DNA of 27,356 nt from a virus (IMGVR_UViG_3300037504_000539:1-27356); one strand, 5' to 3'. Shown: positions 1 to 27,356, numbered from the stretch's first letter. A program made the numbers and translations. Notes: generated from the sequence alone by a model not told the origin.

Positions 1-223
1 TGCAAACGGCCTGCGCGTTCCGTTCATCCCACCGAACAGAATATTTGCCGCGTGTAATAAGATGCCCTGGCTGTATCGTTGCCTGTTGGCGTGTTTTCCC
101 GCAAACAAAGCAGGTCCACCCATCCCGAATTTTTATATATTCACCGAATGCTTTATCAGCTTTTTCAACAAGCTTTTTTCGCTCTGTTTTCTCGGGTTTT
201 TTTCGCCTGGCTTTTGGTATCAT
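1..223 (-). CDS. ninG: NinG/Rap-like recombination nuclease, N-terminal part (cut by window edge)
   Basis: The frame opens at ATG 223 with a GGAGG eight bases upstream and runs off the left edge, so only about 74 residues are visible. After a very basic start (KARRKKPEKTERKK) it reads IRDGWTCFVCGK, then IQPGHLITRGKYSVRWDERNAQAVC. The Cys-x2-Cys followed by a GH and an R-x-x-x-N-x-x-x-x-C stretch is the zinc/HNH-like pattern of lambda NinG (Rap), a Holliday-junction and branched-DNA endonuclease. Its start overlaps the stop of the NinB-like gene as ATGA, so the two are translationally coupled, as ninB and ninG are neighbours in lambdoid phages. The catalytic C-terminal part is not visible, so activity cannot be judged. 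Confidence 0.75.
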   Translation of the reverse strand, partial: MIPKARRKKPEKTERKKLVEKADKAFGEYIKIRDGWTCFVCGKTRQQATIQPGHLITRGKYSVRWDERNAQAVC

Positions 224-720
224 GCCACTTTCCTCCACTTTTTTGTCTTTGCCTCTTGTATTAATTTTTGATAGCTTTCATAATACGGCGTTTCAATTAA
301 AATTATTCCAAGCTCAGCCGCCACCACGTGGGCCATTTCAATTAACAGATAGCTTTCATAAGTCGAGCAGTCGCTTTCGCTTTTCGGGACAGCGTGCCCG
401 GCTATATCCTCTATAACCGGATATTCCACGTCATCTACCGCCCGCCATTTTATGCCGCTTTTGACCGCTGTCATGCTGTTCCCGGTTGCCGAAGCTATTT
501 GCTGGCAATGGCCATGGAAATGGTTGCATTGCGAACCGGCTCCCGTACTCCGGTGGCGTGTGTTATCAATAACCGCTTTGGTTACCGTCGCCCGCCCTAG
601 TCGCTGTTCACTTTCCACATATTTTCGATACATAAAATAGTAATCGTCCGGGACGGCCAAAGACAAAATGCGCGGATCGTTGGTCTTAAGCCGTTCCGTC
701 CCGTAAATCTCTAGCTTCAA
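220..720 (-). CDS. NinB/Orf-like recombination mediator (putative), 166 aa
   Basis: I place the start at TTG 720 (KLEIYG follows), because TTGA overlaps the recombinase stop and a G-rich stretch lies just upstream. Longer readings would run back into the recombinase gene. The middle (RSTGAGSQCNHFHGHCQQIASATG) and the later segment SESDCSTYESYLLIEMAHVVAAELGI parallel, in order and spacing, the lambda NinB pattern: RSLDQN..L...L.D...Q, then ST....EF..L.......ERG. NinB/Orf binds single-stranded DNA and acts as a RecFOR-like loading factor. The HFHGHC cluster could bind metal, which is not typical. The neighbouring NinG-like gene supports the call, but the assignment rests on pattern similarity and is moderate. 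It could also be an unrelated phage protein. Confidence 0.5.
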   Translation of the reverse strand: MKLEIYGTERLKTNDPRILSLAVPDDYYFMYRKYVESEQRLGRATVTKAVIDNTRHRSTGAGSQCNHFHGHCQQIASATGNSMTAVKSGIKWRAVDDVEYPVIEDIAGHAVPKSESDCSTYESYLLIEMAHVVAAELGIILIETPYYESYQKLIQEAKTKKWRKVA

Positions 721-1790
721 AAAATAACCCCCCACTGATAATTTGCACGGAAGTTTGCCCGGTACGCCCTGGCTTCTTGTAAAAACGAAAAAGCCCTGGA
801 AACACACCGGGATAGCTTTTTTTGACTATTTTCCCGCTTTATATAATGCCTGTCCGTTGTCCGCGGATCGGCATGGTCAAGATACTCAGCGATCTCTCTA
901 AGCGTTTTCCCCTCTTTATCCATGATTGTAGCCACCCCGCGTCTAAAGCTATGCGGCGTTAGCTTGGTCCCGTGCAATCTTGCCCGCTTTTTAATCAAGT
1001 TGAAAAAATATCGGTAGGTACTCAACTTTTGATACTTGCTTTTTCTTCGCTCTTTTATCGGCACAAAAAGCGGTTCTTCCGGCCCGGCGTCTTGCCTGTA
1101 AGTCTCTAGATAATCCCGCAAAGCCTGGGCGGCGGCTTCCGGCAAATACTTGTCTTTCGTTTTTCCAAACCCTCTTTTTTTCCGAACCTTTATGTATAGC
1201 TCTCCGTCACGGTCGATCACGTCCTCAATGCAAGCTTCTTGCAAAGGGAATTGCCTTAGAGCCGTATAGGTCAAGACGTAAAAAATGGCTTTGTTTCGGA
1301 CGTTCGCCTCATCGAAATGTTTTGAGCATTCCAAGGCTTTAAAAAAGCGCTTTAACGTTTTGAGCGAAAAAGCCTCGGTCACAATCTCATCCTCAAGAGA
1401 CAAGCCTTTAACTCCGCATGAATACGGGTTCCAGTCAATCACCTTTTCTTCGCGTAAGTAATTACAAAATGTCTTGACCGTACTCAAGTAAGCGTTAATC
1501 GTCGTCGGCTTATAATGCTTGCCGTTAGATTTCCTATAACGCTTGAAATAACCAAGATACCACTGCAAAACGTTTTTATTCGCAATGTCAATCCTGCTTT
1601 TTTCCAGCCAGCTCAAAAAATGGTTGAGGGCCATACGGTTTGCATAAACGGTTTTTTCCGTCATGTGTGGCCTTGAAGCCAGGAAGTCTTCGACTGCCTC
1701 CCAAAGCCAAAATCTTGTACCGGTAAACCGTAGCTGGCTCACCCTCTTAAACTGACACCTCTCTGTTCCTTCCATGTGTGATATGACCAT
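717..1790 (-). CDS. Tyrosine recombinase (phage integrase / Xer-type)
   Basis: I chose ATG 1790, which has AGGGGG six bases upstream. A longer reading from ATG 1865 overlaps the helicase-loader stop as ATGA and would add a hydrophobic leader (MTGFLLILLVFA), unlike this family. An N-terminal SAM-like core-binding domain (LASRPHMTEKTVYANRMALNHFL) precedes the catalytic domain. Catalytic residues can be read: Arg about 179 in TALRQFPLQE, Lys in the KVRKKRGFGKTK hairpin, HSFRR (His 280, Arg 283), LDHADPRTTDRHY (His 306, Tyr 316). The usual LGH is LDH. I do not see the extra helix between motifs II and III that marks integron integrases (IntI), so it is probably the phage's own integrase or a dimer resolvase. 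It sits unusually within a replication/nin operon and no attP could be identified. Confidence 0.9.
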   Translation of the reverse strand: MVISHMEGTERCQFKRVSQLRFTGTRFWLWEAVEDFLASRPHMTEKTVYANRMALNHFLSWLEKSRIDIANKNVLQWYLGYFKRYRKSNGKHYKPTTINAYLSTVKTFCNYLREEKVIDWNPYSCGVKGLSLEDEIVTEAFSLKTLKRFFKALECSKHFDEANVRNKAIFYVLTYTALRQFPLQEACIEDVIDRDGELYIKVRKKRGFGKTKDKYLPEAAAQALRDYLETYRQDAGPEEPLFVPIKERRKSKYQKLSTYRYFFNLIKKRARLHGTKLTPHSFRRGVATIMDKEGKTLREIAEYLDHADPRTTDRHYIKRENSQKKLSRCVSRAFSFLQEARAYRANFRANYQWGVIF

Positions 1791-1861
1791 TTTGGTCCCC
1801 CTAAAATTTGTATTTGGCCCGCCGTCCATGGCGAAAACCAGCAAAATTAGCAAAAATCCCG

Positions 1862-2623
1862 TCATTTCGTCAACTCCCTATTTCCGCGCATATCAGCCGC
1901 TTTGTCTATCCGTACAATGTTGGCCTTATTACACATGCCTATAATCCTGCTCACCACGTCATCGCCCAGGGCGGCCGCCATCGTCGCCCCGCCGAAATTC
2001 CCCGTAAAACCAACCGCCTTTCCGGAAAGATAAAGCTGCTCAAAAAGCATTGACACGTAAGAAAGTTTCCAGTCCGGTAGTTTATCGGTCCTCAAGTCAT
2101 CAAGCAGCAAAAGTTTAATGCTTTGTCGCTCGATATTCTCCTCTACCTCAATCAAATATTCTTTGTCCATGTCAATACTTTGCACATACTTCCGAAACGA
2201 TATGCTCCGAACCGTGTAGCCATGTTCAATCGCTTTAAGCAATACGTGATGCGCAAGCCATGACTTCCCTATACCCACCGGGCCAAAAAGGCCAAAGCCT
2301 ATGCCGTTCTTTATGTTTTGTTTTAAGCCCTCAAGATATTTCATAACTAACGCCCACATAGGTTCAAGTTCCGGCAAGCGTTGAAAATCGGTTATAGGTT
2401 GCCGATACTTTTCGGGAATTTTCGCGGATTTGATTTCAGCCTCGATGATTGCCGCTTGCTCTTGCCGTTTTCTTTCAAGTGTTTCACAATCGCAACATGA
2501 TACTTCAAAGCGTTTTTTAAGGCCCATAGCCTCAAGATACTCATACCTGTATTGCGCTTGGCAATGCGGGCAAAATACAGCCGGCTTTTCCGTTGCTTTT
2601 TTTTCTGTGACTACGTTTAGCAT
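1862..2623 (-). CDS. DnaC/IstB-like AAA+ helicase loader, 253 aa
   Basis: The start is taken at ATG 2623 (MLNVVTEKK), with GGAG eight bases upstream; the ATG 15 bases earlier has no ribosome site. Residues 18-46 hold a Cys cluster (CPHC, then CCDC) likely to bind zinc. Walker A is GPVGIGKS (about 114-121), Walker B LLLLDDL (171-177), sensor-1 TGN (207-209), and an Arg in DVVSRI (about 226) is a candidate arginine finger. This is the DnaC/phage P-type class that loads the host replicative helicase at the origin. It follows the initiator gene directly, two bases after its stop, matching a lambda O-P order. IstB transposition helpers share the fold, but no IS element is present. Confidence 0.88.
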   Translation of the reverse strand: MLNVVTEKKATEKPAVFCPHCQAQYRYEYLEAMGLKKRFEVSCCDCETLERKRQEQAAIIEAEIKSAKIPEKYRQPITDFQRLPELEPMWALVMKYLEGLKQNIKNGIGFGLFGPVGIGKSWLAHHVLLKAIEHGYTVRSISFRKYVQSIDMDKEYLIEVEENIERQSIKLLLLDDLRTDKLPDWKLSYVSMLFEQLYLSGKAVGFTGNFGGATMAAALGDDVVSRIIGMCNKANIVRIDKAADMRGNRELTK

Positions 2624-2625
2624 TT

Positions 2626-3495
2626 TTAAAACTCCCATGCGTTAGCGCGCTGACAAACGCCTTTCTTTTTGCTTTCATTTTTGTAGCGGTCAAACTTTTT
2701 TAAAAAATATTCGATGCAATGCGCTTGATGATCTCTCGCCCAATCGTCGTCGATATATTTTTTCCAAATTTCATCCAGGTCATCATAAAGGCCGTTTAGC
2801 AAAACCTTTTCATCAAATCGCTTTTTGACAAGAGACTTTAAGGCATGAATCTTGCCAGAGTATTGCTTTCCTGAATCTTGATAAAGCTTGACAAGTTTAT
2901 TTGCTACAGCATACGCTTGACGCTCAAGCTGTTTTTTGGAATCGGGCGAAGGCTTTTTTGTATTGCGCGGCTTTTTAGGCGCGCCCTTATTATTAATTGT
3001 ATTATTCCTAGGTGTATTATTCTTTGAAGGGACATTTTTGTCACGGGGGGTAGGGACATTTTTGTCACCCCCTGGGGACATTTTTGTCACGGGGGGGCAT
3101 GACGTTTTTGTCCCCCATGATAGCCATATCTTACGACTATTTGACCACCCCTCTGCTTTGTTTTTCCGTGTTTCACATTTAATATATCCCTTGCTTTCTA
3201 GGGCCTGTATCCACCTTTTTATTGTCCTCACGTCTACTTCGTAAAGGTCCGCAAAATAGCGATTTTTGGCCCAGCAAAACCCTTTTTGATTGCAAAGAGC
3301 CGTGATCTCCCCGTATAAAAACCGGGCGCCCATGGGCAAGCTTTTATTATACCTAACCTCTGCGGGCGTTACGCTATAATACGCCGGTTTTGCGTCTTCC
3401 TCATTTCTGTAAACCCGATTTTCCCGGTGCTCTTGGTCTGTAATCTGATTAATACTCAATTTTTTATCCTCACTTCTTTTAGTTTTTCTCCGCAT
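2626..3495 (-). CDS. Phage replication initiator (O-like), winged helix, iterons inside gene
   Basis: An N-terminal helix-turn-helix/winged-helix region (about residues 40-115: YYSVTPAEVRYNKSLPMGAR..., then LYEVDVRTIKRWIQALESKGYI) resembles phage initiators and DnaD/O-type N-terminal domains. A low-complexity linker (SCPPVTKMSPGGDKNVPTPRDKNV...) is encoded by four DNA iterons. A charged C-terminal domain with Trp-rich helices follows. Organisation matches lambda O: DNA-binding domain, origin inside the gene, then the helicase loader downstream. The ATG at 3495 lacks a ribosome site and lies only three bases from the last attC box. A TTG downstream, encoding LSINQITDQ, has GAGG at good spacing and may be the true start. 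The function is inferred from architecture and context. Confidence 0.75.
   Translation of the reverse strand: MRRKTKRSEDKKLSINQITDQEHRENRVYRNEEDAKPAYYSVTPAEVRYNKSLPMGARFLYGEITALCNQKGFCWAKNRYFADLYEVDVRTIKRWIQALESKGYIKCETRKNKAEGWSNSRKIWLSWGTKTSCPPVTKMSPGGDKNVPTPRDKNVPSKNNTPRNNTINNKGAPKKPRNTKKPSPDSKKQLERQAYAVANKLVKLYQDSGKQYSGKIHALKSLVKKRFDEKVLLNGLYDDLDEIWKKYIDDDWARDHQAHCIEYFLKKFDRYKNESKKKGVCQRANAWEF
2983..3114. other. Probable replication origin (iterons plus AT-rich unwinding stretch)
   Basis: Next to the iteron block, 2985-3027 is AT-rich and contains two copies of GTATTATTC separated by CTAGGT, a plausible duplex-unwinding element. Iterons next to an AT-rich tract inside an initiator gene is the arrangement of lambdoid ori within gene O. 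The call is by analogy; no strand-switch or skew calculation was possible. Confidence 0.65.
3029..3114. repeat. Four iterons of a 16-bp imperfect palindrome
   Basis: GGGACATTTTTGTCAC occurs exactly at 3029-3044, 3053-3068 and 3075-3090. A fourth, reverse-oriented variant, ATGACGTTTTTGTCCC, lies at 3099-3114. Start-to-start spacing is 24, 22 and 24 bases, about two helical turns, so the sites face the same side of DNA. Each unit is itself a near-palindrome (GGGACA-TTTT-TGTCAC). The copies are separated by G/C-only tracts. They fall in the linker of the initiator gene, so the gene product is the obvious candidate ligand. Confidence 0.92.
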
Positions 3496-3498
3496 TTT

Positions 3499-3551
3499 GC
3501 TTAACGTTTGCGATTATACGCCGTTTTAATGTCGTATGGTTGCTGTTGTGT
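3499..3551 (-). repeat. attC-like site of cassette 6 (short type), array end
   Basis: In cassette orientation R'' is ACACAAC (3551-3545) and R' is GTTAAGC (3505-3499). The inner arms GCAACCATACGAC and CGTATAATCGC pair imperfectly around a GCCGTTTTAATG-type loop (+ strand). The site is 53 bp. This is the last attC of the array. Its R' follows GTTRRRY exactly and differs from the GTTGTRY/GTTATRY of the other five, as expected if the final TTAAGC belongs to the original target DNA. The initiator ATG follows three bases later. Confidence 0.78.
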
Positions 3552-3564
3552 GTAGTTTCAAACA

Positions 3565-3771
3565 TTACATTTTCTCTATCATTTTTTTAATTTGTGCTTG
3601 TAAACGCTTTGGCAAATCTACAACATCTCCCATAGCGTAAGCATAAAATATTCTTTCTAAATCTTTTATCTGTCTTTTTAGTTTTATAATTTCTTTTCTA
3701 TCACACTGACAAGCACAATAATCCTCTAGGAAGTAGCCACCACATTTATCACATTTCATATTTTCACCCAT
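3565..3771 (-). CDS. Cassette 6: small Cys-rich (zinc-ribbon-like) protein, 67 aa (actual count 68 at most)
   Basis: I start at ATG 3771, which has AAGGAG seven bases upstream; upstream sequence in the same frame is attC. The N-terminus carries CDKCGGYFLEDYCACQC, a CxxC...CxCxC cluster likely to bind one zinc. A Lys-rich helix (KEIIKLKRQIKDLERIF) and a basic C-terminus (LQAQIKKMIEKM) follow. The short size, own ribosome site and following attC (3499-3551) make it a typical cassette gene. I do not recognise the family; a nucleic-acid or protein-binding adaptor is possible. Confidence 0.75.
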   Translation of the reverse strand: MGENMKCDKCGGYFLEDYCACQCDRKEIIKLKRQIKDLERIFYAYAMGDVVDLPKRLQAQIKKMIEKM

Positions 3772-3798
3772 GTATATTCTCCTTATGTTTGAAATTGC

Positions 3799-3852
3799 GT
3801 ACAACGTTTGCGAAACGTACGCCGTTTTAATGGCGTGCTTTCGCTGTTGTAC
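3799..3852 (-). repeat. attC-like site of cassette 5 (short type)
   Basis: In cassette orientation R'' is GTACAAC (3852-3846) and R' is GTTGTAC (3805-3799), an exact inverted pair. The inner arms GCGAAAGCACGCC and GGCGTACGTTTCGC pair with an asymmetric spacer, A on one side and AAAC on the other. Loop GTTTTAAT is shared with the site at 3499-3551. The site is 54 bp. The asymmetric unpaired spacer and unequal arms are attC traits. The stop codon of the 66-residue cassette gene lies in its loop. Confidence 0.85.
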
Positions 3853-4027
3853 ACTGGTTAATTTTTGCGGGCAAGTTTTTATTGTATAACGATTCACCTA
3901 AAAACTGACACCCGAACGCATAAGAAGCGATAGCCTCGTTTATAAACTTTATCATTTGCTTTTTGGTTGGTATTTTACCGAACTGTTTCTTTAAACCATC
4001 ATCACTAAATTTAATTAATAATTCCAT
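3827..4027 (-). CDS. Cassette 5: hypothetical protein, 66 aa
   Basis: Start ATG 4027 (MELLIKFSDDGLKKQF) has GGGAGG four bases upstream; the ATG at 4066 would begin inside the preceding attC. The protein is a small mixed alpha/beta product with KIPTKKQMIKFINEAIASYAFGCQFLGESLYN. Its last dozen residues (NQCTTAKARH) are encoded by its attC, as commonly seen in integron cassettes. No family recognised, no signal peptide or membrane segment. Confidence 0.72.
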   Translation of the reverse strand: MELLIKFSDDGLKKQFGKIPTKKQMIKFINEAIASYAFGCQFLGESLYNKNLPAKINQCTTAKARH

Positions 4028-4050
4028 TTTGCCTCCCTTGCAATGACTGC

Positions 4051-4248
4051 ACACAACGTTTGACACTATGCTAAGGTCACGAAGTGACTTGAAGTAGTGC
4101 TATGAGCACCATATTATACGCGCCACCGCCCAAGCTGTTGATATTGACATACGACCACCCGAATGGTCTACCCTCCACACAATACGAACAAAAAGCCAAA
4201 TGGCGCGTATAATATTCATAGCACTATTTACTCCTTTTCCTGTTGTAA
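4051..4248 (-). repeat. Oversized attC-like site of cassette 4, with a 25-bp internal hairpin
   Basis: Boxes TTACAAC (4248-4242, R'') and GTTGTGT (4057-4051, R') bound a 198-bp segment, long for an attC. Inside, 4096-4105 plus 4111-4125 pair with 4216-4225 plus 4201-4215 (ATATTATACGCGCCA against TGGCGCGTATAATAT, and AGTGCTATGA against TCATAGCACT), giving 25 pairs with one five-base bulge. A second hairpin (GGTCAC-GAA-GTGAC) lies near 4076-4087. The R'-proximal arm GACACTATGC has no clean partner next to R'', so the site may be a fusion or decayed attC. A 39-codon frame inside the hairpin (ATG 4219) looks like chance. Confidence 0.6.
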
Positions 4249-4808
4249 GCTGTTTTGCCGGATTCCTTAATGTTCTGTGCGCCCAGCTCGATACTACACG
4301 GAACTTCGTTACCCCATACATCCCAACCGCCGCGCTCTTTACGAGCAAAAACATCAATCATGGGAGAACCAAAAACAGATACTATATCGTAGAACTCGTC
4401 TGGCTTTGCCGAGTGCCGTTCGGATTTTACCACAAAACAAGTCGGGATCGCTTTGCGACGGGGGTACATTTCTAACTTACCTTTGTACCCGAACAAGCAA
4501 AACTCTGTACGGTGGTGAAATCCGAAAAGGCACATTCCGTTCCGTTTATCCCACGTTAAAGTACGCTGATAGCGGAACCCCCACGCCGACATAATATCGA
4601 AACTTGACGGCAAAAAAGCGTGAGTTGTCCAGAGAAACAAAACGGAATTTTCTGCGCTTAGTGCAGAAATCGGCAAAGTCTTGATAGCATCAAGTGACAT
4701 AGTGGGGTAGTCCAAATTCTGTTTTTGGTTCGGCCTCACTTTACGCACGATCTTTTTGACAGGCCACGGCGGATCTACCACTATTGTTTTATATTTTTTG
4801 GCGCACAT
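4224..4808 (-). CDS. Cassette 4: MT-A70-type adenine DNA methyltransferase, 194 aa
   Basis: The DPPW tetrad (residues 12-15) in TIVVDPPWPVKK is the catalytic motif IV of MT-A70-family N6-adenine methyltransferases. LFLWTTHAFLPSSFDIMSAWGFRY, TLTWDKRNG and the C-terminal SVFGSPMIDVFARKERGGWDVWGNEV match the family's conserved order. At 194 residues it is full length for the phage/bacterial small type. ATG 4808 has GGAGAG nine bases upstream. Phages use such enzymes to mask restriction sites; that role is inferred. It is the largest gene in the array and the only one with a clear enzymatic function, flanked by attC-like sites 4835-4915 and 4051-4248. Confidence 0.9.
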   Translation of the reverse strand: MCAKKYKTIVVDPPWPVKKIVRKVRPNQKQNLDYPTMSLDAIKTLPISALSAENSVLFLWTTHAFLPSSFDIMSAWGFRYQRTLTWDKRNGMCLFGFHHRTEFCLFGYKGKLEMYPRRKAIPTCFVVKSERHSAKPDEFYDIVSVFGSPMIDVFARKERGGWDVWGNEVPCSIELGAQNIKESGKTAYNRKRSK

Positions 4809-4834
4809 ATAATATCGCTCTCCGGCTCAATTGC

Positions 4835-4915
4835 GTATAACGTTCGCGACTACCCGAAGTCGCGCAGCGATTTGGGCGAAGGCTTAAAGCCGAAGCCGGG
4901 TAGTCGTTGTTGTAC
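4835..4915 (-). repeat. attC-like site of cassette 3 (long type)
   Basis: R'' GTACAAC (4915-4909) and R' GTTATAC (4841-4835) bound arms CGACTACCCG and CGGGTAGTCG, a perfect 10-bp stem. Spacers are unequal: AA on the R'' side and CGAAC on the R' side. The loop (4856-4890) shares GAAGT...ATTTGGGCGAAG with the sites at 5130 and 5449. The site is 81 bp. The stop of the 85-residue gene (4850) lies inside it. Confidence 0.87.
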
Positions 4916-5107
4916 GACCGTTTGCATGTGTGCCCAATAGTACAGTGGTGTTTGATACTCTTTTTCATCGTGGACGTTTATATTCATTCTGCATTTTATG
5001 CACATAGGAATATCTATAATCCTATCTGAACCACAAACCACGTATGAAACATCAATAAGTAATCCATCCTCTAAACACCCTACACACTCTCCATTTTTAT
5101 GTATCAT
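4850..5107 (-). CDS. Cassette 3: small zinc-finger-like protein, 85 aa
   Basis: ATG 5107 follows AGGGAG at five to six bases. Two Cys pairs (ECVGCLEDG, then MCIKCRM about 25 residues later, with a further Cys in YVVCGSD) suggest a zinc ribbon of the kind in small phage HNH-like or treble-clef proteins. No HNH catalytic residues are evident. The last 18 or so residues (RLPGFGFKPSPKSLRDFG) are encoded by attC and are probably not conserved. Function unknown. Confidence 0.75.
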   Translation of the reverse strand: MIHKNGECVGCLEDGLLIDVSYVVCGSDRIIDIPMCIKCRMNINVHDEKEYQTPLYYWAHMQTVVQQRLPGFGFKPSPKSLRDFG

Positions 5108-5129
5108 AAAATCTCCCTATGCAAATGTC

Positions 5130-5209
5130 GTACAACGTCCACGGCTATACGAAGTTGGCGAAGCCAATTTGGGCGAAGCGTTAGCGTAGCCGTATAGCCG
5201 TTGTTGTGT
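5130..5209 (-). repeat. attC-like site of cassette 2 (long type)
   Basis: R'' ACACAAC (5209-5203) and R' GTTGTAC (5136-5130) bound an 11-bp stem, ACGGCTATACG against CGTATAGCCGT. Spacers are A and GGAC. The loop holds nested GCGAAGC/GCTTCGC segments and the GAAGTTGGCGAAGCCAATTTGGGCGAAGC signature of the long subfamily. Size 80 bp. The site starts nine bases after the stop of the 58-residue gene. Confidence 0.87.
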
Positions 5210-5217
5210 GATGTAAA

Positions 5218-5394
5218 TCACCGTTCCGCCTGTTCTTTGGCGGGCGGGGTGTTACGATGTCGCCCCTTAGCAATCTTATGTATACGACATACCCACGAAT
5301 GCCCCGTGTCGAGTTCTGGCTGCCAGTTATCAAGGTCGCAGCAACAACGCACGCCTTCGCTTTTTACCTGTTCAACAATTTCACGTAAAGTCAC
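5218..5394 (-). CDS. Cassette 2: short protein with Cys triplet, 58 aa
   Basis: This frame opens at GTG 5394 with a perfect GGAGG six bases upstream and ends at TGA 5218-5220, nine bases before the attC. It reads MTLREIVEQVKSEGVRCCCDLDNWQPELDTGHSWVC..., with a CCC triplet and a further Cys plus His residues that may bind metal, then a basic tail. It is short enough to be missed by length cut-offs. The position of cassette boundaries and the strong ribosome site make it a likely real gene. A palindrome (TGTCAA-N7-TTGACA, about 5416-5434) sits just upstream. No family recognised. Confidence 0.65.
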   Translation of the reverse strand: MTLREIVEQVKSEGVRCCCDLDNWQPELDTGHSWVCRIHKIAKGRHRNTPPAKEQAER

Positions 5395-5448
5395 AATTAG
5401 CCTCCATGGTTAGCCTGTCAACTATAAATTGACAAGGTGATTTATTTC

Positions 5449-5611
5449 ATACAACGTTTGCGACTATGAGAAGTTGCCGAGTTTTTTCAAAGACTCATAA
5501 AATGTCATCAAACATATTTCTTTTTTATCTGCCACCATTTTATATATAACATCATTAAAACTCGGCAATTTGGGTGGGGCCGGAGGCGGAACCGCATAGT
5601 CGCTGTTGTCG
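5449..5611 (-). repeat. attC-like site of cassette 1 (long type, expanded loop)
   Basis: R'' CGACAAC (5611-5605) and R' GTTGTAT (5455-5449) bound a perfect stem GCGACTATG/CATAGTCGC with spacers A and AAAC. The loop is expanded to give a 163-bp site, with an inner stem TTGCCGAG/CTCGGCAA (5473-5480 with 5565-5572). Outside the expansion it keeps the GAAGTTG...AATTTGGG signature of the sites at 4835 and 5130. Confidence 0.82.
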
Positions 5612-5760
5612 GATCGTTCAAACTGTTTTTTATAATCAGACAATAGCTCAGTAACTTTGAGTCTATCCCATCTCATCGCATGAGGGTAAAATGGATTGTT
5701 TACCTTCTCCCATTCTTGTAAATATTCTTGCACGTCATATATTATTGTACTTTCAGTCAT
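5464..5760 (-). CDS. Cassette 1: hypothetical protein, 98 aa
   Basis: ATG 5760 (MTESTIIYDVQEYLQEW) has AAGGAG six bases upstream; a longer reading would start in the cassette boundary. The first half is acidic-aromatic (QEYLQEWEKVNNPFYPHAMRWDRLKVTELLSDY). The second half, from RSDNSDYAVPPPAPPKLP on, is encoded by the attC with its expanded loop, so the C-terminal 49 residues may be an addition. The Pro-rich stretch is simply attC stem read in frame. No family recognised. Confidence 0.68.
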   Translation of the reverse strand: MTESTIIYDVQEYLQEWEKVNNPFYPHAMRWDRLKVTELLSDYKKQFERSDNSDYAVPPPAPPKLPSFNDVIYKMVADKKEICLMTFYESLKKLGNFS

Positions 5761-5805
5761 TTTATTCTCCTTAAAGTTTGAATGTCCGACAACTATATAC
5801 ATTCC

Positions 5806-5834
5806 GAATTAAAATCGGGCCTTTAGCAGGCCCG
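5806..5834 (-). terminator. Rho-independent terminator of the early operon
   Basis: CGGGCCT (reading minus 5834-5828) pairs with AGGCCCG (5822-5816) around a five-base loop and is followed by ATTTTAATT. It begins five bases after the stop of the 86-residue gene and just before the cassette array, separating the recombination operon from the array and replication genes. Confidence 0.8.
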
Positions 5835-5838
5835 AAGC

Positions 5839-6099
5839 CTACTTAACTTTACTTATTTGTTTATTTACAAGCATTTTAAAAGACGGCTCACTTAAAAGTT
5901 GGCTAGCCGCCGTTTTTATTTTCCACGGCGCCAAACCCCGGCCTTCAAAGCGATCATCGTAAACCCTTCTTGTGACTTTTTCCCCATGAAGCTCAAAAGT
6001 TATGCACATTGTCTTTCGGTTATGCTCTTTTACTTTTTTACGCCAATACTTTTCGCTTTCATAAACTTCTTTTAACGCTTTGACTATACGGCTAAACAT
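5839..6099 (-). CDS. Hypothetical early phage protein, 86 aa
   Basis: A basic small protein, MFSRIVKALKEVYESEKYWRKKVKEHN..., with a beta segment MCITFELHGEKVTRRVYDD and a helical C-terminus. It overlaps the preceding gene by 16 bases and has an AGGGAG-type site upstream. It is the last gene before the terminator at 5806-5834, in the recombination operon. I do not recognise it. No signal peptide or membrane segment. Confidence 0.7.
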   Translation of the reverse strand: MFSRIVKALKEVYESEKYWRKKVKEHNRKTMCITFELHGEKVTRRVYDDRFEGRGLAPWKIKTAASQLLSEPSFKMLVNKQISKVK

Positions 6100-6347
6100 T
6101 TTTCATTCTCCCTTTCTAAAATAATGCCCATCAGCTCTTTTTCGTGCGCGCTTGACAGGTATGAAGTTATGTTTCGGCGGCGCCCTTTGCGAAATACGTA
6201 CGCGGCTGTAATCTCAAAATACGGCTTGTCGTACTCAAACGACTTATACCACCACCACCAAACCTCAAGATAGTGTCCGTCGATCTCAATATATTCAGGT
6301 GCTCCGTCCTCATTTTCAAAATCAAAGTCTTTTTCTTTAATTGTCAT
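6084..6347 (-). CDS. Hypothetical early phage protein with WWWW run, 87 aa
   Basis: Start overlaps the nuclease stop as ATGA, so translation is coupled. The N-terminus is very acidic (KEKDFDFENEDGAPEYIEIDG), followed by HYLEVWWWWYKSFEYDKPYFEITAAYVFRKGRRRN. Four consecutive tryptophans are rare and may form a stacking surface for nucleic acid or protein binding. Small acidic proteins next to phage exonucleases sometimes act as partners or inhibitors of host nucleases, but nothing here proves that. Confidence 0.7.
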   Translation of the reverse strand: MTIKEKDFDFENEDGAPEYIEIDGHYLEVWWWWYKSFEYDKPYFEITAAYVFRKGRRRNITSYLSSAHEKELMGIILERENEKCLAV

Positions 6348-7291
6348 AGCTGAAACCTTCCTTTTATGTCATAACCAACAAAAGCGCCCTCTATAGTCTC
6401 GCCCTCATACTGCTTATAATGTTCTTTTACTTTTGCTTTTAGCTGCTTTGCCTTATGATCGAGTAGACGGGCCTCTTTGACCACGCTCTTAATGTCTTCA
6501 CGTTCCAAGCTTTCATAGGCCGGACATTTTCCGGCATTCAGTATCGGGCATCCGCCATACTCAAAACACTGTTCGCAAGGCGTTGGTTGATCGTAGGCCT
6601 CTTCCGGGCTGTTGATTATCCTATCCCACTGCCGCATTAAAAAGGCTTCTATTGCTTCGTGTTCCTTTTCAAGCATTTTGACGGCCTGTTTTTCCCCTGG
6701 GCACTCAAGGTTCCATGGAAGTATAAAAATTGTTGGGGATACATAGTCAAAACCAGGACAAAGCTTGACCGCCGCCCACATATACAATCTCATTTGCTGC
6801 ATTTCGCCAACCTGTTTTTCGGACAACTTGTTGCGCTGACTCTTGAAGTCCCAAACGTCTAGCAATGTCCCATCTGCAGTGGCATCAATCAAAATCAAAT
6901 CCGGCTTGACCACCACTTTTATTTCCTTGCCGTTTTGATCTTTCCCTAAACTTATCGTTGACTCTTTTTCTACCGCAAAAATTTTGTCAATCGGTACGGG
7001 CCTTTCGGCAAACTTCATTACATTTTCATAGGCTGGAACAAAAGAATTTTCTGGCAAGCCTGATCCATCAAAGCACCCCTCGAAAATCGAGCGCATGGCG
7101 CCGGGATCCGTTTCAACCCCGGCGTTCATGCAATGATTTATGTAAACTTCTCTAACCTGGTGGTGAAAGCGCCCCTCAAGCATAGGCAGGTTTTCCGCCT
7201 TAAACTCTTTGTCGCTATAAACACGCTTGTAATAATAGAGGCACCGGGCCGCCTGAATTTGACTATGCGAAATATGGTCTTTACGATCCAT
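6344..7291 (-). CDS. Cas4/RecB-like PD-(D/E)XK exonuclease with Fe-S cysteines, 315 aa
   Basis: Nuclease motifs can be read in order: GRFHHQVRE (His 44, Glu 48), KPDLILID (Asp 131), WDFKSQ (Asp 148, Lys 150) and QMRLY (Gln 166, Tyr 170). Cys 17 together with C239-x2-C242-x5-C248 gives the one-plus-three cysteine pattern that holds a 4Fe-4S cluster in Cas4 and AddB-type nucleases. In phages such enzymes resect double-strand ends to feed a single-strand annealing protein, and the annealing-protein candidate lies directly upstream with an 11-base overlap. No CRISPR array or Cas1 is present, so a CRISPR role is not supported. Confident for family, inferred for role. Confidence 0.88.
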   Translation of the reverse strand: MDRKDHISHSQIQAARCLYYYKRVYSDKEFKAENLPMLEGRFHHQVREVYINHCMNAGVETDPGAMRSIFEGCFDGSGLPENSFVPAYENVMKFAERPVPIDKIFAVEKESTISLGKDQNGKEIKVVVKPDLILIDATADGTLLDVWDFKSQRNKLSEKQVGEMQQMRLYMWAAVKLCPGFDYVSPTIFILPWNLECPGEKQAVKMLEKEHEAIEAFLMRQWDRIINSPEEAYDQPTPCEQCFEYGGCPILNAGKCPAYESLEREDIKSVVKEARLLDHKAKQLKAKVKEHYKQYEGETIEGAFVGYDIKGRFQL

Positions 7292-8222
7292 TTCCGTTAC
7301 CCCCAGCGGTTTGCTTTTGCAAGGCCGCCTGCAGGCTTTTCATACCCTCAAGACTTGCCTTCCCGAAAACATTTGTGCCCAAAAATTTATTCATATACCA
7401 AGTTTTTTGGGCTTTGTTGAGGCTAAGCGATTCAAATTTTAAGCAAATATCTTCGGCAAGCTTTTTGTGCTCTTCGGAAACTTCGGGCTGGCCTGGCTGG
7501 GCTTCACGCCCAAACTTTTGCTTTCCATAATCTTTTACACGGGCCTTAAATTGTGCAGATTTTTCGCCATTAATGGCTTGATAAGCCTTAAAAAGCTCTT
7601 CATGTGTAAGCTCGCCAATTTTGCGGCCCTTGTAAGGCCCAAATTTAAAAACAAAGCTATCATCTAAAGATTTTTGGTTGCCATTATTTTGTGATTTTTC
7701 CTCAAAGCTCATGTCTTCAAGGTCTTGTGTAAATTTGTGACTGGCCCTAGTTGCTAAAATAACAGCTCCAACAAACGCCCGCTTTTGTGCCATTTTTTGC
7801 AAGGTGTTAATTATGTTGTAAGGGCTCTGGTTGATATACTTTTTTTCGCGACTATTACAGCTCCCCTCACACTCCGACAGGATCACATCAGGACGTTTCA
7901 GGCTATAAACCGACGCCTTAAAAGTGTACATGAAAAACCCGTCTTCATAATTCTCCACTTTCTGGACACATTGCATTTTAGAGGCAAGTCCAAAAAAATT
8001 AGCCAATTTTTCAGCCCCAGGCTTCAACAGTGTTGGCTTTTGCCCACAACCAGGAATTTTTCCATAGTCTTCTTTTTCGACTAAAGCCTTGCCAACAAAG
8101 TCTTGCAACGTTTTAGCCATCTCCATGACGCTGTCCATTGACTGCGCCGGCTTTACAACGGTTACTTGTGTTTCTTCCGGCTCTATAATCGCCGGGCTTT
8201 TTTCTTGTGTTTGCGTGCTCAT
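7281..8222 (-). CDS. Putative single-strand annealing recombinase, 313 aa
   Basis: A DYGKIPGCGQKPTLLKPGAE segment (about residues 53-72) and KMAQKRAFVGAVILATRASHKFTQD (about 143-167) are hallmarks of a widespread phage protein group that I associate with Rad52/Sak-like annealing proteins. Residues from about 190 (FVFKFGPYKGRKIGELTHEEL) resemble the small ExoX-like C-terminal DNA-binding module. The C-terminus ends in a Gly-rich tail. Context is strong: a Cas4-like exonuclease follows with overlapping frames and a coiled-coil protein precedes it nine bases upstream. The alternative is an ssDNA-binding protein without annealing activity. Confidence 0.65.
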   Translation of the reverse strand: MSTQTQEKSPAIIEPEETQVTVVKPAQSMDSVMEMAKTLQDFVGKALVEKEDYGKIPGCGQKPTLLKPGAEKLANFFGLASKMQCVQKVENYEDGFFMYTFKASVYSLKRPDVILSECEGSCNSREKKYINQSPYNIINTLQKMAQKRAFVGAVILATRASHKFTQDLEDMSFEEKSQNNGNQKSLDDSFVFKFGPYKGRKIGELTHEELFKAYQAINGEKSAQFKARVKDYGKQKFGREAQPGQPEVSEEHKKLAEDICLKFESLSLNKAQKTWYMNKFLGTNVFGKASLEGMKSLQAALQKQTAGGNGNGS

Positions 8223-8231
8223 GATCCCCCC

Positions 8232-8921
8232 TTATCGCGTGGCGACGATAGATTTTTCAAAAATGTTGACACCCGCGATCTCGCGTACCCCGCTTTTAAC
8301 CGCGTTGGCCAGCTTCCGAGGATCAGGCGCACAATATTCACGCGGCACGGCGTTTTCGTCAGTTACCTGGTAAGTCCAGGCTTTGCGGATAGACGTGGTC
8401 GCTGCTTGACTTTTAATCGCCTTGGGCTCGAACTGGATTGGTTCTTGGTCGATCTCTTTTGCCCGGTCCTCAAGAGCGATAGCCCGGTCAAGCTCTTTTT
8501 CGCTTCCGTTTTTTTCGGCCAGCTCTTCGCGCCTTTTTTGCTCTTCCTCAAGCCGCTTTCGCTGTTCTTCGCGCCGTTTGCGTTCCGCTTCTTCCCGAAG
8601 ACGCTCTTGTTCGCGCTGGTAAGCAACAATCTTTTTTTCAAGCTCTCGCTGAATTTTTTCAGCGGCGGAAATGTGGGGCTTAAACTCTGCATTAAGTTTC
8701 TTTAGTGCCGAGTTGAGCGGCGCTGTAAACTCTTTGCGCTTGTCGTCGATTTGTTTCTTGAGGGTCTTAATGTCCTTTAGCATGTCAGAGGCAACGCCCA
8801 AATCGGCGTCGGTGACTATTTGCCTTTCTTCAACAAGGCCCTCAAATTTTGCGATGGTGGTCCCGATTGTATTGACCACTTCTTCCTTTTTGTTTGTGTT
8901 GACCAAATTTTGATCTTCCAT
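8232..8921 (-). CDS. Coiled-coil phage recombination-associated protein, 229 aa
   Basis: ATG 8921 has AAAGGAG eight bases upstream. Residues 40-150 form a long charged coiled coil (RELEKKIVAYQREQERLREEAERKRREEQ...). The C-terminal 50 residues (IRKAWTYQVTDENAVPREYCAPDPRKLANAVKSGVREIAGVNIFEK) form a compact conserved-looking domain seen in many phage proteins beside recombinase genes. It is the first large gene of the recombination operon. Role unknown; scaffolding of the annealing complex is a guess. Confidence 0.75.
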   Translation of the reverse strand: MEDQNLVNTNKKEEVVNTIGTTIAKFEGLVEERQIVTDADLGVASDMLKDIKTLKKQIDDKRKEFTAPLNSALKKLNAEFKPHISAAEKIQRELEKKIVAYQREQERLREEAERKRREEQRKRLEEEQKRREELAEKNGSEKELDRAIALEDRAKEIDQEPIQFEPKAIKSQAATTSIRKAWTYQVTDENAVPREYCAPDPRKLANAVKSGVREIAGVNIFEKSIVATR

Positions 8922-8947
8922 TGTCTTGGCTCCTTTGATTAAAAATG

Positions 8948-9004
8948 AGTAGCCGCACGGGGCCCGTGCGTGGGTAAAGGTGGAGCCAACCCCATACGGC
9001 TACT
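8948..9004 (-). ncRNA. Structured intergenic RNA, three-way-junction fold
   Basis: AGTAGCCG (8948-8955) and CGGCTACT (8997-9004) close a stem that encloses GCACGGGgCCCGTGC (8955-8969) and a third hairpin (TGGGT at about 8970-8975 with ACCCCA at about 8989-8994). In leftward RNA it lies just ahead of the ribosome site of the coiled-coil gene. It does not match a ribozyme or riboswitch that I recognise. Confidence 0.4.
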
Positions 9005-9023
9005 GATTCGTTCCGTTTTTCCG

Positions 9024-9066
9024 AACCGAACGCGCAAGGGCTCCATGCTTGCGCCTGCGGTCCGAA
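9024..9066. other. Second intergenic hairpin
   Basis: GCGCAAG (9032-9038) and CTTGCGC (9048-9054) form a perfect stem. It is extended imperfectly by CCGAACCGAAC outside one arm and CTGCGGTCCGAA outside the other. On the plus strand it is followed by seven T, but no plus-strand gene ends here, so it is more likely leader or intercistronic structure of the leftward message. Confidence 0.4.
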
Positions 9067-9071
9067 TTTTT

Positions 9072-9344
9072 TTATATGCCGGTATCACCCCCTTGTTTGT
9101 GGGATGAACCGACCGGGCGTAGGCCAAGCCGGGAGCTTTCGAGGTCGTGCCAGGCTTCTTGCATTTCAGATTGTCTATGCACAATCCGGGCACAATCATG
9201 AATAAAATTTTTTGTTGATCGGAAAATTGATTTTTTAGGCCGGGGTAGGTAAACTGCAACCCGCCACATCCCGTCAATAATCGGGAAGGGGGAAACTTTT
9301 ATCTGGCCATGTTTGCTATTTTGCTGTTTTTTTGTTTTCCGCAC
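9072..9344 (-). CDS. Hypothetical basic early protein, 90 aa
   Basis: I start at GTG 9344 (RKTKKQQNSKHGQIK), six bases after GGAG; a TTG 12 bases earlier is an alternative. The N-terminus is strongly basic, then PIIDGMWRVAVYLPRPKKSIFRSTKNFIHDCARIVHRQ with a Trp/His-rich centre and a flexible C-terminus. It is the first gene after the promoter at 9494-9521, with a 140-base structured leader. A frame overlapping from 9277 looks like a shadow. No family recognised; first genes of phage early operons often encode regulators. Confidence 0.6.
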   Translation of the reverse strand: MRKTKKQQNSKHGQIKVSPFPIIDGMWRVAVYLPRPKKSIFRSTKNFIHDCARIVHRQSEMQEAWHDLESSRLGLRPVGSSHKQGGDTGI

Positions 9345-9386
9345 GTCGAGCTCCAATTTTTGGCCTCAAAGTGCCAAAATTGGGCT

Positions 9387-9453
9387 TTTCGCGGGTTTTT
9401 CTATCTATTTTGTGTCTATAATAGATAGAAGGGCTTGGGCTTCGCCCGCGAAA
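9387..9453 (-). promoter_or_regulatory. Nested inverted repeats in the early-operon leader
   Basis: Outer arms TTTCGCGGG (9387-9395) and CCCGCGAAA (9445-9453) are perfectly complementary. Inner arms TTCTATCTATT (9399-9409) and AATAGATAGAA (9420-9430) form an 11-bp perfect stem with a ten-base loop. The arm CGGGCGAAGCCC can also fold on itself, so two exclusive structures exist. The element sits between the promoter and the GTG of the first early gene, consistent with an attenuator, RNA-processing site or protein-binding operator. Confidence 0.6.
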
Positions 9454-9493
9454 GCTCAAGGTTGGCTTTCTTTAAGGTGAGTATATATCCGTT

Positions 9494-9521
9494 ATTATAC
9501 CGTTTTTAGTGTCCTTGTCAA
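9494..9521 (-). promoter_or_regulatory. Consensus sigma70-type promoter of the early operon
   Basis: Reading leftward, TTGACA (9521-9516), 16 bases, TATAAT (9499-9494): both hexamers are perfect. Transcription should start near 9487. It lies just beyond the terminator of the two-gene operon and drives 9344 to 5839. Confidence 0.88.
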
Positions 9522-9551
9522 GATTTTTTAAGGAAAATTCCTATTTTTTTT

Positions 9552-9608
9552 AAAAAAGCCCAGGGGCGGGGAGTGCCCCGCCTTTAGAGGGTATAAGGAT
9601 TCCTGGGC
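9552..9608 (-). terminator. Strong two-tier terminator of the ribozyme operon
   Basis: Reading leftward, GCCCAGG (9608-9602) pairs with CCTGGGC (9564-9558), immediately followed by six T. Inside, GGCGGGG (9582-9576) and CCCCGCC (9571-9565) form a second stem. It begins 26 bases after the 103-residue gene stop and insulates the next promoter. Confidence 0.85.
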
Positions 9609-9633
9609 ATGTTTCCTGATACCCCCCGTTTGT

Positions 9634-9945
9634 CTAATTATCTTTGTGCGGATGCACATCAAAACCGTCATTTAAAAATCTGTAAATTTGTTCGTCGCTC
9701 CAATCATATGTTATTGTCTCGGCGCTATTTTGCCAATTATCGATGGAATCAACATGGCAAAACTCAATCAAGTGTGTTTTTCCAGACGCGTTATTCCAGA
9801 CAAAATATTCATCGTCGTCAGGATCATAAACCAAAACCGCATCAACTTGTTTAATACCGCTTTTTTCTCGTTCGGCATTTTCTCGTGCGATTTGTAGTAA
9901 CTCTGTTACACCCTCCACCATATCGTGTCTAAGTTTTGTTTTCAT
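9634..9945 (-). CDS. Hypothetical acidic protein, 103 aa
   Basis: Start ATG 9945 (MKTKLRHDMVEGVTELLQ) has AGAGGG seven bases upstream, the same type of ribosome site as the gene before it; upstream frame would run through the hammerhead ribozyme. The protein is acidic with VDAVLVYDPDDDEYFVWNNASGKTHLIEF and DWSDEQIYRFLNDGFDVHPHKDN. It has no membrane segment or known motif. It is the second gene of a two-gene operon, separated from the first by a self-cleaving ribozyme. Ribozyme cleavage would leave it on its own message with a leader of about 33 bases. Confidence 0.75.
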   Translation of the reverse strand: MKTKLRHDMVEGVTELLQIARENAEREKSGIKQVDAVLVYDPDDDEYFVWNNASGKTHLIEFCHVDSIDNWQNSAETITYDWSDEQIYRFLNDGFDVHPHKDN

Positions 9946-9970
9946 AATAATACCCTCTATAAAAATTTGG

Positions 9971-10032
9971 CTTTCGCCGACGCCCCGGAGGGCGTTTCGG
10001 CCGGTTGCCATCCGGCTCTCATCAGAGCGAAA
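9971..10032 (-). ncRNA. Type I hammerhead self-cleaving ribozyme
   Basis: Reading leftward: stem I 5' strand UUUCGCU (10032-10026), core CUGAUGA (10025-10019), stem II GAGCCGG/CCGGCC (10018-10012 with 10004-9999, one bulged A) with loop AUGGCAA, core GAAA (9998-9995), stem III ACGCCC/GGGCGU with loop UCCG, then C at 9979 as the cleavage nucleotide (GUC). Stem I 3' strand GGCGAAA (9978-9972) closes with one G-U pair. All invariant core positions and all three stems are present; open stem I makes it type I. Cleavage is predicted between 9979 and 9978. It begins two bases after the stop of the 129-residue gene and sits ahead of the next ribosome site. Confidence 0.92.
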
Positions 10033-10033
10033 A

Positions 10034-10423
10034 TTACAAAGCATTGCGCATTGACTCAAGCTTCTCGATCTCTTGTTTAAGTTCGTCGATCTTTAGCGAC
10101 AGGGCTTTTTTCTTTCCGGCTTTTGAGGGGCGTAAACGGCGTAAATCCGTAATATGAAATCTCGGGTCAAAGGCTCCAATTTTTCCAATTTGGTTTTTTT
10201 CGTCTGAATACCACAATGTTGTCGTGGTCAACAATTCTTTGTCCGTTGCAATGTCAATAACCGCAAAATCATAGCCAAACCAATTTGGGCCGCTTACGTC
10301 TCTAACGTACAGGCCGTCCCGTAAATAGATATCAGCGCTATGTGGAGTTACCCAACCGTGGTTTTCGGCTTCGCTGCAGGTTTTCCAGTAACGCTCGTTT
10401 TTTGGATGCTTTTTTGTTTTCAT
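10034..10423 (-). CDS. Hypothetical protein with C-terminal coiled coil, 129 aa
   Basis: ATG 10423 has GAGGG about seven bases upstream. The central part (IYLRDGLYVRDVSGPNWFGYDFAVIDIATDKELLTTTTLWY) looks like a small beta-rich domain. The C-terminus (KKALSLKIDELKQEIEKLESM) is a short coiled coil, suggesting dimerisation. It is the first gene after the leftward promoter at 10457-10485, whose operator is duplicated at the divergent promoter. A hammerhead ribozyme begins right after the stop. No known domain; a regulatory role is possible only by position. Confidence 0.75.
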   Translation of the reverse strand: MKTKKHPKNERYWKTCSEAENHGWVTPHSADIYLRDGLYVRDVSGPNWFGYDFAVIDIATDKELLTTTTLWYSDEKNQIGKIGAFDPRFHITDLRRLRPSKAGKKKALSLKIDELKQEIEKLESMRNAL

Positions 10424-10456
10424 GTAGATACCCTCTTTGATTTATTTTATATATAT

Positions 10457-10485
10457 AATATAATCTTTTTCTTGATACTTGTCAA
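10457..10485 (-). promoter_or_regulatory. Leftward promoter of the ribozyme operon, with operator
   Basis: Reading leftward, TTGACA (10485-10480), 17 bases, TATATT (10462-10457). The sequence CTTGACAAGTATCAAGAAAA covers the -35 box and spacer and is identical to that at the rightward promoter. It contains the inverted repeat CTTGA-N6-TCAAG, suitable for a dimeric repressor. Confidence 0.85.
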
Positions 10486-10630
10486 GAGATTTTATAAAAA
10501 AAATTAAAAAAAAGCAAAAATTAATTTTGTGTATAGTGTTTTGTATAGCGGTTTTTAGAAAAAATTTAGCTTTCTTCTATAAAAAAGGCGGGTTTTATAT
10601 CTATTTTTTTCTTGACAAGTATCAAGAAAA
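10466..10630. repeat. Inverted pair of identical 20-bp operator-like sequences
   Basis: CTTGACAAGTATCAAGAAAA is present on the minus strand at 10486-10467 and on the plus strand at 10611-10630, about 125 bases apart, mirror-imaged around an AT-rich spacer. Each copy covers a -35 box. Duplication around divergent promoters indicates a shared regulator and possibly looping. Confidence 0.85.
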
Positions 10631-10640
10631 TGGGTATATT
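10612..10640 (+). promoter_or_regulatory. Rightward promoter with operator
   Basis: TTGACA (10612-10617), 17 bases, TATATT (10635-10640), with start expected near 10647 and the GGAGG of the 142-residue gene at 10660. It shares the operator-like sequence with the leftward promoter. Confidence 0.85.
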
Positions 10641-10672
10641 GAATTTATATTAAAGAATTGGAGGCCAAAACC

Positions 10673-11101
10673 ATGAAAAAATCTATTGCACCAAAGATTG
10701 AGGCCGTCGTCGTCGACAAGCTTGGATCGATCTACCCAAATGTTAATTACGGCGCTGTTCGGGCTGTTGAGGGGTTCCCGGTACTGCGGCAGTACACCTT
10801 GCAGGAAATTAAAGGCCGATGGCAGGCTGGGGAGCTTAAATTGCTTTTTGACGTTTTGAACGGGACGATTTTTTCGGCCAGCACATCAAAGCCCGATTTC
10901 TTGGCCATTGAAGTGCAAGACGGCTGCGAGCTGGACGGCCTGGACAAAAAATGGAAGGTAGACCAAAAGGCATTGATTGATAAAATTATGGGATTAACTT
11001 TTGCTCAATGTTTTTTCTTGATCGATTGGGTCAATGTGTTCTGGCAAAAAAACAACAAGAAAAAGCTTAATCTTGACGATTATCTTTCCGAGCTGCTTTA
11101 A
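10673..11101 (+). CDS. Hypothetical rightward protein, 142 aa
   Basis: I take ATG 10673 (MKKSIAPKIEAVVVDKLGS), eight bases after GGAGG; an in-frame codon at 10658 would lie on top of the ribosome site. The sequence is mixed with VNYGAVRAVEGFPVLRQYTLQEIKGRWQAGELKLLFDVLNG and FLIDWVNVFWQKNNKKKLNLDDYLSELL. No helix-turn-helix or membrane span is obvious. It has its own near-consensus promoter sharing an operator with the leftward operon, and its stop overlaps the convergent lipase stop (TTAA). It may be a lysogeny or host-modifying product, but that is position-based speculation. Confidence 0.78.
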   Translation: MKKSIAPKIEAVVVDKLGSIYPNVNYGAVRAVEGFPVLRQYTLQEIKGRWQAGELKLLFDVLNGTIFSASTSKPDFLAIEVQDGCELDGLDKKWKVDQKALIDKIMGLTFAQCFFLIDWVNVFWQKNNKKKLNLDDYLSELL

Positions 11102-11835
11102 CTTCCTATGATATGCCCGGCCTTCTTTATCAAAGGGGGGAGAAGGTCGGGATAATGCCACCACGGGAGCCCCAGGGTTTTTGATACAAAACGCCACCAA
11201 GGGAGCTTCCCTAACCGGATAGGCCTGGCCACATGGTGATAGCCGATCTTTGGAACATTGCAAACAATGTCCCCGTCATGGAAAACCCGGTATGTATAAA
11301 CCCCTAAGCTTTCGTATAGCTTTTTAAAAGCCCTATTGCCTACCCGGGGAGAGCTTTCAGGAACGCTCACAACAAGCTTTTCAGGAAAAAAAATCCTGGT
11401 CCATAGGGCCAAAATAGTAATCACGGCCGCCCCGTGCGAGTGCGAACCCAGGATCACCACATCTTTGTCTTTAATGATTTGTTTATAGTAGCGCCATAAC
11501 CGGAGAGCGCTTCGCAAAAATCCAGCGTGAACCTTAACTTTTTTATCGATTTTATGCGATAGCCGGACCTTTTTTGCTTTTGAAAGCTTCTTTTTCCAAA
11601 AAGAAAAATTTAAAATCCACTCCTCAAACTCATTTGTTCCGGGAATTATAAAATGTACTGTTTTGGGGTTTTTATCATAATACCCTGTATCGCCGTTATG
11701 ATTACGAATACAAAAAGAATCCCGGCGGTCAAAAGGGTTAAAATCTACATTGCCCCGTTTTTTGAAAAAGGGCCTGTCCCGGTACACCGATAAAATGCAC
11801 CGTGACATTTTATACAATTCGATGTTACGCTTCAT
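11098..11835 (-). CDS. Class 3 lipase-like hydrolase in the lysis cassette, 245 aa
   Basis: Landmarks of the lipase (class 3) alpha/beta-hydrolase family appear in order: VHFIIPGTNEFEEW (oxyanion strand), KVHAGFLRSA, the nucleophile elbow GSHSHGAA (Ser 133), SPRVGNRAFKKLY, RVFHDGDIVCNVP (Asp about 189), and a candidate His (200/201 or 227). The elbow is S-H-S-H-G, with Ser where the first Gly normally stands. There is no signal peptide. It overlaps the endolysin stop by 11 bases, so it is co-translated with lysis genes. A likely role is hydrolysis of membrane phospholipid late in infection, perhaps instead of a spanin; this is inference. Confidence 0.8.
   Translation of the reverse strand: MKRNIELYKMSRCILSVYRDRPFFKKRGNVDFNPFDRRDSFCIRNHNGDTGYYDKNPKTVHFIIPGTNEFEEWILNFSFWKKKLSKAKKVRLSHKIDKKVKVHAGFLRSALRLWRYYKQIIKDKDVVILGSHSHGAAVITILALWTRIFFPEKLVVSVPESSPRVGNRAFKKLYESLGVYTYRVFHDGDIVCNVPKIGYHHVARPIRLGKLPWWRFVSKTLGLPWWHYPDLLPPLIKKAGHIIGS
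11116..11151 (+). terminator. Hairpin at the convergent gene ends (weak terminator candidate)
   Basis: CCCGGCCTTCT (11116-11126) and AGAAGGTCGGG (11141-11151) form an 11-bp stem with one G-U pair, just past the stop of the rightward gene. No T-run follows and the hairpin lies inside the lipase C-terminal codons, so terminator function is doubtful. Confidence 0.3.
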
Positions 11836-12526
11836 ATTGCTCCACCTTTTTTTTGATACTATCGAAATACCCCAAGTTAAAATCCTTTATGATTGCCTTA
11901 ATCTGCTTGGCGTAAGTTGGGGCCGTGGCATACCCGGCCTTAGCGATCAATTCAATTTGTTTCTCCGCCGTCTCGGCCAAAAGGCATTTATTATACCTGG
12001 GATTGTGAAGCAACTTAATATAATCCTTAATCGCTTCGTCGTAAGTTCGGTAGGCCCGAAACCCGTCTTTAATCTGTACCCGTTTGGAATTGATATATTC
12101 AGCGGTAGACAAAATGTTGCTGCCGGCTGGCCCCTTGCCTTTTATGCCAAAAAGCGTTAAGTCTTTTTTCCGTCCCCAGGCGCTTTCAAGGGCGGCCTGG
12201 GCGATCGCTACAGAGGGAAATACACGGCTTCCAATGCAATGCCGTGTGATGCGTAAACCCAAAGAATCAAGAAAATCTTTAACGTGCTTATACTTCCATT
12301 TTGGTTTTGACAGCGTTCCCATGGCCTGATCGATCAATTCACCTATGTCATGTACTTCTTGTTTCATTTCCGGGGCTTTTTCCCGGTCTTTATTAACCTT
12401 CCTAACAATAGCTTTTTGTTTACGCCCTCGAAACCATCCGGCAATCATGGCCCCCAAGCGTCGCAAAAGCTCTAATAGAGCCCCAGCGATCACCGGATTT
12501 TTTAAGGCACCTGTTAATGTACTCAT
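11825..12526 (-). CDS. Endolysin, glucosaminidase (FlgJ-like) domain, 233 aa
   Basis: Residues 100-230 carry the glucosaminidase-family signature: PSVAIAQAALESAWGRK with Glu 114 as the likely acid, then TLFGIKGKG, followed by FRAYRTYDEAIKDYIKLLHNPRY, typical of beta-N-acetylglucosaminidase/muramidase domains that cut peptidoglycan glycan strands. The N-terminus (NPVIAGALLELLRRLGAMIAGWF, about 10-32) is a weakly hydrophobic, possibly amphipathic helix before a basic RGRKQK stretch and may anchor it to the inner membrane. It overlaps the upstream membrane gene as ATGA. Family call is firm; export mode is uncertain. Confidence 0.85.
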   Translation of the reverse strand: MSTLTGALKNPVIAGALLELLRRLGAMIAGWFRGRKQKAIVRKVNKDREKAPEMKQEVHDIGELIDQAMGTLSKPKWKYKHVKDFLDSLGLRITRHCIGSRVFPSVAIAQAALESAWGRKKDLTLFGIKGKGPAGSNILSTAEYINSKRVQIKDGFRAYRTYDEAIKDYIKLLHNPRYNKCLLAETAEKQIELIAKAGYATAPTYAKQIKAIIKDFNLGYFDSIKKKVEQYEA

Positions 12527-12885
12527 CGTTGTTTTTCCTCCAAGCTTTTTAAACGGGAAATCACGTCATCAAGGCGTGTTTTGGCATTTGATATGCTTTC
12601 CCGGTTTTTTGAAATTTCGGTCATGAGGGCGTCTCGCTGCGTCCAAAGCTCTTTGATTTCAGCCTTTTTGGCGTAATCCCCCAAAAGCATTTCACTAAGC
12701 CTTTTTAACTCATCGCTTAACCCGTCGAATTTTTTGTCAATCTCGTTTTTGATCTCTTCTAAAACCTTGTCGTACATTGCGTTTCCTTTCCCACTTCTCA
12801 GCCAGTCCCAAACTATCTTACCTGTGAGCGTTACGCCCATACCAAAAATTGCGGCAACCATGCCATATAATAAACCTTTATCCAT
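12523..12885 (-). CDS. Membrane-anchored coiled-coil lysis-cassette protein, 120 aa
   Basis: One transmembrane segment at residues 4-24 (GLLYGMVAAIFGMGVTLTGKIV) is followed by a long charged helical region (EIKNEIDKKFDGLSDELKRLSEM..., then NAKTRLDDVISRLKSLEEK). This resembles small phage proteins that accompany the endolysin, including single-span holins and i-spanin-like proteins. Its ATGA overlap with the endolysin supports a lysis role. Which of these it is cannot be decided from sequence. Confidence 0.6.
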   Translation of the reverse strand: MDKGLLYGMVAAIFGMGVTLTGKIVWDWLRSGKGNAMYDKVLEEIKNEIDKKFDGLSDELKRLSEMLLGDYAKKAEIKELWTQRDALMTEISKNRESISNAKTRLDDVISRLKSLEEKQR

Positions 12886-12898
12886 TTTTAATAGCTTC

Positions 12899-14287
12899 CT
12901 ATGCGTATTTCATGCAAAGTAACCGGTTAGTATTCTTTGGGCGGGTTTCAGTGCCACCGCCTGGGTTAGGGGCGGAAGTTGTCTTTTCTGATGCAAGATT
13001 CCAGGTTCCACTTCCGATTTGAATATCTCCACCAGGACTTGTTAATCCTCGTACAGGTATCTCATGGGTGTGCGATTTAAATTCATCAGCTTGGGACGTC
13101 CCTACATAATCTCCTGTAGTACCATCGCCCCTATCTATCCGGCTTCCAGAGTCCGGGTCATTACCTGCCCCATGGTCCCAAGCACGAATAAATCGACCAC
13201 GTGCGTCCGGCAGATTGCTTCGCCCGCTTCCACCAGTACCATATTTTCCGTTCAGGACTGAATTAAGTCGAGTAAAGGTAGCTGCCAACTCGGTACCATC
13301 TTCCTCAAGATAGTTAGCAGGCGGTGCTTCGTGAGGGCTGATCAGCTCACCACTGATAAAACCCTCGACCACACAAGGCAATTCTTCCCGCGCAAAGCTT
13401 CCTAAGTTCCCGCTGATTTCGTACACATACAACACCGCACTAGCTGTAGTATCTTTGACTATTAACTCTACCTTAGTTGCGCTACCGTTTACTGCGTGAG
13501 CAACGTCAATGGTCTCTTCACTGCCTGAACCAGTTACTGAAACCTCGGTATTGTCCACACCGTCTTCAACTCGAACCTTGGCTGTACTAGAAGTGGTCTT
13601 AATTTTAACCCGGAAAGTGACATTTTTGTTTTGTAGCTTTTTGAGTAGCCGGGGCACCTCCTCAACATGCTGGCTGATCTGGGCACTAGTGGTATCGGAA
13701 TCAAGCTCTATCTTGCACGCTTCTTCGCCAGAGTCCCAGCCAATTTTTGGCGACGAACCGTCTGCTGTCCAAATATATCCATCGGGATGATTGTAGTCAT
13801 CAAAGGTGGAGATGGTAGCGTTTTGATTGCTAAAATGAATAAAATCTGAATTATAAACCAAGTTTTTATTAGCCAGGCCATTAACGACATTATCAAAAAC
13901 CCACTTACTGCTTACCGGCACGTCTGCATCGTCGGCGGGCGTATCGTCTATATCGGCCACATTTAGCTTGCCATCCGCATCATTTTCAACCTTATGCCAG
14001 GTGTCCCCGTCGTAAATAGCCATATCACCAACCGTGTATGCTACCCCGTCAATCGTGCCGCCTGTCCCGGACACTACCCATAAATCGCCGGGCGACATAC
14101 CGGTCAACCCCTCAATATTCGCCGCCGTATCACTCCCTTGAAAGGTTAGCGGTGAAGGGACGGCCTTGCTAACCAAGTCGTCTAGTGTGATATTTTTAAG
14201 CGCTGCGCCTTGGATAATGACAAGTTTGTCTGTACCCGCCATCGTTGCGACGGTATAATCTCCGTGTCCAATAAATTTAGTTCCCAT
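12899..14287 (-). CDS. Tail fibre with phage tail-collar/needle C-terminus, 462 aa
   Basis: The N-terminal part has phage-fibre features: NIEGLTGMSPGDLWVVSGTGGTIDGVAYTVGDMAIYDG..WHKVEN, then PVSSKWVFDNV. A carbohydrate-binding-like beta domain spans about 140-300. The C-terminal 150 residues hold the tail-collar pattern (LISPHEAPPANYLEEDG, LPDARGRFIRAWDHGAG, DYVGTSQADEFKSHTHEI, NTNRLLCMKYA). The SHTH motif resembles iron-binding HxH motifs of T4-type fibre tips. It is probably the receptor-binding protein. AGGAG lies seven bases before ATG 14287. Confidence 0.82.
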   Translation of the reverse strand: MGTKFIGHGDYTVATMAGTDKLVIIQGAALKNITLDDLVSKAVPSPLTFQGSDTAANIEGLTGMSPGDLWVVSGTGGTIDGVAYTVGDMAIYDGDTWHKVENDADGKLNVADIDDTPADDADVPVSSKWVFDNVVNGLANKNLVYNSDFIHFSNQNATISTFDDYNHPDGYIWTADGSSPKIGWDSGEEACKIELDSDTTSAQISQHVEEVPRLLKKLQNKNVTFRVKIKTTSSTAKVRVEDGVDNTEVSVTGSGSEETIDVAHAVNGSATKVELIVKDTTASAVLYVYEISGNLGSFAREELPCVVEGFISGELISPHEAPPANYLEEDGTELAATFTRLNSVLNGKYGTGGSGRSNLPDARGRFIRAWDHGAGNDPDSGSRIDRGDGTTGDYVGTSQADEFKSHTHEIPVRGLTSPGGDIQIGSGTWNLASEKTTSAPNPGGGTETRPKNTNRLLCMKYA

Positions 14288-14300
14288 GCTTTTGCTCCTA

Positions 14301-15599
14301 TTAAGGTGTATCAGCGTTCCAGCTATTGCATCCGCCTTTAGCTGAACCCGCGTCAGAAAAGTTTGTCCCGTTCCCTGTTGCTAAATTTCCAGTAATTACA
14401 GGCGATCCTAAATAATTATAAATGCCGTAACTGGTATTATTGTTACAAACATTTCCGGTTATGGAGCCTGTTGAAGAATCGGCACGTATGCCATAATCAT
14501 TTCCATTGCAAGTATTATTTGCACAAAGGGCCTTTCCAATGTTTATACCATAGCCCCCGTTATCAAGGCAGGTATTACCAAAAACCAAAGATGTGTCTGT
14601 CCCATGGGTTTTTATTCCCATGCCGCCATTTTCATTGCAAATATTTTTTGAAACAACAACCTCCCCGCTTTTTTCGAAAGTAATGCCATGGCCGTTGCCA
14701 TTACAAATGCAGTTTACAACCCGACAACCTCTTTTTTTGTAACCATACCTTCTAAACTCAAGTCCTTTATATGAAGAGAAACCTGAAGAGTTTACGCCAT
14801 CAATTATTGCGTCTGCATAATCAATATAAACTAAAGCCCTATCATAATAAGTTGTTGTTTTTACGTTACAAATTTTTATGCCACCACGGACCTTAATCAC
14901 TGTCAACGTTACCCCGCTACCAGCAGCCGTTGTGTTTTTATCGAGAGTGATTTGGGAAGCGCTATCAACACTTAAAATTCGGCTATCTGCCGCTATGCCT
15001 GTCCCGCTTACGGGTTGCCCTTCCTTCATGCTGGAAGTATCACTAACATTTGTAATAACGGCAGTAGCCCCGTCAATATCGCCTGTTTCGGTAAAAGTAT
15101 CCAGTCTGTTATCACATACAACGCTCCCGATTTTTGAGCTTTCGCCAGCGCCTTCAAGCGAACAATTTTCATGGCCTGACAAATCAACCCTGCCGGTCAC
15201 TTCAACATCCTTATAAAGAATAATCCTTGCGTTATCCCCGTTCACAGTAATATCCCCGGTTATGGTACTACCCGACAAAACAACCAGCGTCTCATTTGCG
15301 GCGACCGTTTGCGAGCCAACTGAACCGGCAATCTTTCTAACTCCCCGATTATTGGCCGTATAAGTTACGATCGCTTTTTCAGTTGGAATTAAATCATCAC
15401 TATTGCCAGCCATCGTGCCATCTGTGCTCTTATCGGCCCCATCTAAGGTATCGGCGTCACCGACCCCGCCCGTTTCCAGGCTATCCTTTAGGGCTATGTC
15501 GTTTTCATATAATCGGTCAAATTCGGTGTCAAAATCCGGGCCATTTGCCGGATCGGATTGATCCCACGTTTGTGCTTTTGTCGGGTTTGGTAAGTCCAT
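14301..15599 (-). CDS. Tailspike/fibre with right-handed beta-helix, 432 aa
   Basis: The N-terminus (PNPTKAQTWDQSDPANGPDFDTEFDRLYEN) is a phage fibre anchor type. Residues 110-170 and 230-420 hold parallel beta-helix rungs with repeating short strands and G-N/N-G turns (ICNGNGHGITFEKSG, ICNENGGMGIKTHG, TCLDNGGYGINI, TCNGNDYGIRADSS, VCNNNTSYGIYN, LATGN). A roughly 60-residue insert (DIDGATAVITNVSDTSSMKEG...TVI) resembles a common surface-protein module. Such spikes bind or depolymerise surface polysaccharide; no catalytic pair is obvious. Regular Cys at rung starts (VCDN, ICNG, ICNE, TCLD, VCNN) form a ladder, unusual for a spike. Confidence 0.75.
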   Translation of the reverse strand: MDLPNPTKAQTWDQSDPANGPDFDTEFDRLYENDIALKDSLETGGVGDADTLDGADKSTDGTMAGNSDDLIPTEKAIVTYTANNRGVRKIAGSVGSQTVAANETLVVLSGSTITGDITVNGDNARIILYKDVEVTGRVDLSGHENCSLEGAGESSKIGSVVCDNRLDTFTETGDIDGATAVITNVSDTSSMKEGQPVSGTGIAADSRILSVDSASQITLDKNTTAAGSGVTLTVIKVRGGIKICNVKTTTYYDRALVYIDYADAIIDGVNSSGFSSYKGLEFRRYGYKKRGCRVVNCICNGNGHGITFEKSGEVVVSKNICNENGGMGIKTHGTDTSLVFGNTCLDNGGYGINIGKALCANNTCNGNDYGIRADSSTGSITGNVCNNNTSYGIYNYLGSPVITGNLATGNGTNFSDAGSAKGGCNSWNADTP

Positions 15600-15609
15600 T
15601 TTTTTACTC

Positions 15610-16179
15610 CTATAAATCAGTTAATTTAAAGCCGTTTTCGTCAACAAGTAAAGTTCCGCTTTCGTCCACTAAGGCATAGCGAATATCTGCCCGCACTCCG
15701 GCCGCTCTGATTTTGTTTATAAAATTCTCAAGGGCATAATCGCCCTCGGCGTATATCTTAAAAGCTGCATAGTTTTTATAACCATTTAAAAGCCACGTGC
15801 CGTCCAAATGATAAGTCCCGTCCAAATAACGAATGCCAAAATCCTCTGTGATCTCGATATTCGTTAGGTCGTAAGTCTCGCAAACTTGTATAATCGTTTC
15901 CCGGTCACCACGGCTAAAAACCTTCTTGACAATGACTTTCAATATATTTCTGTAGTCTTCATCGTTTAGGCCTCGGCGGTTTTCCCTTAACCTTGTCCCG
16001 ATTAAATCAAGGCCTACGCCATAGGCCCGGTCAATATCCCAGGCAAGGCGAATCTGCGCTATTCCAACATCTACCCAATCAAGTTGCTCGGCCGTGATCT
16101 GCCAAAGCTTTCCTTGCGTGGAAGCTGCATCCCGTTTCAAAATCGAAGCGGGCAGTTTTTCAAGCTCAGTTATTCTCAT
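15610..16179 (-). CDS. DUF2612-like baseplate/tail protein, 189 aa
   Basis: AYGVGLDLIGTRLRENRRGLNDEDYRNILKVIVKK matches the conserved core of DUF2612 (gpI/Mu gp48-like) tail proteins that link the baseplate wedge to fibres. The C-terminal half has a short repeat (YLDGTYHLDGTWLLNG) and ends in VDESGTLLVDENGFKLTDL. It overlaps the baseplate J-like gene as ATGA and precedes the fibre genes, the usual order. Confidence 0.78.
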   Translation of the reverse strand: MRITELEKLPASILKRDAASTQGKLWQITAEQLDWVDVGIAQIRLAWDIDRAYGVGLDLIGTRLRENRRGLNDEDYRNILKVIVKKVFSRGDRETIIQVCETYDLTNIEITEDFGIRYLDGTYHLDGTWLLNGYKNYAAFKIYAEGDYALENFINKIRAAGVRADIRYALVDESGTLLVDENGFKLTDL

Positions 16180-17372
16180 GTTACGTTTACCACAATTTTT
16201 GCAGAGTCCGTCCTTGCCCGTTCTGTAGCGTTTATGTCCACAACCTGATCCGCCGGGGGGTCGCTCCGGCCAACAAGAACATTAATATCATCTATCCCGC
16301 CTATTCCGTCTTGATCGATCTGCCCTATAATGCGCCACCCTTTCACATCGTGAGCAATTCCGCCACCTTTGTACGTTGAAGCCCCCCAGGTCCCGCCGAT
16401 CTCTTTAACGACGGCTTGTTTTACCGCGTCTACACTGCCCGAATCCCAATCACTGCCTTGCGTAATGTTCACTATAACGTAAATATCAACAAGAACCGGT
16501 TCATAATAGTAATAAGTTACGGGTTCACCGGCCCGATCTACACCGGAGACGGATTGCTCGCCGGACAAACCCTCATTCCGAGTACCAATACCAGCGGGCT
16601 TGAACCTCAAGAAAACGTCAAAAATCTCTTCGCTTACTCCGGCGGAATCAATCAACGCCCGGATAGTGTGAGGGGGGATGCCGTCGGAGTCGGTTATATC
16701 GGCCACATTTTCGTTGACATACGCCGAAATAACACCGTCGATCTGTAATAAATTCGCCCTGATTGAATCAACAGAGGACCCGCCCCTTGTATCGCCTATT
16801 TTGTAGCGCTCTCTAAGCTCTGGATCAGTCTCTCTTGGGGCCCCGCCACGCGCTTCTGTAGCGTTTGTCACCGAATCAACACCGGATTGGGGAGTGTTTA
16901 TCTCAATAATAGTCCCTACACCTACATTGCCGACCTCGCCGGTCTTTAAACATTCCGCTTCAAGATCAACGGACCCGCCGGAAATCTCCCCGCTTTCAGT
17001 CGTCGAAAAAGCCACACCTGCCTGCGTTTGCGCTATAAAACCAATTGGGACTATCGTTCCATTATCTCCCGAAATGGTAAGCGTCACAATAGCCCTGGTA
17101 GCGTCCCGGCGGATCAAGCCGGACCCGGCCACGTAGCGGTCTAACTGCACGCCAGTTGCCGTGTTTACGTTCAACCCATAGTAAGTGTCTTCAAGGTCTT
17201 TGTGTTGTTCGGCCCGGACATATGCTTCAAGCTGCAAAAGTAATCCGATAGGTGAGTAAGAAGACAAATCCACGGCCGAACCAAACAGGGAGCGGGCCTT
17301 CGCCTCTTTTTCGCTCTTTATCTCATTATACGTTTTCGGGTTTATCCCGCCTTCGGTTATAAAATTGCTCAT
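16176..17372 (-). CDS. Baseplate J-like protein, 398 aa
   Basis: The start (ITEGGINPKTYNEIKSEKEAKARSLFG) and the segment IEINTPQSGVDSVTNATEARGGAPRETDPELRERY match Mu gp47/P2 gpJ-type baseplate wedge proteins. Further conserved text is GTWGASTYKGGGIAHDVKG and the C-terminal DINVLVGRSDPPADQVVDINA. It forms the wedge around the hub and transmits sheath contraction. Length and neighbours (gp25-like before, gpI-like after) are typical. Confidence 0.9.
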   Translation of the reverse strand: MSNFITEGGINPKTYNEIKSEKEAKARSLFGSAVDLSSYSPIGLLLQLEAYVRAEQHKDLEDTYYGLNVNTATGVQLDRYVAGSGLIRRDATRAIVTLTISGDNGTIVPIGFIAQTQAGVAFSTTESGEISGGSVDLEAECLKTGEVGNVGVGTIIEINTPQSGVDSVTNATEARGGAPRETDPELRERYKIGDTRGGSSVDSIRANLLQIDGVISAYVNENVADITDSDGIPPHTIRALIDSAGVSEEIFDVFLRFKPAGIGTRNEGLSGEQSVSGVDRAGEPVTYYYYEPVLVDIYVIVNITQGSDWDSGSVDAVKQAVVKEIGGTWGASTYKGGGIAHDVKGWRIIGQIDQDGIGGIDDINVLVGRSDPPADQVVDINATERARTDSAKIVVNVT

Positions 17373-17746
17373 ACGCCAACCTCAATATCTTTAAGTTCTA
17401 TTCGATCGCCTTTCGTGCCGATAGCCTCAAAAGTAACATTAACCGCCCGCTTTTCAGTGTCGTAATCCGCGGCAATCGAAGCAACTTGCTTAATGTATTT
17501 GTCTTTTTCTATGTCCTCTTTTAAAATGCGCTCAATATCCGCGTTTGTAATATCCTCACCTTGAAAAATCTCTTTCCAGCGGGTGCCTTCTTGCGGTTCC
17601 GGCTGAAACTCCCCACGCCAAAGTTTTAAGCGGTTTTCTAACCTCTGCTTTAAGGCATTTTCATTATACAGCCAAACAAAAGTTCCATTCTGATATACAA
17701 TCTCGCCGTCTTTGATCTGCCAGGTTTTTAGCCATATTTCCTTCAT
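17369..17746 (-). CDS. gp25/W-like baseplate wedge protein, 125 aa
   Basis: ALKQRLENRLKLWRGEFQPEPQEGTRWKEIFQGEDITNADIERILKEDI follows the conserved pattern of small baseplate proteins (DUF2634/gp25-like, lysozyme-related in name only). These prime sheath assembly at the baseplate. ATGA overlaps link it to the genes before and after. Confidence 0.8.
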   Translation of the reverse strand: MKEIWLKTWQIKDGEIVYQNGTFVWLYNENALKQRLENRLKLWRGEFQPEPQEGTRWKEIFQGEDITNADIERILKEDIEKDKYIKQVASIAADYDTEKRAVNVTFEAIGTKGDRIELKDIEVGV

Positions 17747-18117
17747 TTTGCCTTTGCCTTTGTCTGTCCTGCGCTTGAAACCTCAAGCGAGCATGAACAT
17801 GGGACCGTGGCCCCGCTGCTATTGTTCGTAAAAGAACCGTTGCAAATGCCCGTATCTCCTTCCCGGACCACTGGCAACCCATCTGCCTTCACTTTGGCGG
17901 CCGTCGCCGATACGCCCATGCTAAATCCAGAGGACCAGGTACACCCGGCCAGTGTACACCCCATAGGAGTCCAGCCAATCTTGTTTATAACCATCTTTTT
18001 TCCGCCGGTTGCGCTGGCCCGGCTTGCGGGCGTGGGCGTTTCGGTACCGTTTGGGGACCACCCCCCGCTTGGCGTGACATCCAGTGTATAATCCTCATTA
18101 GCGATCAATTTGTTCAC
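17743..18117 (-). CDS. PAAR-like spike-tip protein (putative), 124 aa
   Basis: The protein is small, Gly/Thr/Ser-rich with paired cysteines (MGCTLAGCTW; GICNGSF; VPCSCSLEV) and KKMVINKIGWTP and LPVVREGDTGICNG segments that resemble PAAR/DUF4150-type tip proteins. These fold into a metal-bound cone sharpening the spike of contractile systems. It lies directly after the spike gene with an ATGA overlap, where such tips are expected. The lysine-rich C-terminus (QTKAKAK) is unexplained. Confidence 0.6.
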   Translation of the reverse strand: MNKLIANEDYTLDVTPSGGWSPNGTETPTPASRASATGGKKMVINKIGWTPMGCTLAGCTWSSGFSMGVSATAAKVKADGLPVVREGDTGICNGSFTNNSSGATVPCSCSLEVSSAGQTKAKAK

Positions 18118-18725
18118 GTTGTCACCTCAAGGGCGCCATCATTAACATTTAAAGTTCCGGTCATGTTCATATCGCCTTCAAGAGTAAAGTCCCCGGTTAG
18201 GCTGACATCTCCCTCAAGCGTTATATCTCCGGTCAAATCCATATCCCCTTCCCAGGTCAAAGAATTGCATTTTGCTGTTATGTCCGAACCGGAAAGGTTA
18301 AGAAAAAGAGAGTCGTCTTCATTCCCAATTAATAAGCCACTTTCCGAAAAATTGCCCGGTGGCGTCCAATCGTCTTTTGCTATACCACAAACGACCATCG
18401 CATTGTCCAAGGTAAACGTAACCTTAGCGGTCCTGGACAGTCCGCCTCTTGCGTCGTCAATATCATAGCTTGAAAAAGTAATCCAAACCATATCGCCCGC
18501 TTGATACTCCGGGCGAATATAAAACCCCCCTGCCTTTAAAAACCCAACCGCTACGTCGCCAATAACACCAAGCTCCACATTTTCAGCAGTTTGCAACAAA
18601 GGTAAAACGTCAGCGCGCATTTTTTCTTTATCAAAAGACTTGATCTTACAAATCATGCCTTGCTTAACGTTTGCCTTTAAGCTCTTTTTGATCGCTTCTT
18701 TTATCGCTGCACCAAGTTCGCCCAT
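18114..18725 (-). CDS. Membrane-puncturing spike (Gp138/gp45-like) with beta-helix tail, 203 aa
   Basis: Residues 1-110 match a Gp138-type OB-fold spike N-terminus (VKQGMICKIKSFDKEKMRADVLPLLQ..., GDMVWITFSSYDIDD). The C-terminus consists of a short repeat in which G-D-x-x-L-T/E recurs: GDMDLT GDITLE GDVSLT GDFTLE GDMNMT GTLNV, typical of a triple-stranded beta-helix needle. The trimeric spike pierces the outer membrane. The PAAR-like gene follows. Confidence 0.8.
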   Translation of the reverse strand: MGELGAAIKEAIKKSLKANVKQGMICKIKSFDKEKMRADVLPLLQTAENVELGVIGDVAVGFLKAGGFYIRPEYQAGDMVWITFSSYDIDDARGGLSRTAKVTFTLDNAMVVCGIAKDDWTPPGNFSESGLLIGNEDDSLFLNLSGSDITAKCNSLTWEGDMDLTGDITLEGDVSLTGDFTLEGDMNMTGTLNVNDGALEVTT

Positions 18726-18727
18726 CT

Positions 18728-19531
18728 TTATCTATCCCTTATTTCGTATTCGCTGGTTTCGTCTACAAAAGTCGAAAAGCGCTTGTTCACTTTAATAACC
18801 TGACCACTTATGATTTTTTCACCGGTATTCACGTTTATAAATCTCCAAATGTCCAAGCCAAAAATAAAACGGGTTTGAATCCGCCATCCGTGAAACTCTT
18901 CATTATCAACACGCTCCGGCGTCTCTACTAGTCCGGTATCATAAGAAAGATTGAAAGCAGTGTCTTTTGTGTATTTCGCGGGGTGCATTATAAGCACACC
19001 ATTGCGGATCGCATATTCTGAATCGGTCTTAGGGTAGAGCGCTTCAATAGCGTGATACGGAGTAAGAACCTTCAAATTTTTTATCAAAACATCCTTGCCA
19101 AGTTCGATATTTGCTATCTGCCCTTTGGTGACATCGGTCAAAATTTCCGAGGCCATACGGTTTTTGTAATGCTTGTTTATTACTTTGTCCCGCCATCTGC
19201 CCAGGTCTGAAATCTGTAGCTCTAAAATCCGGTCTGGGCCCTGTTTAAAAGTATCATACCGGGCCACCTCGCCCTTTGCGCAAATTCCGTGATCGTCTTC
19301 ATATCCAGCGTCCACCTGGCATTTAGTGAGGATATTTTTTTGGCCGTTCACGTGTTCTATGCGGCAAGCGTTGATCGTCTCTTCGTTCGGGTTATAAAGC
19401 TTAACAATCGTTTTCGTAAAGCTCTCAAGCTTTTGCTCAAGCTCAAACTCAACAGAAAACGGCGGGGCCTTAAATACTTTTTCGCCGATCTGTACCGTTG
19501 CCACACGTTTAGGCGCCTTGGTCTTCGACAT
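18728..19531 (-). CDS. Baseplate hub protein (gp27/gpD-like), 267 aa
   Basis: I start at ATG 19531 (MSKTKAPKRVATVQIGEKVFKAPPF); upstream frame would overlap the plug gene across most of its length. It reads FSVEFELEQKLESFTKTIVKLYNPNEETIN..., then GYEDDHGICAKGEVARYDTFKQGPDRILELQISDLGRWR and GQVIKVNKRFSTFVDETSEYEIRD, a pattern of small phage hub proteins with a gp27-like fold. It connects the tube to the spike. The overlap with the plug gene is 23 bases. Confidence 0.72.
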   Translation of the reverse strand: MSKTKAPKRVATVQIGEKVFKAPPFSVEFELEQKLESFTKTIVKLYNPNEETINACRIEHVNGQKNILTKCQVDAGYEDDHGICAKGEVARYDTFKQGPDRILELQISDLGRWRDKVINKHYKNRMASEILTDVTKGQIANIELGKDVLIKNLKVLTPYHAIEALYPKTDSEYAIRNGVLIMHPAKYTKDTAFNLSYDTGLVETPERVDNEEFHGWRIQTRFIFGLDIWRFINVNTGEKIISGQVIKVNKRFSTFVDETSEYEIRDR

Positions 19532-19832
19532 AAAGCCGCACCTCCCCGCCAAATGTGGCTTGATTGCAAACGCTGTGTTCTCCGGCCTGGTCCTTGGGAA
19601 TAACGGCCTTGACAACATCAATAAGAGTATGAGCAGCATGTAGAGCGTCCCCACCATAAACCAAGCGCGTTGAGTATCGCAAAGCGCCCTGTTTGTCCCG
19701 CACCTCAAGCCGGTAAAAATCGTATTTGTCGTTGTATTCGATTTTATATTCATATTCCGTACCACTCCCGTCTATATCTATAAGGCCTTTAACCGGGACG
19801 TCTTCGGCGCTAAAAGGTATGTAATCAGCCAT
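19509..19832 (-). CDS. Baseplate plug-like protein, 107 aa
   Basis: YIPFSAEDVPVKGLIDIDGSGTEYEYKIEYNDKYDFYRLEVRDKQGALRYSTRLVYGGDAL follows the pattern of small phage proteins known as the baseplate plug (gp18 of cyanophage Pam3). They sit inside the hub. It lies between the Dit-like and hub genes, its usual place. Confidence 0.7.
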   Translation of the reverse strand: MADYIPFSAEDVPVKGLIDIDGSGTEYEYKIEYNDKYDFYRLEVRDKQGALRYSTRLVYGGDALHAAHTLIDVVKAVIPKDQAGEHSVCNQATFGGEVRLYVEDQGA

Positions 19833-19835
19833 GAT

Positions 19836-20345
19836 CTACCCCGCCGTGGCGTCCGAGGCCAGTTCTACCCGGCCTTTATCTTTAACATCCGCTAGGATTT
19901 CAGCCCCAGCGATTTTGATTTCGGTTAAGTCCAACCGTATATTTTTGTGAACAAACGGCTTTCGCCCCCGTTTTGCCTCTTCCATTAAGCCCGTCAAAAT
20001 AACACTGTCCGTCTTTTCGTCTAAGTATTCAGCGGTCAAAATCGTAGCTTCTTTTTTCCAAAGTCGTAAAATGTACATCCGATCATCAATAGGCTTTATC
20101 ATTAAAGACCGTAAGGTTTTTTCTTCCGTGAGTGTCCCGGATATGGCCACAGTAAAAGGCTCTTGAATGACATGGTCGGCCGCCGGAATGCCTTTTTCTA
20201 CGGCATGAGTTGTCACGCTGGCCGTATGGCTTGTGTCGAAAGCCTCGGTTACGTTAAGCATAATAGTGTTTCCGTCTTCACCCGATAGCACAAGCCGGGA
20301 TGTTTGTTGCCGTATGCTGTCATTTATCAGTTCGATTAAGGCCAT
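19836..20345 (-). CDS. Dit-like tail/baseplate protein, 169 aa
   Basis: TEAFDTSHTASVTTHAVEKGIPAADHVIQEPFTVAISGTLTEE matches the N-terminal domain of Dit-like phage proteins (HxVE-G-x-x-xxDH-V signature). Dit-type rings terminate the tube at the baseplate. It touches the tape-measure stop with a one-base overlap. The C-terminus is charged and carries no receptor-binding extension. Confidence 0.72.
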   Translation of the reverse strand: MALIELINDSIRQQTSRLVLSGEDGNTIMLNVTEAFDTSHTASVTTHAVEKGIPAADHVIQEPFTVAISGTLTEEKTLRSLMIKPIDDRMYILRLWKKEATILTAEYLDEKTDSVILTGLMEEAKRGRKPFVHKNIRLDLTEIKIAGAEILADVKDKGRVELASDATAG

Positions 20346-22042
20346 TATGCCATCTGTTCCTTTAGTTCAAAAGCTATATCTCGAAAAACAGGCTCAAGTT
20401 GTTTTTTAAGGTTTCGTGGTATGTCCGCGGCGCTGGCCACCGAAATATTTATATCGCCTATCGCTATTTCTATTCCTTTGCCGCCCATACCACCTGGATT
20501 TTTAGTAGCGATAATATGGTCGTCGGGATGGGTTTCGTATGCCTGGCCTGTGTCCGATATGATTAAGTCATTAACCTTTTTAACGCCCTTTGTTCCGCCG
20601 GTCCTGACTTTTTCTTCCCCAAAAATACCGGATATTGCACCACTAACCGTACCCATTAAATCTTTGGCCTTACCGATTACGTCAAAGCGCTTTTGAAGTT
20701 CTATCAAGGCGGCCGTTAAAACACCCAGCGGGCCCAGGGCTAAAAGTAAGGCATGGGACCAGCGTTTACCAAACTCTTTGGCCATGTCAACAGCGGCCCA
20801 AAAAACCTCGGGGATTTTAACCACAAAAAACCATTTCACTTTTTCAAATATCGCCTTGATCTTGTCTATAAAACCCCAAAAGACATTGGGTAAAGTTACG
20901 GAGAAAAAGCGCCGGACAACATCCCATTTTTTATAAACAATAAAGGCCACCCCAGCTACGGCCAAGGCTATGGCAATAAACGGTAACATAGGGACAATAG
21001 CGGCCCATGCTGCGGCGGCAACACCACCAAGCGCGGTAATTTTTGCGGCTAATGCTGGCAAAACAGTTGACCAAGTAGTGATTGCCAGTTGAGTCATTCC
21101 CACAATCATGGTCGCAAAAGCAACTGTAGCAACAGTGGTCATAACCCCGCCAAGCGCCACTAACGCTACCTTAAGGGCTAACATACCCTTTTCGGTGTCT
21201 GTAAACTTTTTAAAATTAGAAACCAACGGTTTAAGCTTTTTAGCCAAAGGGCCAAAAATTTCTACTATTGCCTTACCAACATTTTCGTGAATATCGCCCA
21301 TCACTTCTGATAATAGTTTTAGAGCGCCTGTATTCCCAATAGCGGCCTCAGCTGAACCGGCATAATATTTTTCTAGTTCTTTGAAGATTAGCTTTTGGGC
21401 CCTTGCTTTTTCTCCGCTTTCCCAAAGAGCTTTTACCAGCTTTTTAGTGTCCTTACTAAATTGTATACCACTTCGACTTAACGCCCCTAAATTAGCCACG
21501 GGATCATTAAGCGCTTTACCAAGCATTATAGAAGTAGATGTCAAATCCCCGGACCCTTCCTTTAACGTGTTTATTCTTGCCGTTACATCCAAAACGGCTT
21601 GTTGGGTTCTTAAAAACTGCTTCTCTGTCAAATTTCCAAAGGTCAAAAGCTGCGCCGTTGCCCCGCCCAAGATTTCCTCATCACCAAATAATGATTTTTC
21701 CTGCAAACCTGAAGCAACCTTTTTTAACTTTTCAAATGTCAGCCCGGCTGCATTTTCCGTGCTTTTTAAACCTTGCCTTACTTGATTTTCTGCTTGTTCC
21801 TGCTTTTTATATGCGTCAATAGCTGAGGCGCTAAACCTTTTCATCATGCCAATAGCGCGCATTCCTACGGCCCCACCCGCTAATGTTTGCATCCCAGCAG
21901 ATAGATTTTTCATGCTCTGCGAAACAGATTGAGTCGCCTTTTTAGTTTGGTCAAGCCCTCGGTTTGCTTTTTTAAGATTTTGGACAGCTTTTTTTGTCCG
22001 AACATCATATTGGGCGTATATTCGACGTACCGGTCCAGGCAT
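20345..22042 (-). CDS. Tail tape measure protein, 565 aa
   Basis: The N-terminal 250 residues are helical with the tape-measure core (GLDQTKKATQSVSQSMKNLSAGM..., FSASAIDAYKKQEQAENQVRQGLKSTENAAG, TSTSIMLGKALNDPVANLGALSRSGIQF). Residues about 280-370 contain two to three hydrophobic helices typical of the region ejected into the membrane. The C-terminus repeats amphipathic helices. At about 1.5 angstrom per residue the length suggests a tail near 85 nm. GGGAGG lies five bases before ATG 22042. Confidence 0.9.
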   Translation of the reverse strand: MPGPVRRIYAQYDVRTKKAVQNLKKANRGLDQTKKATQSVSQSMKNLSAGMQTLAGGAVGMRAIGMMKRFSASAIDAYKKQEQAENQVRQGLKSTENAAGLTFEKLKKVASGLQEKSLFGDEEILGGATAQLLTFGNLTEKQFLRTQQAVLDVTARINTLKEGSGDLTSTSIMLGKALNDPVANLGALSRSGIQFSKDTKKLVKALWESGEKARAQKLIFKELEKYYAGSAEAAIGNTGALKLLSEVMGDIHENVGKAIVEIFGPLAKKLKPLVSNFKKFTDTEKGMLALKVALVALGGVMTTVATVAFATMIVGMTQLAITTWSTVLPALAAKITALGGVAAAAWAAIVPMLPFIAIALAVAGVAFIVYKKWDVVRRFFSVTLPNVFWGFIDKIKAIFEKVKWFFVVKIPEVFWAAVDMAKEFGKRWSHALLLALGPLGVLTAALIELQKRFDVIGKAKDLMGTVSGAISGIFGEEKVRTGGTKGVKKVNDLIISDTGQAYETHPDDHIIATKNPGGMGGKGIEIAIGDINISVASAADIPRNLKKQLEPVFRDIAFELKEQMA

Positions 22043-22067
22043 TTAGGCCTCCCTCAGCAAAAAAAAC

Positions 22068-22110
22068 TTGACTTGCCACGAAAAATACGTAAAAATAGGA
22101 CCTATAGAAT
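22068..22110 (+). promoter_or_regulatory. Weak promoter candidate of the lipoprotein moron
   Basis: TTGACT (22068-22073) followed by TAAAAA (22090-22095) at 16 bases, or TAGAAT at 22105-22110 without a good -35. Morons normally have their own promoter, but neither option is strong. Confidence 0.4.
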
Positions 22111-22129
22111 TATACAAGGAGGATTTTAA

Positions 22130-22543
22130 ATGTTTAAAAAATTGACTTTTTCGGTTGTTTTGGGGATTGGCCTCTTTTTCGTCCTGGTCCTTGCCTGTGG
22201 CAAAAGTGAGCTGGAAAAAAAATACCCTCAAATAGCCTTTAGCGCAATAGAAACGAGATTGGCCGATGACTGGGTAAGAATTTTTTACACTCCTGACAGA
22301 AATTTTGAAAACATGAAAAAAGTTGCCAAATTGGGACATTATATGCCACACAAAAGCTCTAACATTGTGTATGTTGCCTATTTTGTTGACGACAAAAGCC
22401 TTGCGGGGAAAAAGTTTAAAACTGTAGAAGAAAGAGGCCACATGGAGACAAACGAGCATGTAGTTGCTCGCTACATCAAAAACACAATGTCGGGAAAGGA
22501 ACATTTTAAAAAATATCCCGAAAAAATGTCCCAAAAAGAATAA
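22130..22543 (+). CDS. Lipoprotein moron on the opposite strand, 137 aa
   Basis: ATG 22130 follows AAGGAGG at seven bases. The N-terminus MFKKLTFSVVLGIGLFFVLVLAC is a lipoprotein signal peptide with Cys 23 in VLAC-GK; Gly at +2 would send it to the outer membrane in a Gram-negative. The mature domain (SELEKKYPQIAFSAIETRLADDW...FYTPDRNFENMKKV) is alpha/beta and small. It lies on the plus strand between the chaperone and tape-measure genes, a moron position. Phage lipoproteins can block superinfection or alter the host envelope; that role is inferred only. Confidence 0.85.
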   Translation: MFKKLTFSVVLGIGLFFVLVLACGKSELEKKYPQIAFSAIETRLADDWVRIFYTPDRNFENMKKVAKLGHYMPHKSSNIVYVAYFVDDKSLAGKKFKTVEERGHMETNEHVVARYIKNTMSGKEHFKKYPEKMSQKE

Positions 22544-22568
22544 TGGGATAAGCCTGTTTTTAAAATAA

Positions 22569-22781
22569 TTACTTTTTTGCATGAAATATATCCCGCCACC
22601 TGTGGCGTTCTCGTTTCTCAAATTGCAGGCGTGCTGCGACCAGCTCGTTTATTTCGCCAACACTTAGTTGCTCCCATGTTGCATAGTCAACCATTCCGGC
22701 TACTAGCGGGAGATATAAGCTAAAGTTTTGCCGGACTTCCGCCTTGATCTGCGCCGTCGTCTTTTTTTTTTGCCCCCTCAA
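22569..22781 (-). CDS. Tail assembly chaperone, frameshift product segment, 70 codons
   Basis: The frame (KKKTTAQIKAEVRQNFSLYLPLVAGMVDYATWEQLSVGEINELVAARLQFEKRERHRWRD) overlaps the chaperone gene by 62 bases and sits in the +1 (or -2) frame. It includes a conserved-looking W-x-x-L-S-x-x-E-I segment often found in the C-terminal T part of phage G/GT chaperones. A TTG at 22781 could start it alone, but no convincing ribosome site is present. More likely it is reached by frameshifting at the A run. Confidence 0.7.
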   Translation of the reverse strand: MRGQKKKTTAQIKAEVRQNFSLYLPLVAGMVDYATWEQLSVGEINELVAARLQFEKRERHRWRDIFHAKK

Positions 22782-23079
22782 GGATTTTATAGGACGGTGG
22801 TTTGCTTTTATCCTCTTCTAAATATCCATTAGGCAAAAAAAATGCTAGGATCATTTGCCATATATTTAGTTCTTCCATGCGTTCGTCAAAATACTCCCAG
22901 TTAAGAAGCGGCCCCTCTACTGGTTTTATTACGTTTTGCAATCCGTAATCCACAATCGCTTCAAAACCAAAAGAACCGTCAGTTTTTATAACAGACTCTT
23001 GCTGTTTCATCCACGCTCTTGCCCCCGGATGCTGCAATCGATACTTTTTTCCTTTAACTTCTACCATAATTTGTTTCAT
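22720..23079 (-). CDS. Tail assembly chaperone (G-like), 119 aa
   Basis: ATG 23079 has AGGAG eight bases upstream. It reads MKQIMVEVKGKKYRLQHPGARAWMKQQESVI..., with LLNWEYFDERMEELNIWQMILAFFLPNG, a typical profile of small tail chaperones preceding the tape measure. These coat the tape measure during tube assembly. Its A-rich C-terminal codons form the slippery site for the longer GT form. Confidence 0.75.
   Translation of the reverse strand: MKQIMVEVKGKKYRLQHPGARAWMKQQESVIKTDGSFGFEAIVDYGLQNVIKPVEGPLLNWEYFDERMEELNIWQMILAFFLPNGYLEEDKSKPPSYKILEGAKKKDDGADQGGSPAKL
22762..22777 (-). other. Candidate programmed frameshift site
   Basis: Reading leftward, GGGGGC followed by ten consecutive A and then GAC lies at the start of the overlap of the two chaperone frames. 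The second frame is -2 or +1 relative to the first. A homopolymer A10 allows slippage. Phage Mu is reported to use a -2 shift at the equivalent genes; a -1 shift here would not enter the second frame. Confidence 0.6.
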
Positions 23080-23129
23080 CGTTTCTTCTCCTAAATTAAG
23101 ATTGTTTGTAATTTGTCGATAATAAATAA

Positions 23130-23597
23130 ATGCAAGACCTAACGCTTGAGATATTGAAACATTTCAAAAAACATGGCGTAAATAAACAAATTAGTGCAAA
23201 AAGAGTCCTCCAGGCCTTTAAAAAATTCCCAGAAAGAAATGTTGAGAATAACCTTCTATATTTAAAGGAACTAAAATATTTAAAAATAATCGAAAAATAT
23301 CCTCCTGGGGACTTTAAAGACAAATTGTTTTTTATAAGCGTTAATGGAATAGTTTTTTACAACAACTACGCACGGGACCGGTTCCATCGTTGGCTTATTG
23401 CAATTTGCACCATAATCAACATCCTTCTTGTTGGCCTCACCTTGAGATATACTATTAGGGAAAACTCTGATAGCTCCAACGGCCCTCGAATTGCCCCTAA
23501 ATGTGAACAGCATGAGCAAAACAATAGCCACGGTCAAAAAGCAATCCATTACAACAAAAATAAACATAAGCATCTCATCAAGCCTGGCCGTTTTTAA
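23130..23597 (+). CDS. Winged-helix-like plus transmembrane protein (moron), 155 aa
   Basis: The N-terminal 75 residues (LEILKHFKKHGVNKQISAKRVLQAFKKFPERNVENNLLYLKELKYLKIIEKYPPG) look like a winged helix. One transmembrane segment follows (about 90-108: WLIAICTIINILLVGLTLRY). The tail after it is polar and may be the poorly conserved end. ATG 23130 has no ribosome site, but GATAAT (23118-23123) lies six bases upstream, so a leaderless message is possible. It lies opposite to the tail operon between tube and chaperone, a moron position. Function unknown. Confidence 0.6.
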   Translation: MQDLTLEILKHFKKHGVNKQISAKRVLQAFKKFPERNVENNLLYLKELKYLKIIEKYPPGDFKDKLFFISVNGIVFYNNYARDRFHRWLIAICTIINILLVGLTLRYTIRENSDSSNGPRIAPKCEQHEQNNSHGQKAIHYNKNKHKHLIKPGRF

Positions 23598-23624
23598 CTC
23601 AAATATCTCCATAATTGTTTTCAC
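23280..23624 (-). CDS. Small membrane protein candidate overlapping the moron (doubtful)
   Basis: GTG 23624 has AGAAGG seven bases upstream and lies just after the tube gene. The first 50 residues (KTIMEIFELKTARLDEMLMFIFVVMDCFLTVAIVLLMLFTFRG) make a credible single-span membrane protein. The rest runs antisense to the moron for about 300 bases and looks unreal (CNKPTMEPVPCVVVVKNY). One explanation is a former tail-operon gene cut short by the moron insertion. Reported as low confidence. Confidence 0.35.
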   Translation of the reverse strand: MKTIMEIFELKTARLDEMLMFIFVVMDCFLTVAIVLLMLFTFRGNSRAVGAIRVFPNSISQGEANKKDVDYGANCNKPTMEPVPCVVVVKNYSINAYKKQFVFKVPRRIFFDYF

Positions 23625-23648
23625 TATCAAGCCTTCTTGCGAAATTAT

Positions 23649-24056
23649 TTACAGCCAGCCGCTTTCAATGTTGCCAATCAAAACAACTTCCGTCGATCCT
23701 TCCTCTTGCTCAAGATTAGGCTCGATCCAGTTTTGAAACATGGCCCCGTCAGTAACGGCGGTAAAATTCACATCCCCACCGCCCTTCATCATTGCCGGAA
23801 TCGTGGCACCGGACGACATTTGCGTTTTATGCAAACCCGCCAAAAAGGCTAAGTCCGCCTTGTTAGTGTTCTTGATCGAAAACGTGATAGTCCCGGATTT
23901 GTCAGGGCTAAGAGTAAACGAAATCTCCCCCGCCATTCCTATTTTATGGGAAACAGCGTCATTCGAACGTTCAACATTTATACCGGCCTCAACATCAATA
24001 CCGGATAAGATTTTACCGCCCACCATCAATTGATTATTTTTTGGATCGTAAAACAT
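23649..24056 (-). CDS. Tail tube protein (DUF3277-like), 135 aa
   Basis: MFYDPKNNQLMVGGKILSGIDVEAGINVERSNDAVSHKIGMAGEISFTLSPDKSGTITF resembles the DUF3277 tube family. It starts with a Y-DPxx-N motif and a beta-rich core, followed by GATIPAMMKGGGDVNFTAVTDG. The gene directly follows the sheath, as in other contractile phages. Its hexamers stack to form the inner tube. Confidence 0.75.
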   Translation of the reverse strand: MFYDPKNNQLMVGGKILSGIDVEAGINVERSNDAVSHKIGMAGEISFTLSPDKSGTITFSIKNTNKADLAFLAGLHKTQMSSGATIPAMMKGGGDVNFTAVTDGAMFQNWIEPNLEQEEGSTEVVLIGNIESGWL

Positions 24057-24065
24057 GCTTAACTC

Positions 24066-25481
24066 CTATGCGGTAAACTTGCCGTTCACCTTGAATTTAT
24101 AAATTGACCCGGCTAAAACAGCGGACCAGGTTATGCCCGACAAAAGCCTAGCAGCCCTGTCTAGTTCAGGGACCCCACTTCGGGCTGGAACATTCAGCTT
24201 ATACATGTAATCGCCCAGGTCGCTTTCTTCTTGATCTTCTTTAGTGACCGGCTTGGCCACAATACCCATGCCCCCAAGGGTTGAAAAGACACCACGAAGC
24301 TTTTCCTCGACCAAAGCAATACCCGTGTTGTCAAAGGGCACGTCCTCATTTTGAAGTTCAAGCTGCAAAAGCGCCATTTCCAATTGAACCTTGGTGTAGT
24401 CCATGATATACCGAACATCGATCCACATGCCGCTCTCTGGGGGTTCCGGTTCCTGGGTATAAACACTATCGTACTGCGATTGAACCCAAAGCAGATTGTT
24501 GCTCTTGGCCGTGCTTAGCTGCGTCGTGGTGTACCCAGTAGCAGGTATCCCGGACAGCTCTTTAAAACCCCACCCTTTATGAGCAAAGGGGAGTTTCCGG
24601 CCCATAAGCGCGGCATCCGGATAAATAACCTTTCCATTGACCGCGCCTTCTATGGTCGTTTCATAATCAGTCAACCCGTCGATTGCGGCCAAAAGGTCAC
24701 CGCCACCACTCCCGGCCGTGCCGGCCTCGATCAAAACGCTTGAATCGCTGCCGGTGCTTTCGGAAGTTACTTTAATTTTTCCTTGGGGCGTGATCTCTAC
24801 CGTTTCGTTCCCGCTAGTCTCGGCCCTTAATGCCGTTTGAATATCCCCCGCCAAATCGTTCCAAGTGTCCGTGGTCGTTACGGATACCGACAATTGGTGC
24901 AAAGACCCACCGTCAACCGTAATATCCAAGTCGTAAGTTGCGTCAGAAATCCCATGAACCGTTGAAGACACAAAAGGCAAGGGAGAGCTTGAAATCTCTT
25001 GATAGCCGGACGTTTTTAGCTTGTCGTGGGCGATAAAGCGCTTATAGCTAGTTGAGCTTGAAACGGACACGGTATCTGTCCGGTTCAGATTAAGCCCAAA
25101 AGCCCTGCTTGCAACCCAGTTGCCGATTTCATTTTGATCTGCAAGCGTATCGCTTGTGGCTAAAACGCCCCAAAAGTCCGAAAACGTGAGCACAAGCGCA
25201 TTAAGGGCGTCTGTATAAGACGTTCCATTCAGCTTCCGGTAAACCACCACATCCGATGGGCTGGGGTTTTGCGCAAAAAAAGCGGCACACATCTTATACT
25301 CTGGATCGGTGCTCGCGTACCCCACATTCGACAAAGCCGTTTGCCAGCTTTCTTTAGTGACAAGCTGGTACGGGATTTCCGCCGATCCGGTGCCTATAAT
25401 CAAGGCCCGGAAGGATGGCTGGGAAAGCGTCGCCACTCCGATCTGGATTGTAATTTCAAAAGGGTTTAAAAAGCTACTCAT
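24066..25481 (-). CDS. Tail sheath protein (DUF3383-like), 471 aa
   Basis: AGGAGG sits close upstream of ATG 25481. The N-terminus (FRALIIGTG..., SWQTALSNVGYASTDPEYKMCAAFFAQNPSPSDVVVYRK) and the C-terminal half (GMWIDVRYIMDYTKVQLEMALLQLELQNEDVPFDNTGIALVEEKLRGVFSTLGGMGIV) match DUF3383-type sheath proteins. Residues about 165-290 form an inserted beta domain (YDLDITVDGGSLHQLSVSVTTTDTWNDLAGDIQTALR) resembling those of flagellin-like or surface-exposed inserts. It is the contractile sheath and the marker of myovirus morphology. Confidence 0.85.
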   Translation of the reverse strand: MSSFLNPFEITIQIGVATLSQPSFRALIIGTGSAEIPYQLVTKESWQTALSNVGYASTDPEYKMCAAFFAQNPSPSDVVVYRKLNGTSYTDALNALVLTFSDFWGVLATSDTLADQNEIGNWVASRAFGLNLNRTDTVSVSSSTSYKRFIAHDKLKTSGYQEISSSPLPFVSSTVHGISDATYDLDITVDGGSLHQLSVSVTTTDTWNDLAGDIQTALRAETSGNETVEITPQGKIKVTSESTGSDSSVLIEAGTAGSGGGDLLAAIDGLTDYETTIEGAVNGKVIYPDAALMGRKLPFAHKGWGFKELSGIPATGYTTTQLSTAKSNNLLWVQSQYDSVYTQEPEPPESGMWIDVRYIMDYTKVQLEMALLQLELQNEDVPFDNTGIALVEEKLRGVFSTLGGMGIVAKPVTKEDQEESDLGDYMYKLNVPARSGVPELDRAARLLSGITWSAVLAGSIYKFKVNGKFTA

Positions 25482-25484
25482 TGT

Positions 25485-26021
25485 CTAGTCCTCCTGCAAG
25501 ACATACTCTTGCATTGGTTGTTCTTCGCCGTTTATGGTAGGCGTGACCTCTATAGTCTCAATAGACTCAATCGTTTTTATCCGGTCTTGGCAATAGTCAA
25601 CAAAAATATCAAAGCCTACTCGTTGTTGAAAACCATGCTCAAGAAACGTCGTCCGATCTTGTATTTGTGTATTGGGCACCTTAACAAGGGCCCCGTCTAC
25701 TTCATTCATGCGGAACCAGTTTAAAACATCACCGGCCATGGTTCGCACGGCATCATAATCGCTTTGTCTGCCTATCACGTTAATCGAAACCGTTGCCGTG
25801 GTTTTTTCTTTTAGCGTTATGTCCGTTGACTTTTCATTTTCACTGTTTTTTGAAAAGCTTCTTATTTCGCTCGCGTGTGACGACATGTTTTCATTTATGA
25901 TATTGTAAACAACACGGGGTTCCGGCAATTTTTGGTTTATGTTCGCCGGGTATATATTATATCCGGTGGCCGTGCTTATCTGGCTAAAAATGTTTGACCA
26001 CAAAAACGCATAGCTTATCAT
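25485..26021 (-). CDS. Neck/tail terminator protein (gp12-like, LIC_12616 type), 178 aa
   Basis: The order LWSNIFSQISTATGYNIYPANINQKLPEPRVVYNIINE, ATVSINVIGRQSDYDAVRTMAGDVLNWFRM and HGFQQRVGFDIFVDYCQD matches the LIC_12616 neck-terminator family. It caps the tail tube below the neck. It overlaps the preceding gene as ATGA and is followed directly by the sheath gene. Confidence 0.75.
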   Translation of the reverse strand: MISYAFLWSNIFSQISTATGYNIYPANINQKLPEPRVVYNIINENMSSHASEIRSFSKNSENEKSTDITLKEKTTATVSINVIGRQSDYDAVRTMAGDVLNWFRMNEVDGALVKVPNTQIQDRTTFLEHGFQQRVGFDIFVDYCQDRIKTIESIETIEVTPTINGEEQPMQEYVLQED

Positions 26022-26353
26022 TGCGTCCGTTCCTTTTTAGCCATGTACATCGTGAACCCGCCTTCGGGGCGATAAACCACCTCTCTGATTGTGTATTCAA
26101 CACCATTGTCTACTATGATTTCATTTTCCTTAAGCGTTGGGCTTCCTACTTCATAAGCTTTTTTGTCCTGGGACGTGAACCCGCCCTCTGGTCTACTTTG
26201 AAGCTCCCGCATTCCAATCGGAACCAAAAACAAAACAGCAACGCTTTCAGTCACGGTTTTTTGGGGTATTCCATCAACTACAGTTCCCTCATCGCTTATC
26301 GTCTTAACCGTATGCGTCTTGGCTCGCGCTTCAATGGCCCGTGTCAGCATCAA
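26018..26353 (-). CDS. Head-tail joining/adaptor protein (putative), 111 aa
   Basis: A small beta-rich protein (VLFLVPIGMRELQSRPEGGFTSQDKKAY, ENEIIVDNGVEYTIREVVYRPEGGFTMYMAKKE). PEGGFT occurs twice, 46 residues apart. Its position between the gp10-like and terminator genes and its size fit a head-tail stopper. Sequence alone gives no clear family. Confidence 0.55.
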   Translation of the reverse strand: MMLTRAIEARAKTHTVKTISDEGTVVDGIPQKTVTESVAVLFLVPIGMRELQSRPEGGFTSQDKKAYEVGSPTLKENEIIVDNGVEYTIREVVYRPEGGFTMYMAKKERTQ

Positions 26354-26841
26354 TCAACCTCATGCGTTATGCTTTTATGCAAGGTGCCTTGGTCGTACAG
26401 TGTATTTTTACCTTCTCCCTTTTGCTCTTTTGTAAAGGGGTGGTTGTCAGGCCTTATATTTGACGTCGCCTTGCGCTTGACCGAAGAATCTAACATATCA
26501 CCTACTCGCTCCAACACCATTAAAGGGTTTTCGTTAAAATCAAACAACGCGGTAGCGACCTCAATAGCCCGGTCCGTCTCTCGCTTGTCGTCAAATGCAC
26601 TGCGAATAAAAGAACGCTCTGGAATTACAATTTCAGTCGTATCCTTTTTAAGGTGTAAGCCCTTGGCGTGTAAATACTTACGCATTTTGTCAGTTACTTT
26701 TATCCTGCAGCCAAACTCATTCGCCGCGGCATAGTTCGCCACATCACCGTCAAAAATACCTACTTTGACCTTGCTTCGCCCAGCCCGTCTCATGTTTTTA
26801 ATCAAGTCCGGGATGTGGTTTACGTCCTTTACTCCTCTCAT
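26350..26841 (-). CDS. HK97 gp10-like neck/tail completion protein, 163 aa
   Basis: VKVGIFDGDVANYAAANEFGCRI, then VIPERSFIRSAFDD and the terminal LYDQGTLHKSITHEVD give the gp10-like pattern of a short strand V-x-V-G-I/F, an A-x-x-x-E-F-G, and P-x-R-S/P-F-x-R. It participates in head-tail joining. Neighbouring genes agree. Confidence 0.72.
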   Translation of the reverse strand: MRGVKDVNHIPDLIKNMRRAGRSKVKVGIFDGDVANYAAANEFGCRIKVTDKMRKYLHAKGLHLKKDTTEIVIPERSFIRSAFDDKRETDRAIEVATALFDFNENPLMVLERVGDMLDSSVKRKATSNIRPDNHPFTKEQKGEGKNTLYDQGTLHKSITHEVD

Positions 26842-26844
26842 TTT

Positions 26845-27174
26845 TTAAGCTATAGCGCTTGCCATCCCTATAACAGAATTAATCAAGCGCCTATACTGTC
26901 CCTCATAAGACATTGACGCCCCGTGGCCGTCCGATCCGCCATAACTTATACTTATGTCCGCCACTTTTTCGCTTTTTACTCCATTTCGGAGCGTCCCCCG
27001 GCTAACCAAAAAACTACCAATAGCGAAAATCAATAGCGCATCATAATCAATATGCGTCTCGGACACACCGTCCCGCTTAACCCGATTAGCGGCGGCGCTC
27101 AAGGCAAACTGTACTTGTTCGTCGCTCACTGAATCGGGTATGGCCAGGATTTCACGGGCGTCAACTATTGTCAT
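26845..27174 (-). CDS. Head-tail connector protein (gp6-like), 109 aa
   Basis: MTIVDAREILAIPDSVSDEQVQFALSAAANRVKRDG is typical of small helical connectors (gp6/gp15 type) that bind beneath the portal. The middle (DALLIFAIGSFLVSRGTL) is a helix packed in such rings. It precedes the gp10-like protein and follows the probable capsid. Confidence 0.62.
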   Translation of the reverse strand: MTIVDAREILAIPDSVSDEQVQFALSAAANRVKRDGVSETHIDYDALLIFAIGSFLVSRGTLRNGVKSEKVADISISYGGSDGHGASMSYEGQYRRLINSVIGMASAIA

Positions 27175-27177
27175 GTG

Positions 27178-27356
27178 TTATGCAATCCCTTTGCCGATAT
27201 AAAAAGCGGCAGGATGGCGCACAATTACGCCAGCGGTACGCAAATAAACATACTGCTCGCTTGTCTCTTTAATGTCCTTTACCGGATCACCCAAAACGAT
27301 GTCTTGAGTAACCACCAATTCGCAAATTTCGGGGCGGCTGTCCAGGATCATAAACC
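27178..27356 (-). CDS. C-terminus of a virion protein, possibly the major capsid (cut by window edge)
   Basis: Stop at 27178; the frame is open to the right edge with about 58 residues, ending RTAGVIVRHPAAFYIGKGIA. Position just upstream of the connector gene and the strand-rich end (YVYLRTAGVIVRHPAAF) suit a major capsid protein. Too little is visible to be sure. Confidence 0.45.
   Translation of the reverse strand, partial: FMILDSRPEICELVVTQDIVLGDPVKDIKETSEQYVYLRTAGVIVRHPAAFYIGKGIA

Follow-up and report, generated by a model that had tools for sequence, protein, structure and literature searches.

Clusters of attC sites without an integrase (CALINs) have been reported in both temperate and virulent phages (Qi et al. 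2023, PMC9892861), and five of six phage attC sites tested recombined with IntI1 (PMC9892861). A phage-borne attC cluster is, thus, not a new category, and the premise of our first-pass annotation, that cassette arrays are bacterial chromosomal or plasmid structures, is outdated. We analysed one such cluster in a virus record of 27,356 bases (IMGVR_UViG_3300037504_000539; the window refers to this whole stretch). Like the described phage-borne CALINs (PMC9892861), it is an integrase-less attC cluster with methyltransferase cassettes, arranged in a single orientation as in some of them; the recognition of their attC sites by an integron integrase supplied in trans counts as a further likeness. 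It differs from them in its six cassettes with five intact sites, in an attC class tied to Patescibacteria-type integrons with a short integrase, and in the presence of this class in several unrelated viral contigs. We regard the window as a new and strong example of phage-borne clusters whose attC sites form a distinct class.

The sedentary chromosomal integrons of Vibrio and Xanthomonas also consist of one-gene cassettes, with an attC site after the gene and an attC type that is reused with different genes. In contrast to them, the window array is located in a phage, lacks intI and attI, and has a nearly perfect inner stem in which the usual extrahelical base is missing in four out of five sites. 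Archaeal integrons (Ghaly et al. 2022, PMC9668308) likewise fall outside the classical host range and have a clade-specific integrase, but archaeal IntIs keep the IntI-specific domain, which the patescibacterial recombinases described below lack. Phages that exploit Xer recombinases, such as CTXphi (PMC4792948), rely on a host recombinase without the I2 insertion and on a folded stem without extrahelical bases; however, they integrate themselves, whereas the window contains single-gene cassettes inside a phage. The pairing of an I2-less integrase with a stem free of extrahelical bases, as in Xer/CTXphi, was suggested to be the ancestral state of integrons (PMC4792948). These two features occur together in the attC class found here.

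A cassette array in a tailed phage

The window belongs to a genuine tailed phage with a contractile tail: searches with PHROGs identified sheath, tape measure, baseplate, collar and endolysin proteins, an integrase and a DnaC-like loader. Nearly all its genes are encoded on the minus strand, and the array is embedded among phage genes for structure and replication, which lie to either side of it in one orientation. The array occupies the slot between a small, terminated operon and the gene of a replication protein (Table 1), which is where the first-pass annotation had placed it. It begins at a lone G^TTGTCGG and finishes at G^TTAAGC (3499-3505), so that both ends fall on crossover points. The empty site predicted on the gene strand of this slot would be AATTCGGAATGTATATAGTTAAGCAAAATGCGG.

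As proposed from the sequence at first sight, the array comprises six small genes, one per cassette, all on the minus strand and each with a Shine-Dalgarno-like sequence. The start of cassette 3 is the exact complement of its own R'' box, and the match between cassette starts and their own R'' boxes across the array was weakly above permutation (56/720). A match between the cassette 1 protein and the viral contig G003 (50% over 60 aa) was rejected as a shared gene, since it corresponds to the attC read in frame. With five sites within 2.1 kb, all on the plus strand, one gene per site in the same orientation, G^TT borders, one of the six sites damaged, and no integron integrase nearby in the window (a record that may be incomplete), the locus is organised as a CALIN within a phage genome.

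The claimed lack of an integron integrase held throughout the window. Its lone tyrosine recombinase scored well below the cut-off (Table 1) and was separated from integron integrases in a tree by a branch length of 10, with no more than 23% identity, a distance that makes it an unlikely agent of cassette movement. A motif scan retrieved no patescibacterial attI at the array border. Hence, of the elements of a complete integron, the window has neither an intI with the IntI-specific domain nor an attI beside the array.

No near-identical phages were found in INPHARED, and searches with the sheath, the baseplate and the protein encoded at 6344-7291 retrieved no close relatives among viral contigs; neither collection yielded a relative with an empty or rearranged array site. 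Relatives detected through the replication protein were all distant and devoid of attC sites (L002-L005, no model match). Among named relatives, those closest to the replication and baseplate proteins come mostly from Bacillota phages. In 333 Patescibacteria genomes, the baseplate protein had a single weak match, leaving Patescibacteria unsupported as host of the window phage by this protein, and no tRNA, sought as a host clue, was detected in the phage.

Table 1. Coordinates of the array, its cassettes and attC sites, and the neighbouring phage features in the window
Feature	Position	Strand	Details
Phage tyrosine integrase, not an integron integrase	717-1865	-	TIGR02249 21.9 bits vs cut-off 265; phrog_1 integrase; tree
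Phage replication-initiation protein (HTH_36)	2626-3495	-	First phage gene after the array
Whole array of six cassettes, bounded by G^TT crossover points	3505-5792	-	R' boxes at each site plus lone half-site; models R1/R2
attC S1, downstream border	3499-3551	+	40.0 bits R1, 29.1 bits R2; patescibacterium G390 has a site with 84% identity over 50 nt
Cassette 6	3505-3804	-	c6 ORF 3565-3771, 68 aa, Cys-rich, zinc-ribbon-like
attC S2	3799-3852	+	44.0 bits R1, 26.9 bits R2; bottom strand -16.2 vs top -11.5 kcal/mol
Cassette 5	3805-4056	-	c5 ORF 3827-4027, 66 aa, stops inside its own attC
S3, putative damaged attC	4051-4248	+	L'' arm missing; inner L' arm and outer R boxes still present
Cassette 4	4057-4840	-	c4 ORF 4224-4808, 194 aa, MT-A70 adenine methyltransferase, PF05063 87.9 bits
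attC S4	4835-4915	+	60.7 bits R1, 56.0 bits R2; bottom strand -20.0 vs top -15.0 kcal/mol
Cassette 3	4841-5135	-	c3 ORF 4850-5107, 85 aa, reads through its own attC
attC S5	5130-5209	+	66.3 bits R1, 58.9 bits R2; matches in phage G003 and patescibacterial integron G326
Cassette 2	5136-5454	-	c2 ORF 5218-5394, 58 aa, GTG start
attC S6, 163 nt, long terminal loop	5449-5611	+	47.7 bits R1, 42.4 bits R2; fold z -4.1
Cassette 1	5455-5792	-	c1 ORF 5464-5760, 98 aa, without family match; attC encodes the C-terminal tail
Upstream border half-site G^TTGTCGGA, junction of first cassette with phage DNA (TTCGGAATGTATATAG^TT)	5785-5793	-	Not the patescibacterial attI (motif scan negative)
Intrinsic terminator	5815-5835	-	Ends the small phage operon directly upstream of the array

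A distinct class of attC sites

The array sites belong to a distinct attC class, defined by ACAAC/GTTGT outer boxes, a GTTT/T asymmetric spacer and a near-perfect inner stem of 9-10 bp. They have the complementary R'' and R' boxes of attC sites, with AAC and GTT ends, as well as paired L boxes and an unpaired spacer. The gene-orientation end of each palindrome reads AAAC-G^TTRTRY or close to it, which is the cut point of integron integrases. The plus strand is the bottom strand of these sites and, when folded, it leaves three to four bases (GTTT) unpaired on one side and zero to one on the other, bearing out the asymmetric spacers noticed initially. Extrahelical bases in the L arms, typical of the studied attC sites though not part of all definitions, are lacking: the inner stem has zero unpaired bases in S1, S4, S5 and S6, and one in S2. 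Folding clearly favoured the bottom over the top strand at S2, S4 and S5; S6, folded as bottom strand only, folds well, and the DNA fold of S1 was no better than shuffles and did not distinguish the strands. No Rfam family matched the array sites.

A covariance model (R1) was built from 26 sites outside the window. Some of these had been found with a window-derived pattern, and we therefore built a second model, R2, on 43 sites that R1 had located beside recombinase genes in bacterial genomes, excluding phage sequence. When both strands were searched, as the first-pass annotation had advised, the two models matched five sites, on the expected strand only. R1 scored the five intact sites at 40-66 bits, compared with no more than 17 bits for the opposite strand and 10.6 bits for the best match elsewhere in the window. 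The covariation counts are inflated, because the sites of R1 were picked partly for pairing. R2 scored them at 27-59 bits, the next best match being 11 bits (opposite strand of S5) and the best elsewhere in the window 7.7 bits. We also scanned for the architecture itself, that is, outer boxes pairing at 6/7 positions, inner arms at 8.5/9 and spacers of exactly 4 and 1. Four sites were retrieved in 3490-5800 and none in the rest of the window, against a mean of 0.023 and a maximum of 1 in 300 dinucleotide shuffles; S6 exceeds the length limit of the scan and is, therefore, absent from the four.

A palindrome had been reported after each of the six genes. Five are intact, while the remaining one, S3, was matched by neither R1 nor R2 and contains a 25-bp inverted repeat (4094-4232) in place of the missing inner arm. 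Phage G014 has an MT-A70 gene with 38% identity, and immediately after it comes an attC-type site with the same ACAGCTTACAACA box. By comparison with this phage, S3 would be an attC that broke, rather than a missing one.

The same class in other phages and in Patescibacteria

Exact-pattern searches detected the same attC class in at least 10 other viral contigs, and no tyrosine recombinase was encoded in nine other attC-bearing viral contigs. One of them, G003 (39 kb), contains more than ten sites, together with portal and terminase genes. S5 is 97% identical over 76 nt to positions 23921-24000 of G003, where the site is attached to a different ORF, and S6 has 71% identity over 183 nt to another site of this phage. 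The same comparison yielded no match to G003 for the other window proteins, indicating that attC cassettes, not phage genomes, are shared, and finding a near-identical attC in an unrelated phage, next to a different ORF, points to recent exchange. The search for the same cassettes elsewhere, one of the checks originally recommended, was answered in part: an attC recurred with a different gene, and close phage relatives were not found among viral contigs or in INPHARED. Cassette genes with a predicted function include adenine methylases (window and G014), an N6/N4 methylase (G001) and a PAPS-reductase-like protein (G003); MT-A70 genes are widespread among phages at large.

In bacteria, the exact attC pattern was found in seven stretches from 84,980 genomes, about four being expected by chance according to our own estimate. 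The high-scoring stretches come from Candidatus Kerfeldbacteria, Falkowbacteria and a bacterium of 1.2 Mb. The other four (L010, L011, L013 and L016) are lone, weak (24-32 bits) and near the chance number, and were discarded. S5 is also 83% identical over 65 nt to a site in the patescibacterial integron G326. R1 matches were present in 43 out of 380 sampled Patescibacteria genomes, compared with 5 out of 247 and 7 out of 249 in two control phyla with genomes roughly threefold larger. On the Kerfeldbacteria contig L044, a tyrosine recombinase of 275 aa is encoded at 2945-3769, beside four divergent attC-bearing cassettes. Recombinases of this type (P0001) were detected in 50 of the 380 Patescibacteria genomes overall and in 27 of the 43 with R1 matches (Fisher p 6e-17). 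In 17 genomes, recombinase and array share a contig at a distance of 0.1-5 kb, always in the same layout, with the recombinase divergent from the cassettes, and the model confirmed arrays at most recombinase-adjacent loci. What is new is the occurrence of a single attC class in at least ten viral contigs and about 11% of the Patescibacteria genomes sampled, 17 of them with an adjacent short recombinase.

Twenty of these short recombinases (about 275 aa, XerA-like) were aligned with IntI1. They have the full catalytic set and a terminal SPL, and lack the IntI-specific (I2) insertion that defines integron integrases, which was also seen against IntI4; patescibacterium G158 has a longer insertion at the I2 point. 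A conserved TTCGCATAAAAACGAG^TT is found near most of these recombinases and is probably their attI. With recombinase, this motif and cassettes found together, the bacterial loci look like integrons of one family, characterised by a minimal integrase. Among open-licence papers we found no description of integrons in Patescibacteria, and we do not claim priority.

On balance, we favour a scenario in which Patescibacteria hold widespread minimal integrons with I2-less, Xer-like integrases, near-perfect-stem attC sites and a conserved attI, and in which unrelated phages draw on this shared pool and carry cassettes, among them counter-restriction methylases, from one such host to another. For one attC class, phage-borne cassette arrays emerge here as a recurring feature instead of a rare curiosity. 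A search demanding the IntI-specific domain would file such integrons as orphan clusters. If an I2-less integrase does act on attC sites free of extrahelical bases, the system would be near the intermediate through which integrons have been proposed to arise from Xer recombinases and phages (PMC4792948), and that proposal becomes testable.

Proposed origin and exchange of the phage cassettes

We consider it likely that this tailed phage carries a CALIN in a permissive slot, whose cassettes are exchanged by a short-type host integrase in trans. Construction of the array by such an enzyme is the best reading, and it is probably still exchanged by it. The joining sites of the array match those of an integron type that has drawn little notice and occurs mainly in the tiny Patescibacteria, a match suggesting that phages help such cassettes move. 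During infection or lysogeny, with phage DNA single-stranded or supercoiled, the bottom strand of each attC would fold in vivo; the host integrase would bind the folded site, cut at the outer box (G^TT on the gene strand), and excise cassettes or insert others from the host pool. The phage may thereby gain small accessory genes, such as DNA methylases that would protect its DNA (counter-restriction), in a slot after the terminator that would tolerate cassette changes. The array, its phage location and the lack of an integron integrase stood as first described. For the remaining element, recombination by a host integrase acting in trans is what we infer as the likeliest cause: the nine viral contigs encode no tyrosine recombinase, and the same attC class sits beside bacterial integrases. 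Several observations sit less easily with this reading: the 5' border is not a host attI, one of the six sites is damaged, the DNA fold of S1 is poor, the match of cassette starts to their own R'' boxes is weak, the collections searched yielded no relative with an empty or rearranged slot, and the baseplate and replication proteins give little or no sign of a patescibacterial host.

A single entry through homologous or illegitimate recombination with a host integron, with no exchange since, would account for the damaged S3 and for an upstream border that is not an attI, and illegitimate routes have been proposed for some phage CALINs (PMC9892861). We hold it to be unlikely, given that both array ends lie exactly on G^TT crossover points, five sites are intact and the 97% identical attC of an unrelated phage, attached there to a different ORF, is suggestive of a recent exchange.

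It is very improbable that the phage moves the cassettes with its own tyrosine recombinase. This enzyme is the sole recombinase in the window and is encoded about 1.6 kb beyond the array, but two replication genes separate them, its sequence is far from integron integrases and below the cut-off, and the nine other attC-bearing viral contigs encode no counterpart. The chance that a bacterial integron was joined to phage DNA during assembly is slimmer still: the record is of metagenomic type, in single copy and without a close relative, yet phage genes in one orientation lie on both flanks of the array, and the same arrangement recurs in other viral contigs.

Intergenic hairpins are common among small phage genes, but an ordinary phage operon whose terminator or processing hairpins merely resemble attC sites is the least credible explanation, as S1, S2, S4 and S5 lack terminator-like T-tracts, several hairpins lie inside coding sequence, the outer boxes are conserved with spacers fixed at 4/1, control phages with related replication genes have no sites, and the array sites are matched by R2, a model derived from bacterial integron sites alone.

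Recombinases of the Patescibacteria integrons

The recombinase of Patescibacteria integrons, present in 50 out of 380 Patescibacteria genomes, is about 275 aa long and lacks the IntI-specific insertion. The attI-like motif TTCGCATAAAAACGAG^TT (^, crossover point) is conserved among the loci encoding it. In contrast to these short recombinases, that of the patescibacterium G158, 321 aa in length, carries an insertion near patch III. A recombinase encoded on a Paraburkholderia plasmid, adjoined by an IS91 transposase, shares 39% identity with the short integrase.

Coordinates of the features described (L, extracted stretches)
Feature	Location	Remark
Patescibacteria integron loci	L044:133-3772; L077-L096	attC arrays divergent from recombinase
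attI-like motif	L044:2835, L091:1517, L084:1865, L077:1989 and others	adjoins short recombinases
G158 recombinase	L101 (G158:C5:2342-3304)	
Paraburkholderia plasmid recombinase	L098:2465-4528	
Phage G013 array borders	L039:85, L039:2893	
Inverted repeat	window 4094-4232	
Cassette ORFs overlapping attC	window 5464-5760, 4850-5107, 3827-4027	

Phage borders and attC-class matches in genomes of other phyla

The array of the attC-bearing phage G013 is bordered by two identical copies of ACAAAGTACTGATAAAAACAAG^TTGT, similar to the bacterial attI; this is perhaps a phage-borne insertion site. Single attC-class matches bearing the patescibacterial loop signature were retrieved from each of three stretches (L069, L070 and L075) of Bacteroidota and Bacillota_A genomes, reflecting either transfer or a binning error.

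attC sites of the window array

Within the damaged attC that follows the MT-A70 gene lies a 25-bp inverted repeat flanking a centre of ~85 nt, possibly a small inserted element. Elsewhere in the array, three cassette ORFs extend into or through their own attC, which thus encodes the C-terminal tail of the protein.
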